Below are positions 1 through 23,177 of a DNA stretch of 23,177 nucleotides, piece after piece. How positions within the stretch are numbered: position 1 is the first letter of the stretch; every line of letters begins with the position of its first letter. Under the pieces are notes generated by a model. That model ran no database searches. It was given only the letters and a program-made list of their open reading frames with translations, and was not told where the DNA came from. This DNA comes from a virus, in the IMG/VR virus record IMGVR_UViG_3300032073_004267, positions 1 to 23,177 of that record. One strand, 5' to 3'. The position numbers and the translations under genes were made by a program.

Positions 1-2216
1 GATTGATTTCCACCATCTGTTAGTGCCATATCAAAGTTAGTTCCTGGATCCATACCTGAAAACCTACGATTTGCAGGACTATTTGGTGCACCTGCTGGTG
101 TAGGCCATGTGTCGTTACCGATGGTTGCAAGTGGTGCAAGAGCATTTGCCCACATTATAGTTGTTGGAGATTGAGTGTTAAATAAGGTTTGGGTATGATA
201 AGGATTATTTGGTTGTTTATCAAATCTTGCACCCTTTTGACCTGATGGAAAATCTAATGCCTTAAATTCAGGATTATTTGAACCTAATGCCAAACCTATA
301 CCAGGATGGTTTGTAGCACTAAAGTTACTCGTTTGATTTGGACTTTGAGATGGACTGTGAAAAGTCATATCGGCATTTAATCTCGATGACAAGTCAAACC
401 AAGTATCGTCAGGTGAACTAAAACTACTTGGGTGTCCTACATCCCAATGACCAATCATATCAGGACCATTTGTAAGTGAATATTTTGCTGGCCCATTGTG
501 AACCTTTAACCGATTCATAAAATAATTTTCTGTTGGTAGTATTTCGTATATGTCCCAATGTGATTTTTTACCAGAAACTTCCTTCATACTCACCACCTTA
601 CAAGGAACAAATCCACCATATAAACCTTGAACTCTTTTGAAGTGTTTAGGTTTTGGAGTTAAACATATCATACCAGGTCGTAACTTCATCACCGACATAT
701 GTTTTACCTCATAGGTAAGTTTAGGGTCGTATGAAGCCCAACCAAAGGTAGGTTTTTTCTTTTCAACTCCTGCTGTATTATGAGTTCCAAACTCCTCTCT
801 ACCATCAGTTCTATCCATACGGATATCGTAGTCCATCGAGTTTATCACCTTGAGTGGTTTTTCGAATAAGAATTCACTTGTAAAAAATGTTCCACTACAT
901 TCAAATGTTATCTCTACCACCCTTTCTGGCATCTCAGCATCTTTTGCCTTGGACATAATAGCAGATACCAATTCCTTTTCATCGGAACTTAAAACTTCTT
1001 GTCCTTTAATTGGATTGACAATTATACTATCAACACCACTTATAAAATTTTCGTGTTTTGCCTGTATTTGAAAACCATTGTGTTCAATTACATTATCCTC
1101 AACCTGTATAGCCTTTACTCTTGTTTTCTCTGAAATCACATCAACGGATTTTACTTCTACCTTTTCATTATTTCTCAACAACACATCACCAACTTCGATT
1201 AAATGTGCTGGTTTAAAATCACCCCTTTTGAATTGATAAACCAATACTGATGCGGAATGTGAGAAATCAAACTCACCATTGATTCTAATATACTTGTAAT
1301 GAAATGGTGAATGTATGTGAACATTGGAATTTACAAAATCTTTACCAATATCATCTTTATAAAGTAAATTTGAATGACCTATACGATTAGGAAACAATGT
1401 ATTGTCTTTTTGGTGATAATCATATAGTTGGGTATAAATATTTGGTGTCATGTTGTAGAAGTCATTTTTGAAATATAAAGAATAGTGTTTAATCTCAACA
1501 TTAAATCCTGATTGATAATCAACATCACTTTCGATAAATTCTTCTACATAATCAAATTCAGAGAGGTGTGTAGTAAATTCTTTTTTAGAATTGAACTTTT
1601 TAATCGATATACCATTTTTTTTATCTATGTTGGATTTCTTAAAAACAAAAAGTTTGTCCTTTTCATATATGGAATTATCAACAGACCATTTTGGAGTTGA
1701 AACATTCTGCTCACTCATAAACTTTTTTAACGCTAACTTATTAGCTGCAAATTTATCTACAAGACAAGTTTTATCCCATGCTATTCTTAATATAAAATCT
1801 TTTTGTTTATTATATTCAAAATCCCAAATATCATTTTGGGCATTACAAGATTGAATAGAAACTTTCTTATCTATCCTACTACAGGTTGCTTGTAAACTTT
1901 GATACCATTTTCCCTCAAGGATATTATCGTATTCACTATCTTCCACCAATACAATCACATTATCATATTGCCATTTTTCAAGGACAGAGACTATTGGGTT
2001 AAAATCAAACCACTCGACTAAATCATCATCAACCGCAGTATTGGTATTTACCTCTAATATATTTGGTTCATAATTCTTGGGTATGATGTCCCAACAAAAT
2101 AGCAAAGCTTCATTTCGTTTGAGAGAAACATTTCCAGTAAAAAAGTGGTACTGAATTTGGTCTATAAAATTGTCTACAACCCTTTTATATACTAATTTAT
2201 CAAATAAATCTTTCAT
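1..2216 (-). CDS. Large phage structural-type protein, ATP-grasp-like/Hint-like/LamG-like (3' end outside window)
   Basis: I translated this frame by hand from the ATG at 2216; it stays open for 738 codons to the window edge, so the C-terminus is missing. Residues about 50-250 look ATP-grasp-like: an ILEVNTNT segment (53-60), a DK...NKLALKKF helix followed by STP (154-175), and VFKK...NGISIKKF (191-208) before VEEFIES (224-230). Residues 308-390 resemble the body of a Hint fold (INGEF, FSHSASVLV, HLIEVGDVLL, then VEDNVIEHNGF). Residues 440-574 end in a Hint-type terminus, TENYFMNRLKVHN. From about 580 the sequence (WDVGHPSSF, DDTWFDLSSRLNADM) resembles LamG/concanavalin-like modules of phage fibres. 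The ATG has only a weak ribosome site (ATAAGT). The reading frame is certain. The fibre/virion role is an inference from the LamG-like part, the Hint call is moderate and the ATP-grasp call is tentative. Confidence 0.75.
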   Translation of the reverse strand, partial: MKDLFDKLVYKRVVDNFIDQIQYHFFTGNVSLKRNEALLFCWDIIPKNYEPNILEVNTNTAVDDDLVEWFDFNPIVSVLEKWQYDNVIVLVEDSEYDNILEGKWYQSLQATCSRIDKKVSIQSCNAQNDIWDFEYNKQKDFILRIAWDKTCLVDKFAANKLALKKFMSEQNVSTPKWSVDNSIYEKDKLFVFKKSNIDKKNGISIKKFNSKKEFTTHLSEFDYVEEFIESDVDYQSGFNVEIKHYSLYFKNDFYNMTPNIYTQLYDYHQKDNTLFPNRIGHSNLLYKDDIGKDFVNSNVHIHSPFHYKYIRINGEFDFSHSASVLVYQFKRGDFKPAHLIEVGDVLLRNNEKVEVKSVDVISEKTRVKAIQVEDNVIEHNGFQIQAKHENFISGVDSIIVNPIKGQEVLSSDEKELVSAIMSKAKDAEMPERVVEITFECSGTFFTSEFLFEKPLKVINSMDYDIRMDRTDGREEFGTHNTAGVEKKKPTFGWASYDPKLTYEVKHMSVMKLRPGMICLTPKPKHFKRVQGLYGGFVPCKVVSMKEVSGKKSHWDIYEILPTENYFMNRLKVHNGPAKYSLTNGPDMIGHWDVGHPSSFSSPDDTWFDLSSRLNADMTFHSPSQSPNQTSNFSATNHPGIGLALGSNNPEFKALDFPSGQKGARFDKQPNNPYHTQTLFNTQSPTTIMWANALAPLATIGNDTWPTPAGAPNSPANRRFSGMDPGTNFDMALTDGGNQ

Positions 2217-2246
2217 ACTTATAAATATACACTTTAATGATTTTTG

Positions 2247-2894
2247 TTAAACAAAAGAAGGGCCATGAATCCAAGTAACAATGGCATATCGTGTTCCTTT
2301 GGTCACGGGTGTAACTCCATGAACAAGGTATGATGGAAAAAATATTATAGTACCAGGTGTCTTTGGATACATTGAATTTTGTTTACCATCTTCGGATTCC
2401 ATTCCAACACCATTAAAAATTAAATCACCACCTTCGTAATCATCGTTTAGAATTATAGTAGAGGATAATTTTCTCAATGATGTGGGATAAGTTGGCCCGA
2501 TATCTATGTGTGGGTCATACTTTCCTTGTTCATCACCATCATACCTCAAATATATTGATGGTTCTGCTATCATTGTTAGATTAAATTTATAAACGGACTC
2601 GTTGACCTTGTATACCAAATCTTCTAACTTTTCATAATACCAATTGAACTCAGCTGAGGGTGGAATCATTGTTTCGTATGCAATTCTTTCTGAACTCTCG
2701 GTTCTAATTCCCCCATAATTTGCATCACCAGATGTTAGGGCCTGATGTTCAGGATTGCCTTCCATCAACTTTAATAACTCTTGAAGTCTTTTTATCTCAA
2801 ATGTTGTAAAGGCTCCTTCGATAGAAAATGGTAAATTTTCTTTTAACTCTTGTGAGAGTTTTCTCATACCTAACTGATTTCTTATTAATTGCAT
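2247..2894 (-). CDS. 2OG-Fe(II) oxygenase, prolyl 4-hydroxylase type
   Basis: This 215-residue protein has the double-stranded beta-helix signature of prolyl-4-hydroxylase-like 2-oxoglutarate/Fe(II) oxygenases. The iron ligands are H129 and D131 (PHID) and H192 (LVHGV), and R202 (TRYAIVTW) is the 2-oxoglutarate salt-bridge arginine. Between them lie the typical strands SSTIILND, GGDLIF and GTIIFFPS. The family hydroxylates a protein or small-molecule substrate using O2 and 2-oxoglutarate; the substrate cannot be read from sequence. A good ribosome site (AGGAG) overlaps the end of the upstream gene, two bases away, so the two are likely translated from one message. Such oxygenases are common in T4-like marine phages and are generally of unknown role. 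Confidence 0.88.
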   Translation of the reverse strand: MQLIRNQLGMRKLSQELKENLPFSIEGAFTTFEIKRLQELLKLMEGNPEHQALTSGDANYGGIRTESSERIAYETMIPPSAEFNWYYEKLEDLVYKVNESVYKFNLTMIAEPSIYLRYDGDEQGKYDPHIDIGPTYPTSLRKLSSTIILNDDYEGGDLIFNGVGMESEDGKQNSMYPKTPGTIIFFPSYLVHGVTPVTKGTRYAIVTWIHGPSFV

Positions 2895-2895
2895 T

Positions 2896-3375
2896 TTATT
2901 CTCCTAACAATATTTCTTTGTAACCTTCTTTTTGTCGATGGTCTACACTTAAAGTCCATTGATGTGTTGGTTTAGTATTAATATCAAAACATTTATCAAG
3001 TATCATAAGTGTTTTTGGTACTGGATTTTCAATTCTTAATAATTCTCTTTGGAAAAATCCATCTGAAATATACATAATATCTAACTGTAATTTATCATAC
3101 TTACCATATTCACTATAGTAATAAATTTTTGTGTTGTAGTCTTTTTTATCAAACTTATACCAAATATTTTTTGGTGTTGATTTTGGTTGATTAGGTTTTT
3201 GCATCCACCCAATCTTCATGGTGTTCTTTGTAAATATTTTCAAATGATGTTCTATTATTTCATTAAATATATCATCTTCCATATAATTTTCTTTAGATAA
3301 AATATCATCCAATAAAAAATTATCATCATCTATATACACCAATGGGCCGAGGGTATTAGGTACTATCTTATGCAT
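2896..3375 (-). CDS. Hypothetical protein between two oxygenase genes
   Basis: I do not recognise this 159-residue protein. It is rich in Asp, Ile, Tyr and Lys and shows no signal peptide or membrane segment. It lacks an HxD/HxH pair, so it is not another oxygenase of the neighbouring type. Its start ATG lies inside the end of the upstream oxygenase gene (overlap ATGCATAA), and its own end carries the ribosome site of the downstream oxygenase. This tight coupling between two 2OG-Fe(II) oxygenases suggests it is made with them and may act as a partner or substrate; that is inference only. Confidence 0.75.
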   Translation of the reverse strand: MHKIVPNTLGPLVYIDDDNFLLDDILSKENYMEDDIFNEIIEHHLKIFTKNTMKIGWMQKPNQPKSTPKNIWYKFDKKDYNTKIYYYSEYGKYDKLQLDIMYISDGFFQRELLRIENPVPKTLMILDKCFDINTKPTHQWTLSVDHRQKEGYKEILLGE

Positions 3376-3946
3376 TGATGGTTGCTCCTACTCTAATGGT
3401 TCTCATATGACTCTTTGAGTGAATATTTCCTGCACAAACATACCTTGAACCTTCAAATTCTTTTGATTTTACCTCATGATTTAAACTACCAGGAAAGAAA
3501 ACCAAAAGTCCTTTTTCAGGATTTACATTTCCGTAATCATCTATTTCTAATGGTGGAAATCCATCACCTTCATTTAAATAAAGACAAAAAGACCAATTTG
3601 ATGGAGCATGTGCATGTTTTCTTGCATATTCTCCACTCTCATATTTTGCAACCCAAATATCGTCAACTGATAAATTGAAATTCTGTTCATCTAAAATAGA
3701 ATTTATTATATCTAAAATGACATCATATCTTTCTTTGTATTGAGAATAAATGTGAGATTTATAACCACTCATTGCACAGAATAAATTAGTCTTATGGTAC
3801 ATTCTATCACCATCATTATCGACAATCTCCATCAAGGATTTCATCAATTTGTCATCATCAATTTTATACTTAATAACACTTGGTGGTAAATTTTTTTCAT
3901 ACCACTTTACTTCAGGTGTTAAGCATTTTACAGAATCAGTTTTCAT
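3368..3946 (-). CDS. 2OG-Fe(II) oxygenase superfamily protein
   Basis: This 192-residue protein is a second, different 2-oxoglutarate/Fe(II) oxygenase. The iron site is read as H111-A-H113 (KHAHAPSNWSFCLYLN) plus H157 (GSLNHEV), with R168 (SRYVCAGN) as the likely 2-oxoglutarate arginine. The HxH form followed by a hydrophobic strand and the LLVFFPGSLNHEV segment resemble the putative 2OG-Fe(II) oxygenases found in cyanophages and other marine T4-like phages. The start codon overlaps the stop of the upstream zinc-ribbon gene (TAATG), a translational-coupling arrangement. The substrate is unknown. It is not a close copy of the oxygenase at 2247-2894, whose metal site is HxD. Confidence 0.8.
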   Translation of the reverse strand: MKTDSVKCLTPEVKWYEKNLPPSVIKYKIDDDKLMKSLMEIVDNDGDRMYHKTNLFCAMSGYKSHIYSQYKERYDVILDIINSILDEQNFNLSVDDIWVAKYESGEYARKHAHAPSNWSFCLYLNEGDGFPPLEIDDYGNVNPEKGLLVFFPGSLNHEVKSKEFEGSRYVCAGNIHSKSHMRTIRVGATINA

Positions 3947-4224
3947 TACCCCATCAAATCAGGTTGTACTTCTAATCCAACATCCTTTAACATACTCGAT
4001 GGTACTTTACCACAATTTCCACAACTATAGATATCTATTGGTGCAAGTGCCTCTTGACCAGTAGGACTCATAAGTGCAGATATTCGTTTAATTATAGTTG
4101 CCTTTATCCAAACATAGTTTCCACAATCCTCACACTTCATTGTATCCGCCTGTGATAAATCAAGTTTAACACCTTGTGGTTCAGGCTTTTGACCTGGCTG
4201 TGGTCTAAATTTTCTTTTAGCCAT
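3946..4224 (-). CDS. Small zinc-ribbon protein
   Basis: This 92-residue protein has two CxxC knuckles, C31-x2-C34 (MKCEDCGNYVWIKA) and C68-x2-C71 (SCGNCGKVP), about 34 residues apart, which should hold one zinc ion. The N-terminal 20 residues are basic and proline-rich (RKFRPQPGQKPEPQ) and probably disordered. A strong ribosome site (AAGGAG) precedes the ATG. The fold suggests nucleic-acid or protein binding. Small zinc-ribbon proteins of this form occur in many T4-like phages, but I cannot assign a specific role. It is nine bases downstream of the protease gene and coupled to the oxygenase gene after it. Confidence 0.75.
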   Translation of the reverse strand: MAKRKFRPQPGQKPEPQGVKLDLSQADTMKCEDCGNYVWIKATIIKRISALMSPTGQEALAPIDIYSCGNCGKVPSSMLKDVGLEVQPDLMG

Positions 4225-4233
4225 TTTTACTCC

Positions 4234-4836
4234 TTATATAATTTCATCAATTAATCCATACTCTAAACAAGTTTTTGCATCCCACAATAAATCATGTTTC
4301 AGTATTTCATCAAGTTTTTTCATTGGAACTTTAGTATATTTCTTATACACATCTTTAATTGTTTTCATCATTAAATCAAGATTTTGTTTCTCGTCTTCGA
4401 AGTTAGAATATGTCCCCCAAAACTGACTTGATAATTGATGAATCAACATATAGGAATTACGACTCATAAATCTATAATTACCCACCACCGATAGGAATGT
4501 TGCTGCACTTGCTGCAAATCCGTCTACATATGTGTGAACAGGTACTTTTGTTCTCAATATAGTATCCATAGATGCTATACCACTAACCACACTACCACCA
4601 CCTGAATTTATGTATATTCTTAAAGTTGGTGGTACTTCCAAGTCTAAACTATTTTGTAAAGTTAAACTTTTAGATTCTATCTCACCTATCTTTTTATTAA
4701 GTTCAGATGCACTATCCCTATTAACACTTGAATAATAGTAAATCTTATTCTCGTGAACTGAAATATGTTTTTCTGATTTACTTGTAGAGTTTGTACTTGT
4801 TTTTGGTGATTTTCTCTCACCCCAATATCTTTCCAT
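4234..4836 (-). CDS. clpP: ClpP-type serine protease
   Basis: This 200-residue protein has the ClpP/crotonase fold. The catalytic triad is S110 (DGFAASAATF), H133 (MLIHQLSS) and D182 (KHDLLWDAKTCLEYG); the 49-residue spacing between His and Asp matches E. coli ClpP. INSGGGSV (76-83) is the glycine-rich oxyanion strand and EYGLIDEI near the end is a typical ClpP terminus. The first 30 residues are a Ser/Lys/Thr-rich extension. No ClpX/ClpA ATPase is encoded nearby, so it would have to use a host unfoldase, work alone on peptides, or process phage proteins. It overlaps the upstream small gene by one base (TAATG). The fold assignment is firm; the biological target is unknown. Confidence 0.9.
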   Translation of the reverse strand: MERYWGERKSPKTSTNSTSKSEKHISVHENKIYYYSSVNRDSASELNKKIGEIESKSLTLQNSLDLEVPPTLRIYINSGGGSVVSGIASMDTILRTKVPVHTYVDGFAASAATFLSVVGNYRFMSRNSYMLIHQLSSQFWGTYSNFEDEKQNLDLMMKTIKDVYKKYTKVPMKKLDEILKHDLLWDAKTCLEYGLIDEII

Positions 4837-5051
4837 TAGTCTTCATCCAATATGACATCTACAATTTTAGATTGCTTTACTAAGATTGTTTCGAAAACAA
4901 ATGGTGAATCCTTTACCCACTCATTCACTTTAGATTCGGCCACAGTAACAGAATCACATTCTACCAAGTAACTTCTTCTAACTTTCTTTTCCTTAACACC
5001 ATTTTTCATTTGTATTTCTTCAATAAATACAACAGTTGCTTCAAAAAACAT
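4836..5051 (-). CDS. DUF4494-like small protein
   Basis: This 71-residue protein starts after a strong AAGGAG ribosome site, 9 bases past the clamp-loader stop. Its pattern (FFEATV at the N-terminus, a basic KEKKVRR stretch, then RSYLVECDSVTVAES) resembles DUF4494, a family of unknown function best known from Bacteroidota and their phages, where the conserved part reads like YLVDALSFTEAEA. The match is from memory of the family pattern. The position directly after gp44 is where T4 encodes gp62, but at 71 residues it is far shorter than gp62 (187) and shows no resemblance to it. Confidence 0.65.
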   Translation of the reverse strand: MFFEATVVFIEEIQMKNGVKEKKVRRSYLVECDSVTVAESKVNEWVKDSPFVFETILVKQSKIVDVILDED

Positions 5052-5060
5052 TATAACTCC

Positions 5061-5978
5061 TTATTTAATAACACTTAAAATTTCTATTAACATCGCCATC
5101 GCGTTGATTTCTTTATCCACTACCTGTGAATCACTTAATTCATATTTAGCAATAATTAAAATACAATCAGCTACATGACCTTTACCATAACTATCAACTT
5201 CATCGTACAAAAGACGGAATAAATCAGCAAAGTCTGTAACTTTTGCGTCTGCCAATAACTGACGAATATTCTTGAAGGCATTTTTTCTATCTTGTGTCTT
5301 GAGTATCTCCAACAACTTCATCTTGTAGTCGTTCTCCACAATACTCTGTTTATCAATTGTTAGTTTACCACCAAGTGATTGTCGTTGTGCTCCGTTGATA
5401 ACTCTTCTTATATCAGGATAACCACTATTAACCAATATACCCAAATCCTCTCTATCGTAACTCACACTCTCTTGAGTTAAAATATTATGTAGATGTTTAG
5501 CTACATCATTCTTATTTGGTGGAATCACTTGAAAAGATTGACACCGAGATTGTATCGGGTCGATAATTCTTTCTACAAAATTACAAGTCAAGATGAACCT
5601 ACAATGTTTACTAAATGTTTCCATCAGATTACGAAGTGCGGCTTGTGCGTTTGGTGTGATGTAATCACACTCATCCAAGATGATAACCTTGTAATCCTTG
5701 AAACCCATAGTGGATGCAAAGTTCTTAACTTTACTTCTGACGGTTTCCACATTGTTCTCATCCGAGGCGTTGATGTATAGATAATCACAATCTATGTTAT
5801 TGACGAGTAACTTAGCTAATGTGGTTTTACCAGTTCCAGCCTTTCCAAACAACAAAAGGTGTGGTAAATCACCACTATCTAAATACACTTGAACTTTACT
5901 TTTTAATTGTTCATTTCCAATGTATGTATCGAGTGTTTTTGGTCGATGTTTTTCAACCCATAATGTATGTTCTTTCAT
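5061..5978 (-). CDS. gp44: Sliding-clamp loader ATPase subunit (gp44-like)
   Basis: This 305-residue AAA+ protein is close in length to T4 gp44 (319). It carries Walker A GKAGTGKT (45-52), Walker B VIILDECD (98-105), sensor 1 ILTCN (129-133) and the SRC motif (144-146) that contributes the arginine finger in clamp loaders. The N-terminal LWVEKHRPKTLDTYIG is the typical RFC small-subunit opening. It uses ATP to open and load the sliding clamp encoded at 9922-10641. An AGAGG ribosome site precedes the ATG. Unlike T4, where genes 45 and 44 are adjacent, four modification-type genes separate them here, and the partner subunit gp62 is not seen. Confidence 0.95.
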   Translation of the reverse strand: MKEHTLWVEKHRPKTLDTYIGNEQLKSKVQVYLDSGDLPHLLLFGKAGTGKTTLAKLLVNNIDCDYLYINASDENNVETVRSKVKNFASTMGFKDYKVIILDECDYITPNAQAALRNLMETFSKHCRFILTCNFVERIIDPIQSRCQSFQVIPPNKNDVAKHLHNILTQESVSYDREDLGILVNSGYPDIRRVINGAQRQSLGGKLTIDKQSIVENDYKMKLLEILKTQDRKNAFKNIRQLLADAKVTDFADLFRLLYDEVDSYGKGHVADCILIIAKYELSDSQVVDKEINAMAMLIEILSVIK

Positions 5979-6018
5979 ATAACCTCTTTTTAATAAATAT
6001 CCTTGTCCAACTTGTTAA

Positions 6019-7230
6019 TTAGTTTTTTTTCCATATCCAAATCGGTTCACCAAATGCTATGTTTTCGGTTTCTTTAGCCTTTTCTTTTAAATCTTCTGAA
6101 TAGTAATCACTAACACCTTTACCAGCACCTGCTGAATTAAACCTCTTGGTCATTTCCATTCCAATACAACCTTCGTATTTTAATCCTTGTGACTTAATAA
6201 AATCATTCATGGCATTTGTTATATCCACATAACCTTTTACAGACTCATGGTAGACATCTGCAATATTCACGGCAAGTATACCATCCTTCTTTAATGTAGG
6301 TATCAACTTACCGATTGTTTTGTGTAGGAAATTTTCATTCCAACTATCGATTGTGGTGTATCGTTTGAAACTTTGGGTATCTTCATCACTATACTTTTCC
6401 ACATCAAAATAAGGTGGTGATGTAAATATGGTATCGAAATGATTTTCATATTTACTATAATCCACATCTTCTGCTGGACTACAGATTAAATCTACCTTCT
6501 TTTCTTCTTCGAAAAATGTTTGGTGTTTATTGTAGAACTCAACTTGTCTCTTATAGTTTGGATGATTGAGGGAGTTGGGGTCAATCCCAACATATGATTT
6601 TGTAGTCTCTCCACAAAAAAACCCAGCCAACCTATCACCCCAACCAGCACTAAAGTCGAGTACATTAACACTTCCAAAATAGTCATAAAATGCCTTTGCT
6701 ATACTTGGTTTGAATTGTGATGCTACATACTTTCTAAGTGTTGTTGCCATTCGTATGGATTGTAAATCTACCTTTAGTAAAACCTTGTCTAAAGTATAGT
6801 ATGCTCTCACAATAGTTTTTATTCCCTTGACTGTCTGCCATGTTTTCCATCCACTTGGCATCCTTGTCCAATCCACCTTCCATCTCGTCTCTATGTGAAA
6901 CGGATTGGAAGCATTGTTACCTTTATTGTCTCGTTTGAAATACTTTGGTGTGAGTTCGTATTTGGTATCTCTTTCATTTCTTGGAAACCATTTACCCTCA
7001 ATTAGTAAATCAGGCCATTTCACACCTTTTAGTTTGTTCAAACTTTTTAAAGTATCTTTTTCTGATATTTTAGGTATAGGACATGGATATGTATGTAGAG
7101 CCTTTGATAACTCCTCTATAACATCGTCCTTCTCGTATGTATCTAAAATATACTTCCATTCCTTCTCATCAATAAATAGGTAAGGTTCCATATTGTAGAA
7201 TTTTTTAAAGTAATCTGTTATTTTTTCCAT
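6019..7230 (-). CDS. DNA methyltransferase, TSPPY class (second paralogue)
   Basis: This protein of about 403 residues has an AdoMet-binding motif I, VLDFSAGWGDRLAG (about 190-203), and catalytic motif IV TSPPY (about 270-274), the signature of exocyclic amino methyltransferases acting on N4-cytosine or N6-adenine. It is a full-length paralogue of the adjacent gene at 7218-8435, with the motifs at the same positions and a shared C-terminal FGEPIW-x-WKK. I prefer the ATG at 7230 over an in-frame TTG two codons upstream; the start overlaps the paralogue's end by 13 bases. The N-terminus reads KITDYFKKFY, which resembles a PIP box. No restriction endonuclease gene is present, so protection or base modification is likelier than a restriction system. 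A target other than DNA cannot be excluded. Confidence 0.85.
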   Translation of the reverse strand: MEKITDYFKKFYNMEPYLFIDEKEWKYILDTYEKDDVIEELSKALHTYPCPIPKISEKDTLKSLNKLKGVKWPDLLIEGKWFPRNERDTKYELTPKYFKRDNKGNNASNPFHIETRWKVDWTRMPSGWKTWQTVKGIKTIVRAYYTLDKVLLKVDLQSIRMATTLRKYVASQFKPSIAKAFYDYFGSVNVLDFSAGWGDRLAGFFCGETTKSYVGIDPNSLNHPNYKRQVEFYNKHQTFFEEEKKVDLICSPAEDVDYSKYENHFDTIFTSPPYFDVEKYSDEDTQSFKRYTTIDSWNENFLHKTIGKLIPTLKKDGILAVNIADVYHESVKGYVDITNAMNDFIKSQGLKYEGCIGMEMTKRFNSAGAGKGVSDYYSEDLKEKAKETENIAFGEPIWIWKKN

Positions 7231-8435
7231 ACCCAAATAGGTTCTCCGAATTTTTTATCTTCTTTGTTTTCAAGTGACTTCTCTGTCCAAACTGAACCTT
7301 CATAACTTTTAGCAGTTCCAGCTCCACCACTATTTGGTCGTTTAGCCATCTCCATTCCGATACAACCTTGATAGGTTCCAAGCTTTGATAGATAGTCATT
7401 CATAGGATTACAAATCTCTAACCAACCTCTGTCGGTACTCCATTTCGCGTTTGAATAAACATCACTTATATTAATCAATACATAACCACCTTTTTTCACA
7501 CTATCCCAAAGTTTACCCAAGGTCGAATGTAAGAAATCTTTGTTCCAATCATCTATATCTTTATATCTAACCCAACTTTGTGTATCATCGTAACTATAGC
7601 GTTCAACACTAAAGTATGGCGGACTCGTAAATACCATGTCGAAATGTTCTTTGTACGAGGCGAAATCAAAATCTTCTGCAGGACTACAATGGAAATCACA
7701 CTTTCTATCGTGTTCAAAAAATCCCAAATGTTTTTGGTAAAACTCTGATTGTTCCTTGTAGATAGGGTGATTCTCTTTTCTTGGGTCTAAACCAACATAG
7801 TGTTTTCCATATTCACTTGCATAAAATCCAGCTAATCTATCACCCCAACCCATTGAGAAATCAAGTATGTTTTCAGACTTGAACATATCATAAATTATCT
7901 TTGCAACATTAGGTTTGAATTGAGAACAAATATACTTTCTCAATCCAATCATGGTTCTCAGTATATTTTTTGTAATCTTAGGCATCTTCAATGAGTAAGC
8001 ACTCCCCATAAGTGTCGTCATAAACTTTTCTGATTCCCAAGTTCTCTTGGGACCAGGTGAAACCGAACCATCTACACTCCATCTATTTTCTATTTGAAAG
8101 TAGTTACTCGATATATTACCAGCATTTAATCTTCTAAAATACAATGGTTTCCCATCATGTAGTAAATCATATGTGTATTCGGTTCCCTCTCTAGCATACC
8201 AATCACCCTCAACCATAATTTCGTTCCACTTCATACCCTTGAGTTTTTGGAAATCCTTGTATGCTTTCTTTTCGGTCAAATCAGGATAGGGTAATGGATA
8301 GGTCATGGCAACTTTAGCAAGACTTTCCTTCACATCTTCCTTATCAAATGTTTCTTTTATGTATTCCCAATCCTTTTCATCAATCTCAAGGTATGGTTTC
8401 ATGTTGTAAAATTTATCGAAGTAATCCAAATACAT
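7218..8435 (-). CDS. DNA methyltransferase, TSPPY class (first paralogue)
   Basis: This 405-residue protein has motif I DFSMGWGDRLAG (192-203) and motif IV TSPPY (270-274), as in amino methyltransferases of the N4C/N6A kind. The first 150 residues are a family-specific N-terminal region also present in the neighbour (shared FYNM-x-PYL-x-IDEK near the start), and the C-terminus is FGEPIWVWKK. The ATG overlaps the stop of the upstream cysteine-rich gene (TAATG), so translation is probably coupled. The pair looks like an old tandem duplication: motifs and length are kept while the region from about 80 to 160, a plausible specificity region, has diverged. The target sequence cannot be predicted. 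Confidence 0.87.
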   Translation of the reverse strand: MYLDYFDKFYNMKPYLEIDEKDWEYIKETFDKEDVKESLAKVAMTYPLPYPDLTEKKAYKDFQKLKGMKWNEIMVEGDWYAREGTEYTYDLLHDGKPLYFRRLNAGNISSNYFQIENRWSVDGSVSPGPKRTWESEKFMTTLMGSAYSLKMPKITKNILRTMIGLRKYICSQFKPNVAKIIYDMFKSENILDFSMGWGDRLAGFYASEYGKHYVGLDPRKENHPIYKEQSEFYQKHLGFFEHDRKCDFHCSPAEDFDFASYKEHFDMVFTSPPYFSVERYSYDDTQSWVRYKDIDDWNKDFLHSTLGKLWDSVKKGGYVLINISDVYSNAKWSTDRGWLEICNPMNDYLSKLGTYQGCIGMEMAKRPNSGGAGTAKSYEGSVWTEKSLENKEDKKFGEPIWVWKK

Positions 8436-8983
8436 TAAAAGAACTCGTGTTTAATTGTTTGTTTCATTTCTATTTTTATCTTTTCGTAAAACTCTTGTCC
8501 GTATGTTTCGACAAGTGCTTCCTTTGATTGCAACCAAATCTGTTTGACTACATTTTCTATCTTATCATCCAATATCAATTCATCTCGTTTGTTTTTATGT
8601 TTCTTCTTGAGTTTGTAATGATACTTACCATCTACTTTTTTGTCGAACTCGTAATTATCTGGTTTAGGACAATGTAGATATGCCCAATTGTTAATAACCA
8701 CACGACCTGATTTATTCTCAACCAATGGATATGTTTTACAAAAAACAGGTCGTTCTTCACCTAAAGTACAACCACTTCCATCTTTACTCAACAAATCACA
8801 ACAACCATCTTGTGGCCATTCTAATTCTAAATCAAGTCCAAATTGTTTTTTGTATTTTTTTTGTTCTTCTTCCGTAATTTCGACATGAAAATTCTGATGA
8901 TTACAGCAACCAAAGTTACATAATCCACACATTATCTTTTTTTCCAACCACGCCTTAGAAAAAGTCGTGTTCGATTTGCTCAT
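8435..8983 (-). CDS. YkgJ-family cysteine-rich protein with C-terminal clamp-binding-like tail
   Basis: This 182-residue protein has the CxxCxxxCC cluster C19, C22, C26, C27 (MCGLCNFGCC), then C61-C62, and GCTLGEERPVFCKTYPL with C72 and C82, plus C105. This is the pattern of the YkgJ (UPF0153, CxxCxxCC) family, which is thought to bind zinc or an iron-sulfur cluster. The second half is basic and then helical. The last residues are KQTIKHEFF, closely similar to the C-termini of the DNA polymerase (EQTIERFF) and the PLP enzyme upstream (EQIEHDFF), suggesting sliding-clamp binding. Its start lies 29 bases inside the end of the PLP-enzyme gene. YkgJ proteins have been annotated as modifiers or metal chelators without proven chemistry. 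Confidence 0.85.
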   Translation of the reverse strand: MSKSNTTFSKAWLEKKIMCGLCNFGCCNHQNFHVEITEEEQKKYKKQFGLDLELEWPQDGCCDLLSKDGSGCTLGEERPVFCKTYPLVENKSGRVVINNWAYLHCPKPDNYEFDKKVDGKYHYKLKKKHKNKRDELILDDKIENVVKQIWLQSKEALVETYGQEFYEKIKIEMKQTIKHEFF

Positions 8984-9932
8984 GTTTTCTTCTCATTTCT
9001 CTATCAATTATAGTTTCATATTCCGATTTATGCCACTTGATAGGTTCAATGTAATTCAAGTCATATTCTTTTATACCAACATCCCAAAACAAAACTTTCT
9101 TAGATGGTTTTATATTCTTTATCATCCAATCCCAAGCTTTGGCTTCATAGGTTTGGTCAAGTTGTATCTCCTCGTCCAACTTAAGTTTATGTTGGTATGG
9201 ATAATAGCTTTGAACCACATTGAAATCCCCATCGAATTTGTATTTGTCAGGTAAGTTGTCGTATGATTGTTTTTTGTTTTTATTTACATAATCACTAAGT
9301 GCTACAGGATATATTGTTTTGATATTTTTATTCCAAATCTTACTTCCCATGGCCACACCCAACATAGATAAACCACTACCAGCTATTCCAACTACGGTTT
9401 CCACATCATCGGGTACATTCTTAACTTGTTGAGCAACTGTATTCATGACTTGAAATCCATTCATTCCAAATTTAATCTGAAAGTAACCTGTTTCCACCAC
9501 AAGTTTTTTAGCATCGAGTTCGGGACCCGATATATTCGGATTACCTACACCATATACTTTCGCCCCAAATTTCTGTGATAGTGAGGCATTCACTCTGTAA
9601 CTATCTCTAATGTGGTCAGGATAGTATGGTATTGTGACCAAACACTTTAGTCCAAAATATTTAGCAACAGCACTCGTTATACAAGATTGAGGTGATGGAA
9701 TACCAGCTGCTGTTAGTATCCCACCATTACAATTTTCTTTTATGTGTTCTAAATTATCATAAACGAGTTTTGCACATTGTCTAACCTTACCACCACTTAC
9801 GCCACCAAGATTAAATTGGTCGTCTCGTTTTAATCTATAACCTTTGTACTCCTCAATAGGAGTTAATTGATTTACCCAATCGTGGAAATGTTCTTCACTA
9901 AACTTTGGAAAGTTATCGAGATTAATCGACAT
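8955..9932 (-). CDS. PLP-dependent enzyme, ACC deaminase/D-cysteine desulfhydrase-like fold
   Basis: This 325-residue protein resembles fold-type II PLP enzymes of the 1-aminocyclopropane-1-carboxylate deaminase/D-cysteine desulfhydrase group. The opening YRLKRDDQFNLGGVSGGKVRQ (about 32-52) gives K49 as the likely Schiff-base lysine; GILTAAGIPSPQSCITSAVA (71-90) follows as the substrate loop and helix, and GIAGSGLS (182-189) is the glycine-rich phosphate-binding loop. The last 40 residues are a charged extension ending EQIEHDFF, a likely clamp-binding tail. The ATG lies 11 bases inside the end of the sliding-clamp gene. The reaction and substrate are unknown. Because it sits between replication and methyltransferase genes, I infer a role in nucleic-acid modification rather than in amino-acid catabolism. 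Confidence 0.82.
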   Translation of the reverse strand: MSINLDNFPKFSEEHFHDWVNQLTPIEEYKGYRLKRDDQFNLGGVSGGKVRQCAKLVYDNLEHIKENCNGGILTAAGIPSPQSCITSAVAKYFGLKCLVTIPYYPDHIRDSYRVNASLSQKFGAKVYGVGNPNISGPELDAKKLVVETGYFQIKFGMNGFQVMNTVAQQVKNVPDDVETVVGIAGSGLSMLGVAMGSKIWNKNIKTIYPVALSDYVNKNKKQSYDNLPDKYKFDGDFNVVQSYYPYQHKLKLDEEIQLDQTYEAKAWDWMIKNIKPSKKVLFWDVGIKEYDLNYIEPIKWHKSEYETIIDREMRRKHEQIEHDFF

Positions 9933-10641
9933 CCTGAACTGCTACCAAGTAGTAAGTTACATCATAATCATCAACACTAAAATTAATTTTAGCTAATCCA
10001 CCTTCACTAACTTCAAGTGTAGCACTTTCACATTCTTTGTTAGCAACCAATACATCTTTAAATAAATTAGCGTTAAAACTAACATTTTTTATTTCGGATG
10101 ATTCGGTTGTAATAACAGGAATTGTAACTCTATTTGTGTTGATTGAAGCATAACCTATAATAACCTTTGTATCAGTTCCATCACTCAATACAGTAAATGT
10201 TTCAGTATCACTTAGGGCACTTTTACCACTTACAAACCTTGTAATGAATTGTCTGTCAACCTTTATTTTAACTTGAAACTCAGGTAGTTGTTTCAACGCT
10301 GGTGGTTGATTGATAACCGATTTATCCGACAACATAAAGTTTACACTTGAATGTTGGTCGTTAACCTCAAGGGCTATCGCCTTATCACCACTTTTAGAAA
10401 CATTGTAAGATACATCATCACTAAGTACACTTAAAAGTTTACTTAATTGTTCTGTATCATAAACACCGAGTTCAGTATCTTCAAAAGTAAATTTATCACA
10501 ACTCAACTCACCTAAGAGTGATTTATCACCTGTTATGAATCGAGTAGATAGTTTACTATTATTACTATTAATAACCACGGCATTAACATTACCACTTAAG
10601 TGGTACTTTTCGATAAACCGAGTTAATTTAGCCTTTTCCAT
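9922..10641 (-). CDS. gp45: Sliding clamp (DNA polymerase processivity factor, gp45-like)
   Basis: This 239-residue protein matches T4 gp45 in size (228), in its beta-rich composition and in its ending YYLVAVQDVD (T4: YVVALEAD). Sequence identity to gp45 is low, as usual in this family, so position also counts: it lies directly after the DNA polymerase, in the same replication block as the clamp loader. The trimeric ring tethers the polymerase to DNA and, in T4, also activates late transcription. A clear AGGAG ribosome site lies 9 bases before the ATG. The following PLP-enzyme gene begins inside this gene, tying production of the two proteins together. Confidence 0.88.
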   Translation of the reverse strand: MEKAKLTRFIEKYHLSGNVNAVVINSNNSKLSTRFITGDKSLLGELSCDKFTFEDTELGVYDTEQLSKLLSVLSDDVSYNVSKSGDKAIALEVNDQHSSVNFMLSDKSVINQPPALKQLPEFQVKIKVDRQFITRFVSGKSALSDTETFTVLSDGTDTKVIIGYASINTNRVTIPVITTESSEIKNVSFNANLFKDVLVANKECESATLEVSEGGLAKINFSVDDYDVTYYLVAVQDVD

Positions 10642-10703
10642 TTGCTATTTCTCCTATTTTAATAACCATATATACATATATATAGTAAGTTTATTTTTCA
10701 AAA

Positions 10704-13211
10704 TTAAAAAAATCTTTCTATTGTTTGTTCCTTGTCGACTGGTTTTCCCCAATTCAAACTATCGTAGAACATCTTAATTTTTTTGGTCATAGCTTGGTCA
10801 TAGATTTTATCTATATCCATAGTATCTCTGATAAATTGCATAATTTCAGGTGGGTCTTCATACCCTTTATACGCTACAACCTTCAATCCCAATGGATTGT
10901 TCTTTAAATACACCCACCTAATCTTGTCACCATTGTTGATAAAACCATATTTGTTATCTTGTTTGAAATGTCTTACCAAGTCATTATGTGCTATCGCAGC
11001 TTTCACATGAACAGGACAACCCTTCTTTGTTTCACTAAACACGGTTGTTGATTCATCATTTCTTTGTAAATATTTCCATATTCCCTTTACACCAGTAGGT
11101 GAAGATATTTCATCCAACGGATTATATTTCATGTTTTTCTTAAACCTAAGAATTCTATGGTCAATCTTATCCTTTGGTACACTCATTAAAATATCATCCA
11201 ATACATCAGCCAATAACTTTCTGAATGATGGAGCAAAGTTACTACGGACTGTATCTAAACCCTTTACCATAGTTTTATTAACTTGAACACCATTATCGGA
11301 TATAATCTTCATACCATATCGTTTCTTCACAATGAACAATCCAGCCTTTGCTACAATCTCCTGCTTAATCTCAAATCTATGAACATCAAGATTACAGAAC
11401 TTCTTAGCAAAGTAATTATAACTATTGTTGAGATAACCTTGTACTTCAGTTGCTATCTCATTAATCCTCTGAGTCATCATTACATCACTCAACTCTTTAT
11501 TTGGAAACCTATGTTTAACCAAAGGTACGGCTGAATAAAATACCGAATCAGTATCAATATAAATACAATAATCCTTGTTCGTCCCTAATTCTTTATTGTA
11601 AAAATGATTACCAATCTTTTTTGTGAATTTGATTAACTCTTGACCTGTTTTTGTAGTGGCTTCCGCATTATCCAAATCGTAAAACCTAAATACAGGTAAA
11701 CCCAAAACACCATACATGGAGTTCAACACAATCTTCTGAATATGCTGTCGTCTGTTAAAATAACCATATTGGTCATCATCTCCAGCATCACCGAACTTCT
11801 TTGCAAGTGCTCTAAACTCTTTTCGTTTATCAAACCAACTTGATAACAGTGTCGGTATCAAACCTTTTTTATCTGTCCGATATAAGATACCATTATTAGA
11901 TATGGATACATTATTCTTATCAAAGTAATCTTGTAGTTCAGTTTCAGTTAATGCACCTTGTGTTCTACCATTCATCTGAATACTATAAGTTTTATTCTTA
12001 CCACTAATAAATTCTTTAGGTTTCCAACCGACCACCTTACCCAATTTGGTTTCAGGTGATATATTCAAACTCATAATAATTGATGGATACATACTCGTAA
12101 TATCCAAATCATAAACCCAATCGTGTTTTCCTCTTTGTGGGTCTTGGACATAAGCTCCAGTAAATTTCTTTTTAAACCCTTCTTCGTTTCTTTCAGGTTT
12201 ATTGGGAGCAACCACACCAAGTTTTTTTAGATAAACCAATATAGCACCTTCTAAAAATCTTGAGTCATATTGTATGTCTTCGTATGGTACATGACCTACA
12301 TGACAAATTCCTCGTGCGACATCAATGAAATCTAACTTATCATCTAATTTTTTTACAATTCTAACATCATGTATGTTGTACTCTATAAATTGTTCCAAGT
12401 GGTTTTCATACAAATCATTAAGCGTTCCTTCATATGAAATTTTGGATGTTCCAACCTCTGATACTCCGATATCATCTAACCTATAACTTGGTTTTGAACT
12501 GAATGTAAAATTTTTATATAGGGCCAAATAATCTAAACAACTCACACCAGCAATCATATATCGTTCTCTGTATTTATTATAATAGATGTGGTTGATTGGA
12601 GATAGACAATTAGCTATATCTTCTCCCATTGTGTTGTAAATTCTATTATAAAGGTATGGAATATCAAAACCATCTATGTTCCAACCAGTTATGATTGATG
12701 GTTTAACATTCAGATAATACTTAAGAAAGGTTTTTAACATATTCTCTTCTGTAGAGAATGATTTTACTACCTCACTCTTACCCCACTTTTTATTTTTGTC
12801 AAGTTTGTGTTCCTCATCTAATACAAAACAAACATAAACATCATTTTCGTTATCGTGACAAGCTATAGATGTTATCTTGTTTTCGGCTTTCATAGGATTT
12901 GGGAATCCCTCTGTAACTTCAACCTCGATATCGATTATCATAATCTTATGACCAGTTGATGGTTCATCACTATCGGTATACATATCGATGAGAGTTCGTG
13001 TTTCAGGATTTATATCACTCTCGAATAATCCCTCGACATCCTTATCCCATCTATAAATCTTTTTGAGTTTATCACCATACAATGAAACATGAGTCCCATA
13101 ACTATCTTTTACATATGCATATTTTTTGAATGGAACCATGACATGACCATTCTTATCATCCCATATGTGAACTTTTCTTTTTGAACTATCGTAGTAAATA
13201 TTTTGATACAA
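10704..13211 (-). CDS. gp43: Replicative DNA polymerase, family B (gp43-like)
   Basis: This 835-residue polymerase (T4 gp43: 898) has the 3'-5' exonuclease motifs Exo I DIEVE (94-98), Exo II NIDGFDIPYLYNR (178-190) and Exo III YNIHDVRIV (278-286). The polymerase motifs are A (DLDITSMYPSII, 368-379), B (KIVLNSMYG, 493-501) and C (YIDTDSVFY, 551-559). The protein ends KEQTIERFF, a PIP-box-like tail of the kind that docks gp43 on gp45. The start is read as TTG at 13211, because no in-frame ATG fits and a GGAG lies 10 bases upstream. Its own promoter candidate lies at 13242-13270, behind the terminator of the receptor gene. The catalytic assignment is certain; the start codon is less so. Confidence 0.97.
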   Translation of the reverse strand: MYQNIYYDSSKRKVHIWDDKNGHVMVPFKKYAYVKDSYGTHVSLYGDKLKKIYRWDKDVEGLFESDINPETRTLIDMYTDSDEPSTGHKIMIIDIEVEVTEGFPNPMKAENKITSIACHDNENDVYVCFVLDEEHKLDKNKKWGKSEVVKSFSTEENMLKTFLKYYLNVKPSIITGWNIDGFDIPYLYNRIYNTMGEDIANCLSPINHIYYNKYRERYMIAGVSCLDYLALYKNFTFSSKPSYRLDDIGVSEVGTSKISYEGTLNDLYENHLEQFIEYNIHDVRIVKKLDDKLDFIDVARGICHVGHVPYEDIQYDSRFLEGAILVYLKKLGVVAPNKPERNEEGFKKKFTGAYVQDPQRGKHDWVYDLDITSMYPSIIMSLNISPETKLGKVVGWKPKEFISGKNKTYSIQMNGRTQGALTETELQDYFDKNNVSISNNGILYRTDKKGLIPTLLSSWFDKRKEFRALAKKFGDAGDDDQYGYFNRRQHIQKIVLNSMYGVLGLPVFRFYDLDNAEATTKTGQELIKFTKKIGNHFYNKELGTNKDYCIYIDTDSVFYSAVPLVKHRFPNKELSDVMMTQRINEIATEVQGYLNNSYNYFAKKFCNLDVHRFEIKQEIVAKAGLFIVKKRYGMKIISDNGVQVNKTMVKGLDTVRSNFAPSFRKLLADVLDDILMSVPKDKIDHRILRFKKNMKYNPLDEISSPTGVKGIWKYLQRNDESTTVFSETKKGCPVHVKAAIAHNDLVRHFKQDNKYGFINNGDKIRWVYLKNNPLGLKVVAYKGYEDPPEIMQFIRDTMDIDKIYDQAMTKKIKMFYDSLNWGKPVDKEQTIERFF

Positions 13212-13241
13212 TTAAGCACTTCTCCATTTATTTCGTGTTAG

Positions 13242-13270
13242 AATTTACGAATAAAAACCATTAAAGTCAA
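13242..13270 (-). promoter_or_regulatory. Sigma70-like promoter for the DNA polymerase gene
   Basis: On the minus strand, TTGACT (13270-13265) and TAAATT (13247-13242) are separated by exactly 17 bases, close to the -35/-10 consensus. The site sits between the receptor-gene terminator (13294-13320) and the polymerase start at 13211, giving a leader of about 25 bases. It would restart transcription for polymerase, clamp and the downstream genes. Confidence 0.65.
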
Positions 13271-13293
13271 GGACTTTTTGCGAACAACCTGAT

Positions 13294-13320
13294 AAAAAGG
13301 GGGATATATTTCAATCCCCC
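13294..13320 (-). terminator. Intrinsic terminator after the TonB-dependent receptor gene
   Basis: On the minus strand GGGGGAT (13320-13314) pairs with ATCCCCC (13305-13299) across an 8-base loop, giving a perfect 7-bp GC-rich stem directly followed by five T (13298-13294). It begins 14 bases past the receptor stop codon. Confidence 0.9.
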
Positions 13321-13333
13321 AAGTTTACCTTTT

Positions 13334-16105
13334 TTAGAAATTAACAGAAAGTCCTAAGTTAAAGTGTCTTGGTGTACCCAAGAATACTTCAGCGTTATGA
13401 GCTAAGTGAAGTTTATCACCATACCCATTGTACTTACTATTATCAACTGCGTCTTGAATGTATACATTATCAAGAGCGTTAAATAAATGACCATGTAAAG
13501 TCATGTTAAGTCCTGCTACTTCAGGTAACTGATAAGACAAGTGTAGGTCTAACTTACCATAAGATGGTGTTTTCCATACTTGTGCTCTATCTACATCACC
13601 CTCAACTTCACGAGAATCAGGACTCCAATCTGAATAGTGGTTATCATACCATCTATAAAGACCTTGTACACTCAATCCTTCGATTGGTTTTAATGTTAAT
13701 CCACCAACATAAGCTGTTTGTGGCATATCACCAACTTTTAGATTGTTTAATGCGTACTCATACTCAGTAGATGTTTGACCAATGATTTGGTTGTCATCAT
13801 TGTATTCCATCTCTGTGTAATCACCTTTTGCGTCTCCATCAAAATACCAATCACCAACACTAATAGCAACATCTAAGTCAACCATTTCGTGAAGAGCCAC
13901 TTTAGACTCAATCTCGAAACCACTATGACTTTGATTTACACCAGTTAGGTAAATGATATCAGTATCACCTGAGTCACCTTGTCCAGTTGTAACAGATTTG
14001 GTAAGGTTTCTATCCTTCCATTTAGTGTTGTAGTAACTACCTTTAACGGCAACTAAACCACTTCTGTATTCACCACCAACTTCTGTAGATATGAATTTTT
14101 CATTATCAGGATTTGTAGATACATTTCCATCATAATCAATTACATTATCTAAGATTGGGGGTTTCTGAACATAACCAACATTGGCAAACGCTGATAGTCT
14201 GTCGTCAAGATTGTATCTACCACCACCTTTAACTTGAAAAGTAGTAATAGCATCTGCTTCAACAAAGTTATCAATCTTGTTTCCATCCTCATCTACATCA
14301 AGAGCGAAATGGTCTTCATAAGTATATCCGATGGTTGAAATACCACCCATACCATAAAGATTAATCTTCTCTGTGTCGTATTGACCTTGTAGAAAAGCAC
14401 CAAACCAATCAACCGTAGTTTCGTTGTGATAGGCGATAATATCACCTAACTTAACAACTTTACCATCAGGTGCGTTATCATCGGCGAAATCTACATAGTA
14501 GTCTCCACCTAATAAATCACGAACCTCACGGGCGTGTTCTATACCAGCTGTTCTCCAATCAATACCAATCTGAACTTCAAGTTCATCTGATACATCATAG
14601 TTTAACTTTGAAATCAAACCATAAGTGTTTTGTCTATTGATTGAATTACGAAGAATACCAGTAGATTTGTTTTCGGTATCTGACCATGCAGAATCTACAT
14701 TAGCAGAGTTCTGTGCAATCTCTCCATCCCAATCCCACATCCAAGGTGAACTTGCGTACCAAGGTTCTCCTTCAACTGCAGGTTTTCTACTGACACTTCC
14801 GTAAGTACCAGTTCCACCACCACTACCACCACTCCAATAAGCTACAGAGCTTAAAGTCATTTGGTCGTTTAAATCGATAAAATGATTTAAATTCACAAGT
14901 GGTTTATGAAAGAAGTTTTCTCTTTCATTTAGGAAATCAGAACTAAACCTATCTGTAGTTTTAGCACCATACATATACCAATATTGTTGGCCTTTGTATG
15001 ATGGGTCTACAGGTGCCCAATTCTGATTGTAGAACCTACCAGCTTCGGTTTCAAACTTCTCACCTTCAGCAAATGCTGTTGGGTCGTAGCCATTACCTTC
15101 ATCATCAAACCCAATATCTTTAGCCAACTGCTGTGAGTAGGTAGCGATATTCTGTTTGTATAGGTTCTGTCCATGTCGTTGTGGTGCTCCTATTGCGTAT
15201 AACTCAAATCGTTGTTTGTCCGATACAGCATAAGATGTACCTAAATAATAAGCCCAAGCATCTGTCCAAGTTCCATCTATAAAACCATTTCCGGTTTTAC
15301 GAACAATCGTTCCACTTACTGCTAGTTTATCATTTATTAGACCTGAGTTATAATTCAAAGTGGTTTTTAAGAACCCACCCTCACCGACTTCTTGTTTCAA
15401 CTTCCCACCTTTCTCGTGAGTCGCTGGGTCGGTGATAATATTCATAGTTCCACCAATTGAAGGTGTTGCTAAATTAACAGCTGATAGTCCCCTTTGCATC
15501 TGAATTGAGGAAGTAGCGTCTCCTACTCCATCCCAATTAGACCAATAGACCCATCCGTTCTCCATATCATTTTGGGGAACTCCATTAATCATTACGGCAA
15601 CATTCCGTTGATTGAATCCACGAACATTAATACGGGCATCTCCCGCACCACCACCTTGTTGTGTAGCATATACACTTGGTGTCGTGTTAAGAATCATTGG
15701 AATGTCTTGAGAACCCAATCTCACTTCCATTTCTTCTTTACTAACATTAGTGTAAGCCACAGGTGTTGTTTCATCCGCTCTTGAAGCCAAAACTTCAAGT
15801 GCCGTGAGAGCAACAACATCAGTTTCTAAATTGAAACTAACACTCCCAACTATGTCCCCAACTTTTATTGTCTTAGTTTGGGATACATAACCGATGTATG
15901 AAGCAGTAATACCAAAAGTACCTTCGCCAGTTTCGATAACGAACTTTCCAGCATCGTCTGTAACTCCACCGAGTTCAGTACCTTCTATTATTACATTTGC
16001 TCCAACAAGTGGTTGTTCTCCGACTCCAACAAAACCAGTAACAGATTGCCCAAAGACAACCCCTACTGACATTATCAGACCGAAGATTAGATTACGATAG
16101 TTCAT
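13334..16105 (-). CDS. TonB-dependent outer-membrane receptor (complete, with signal peptide)
   Basis: This protein of 923 residues is a complete TonB-dependent receptor. It has a signal peptide (residues 1-19, MNYRNLIFGLIMSVGVVFG, cut before QSV), a carboxypeptidase-regulatory-like beta-sandwich (about 21-95: PLVGANVIIEG, GGVTDDAGKF, ASYIGYVS), and a plug domain (about 105-225: DARINVRGFNQRNVAVMING, QRGLSAV, SIGGTMNIIT). A long beta-barrel follows and the C-terminus ends in Phe (FNLGLSVNF). I chose the ATG at 16105 because an AAGGAG lies 6 bases upstream and the signal peptide starts there; a GTG at 16138 would mask the signal. The architecture is typical of Bacteroidota, Marinimicrobia and relatives. 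It lies 72 bases after a cobalamin-dependent reductase and before a terminator, so it is part of the phage transcript. The ligand is unknown. Confidence 0.95.
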   Translation of the reverse strand: MNYRNLIFGLIMSVGVVFGQSVTGFVGVGEQPLVGANVIIEGTELGGVTDDAGKFVIETGEGTFGITASYIGYVSQTKTIKVGDIVGSVSFNLETDVVALTALEVLASRADETTPVAYTNVSKEEMEVRLGSQDIPMILNTTPSVYATQQGGGAGDARINVRGFNQRNVAVMINGVPQNDMENGWVYWSNWDGVGDATSSIQMQRGLSAVNLATPSIGGTMNIITDPATHEKGGKLKQEVGEGGFLKTTLNYNSGLINDKLAVSGTIVRKTGNGFIDGTWTDAWAYYLGTSYAVSDKQRFELYAIGAPQRHGQNLYKQNIATYSQQLAKDIGFDDEGNGYDPTAFAEGEKFETEAGRFYNQNWAPVDPSYKGQQYWYMYGAKTTDRFSSDFLNERENFFHKPLVNLNHFIDLNDQMTLSSVAYWSGGSGGGTGTYGSVSRKPAVEGEPWYASSPWMWDWDGEIAQNSANVDSAWSDTENKSTGILRNSINRQNTYGLISKLNYDVSDELEVQIGIDWRTAGIEHAREVRDLLGGDYYVDFADDNAPDGKVVKLGDIIAYHNETTVDWFGAFLQGQYDTEKINLYGMGGISTIGYTYEDHFALDVDEDGNKIDNFVEADAITTFQVKGGGRYNLDDRLSAFANVGYVQKPPILDNVIDYDGNVSTNPDNEKFISTEVGGEYRSGLVAVKGSYYNTKWKDRNLTKSVTTGQGDSGDTDIIYLTGVNQSHSGFEIESKVALHEMVDLDVAISVGDWYFDGDAKGDYTEMEYNDDNQIIGQTSTEYEYALNNLKVGDMPQTAYVGGLTLKPIEGLSVQGLYRWYDNHYSDWSPDSREVEGDVDRAQVWKTPSYGKLDLHLSYQLPEVAGLNMTLHGHLFNALDNVYIQDAVDNSKYNGYGDKLHLAHNAEVFLGTPRHFNLGLSVNF

Positions 16106-16133
16106 AGTAATCTCCTTGTTTTGTTTGTGAAAT

Positions 16134-16157
16134 GACACATTTTTCTACAGGTGTGTC
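16134..16157 (-). other. Hairpin in the leader of the receptor gene
   Basis: On the minus strand GACACA (16157-16152) and TGTGTC (16139-16134) form a 6-bp stem with a 12-base loop in the gap between the reductase stop and the receptor ribosome site. There is no T-run after it, so it is not an intrinsic terminator. It may affect message stability or access of ribosomes; this is inference. Confidence 0.35.
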
Positions 16158-16177
16158 GTCTGCCTGTCCGCTTTTTT

Positions 16178-18175
16178 TTATTCATTGTCATTAGTTGGTG
16201 TAATTTCTTCTACATCACAAAAGTCACCATCACAGAATTTTTCTATGTTGGCTTCTTCGTTACTAATAACTCCGAAACTTAACTTACCGAGTTTCTTTGC
16301 TTGTTTATTGTACTCTTTTTCATCAATAGACTCGTAAGGCATTTGTTTATATGCACCTAAGTCATGTCGTGGTAATAATGAAATACCTTTCAAGTGATAT
16401 TGAAAATAATTTAATACTTGTGGTATTTCATTTGCTTCTTTTTCAGGATCGAAAGTCACGGTACAACTGACTTGGTTATCTGCCCAATGTCTTTGCATAA
16501 AAGCTGCTAAACTGAATTGTTCCCATATTGATAACTCACCTACGGTTCTAATACCCTCTCCAACATCAACAGGAACCTCAACCACCATTGTGGTATCTTC
16601 TGAACCAAAAGCTGGTTCTATCTTATAACCTGCCCTTTTCATAGGTTCTAATAATTCTGAATGCTTTGATACTCTTATTCTCCTAATGTAAAAACGACTC
16701 TCAGGGTAATGTAATCCTGGAGTCGCTCCTGCTAATAGTGAAACTGTACCACTTGGTTTTACCGATGTGGTTTTGATTGACTTTGGAATGGCAAACCAAT
16801 CAGAGTACATATCATCCCATTCTTGTATTGTATCGTATCCCTCTTCTAACCAATTCTTCAATGTATCAATACCACGATTGGTTATGAATTGTGCTACTCC
16901 ACTTACACTACATCCGATTCTTCTGTTTCTCAACATAACTCGGTTTGTATCACTCCAATGTGTCTTACCTAATGTAACTGATTTTGCGTAAAGATAAGCA
17001 TACTTGAGTGTTCTTTTATAATCATCCAAGTCATCGTGATTATCAGGAAAAGTTTCGACCAAACAACATAGTTCGTAACTTTCTAATGTTTGTTCTAAAC
17101 AAGGATTACCACCCATGGCTCTATGGTCTTTGTTGTCTCCACCATTCTTCATACGAGAATATTTTCTCATATTGTCTAACCATGCAAATCCTGGTTCACC
17201 ATTATCTACAATTCTCTTAGAAGCTTCAGTATAATCCATACCAAGTTCAGCAAATATTGAATTGTTTGAAGTCCAACCATATTGGTCACGATGTGGATTT
17301 ACTTTATAATTCTTTAAATCTAAATATTCTTCATTGTCAGCATCACCAAATACAATCTCAGCAGTTCTTCTTACATTACCAGCCACAACACATTTACCAA
17401 TCAAATTCATTATGTCTACGATTGTTGTTATTGTAATTGGTTCACCACTATTACTTTCGAGAACAGAAGTGATACTTTCGTGAACCTCTTGTAATGGTTC
17501 AGGACCACTCGAAACACCACCAAAACCTTTGATTGGTACTCCTGCTGGTCTTACTATAGAGTAATCAAACTCTACTGGTGCTTGACCATGAAAGTAACTT
17601 TCCAAAAGTAGTTTAACAGATTCTACCCAACCTTCTCTCGTGTCAGGTATTTGAAAAGTTTGTGGGTCTCTATCCTTGTCCACTCCCTTTACTACTATTT
17701 CGTTAGCACCTTTTGTATCAAATCCAACTCCTACACCCAACATACTTGCATCCATAAGGAAACAAAATGGTTTAGCATAGTCTTCTTTGAGTGTCTTTGT
17801 TGATACAAATGCACAATTGTTTAGGGCGGCGTATAAACCTTTTTCCTCTGTGACTGGTGTACCCATAGCCCACAGACCGCGTCCAGGAGGCAGAAACTTC
17901 ATAGTAAATATACGCTCATACATATCTTGAGCACTTCTTTGAGCTTGCCACGCATTCCACCCTAATTGGTGTGATTCAATCCAATTCTTTTGCATAGTGT
18001 AAGTACCTTCTACAACTCTTTGTACGGTCTCCCACCATCTTTCATTTTTTCCATTGTCTTTTATTCTCGAATAAGTTCTCATGTATACTAACTCACCCAA
18101 ACCATTAAAACCAAATGGTGCCTTTTTTCTTTTATATTTTTTTATAAAATTATCCGATAACTGAAATTTTTCCAT
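16178..18175 (-). CDS. nrdJ: Adenosylcobalamin-dependent (class II) ribonucleotide reductase, monomeric type
   Basis: This 665-residue enzyme reduces ribonucleotides to deoxyribonucleotides for phage DNA synthesis using coenzyme B12. The cysteines match the Lactobacillus leichmannii triphosphate reductase pattern: C121 (NNCAFVS) and C370 are the redox pair, C359 in GNPCLEQ is the thiyl-radical cysteine, with N357 and E361 as active-site residues, and C648-x4-C653 near the end is the C-terminal shuttle pair. The spacings C359-C370 (11) and C648-C653 (5) equal those in the Lactobacillus enzyme. It is somewhat shorter than that enzyme (739). An AGGAG ribosome site precedes the ATG, and a motif shared with the gp32 leader lies 45 bases upstream (18221-18237). 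No class I nrdA/nrdB genes are in the window. Confidence 0.93.
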   Translation of the reverse strand: MEKFQLSDNFIKKYKRKKAPFGFNGLGELVYMRTYSRIKDNGKNERWWETVQRVVEGTYTMQKNWIESHQLGWNAWQAQRSAQDMYERIFTMKFLPPGRGLWAMGTPVTEEKGLYAALNNCAFVSTKTLKEDYAKPFCFLMDASMLGVGVGFDTKGANEIVVKGVDKDRDPQTFQIPDTREGWVESVKLLLESYFHGQAPVEFDYSIVRPAGVPIKGFGGVSSGPEPLQEVHESITSVLESNSGEPITITTIVDIMNLIGKCVVAGNVRRTAEIVFGDADNEEYLDLKNYKVNPHRDQYGWTSNNSIFAELGMDYTEASKRIVDNGEPGFAWLDNMRKYSRMKNGGDNKDHRAMGGNPCLEQTLESYELCCLVETFPDNHDDLDDYKRTLKYAYLYAKSVTLGKTHWSDTNRVMLRNRRIGCSVSGVAQFITNRGIDTLKNWLEEGYDTIQEWDDMYSDWFAIPKSIKTTSVKPSGTVSLLAGATPGLHYPESRFYIRRIRVSKHSELLEPMKRAGYKIEPAFGSEDTTMVVEVPVDVGEGIRTVGELSIWEQFSLAAFMQRHWADNQVSCTVTFDPEKEANEIPQVLNYFQYHLKGISLLPRHDLGAYKQMPYESIDEKEYNKQAKKLGKLSFGVISNEEANIEKFCDGDFCDVEEITPTNDNE

Positions 18176-18220
18176 TTTACTCCTCTGCTTAATCTTTTAT
18201 ATATAACGCCGTATAACCCC

Positions 18221-18237
18221 GACCTTTGATAAATATA
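18221..18237 (-). promoter_or_regulatory. 17-base motif upstream of nrdJ, shared with the gp32 leader
   Basis: The minus strand reads TATATTTATCAAAGGTC. The same 17 bases, with one change (TATATTTGTCAAAGGTC), lie upstream of gp32 at 22787-22803. Here it is 45 bases before the reductase ATG, in the gap after the helicase gene. TATATTTA/G resembles the TAnnTTTG element of Bacteroidota promoters, so a promoter or activator site is likely; no clear partner -33 box is visible. Confidence 0.5.
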
Positions 18238-18251
18238 ATATATATTCCTTT

Positions 18252-19619
18252 CTATTCGAAGCCATCGAGGTCTTTTTCAAATATTTTTTTCTTTTCTGCT
18301 AGTGTTTTTCTCATAAACTCTTGTGAGTTATCCATCTTACCTTGAGCATCTACACCACCACTTGAAGTAGATTCAAACACTTCAATTTTACCAATATTGG
18401 TATTTATTTGAGATGGATAAGTAACTCCATCTGGCCCGAACCTATTTTTAATCACATGAAATCTACCTGTGTTTGCTATTTTGTCTTCTACCTTCCTACT
18501 AACCGAAACAACAAAATCTGCTATCATCACCTTTGAGTAAGCTTCTGCAACTTTTGTAGCGTCAATCACTTCTTCTTCCAATGAACTACGATTCGCCTGA
18601 GAGGCTGTCCATATCGGACATTCTATTTCACCAGCTAATCCTCTTAAATCCTCATAGATATTTTCCAATACATGCCTCTTTTCACTACCCATACCCTTCA
18701 AGATGTCAGCGTAATCAACCAATACCAAATCAGGTTTTGTACCTTGTATTTCTATCTGACTCAAGTGTGCGGCTAGAGTTTGAACTGTAGCACTTTTGGT
18801 TGGAAAGTATTTAATAAGTAATGTACCTTTAAGAGCATCTATCTTTTTCTTCACATCTTCTTGATAGAACTTAATATTGGCTGTCGGTACTCCACTAACT
18901 ATAGTATCGTATCGTAATCCAACATAGTTTTGGTTTAACTCTAATGTATAATGAACAACATTCAAACCTCGTTTAACTGCACTTGCCCCCATACTTTGTA
19001 AACACCAAGTCTTACCAATACCAGCTGGAGCCACAACAACACCGAGTTCTCCACCACCTAATCCACCATCCATCAGTTCATCAATCGGATCCCAACCTGT
19101 TTTTACGGTTATTCTTGAGGATTTTGTAAGTCTTTCTTCAATACCATCGATATAGTCATGTCCTAAATCTCGTTCACTACCAGCCTTCATGGCTTCATCA
19201 ACCATCTTCTTTATCTCATCGTATTGTCCAACTTCCAACAAATCCACGCTCTCTAATATAGCAGCCTTAATAACTTGATTCCTACAAAACTCTAAGGTTT
19301 GTTCTTGTACGAATTTCAAGTCTGTACTCTGAATCAATCTCCAACTTTCTTTCAATCCATCAACTACAGCAACTTTGAGTATATCATTTTCTATCTCATC
19401 TATCTTAACTTTCATCACCTCAAGTGTTGGTGAGGTTTTGTACTCAAAGAAATATTCTCTGATGGTTTGTGCTATCCATTTATTGGAATCAGCATCAAAA
19501 TATTCAGGTTCTAATATATCACAAATGGTTTGTAAAAAAACCTTCTCACCCAATAGGGATGAAATAATTTTAGTTTGGAATTTGTGTCCGAATTTAAGTA
19601 AAGTGTTTTGTTCACTCAT
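18252..19619 (-). CDS. gp41: Replicative DNA helicase (gp41/DnaB-like)
   Basis: This 455-residue RecA-fold helicase is close to T4 gp41 (475) in length. An N-terminal helical domain (about 1-150) is followed by the motor: Walker A APAGIGKTW (197-205), catalytic E227 (YTLEL), Walker B LVLVDYADIL (298-307), the sensor TASQANRSS (338-346) and a KNRFGP arginine-finger segment near 395. The hexamer unwinds the fork on the lagging strand. The ATG overlaps the stop of the small basic gene upstream (TAATG). No primase (gp61-like) gene is found in the window. Confidence 0.93.
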   Translation of the reverse strand: MSEQNTLLKFGHKFQTKIISSLLGEKVFLQTICDILEPEYFDADSNKWIAQTIREYFFEYKTSPTLEVMKVKIDEIENDILKVAVVDGLKESWRLIQSTDLKFVQEQTLEFCRNQVIKAAILESVDLLEVGQYDEIKKMVDEAMKAGSERDLGHDYIDGIEERLTKSSRITVKTGWDPIDELMDGGLGGGELGVVVAPAGIGKTWCLQSMGASAVKRGLNVVHYTLELNQNYVGLRYDTIVSGVPTANIKFYQEDVKKKIDALKGTLLIKYFPTKSATVQTLAAHLSQIEIQGTKPDLVLVDYADILKGMGSEKRHVLENIYEDLRGLAGEIECPIWTASQANRSSLEEEVIDATKVAEAYSKVMIADFVVSVSRKVEDKIANTGRFHVIKNRFGPDGVTYPSQINTNIGKIEVFESTSSGGVDAQGKMDNSQEFMRKTLAEKKKIFEKDLDGFE

Positions 19620-19801
19620 TATTGGTCACCATAGATACTCTTGCCTCTATTTTGTCTTGTCTTTTCTCGTTTCTTCTTCTTGTAATTATCACGGGCCTTC
19701 TTCAAAATCTTATCTTTGTTGCGCTCGTAATGTTCCATCTGCCACTTTCTCTGAGCTTCTCGTTTCTCTTCTTCTGTTTGATATTTACGCTTTCGTCCCA
19801 T
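19619..19801 (-). CDS. Small basic hypothetical protein
   Basis: This protein of about 60 residues is extremely rich in Lys, Arg and Glu and is predicted to be helical (GRKRKYQTEEEKREAQRKW, then NKDKILKKARDNYKKKKREK). I read the start as ATG at 19801, inside the end of the nuclease gene, with a TTG five codons upstream as alternative. The charge and the YxxNKxKI pattern recall basic segments in phage HNH proteins, but no catalytic HNH motif is present. Overlaps on both sides (nuclease end and helicase start) argue that it is translated. Nucleic-acid binding is a reasonable guess; its place before the helicase gene might suggest an accessory role, without direct evidence. Confidence 0.6.
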   Translation of the reverse strand: MGRKRKYQTEEEKREAQRKWQMEHYERNKDKILKKARDNYKKKKREKTRQNRGKSIYGDQ

Positions 19802-20846
19802 TGTTAATCTTTGCAAATCTGTTCAATTTAGTCCAAGTTTGCATTATCCAACTATCCATGTTCGGTAGAGCACCATACATCCTATCCTCTATAAACATCT
19901 TTTGAAAGTTTGGTTTGGATAGTTCAGGTATCTCACCATTTACTATTTTGTTTACTTTTAATTTTGCGTTTCCACTAATGTCAACATCTTGAAGTTGCAT
20001 CAATTTATGATTCAAATGTATTGTATCGATACTATCTAAGATTAAATCATAAAATCTACTACCTTTATTCTTTTGAGCTTCTTTTATAATTTCATCACGA
20101 GTTATCTTAACATCATCACCAAATTGTGGAAAGTTTTTTAAGAGTGTTTTAATTCCAATTCCCATAACACCCTTAATGTTATCAGATTGGTCACCTTCAA
20201 AAATTCTACTCAACAATAAGTTCTTAGATGTAACCTTGTATTCTTCTAATACTTTTTCAGGATTGTAGAGTTTCTTTTTTGTCGGCGACCAAACCGAAAT
20301 TCTGTCACTAACCAATTGTAAAAAATCTTTGTCGGTACTCATGATTGTTGTTTTACTCTTGGGTAGTAACTGTTTTGCGATATAAGCCATCACATCATCT
20401 GCCTCGACATTGTCAACTGAAATTATATTCACGGGCAGTTTTTCCAAATATTCAGCACATCGTGATAATTGCATCAACATAGAATGCCGTTCATCATCTA
20501 TGTTTTCGAATTCATTAACTCGATTAAGTCTGATTTTGGTTGTTCGTTTTGCCTTATACTCAGGATAAAGTTTACGGCGGCGGTTACTCCCACCTTTACC
20601 ATCAAAAACTATGATAGTGCGAGTAGGAGCTAACATCTTAATTGCGTAACCAACCGATTTAAGAAAACCAACTATTCCACCAACATGAATACCATCATCA
20701 TTGGTAGTTGGTATAACACTAAACACTCTAATAAAAGTATTTAAGCCATCTATTATCAGTACTTTCTCATTGGGATTATTGGAGTAAGAATCGCCGCCGT
20801 TTTTCTTTATTTCATTTAGTATCGATATGTATCGACCTTTACTCAT
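19785..20846 (-). CDS. rnh: 5'-3' exonuclease, FEN/T4 RNase H family
   Basis: This protein of about 353 residues (from the ATG at 20846) has the PIN/FEN acidic site: D33 (IIDGLN), D82 (FDGKGG), E148, D150 and D151 (NVEADD), D172 and D174 (STDKDF), and D219 and D222 (GDQSDN), followed by the helix-3-turn-helix GVMGIGIKTL (226-235). The family removes RNA primers and flaps during lagging-strand maturation. I prefer the start MSKGRY, which overlaps the uvsX stop as ATGAGTAA; in-frame ATGs lie upstream up to 20879 and a TTG at 20882, inside uvsX. It is longer than T4 RNase H (305). Context between the recombinase and helicase fits a fork-processing role. Confidence 0.9.
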   Translation of the reverse strand: MSKGRYISILNEIKKNGGDSYSNNPNEKVLIIDGLNTFIRVFSVIPTTNDDGIHVGGIVGFLKSVGYAIKMLAPTRTIIVFDGKGGSNRRRKLYPEYKAKRTTKIRLNRVNEFENIDDERHSMLMQLSRCAEYLEKLPVNIISVDNVEADDVMAYIAKQLLPKSKTTIMSTDKDFLQLVSDRISVWSPTKKKLYNPEKVLEEYKVTSKNLLLSRIFEGDQSDNIKGVMGIGIKTLLKNFPQFGDDVKITRDEIIKEAQKNKGSRFYDLILDSIDTIHLNHKLMQLQDVDISGNAKLKVNKIVNGEIPELSKPNFQKMFIEDRMYGALPNMDSWIMQTWTKLNRFAKINNGTKA

Positions 20847-21945
20847 CTCCGACCACTTCATCTGTATATTCCACATCATCAATACCCAACTCTTCGGTTT
20901 GGTATTTTAAGATTGATGCTTCACATATTTTATCATACAAGTATTCTTCGAGTTCAGGTCTTTCTTCCAATACTTTTTTGAAGTCTTTAGATTGGAACTT
21001 AATGTCCTTACCTTCAAATTGAATAGTGTACCACGCTCCAGCTACTTTGACCAACTTATGGTCTTTCATAACTTGTAACCAACTTCCCTTATCATCAATA
21101 CCACTATCGAAATAAAGGTTAAAGTCAGCGTGTCTTAGAGGTGGCCCTAATCTGTTCTTGATTATTTGTGCTCGAGCTTTCATACCTAAAGTATTTTTCT
21201 TCGTGTCTTTAATCTGTCCCATATTCTTTAATCGAATACGAGTAGAGGCGTGAAATGGTAATGCTTTACCACCACTTGTTGTCCACGGATCTCCAAACAT
21301 AACTCCGAGTTTTTGTCTGAGTTGGTTTGTAAATACCAAAGCTACTCTTTCTCTACCTACCATTTGGGTAATCTTTCTCATAGCCTTTGAGATAACAATG
21401 GCTTTAGAAGTTGCCCATCCATCTTTGTCATAGTCAGCTTCCATCTCAACCTTTGTTGAAACTGCTGCTAAACTATCTACCAAGATAGTCACTAACCTAT
21501 CTCTATCACTTTCACGAACCTTTGTGATTATATTTTCAATACACTCAAAAATATCCTCTACGGTTTCAACATGAAGATAGAGTAGGTTTTGTACATCGAT
21601 ACCAATTGTTTCTAACCACTCACGACTAACTGAAGTCTCAGTATCAATGTAGACTGCAAGTCCACCCTTCTTCTGAGTTTCTGATAATATGTGAGTTCCT
21701 ATCAAAGACTTACCACTACTTTCCAATCCGTTAATTTCGGTTATACGACCAACGGCGATTCCACCATTTGGTCTATTGGAAATAGCTAAGTCTAAGATAG
21801 ATGAACCAGTTGATATAAACTCCTTGATGTCTGTAGGAGTGGAATCACTTCCATCTAAAAAGTAAGCGACACGATTGTTCTTGAAGTTCTTATTAAGATT
21901 TTCAGCGAGAGCCTGTGCCAGCTCGTCTTTGACTGCTAAGGACAT
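20839..21945 (-). CDS. uvsX: UvsX/RecA-like recombinase
   Basis: This 368-residue protein is a RecA-family strand-exchange ATPase. It has Walker A GLESSGKS (73-80), DTETS (101-105), Walker B TILVDSLAA (153-161) and FTNQLRQK followed by the DNA-binding L2 segment FGDPWTTSGGKALPFHAS. The Walker A is closer to bacterial RecA (GPESSGKT) than to the divergent P-loop of T4 UvsX. Length is as in T4 UvsX (391) and RecA (353). The C-terminus is acidic (GIDDVEYTDEVVGDE). A strong AGGAG lies 6 bases before the ATG, 16 bases after the gp32 stop. It would act with the gp32-like protein in recombination-dependent replication. Confidence 0.95.
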   Translation of the reverse strand: MSLAVKDELAQALAENLNKNFKNNRVAYFLDGSDSTPTDIKEFISTGSSILDLAISNRPNGGIAVGRITEINGLESSGKSLIGTHILSETQKKGGLAVYIDTETSVSREWLETIGIDVQNLLYLHVETVEDIFECIENIITKVRESDRDRLVTILVDSLAAVSTKVEMEADYDKDGWATSKAIVISKAMRKITQMVGRERVALVFTNQLRQKLGVMFGDPWTTSGGKALPFHASTRIRLKNMGQIKDTKKNTLGMKARAQIIKNRLGPPLRHADFNLYFDSGIDDKGSWLQVMKDHKLVKVAGAWYTIQFEGKDIKFQSKDFKKVLEERPELEEYLYDKICEASILKYQTEELGIDDVEYTDEVVGDE

Positions 21946-21961
21946 TGAGTTCTCCTATCTA

Positions 21962-22729
21962 TTAAGAATTAAAAAGGTCATCAAAAGCATCACTTACATT
22001 TTCAGTTGTACTAACTGCTGATTTAAGTGTAGATGCTGGTACTGATTCTTCTTTAGTTTCTTCTGAACTCTCTTCCTCATTTTCAGGATTTAACCAAGTG
22101 TTAAGAGCTTCACTTAGTTCATCATAAGATAATTCTTGATAAACTTCGGTGATGTCTTTTTGGTTGTCCAAGATATTCTCAAGTTGAGCTTTATCTTCTG
22201 TGATTGGTGTTTGATTTGGTTTAACACGAATGTTTGTTTTTGGAAACGATGCTCCAGTTTCTTCCGCGGTTAAAAACTCAACTCCAACATCACGACCATT
22301 TAATGGGTCAGCGATATCACCATAATCAGGATCTGCTATGATTGATAGTAGTTCTTGATAAACAGTTTTACCAAAACCCCAAAACTTAACACCTTGTGCT
22401 TCTTCTCCACGAACCACTACTGGTGCGAATGTTCTGAGTTTTGCTTCCAACTTCTTACCAAGTCTCCAATCCTCACGATTACCACTTGACTTTAACTTGT
22501 CAGCAAACTCTTCGATTGGGTCAGGTCTTCCAAATGAAGTTGGTGAAAGATAAGACTTTCCACCTAAGTCATAATGAAAAAACAACTCAATAAACGGAGT
22601 GTCTTTTTGTAGTTTGTAAGGTACTATTCTGATTTGAGTTTTACCCGGTTGGGGTTTCCATAGATTTGTGGTACGAGTATTAGTTGTTTGTAACTGAGCT
22701 AATCTCTTCCGTACTGCGTTAATATCCAT
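21962..22729 (-). CDS. gp32: Single-stranded DNA-binding protein (gp32-like), lacking the zinc cysteines
   Basis: This 255-residue protein matches phage gp32 in order of parts. There is a short N-terminal self-association helix (MDINAVRKRLAQLQ), an OB-type core with LWKPQPGKTQIRIVPY, FFHYDLGGKSYLSPTSFG and KFWGFGKTVYQELL, and an acidic Ser/Glu-rich tail (about 215-255) ending SDAFDDLFNS, which in T4 recruits partner proteins. T4 gp32 (301 residues) holds zinc with three Cys and one His; this protein has no cysteine at all, so the zinc site is lost. The ATG is preceded by AAGGAG at 8 bases and by an AU-rich leader that may serve autoregulation. It heads the block whose next gene is uvsX. Confidence 0.9.
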   Translation of the reverse strand: MDINAVRKRLAQLQTTNTRTTNLWKPQPGKTQIRIVPYKLQKDTPFIELFFHYDLGGKSYLSPTSFGRPDPIEEFADKLKSSGNREDWRLGKKLEAKLRTFAPVVVRGEEAQGVKFWGFGKTVYQELLSIIADPDYGDIADPLNGRDVGVEFLTAEETGASFPKTNIRVKPNQTPITEDKAQLENILDNQKDITEVYQELSYDELSEALNTWLNPENEEESSEETKEESVPASTLKSAVSTTENVSDAFDDLFNS

Positions 22730-22789
22730 TCGATATTCTCCTTATGTTTTATGTTTAATTAGTTAATTATTAATTGTCATTGGTATGAC
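22730..22789 (-). promoter_or_regulatory. gp32 leader: small hairpin plus AU-rich tract, possible autoregulatory operator
   Basis: On the minus strand GTCAT-ACCA-ATGAC forms a 5-bp hairpin (22789-22776). It is followed by an almost pure A/U tract with repeated TTAAT/TTAAC/TTAAA units (22775-22744) and then the AAGGAG ribosome site (22743-22738). In T4, gp32 represses its own translation by binding an unstructured A/U-rich leader next to a folded 5' element. The layout here is similar, so autogenous control is inferred. Confidence 0.4.
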
Positions 22790-22803
22790 CTTTGACAAAT
22801 ATA
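22787..22803 (-). promoter_or_regulatory. 17-base motif upstream of gp32, shared with nrdJ
   Basis: The minus strand reads TATATTTGTCAAAGGTC, 16 of 17 bases identical to the motif before nrdJ (18221-18237). The first eight bases match the Bacteroidota promoter element TAnnTTTG exactly. It lies 57 bases before the gp32 ATG and is followed by the leader hairpin. A promoter or activator site is the likeliest reading. Confidence 0.5.
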
Positions 22804-22840
22804 AATATAACACTTTGATAAAAAAATCAATTATTTCTTG

Positions 22841-22916
22841 CTAAAAAAAAGGTGATGAGTTTTATTTGACAATCGGATAAATCATCTGGTATATGTAACA
22901 AGACCTCACCACCTTT
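22841..22916 (-). terminator. Stem-loop with T-run, terminator-like, upstream of gp32
   Basis: On the minus strand AAAGGTGGTGAG (22916-22905) pairs with CTCATCACCTTT (22859-22848) through 12 pairs, one of them G-U, and eight T follow the GC part (22850-22843). The 45-base loop is long for an intrinsic terminator, but a smaller TTTAT/ATAAA stem inside could compact it. It pairs perfectly only on the minus strand; on the plus strand there is an A-C mismatch. It would end a transcript that starts to the right. Confidence 0.55.
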
Positions 22917-23085
22917 ATATAAATTGGAAAGTTAGGGAATACAAACACACCCTTCTCATCGCTTTAATTCTGTAAGGATACTTTCCAAAAATGAAAATTT
23001 GGGGATGCAGGATTTGCGAATACCTACAACTTTCAGACTCAGATTTTTTCTACCTTGTACCTAACACCCAAAAGTTACTTTGGTT
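22841..23085 (-). ncRNA. Candidate structured non-coding RNA (unknown family)
   Basis: No reading frame of useful length crosses this stretch; all three minus-strand frames stop within 25 bases of the right edge. On the minus strand several stem-loops follow one another: CCAAA/TTTGG (23083-23068), GTAGG/CCTGC around an ATT-CGCA-AAT inner stem (23027-23007), a 9-bp TTGGAAAGT/ACTTTCCAA stem (22988-22924) and the terminator-like stem at 22916-22841. A row of helices ending in a T-run is what a small phage RNA would look like. The 5' end is unknown and may lie beyond 23085. It does not match tRNA, and I see no tmRNA tag frame. The rest of the interval to 23177 shows nothing I can name. Confidence 0.35.
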
Positions 23086-23177
23086 CTCCTCAATGATGGT
23101 TAGTCATCGTCAAAGTGAGTACAACCTCTGTGCCATTACCTTAACTCTCTGAGTTTAGTTTATTCGGTCACAAGATG

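Follow-up and report, generated by a model that had tools for sequence, protein, structure and literature searches.

Receptor gene and genomic context

The window, by which we mean the whole stretch of 23,177 bases analysed here from an IMG/VR virus record, has all of its large genes on the minus strand and encodes a gp32-like SSB, UvsX, a 5'-3' exonuclease, a DnaB-like helicase, a ribonucleotide reductase (nrdJ), a TonB-dependent receptor (TBDR), a DNA polymerase (polB), a sliding clamp, a PLP enzyme, two methyltransferases, a clamp loader, ClpP and others. The TBDR gene sits in this T4-like replication module, between nrdJ and polB and on the same strand as both (Table 1). An earlier sequence-only reading had described a complete receptor with its own terminator at this position, and this was borne out by an intact frame of 923 codons with no internal stop, by the Pfam domains, by a structural model with plug and barrel, and by a terminator-like hairpin 3' of the gene. 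Elsewhere in the window, a manA RNA motif (Rfam RF01745, 63.7 bits; 23007-23170, minus strand) was found upstream of the gp32-like gene, and two 2OG-Fe(II) oxygenase genes (2247-3946, minus strand) lie near a 738-aa ORF (3-2216) without a family match.

Table 1. Features of the receptor locus, in window coordinates.
Feature	Position	Strand	Basis or remark
TBDR gene, 923 aa	13334..16105	minus	ATG at 16105, stop ends at 13334
Signal peptide, residues 1-19 (MNYRNLIFGLIMSVGVVFGQ)	16049..16105	minus	by inspection only; low-confidence part of model
CarbopepD_reg_2 N-terminal domain, residues 29-101	15803..16021	minus	Pfam PF13715, E 1.5e-13
Putative TonB box EVLASR, residues 104-109	15779..15796	minus	assigned by position and likeness
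Plug domain, residues 112-220	15446..15772	minus	Pfam PF07715, E 1.6e-13
Outer-membrane beta barrel, residues 233-923	13337..15409	minus	predicted structure and PDB matches
Shine-Dalgarno AAGGAG of TBDR gene	16112..16117	minus	sequence
Terminator-like hairpin and T-run, 3' of TBDR gene	13299..13320	minus	
H-type pseudoknot leader RNA	16134..16167	minus	11 pairs, covariation
Leader stem 1	16167-16163 with 16151-16147	minus	ACAGG/CCUGU
Leader stem 2	16157-16152 with 16139-16134	minus	GACACA/UGUGUC
nrdJ, adenosylcobalamin-dependent (class II) ribonucleotide reductase, upstream slot edge	16178..18175	minus	TIGR02505, E 3.8e-108
polB, T4-like family B DNA polymerase, downstream slot edge	10704..13211	minus	PHROG 262

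The predicted structure of the gene product (AlphaFold2, with 90 relatives as input) contains a complete plug and barrel (pLDDT 83.7, pTM 0.79), and its top PDB matches are TBDRs throughout, including Fiu, BtuB, FhuA and PqqU. As modelled, with the Plug inside a C-terminal barrel, the protein is a TonB-dependent receptor, and the putative TonB box is invariant in 20 diverse phage TBDRs. The fold comparison is nearly tied between receptors (Z of 38.5 for Fiu, 38.0 for BtuB, whose structures range over about 36-38, and 36.6 for FyuA) and does not separate ligands. No SusC/RagA model was among the NCBIfam matches of the protein, and its gene has no SusD lipoprotein neighbour, the adjoining genes being nrdJ and polB. 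We consider it improbable that the protein is a siderophore, haem or other metal receptor. The similarities that would point that way, to iron TBDR folds and, weakly, to the haem/lactoferrin receptor model TIGR01786 (E 1.9e-14, far below its cut-off), reflect the plug and the fold that TBDRs have in common, and iron genes were not noticed next to the phage gene or the examined cellular genes, whose neighbours are partly annotated.

Occurrence in related phages

In a scan of viral contigs, 323 IMG/VR contigs were found to encode relatives of the receptor. Related contigs carry the gene at the same place: among the best 80 of these 323, picked by receptor similarity, nrdJ is directly upstream in 74 of 74 readable loci, and on the downstream side the first gene recognised is polB in 71 of 71. 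When loci were picked via nrdJ or the helicase, nrdJ was followed, among recognised window genes, by the receptor in 79 and by polB in 13, so the receptor is common but not universal. Of 12 records examined further, ten (13-96 kb) have no receptor gene in this position, and no copy was found elsewhere in these ten. A 130-kb relative (G013) has tail sheath-like and baseplate-like genes, identified by inspection of translations, and inspection further revealed a large cluster of surface-polysaccharide genes at 65-82 kb. In a 130-kb phage record of this kind (G013 and L289, 1-4427), we additionally noticed a prepilin-like ORF and a secreted ORF without a Pfam match.

The possibilities of an assembly chimera and of host contamination were both ruled out, the first because independent contigs share the nrdJ-TBDR-polB order, and the second because more than 60 phage sequences form one clade and the composition is phage-like. 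The sequence-only reading had envisaged that composition might mark the gene as host-derived contamination; its third-position G+C (0.26) instead falls among the values of the other phage genes (0.20-0.32), and the rise in G+C over the gene is thus an amino-acid effect.

The region between nrdJ and polB contains, in different phages, the receptor alone, the receptor with glutamine synthetase, glutamine synthetase alone, the receptor with other genes, or no receptor-sized gene; the loci in this survey were not fully de-duplicated, and glutamine synthetase was identified by Pfam. Three of the slots without a receptor-sized gene carry a tRNA-Ala. Examples of the glutamine synthetase genes are found at L001 7340-8311, L254 5394-6517 and L179 7996-9073. 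Two deletion scars were observed: at L280 11386-11494 just both ends of a glutamine synthetase gene are left, and at L217 4400-4560 the last receptor codons remain together with a hairpin matching the terminator-like hairpin of the window. The contigs L228 and L040, which are 99.5-99.9% identical to L217 in nrdJ and polB, hold the whole receptor gene. This comparison and the slot variants show the receptor gene to be useful but dispensable, and the gap between nrdJ and polB to be a cargo slot with exchange and loss.

Origin, selection and exchange

The nearest cellular relatives of the phage receptor are found in Ca. Marinimicrobia (Fidelibacterota), at 58-68% identity over the full length, with the same domains, TonB box region and plug. 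In a FastTree phylogeny of 97 sequences, 66 phage receptors form one group (support 99) nested in Marinimicrobia receptors, thus yielding the donor that the sequence-only reading had sought from a receptor tree. Judging by the sequences, the gene was acquired essentially once from Marinimicrobia-type cells, long ago. The cellular genes differ from the phage copies, which form their own clade, in that they stand mostly alone beside housekeeping genes and lack the pseudoknot leader described below. One cellular sequence falls inside the phage group on a long branch; it is the first of two tandem receptors on a short Marinimicrobia MAG contig (L082, 986-4266) and may represent a donor lineage or a transfer back. 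The hosts of these marine T4-like viruses are probably Marinimicrobia, on the basis of receptor ancestry only. Searching Marinimicrobia genomes for the phage polB gave only two matches, at 33-35% identity and outside this phage group.

The median dN/dS of the receptor among 125 phage copies compared is 0.13, indicating purifying selection, as had been suspected from the intact frame; the helicase, nrdJ, polB and uvsX have values of 0.045-0.066. Taken together, the comparisons identify the receptor gene as a real, common and selected phage gene. That it is instead a functionless captured host gene, a contaminant or an assembly product is very improbable: its absence from L217, which is otherwise nearly identical to L228 and L040, does show it to be dispensable, but hundreds of phage copies at one site and in one clade, a low dN/dS and a dedicated, covarying leader stand against this.

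The receptor also has a history of its own within these phages. Between the window and L001, dS is 0.29 for the receptor, compared to 0.79 for polB and 0.71 for nrdJ (the L001 nrdJ coming from a different slice of that contig). Codon bias was ruled out as a cause of the low synonymous divergence, as the ENC of the receptor gene is higher than that of polB. Receptor identity and polB identity show almost no correlation (rho 0.11), and of the 25 receptor splits with strong support, 15 conflict with strong polB splits. It follows from these observations that the site stays fixed while receptor alleles pass from one phage lineage to another, and we thus regard them, on phylogenetic grounds, as swapped within the slot.

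A pseudoknot leader RNA upstream of the receptor

Upstream of the receptor gene we found a predicted H-type pseudoknot with an A-rich loop between its stems (Table 1), followed by some 15-25 nt of A-rich, unstructured-looking sequence up to the Shine-Dalgarno, whose GGAG is invariant in a 65-row leader alignment. Of 76 distinct sequences upstream of phage receptor genes, 74 have the motif AAATGYGYC at 33-48 nt from the start codon; its upstream AUG was rejected as the start of a conserved leader peptide, since by inspection the frame varies. In about 64-65 aligned distinct phage leaders, 97.9% of cells are paired, and two-sided changes, 29 cells in all, occur in five of the 11 pairs. This pairing and covariation was matched in none of 500 shuffles, and slid versions scored far lower on both; the shuffles lose the relatedness of the sequences, whereas the slid versions keep it but give an advantage to a structure that was itself drawn from these sequences. 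Among viral contigs, the pattern precedes the receptor in 100 of the 100 matches listed with enough sequence, and the single copy in the window is the one before the receptor. It was found in none of 245 Marinimicrobia genomes, nor in the slots without a receptor, nor in the cellular loci.

No Rfam family fits the leader fold at E up to 10; the best match, DUF2815 RNA, reaches 18.3 bits where its gathering score is 41.2, and PreQ1 reaches 11.2 where 39 would be needed, at another register. The leader is apparently an undescribed structured RNA dedicated to this gene. Short H-type pseudoknots in the leader, upstream of the ribosome-binding site, are known from the preQ1-I and SAM-II riboswitches and from the T4 gene 32 operator, where gp32 binds the pseudoknot and an unstructured A/U-rich stretch extends to the ribosome-binding site. 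The geometry of the phage leader is comparable to that of the gene 32 operator, and the window has a gp32-like gene (21962-22729); the phage leader differs from all three in having its own sequence consensus and in preceding only the TBDR. Its layout fits translational control, with either a ligand or a protein as the effector. It is possible, though in our view doubtful, that the leader is a phage-specific new class of riboswitch sensing the nutrient imported by the downstream receptor, possibly a flavin, in which case the two would form a virus-borne sensor-and-uptake unit. The leader and the cargo-slot behaviour of the locus both go beyond what the sequence-only reading had noted.

Possible function and ligand

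Among phage copies, the most conserved parts of the receptor are the TonB box and the plug (80% of plug columns, residues 112-232, are invariant), and the most variable are the signal peptide and then the CarbopepD_reg_2 domain. Mean entropy is 0.48 in the long loops and 0.46 in the membrane strands, whose limits are approximate. Residue conservation thus argues for transport, with the loops no more variable than the strands, and import of some nutrient is likely. The same data bear on altered phage adsorption, with the protein acting as a decoy, a replacement receptor or a means of superinfection exclusion at the outer membrane, which we regard as rather unlikely. Phages are known to use TBDRs such as FhuA as receptors (according to PDB titles), the alleles are swapped between lineages, and the polysaccharide genes of G013 make surface remodelling plausible. 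Nevertheless, the outer loops are not hypervariable, a role in adsorption would not need the TonB box and plug to be the best conserved parts, and the gene is located in a replication module. Superinfection blocking and the replacement of a receptor lost by the host had both been put forward from the sequence; the former is less likely, as an arms-race role predicts variable outer loops that are not seen, and nothing points to the latter.

Cellular homologues provide indications of the ligand. In 18 of 60 cellular homologue loci, which come from Bacteroidota, Ignavibacteriota, Calditrichota, KSB1 and Gracilimonas, the gene directly downstream encodes a PF01663 nucleotide pyrophosphatase / type I phosphodiesterase; the family was assigned with Pfam where members were tested and through BLAST clustering otherwise. 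An FMN riboswitch is found upstream in four of 80 homologous cellular loci, where about 0.05 cases directly before a TBDR would be expected by chance. In L131, the order is FMN riboswitch, ribE, ribBA, ribH, TBDR and pyrophosphatase, with the TBDR 50% identical to the phage receptor over its full length; in L152 and L156, the riboswitch directly precedes two TBDR genes and a pyrophosphatase; and in L161 it precedes two TBDR genes at the edge of a contig. RibH is absent from the L152 and L156 genomes and from five Marinimicrobia hosts checked, and present in 14 of 14 control genomes. Over 149 genomes, RibH is missing in 28 of the 31 Marinimicrobia genomes with a close orthologue of the receptor (and present in three) versus 53 of 118 others (Fisher 3.7e-6, uncorrected for relatedness or genome incompleteness).

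The TBDRs of L131, L152 and L156 belong to the same protein family as the phage TBDR but are cellular genes of Bacteroidota in rib operons or beside pyrophosphatase genes, neither of which accompanies the phage gene; an FMN riboswitch was likewise not found for the phage copies. Around the Marinimicrobia orthologues, only housekeeping genes were recognised, with no adjoining flavin genes, and the FMN riboswitches read in Marinimicrobia precede rib genes, none of them a TBDR. Because such neighbours are missing around the copies in phages and Marinimicrobia, the ligand is assigned by homology (about 47-50% identity), and we infer a flavin or some other cofactor of nucleotide type. Flavins lead over B12 owing to the pyrophosphatase neighbours, the four FMN riboswitch loci and the Marinimicrobia carriers mostly without riboflavin synthesis; a flavin specifically remains a tentative assignment, at somewhat less than even odds. 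ThyX, an FAD enzyme, is encoded in five of 14 records of related phages, and one of these five lacks the TBDR; the PnuC transporter is encoded in none of the 14.

The adenosylcobalamin-dependent NrdJ encoded directly upstream raises the alternative of a cobalamin (B12) receptor supplying that enzyme, which we consider unlikely. nrdJ adjoins the receptor gene in every readable locus (74 of 74 in the best 80 of 323), but this adjacency alone is uninformative because every phage of the clade that was read has nrdJ, and since phages with nrdJ and no TBDR exist, nrdJ does not need the receptor. BtuB structures are among the closest folds (Z 36-38), but Fiu and FyuA fit as well, and the cellular neighbours point to flavins or nucleotides. 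No cobalamin riboswitch was detected in the window (E up to 1) or in 19 scanned cellular loci, although such a riboswitch is not present for every BtuB.

Our main reading, to which we assign a probability of roughly 0.55, is that the phage TBDR is an auxiliary metabolic gene, a TonB-powered importer made with the replication proteins. The gene is host-derived and kept under selection, as expected of an auxiliary metabolic gene, even though some closely related phages live without it. Its placement by DNA-synthesis genes and its conserved leader suggest boosted vitamin-like uptake during replication, and a cargo slot common to glutamine synthetase fits nutrient import. Among the roles listed by the sequence-only reading, nutrient import fits best, given the invariant TonB box, the conserved plug and surface loops, the shared slot and the vitamin-linked cellular homologues. 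An infected cell would express the receptor together with the phage replication proteins, with the pseudoknot setting its translation as either a small-molecule sensor (riboswitch) or a protein-binding operator. The receptor would then reach the host outer membrane and, powered by host TonB-ExbBD, take up a scarce small molecule (vitamin-like, our best guess being flavins) needed for virus production. The gene may thus link virus replication to vitamin auxotrophy in Marinimicrobia, a phylum that is abundant in the ocean and uncultivated. The ligand and the leader RNA are each open to standard test methods.

In Bacteroidales, most TBDRs with an FMN riboswitch belong to a sister subfamily (31% identity) that is essentially absent from Marinimicrobia. 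The riboswitch stands directly before these genes in L339, L341, L352-L354, L356, L357, L359, L360 and L362, and the subfamily is a candidate outer-membrane flavin receptor on which no paper was found in the literature searched.

Comparison with receptors of marine megaphages

The remark in the sequence-only reading that phages usually bind these receptors instead of encoding them is a fair rule, but TBDR genes have already been reported in marine megaphages (Mar_Mega_1, LR745206), where they were called SusC-like and proposed as an auxiliary metabolic gene (PMC9723777). This was the only report of phage TBDR genes found, most subscription journals being outside the search, and import across the outer membrane has hardly been considered as virus-borne. 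The megaphage proteins are not close to the present receptor (29% identity, in the plug region), and the phages exceed 600 kb. The present TBDR differs from them in receptor subfamily, phage group and genomic setting, and a leader RNA of its own precedes it; it occurs in hundreds of copies in a widespread marine phage group, with an identified donor phylum and a defined cargo slot. In LR745206 (L288, 7944-11460), the TBDR is not in an nrdJ-polB slot but is followed by PnuC, a transporter of NMN/nicotinamide riboside, and a NadR-like protein in one operon. This is an apparent phage-encoded vitamin B3 uptake set and, by gene content, an independent case fitting vitamin uptake.
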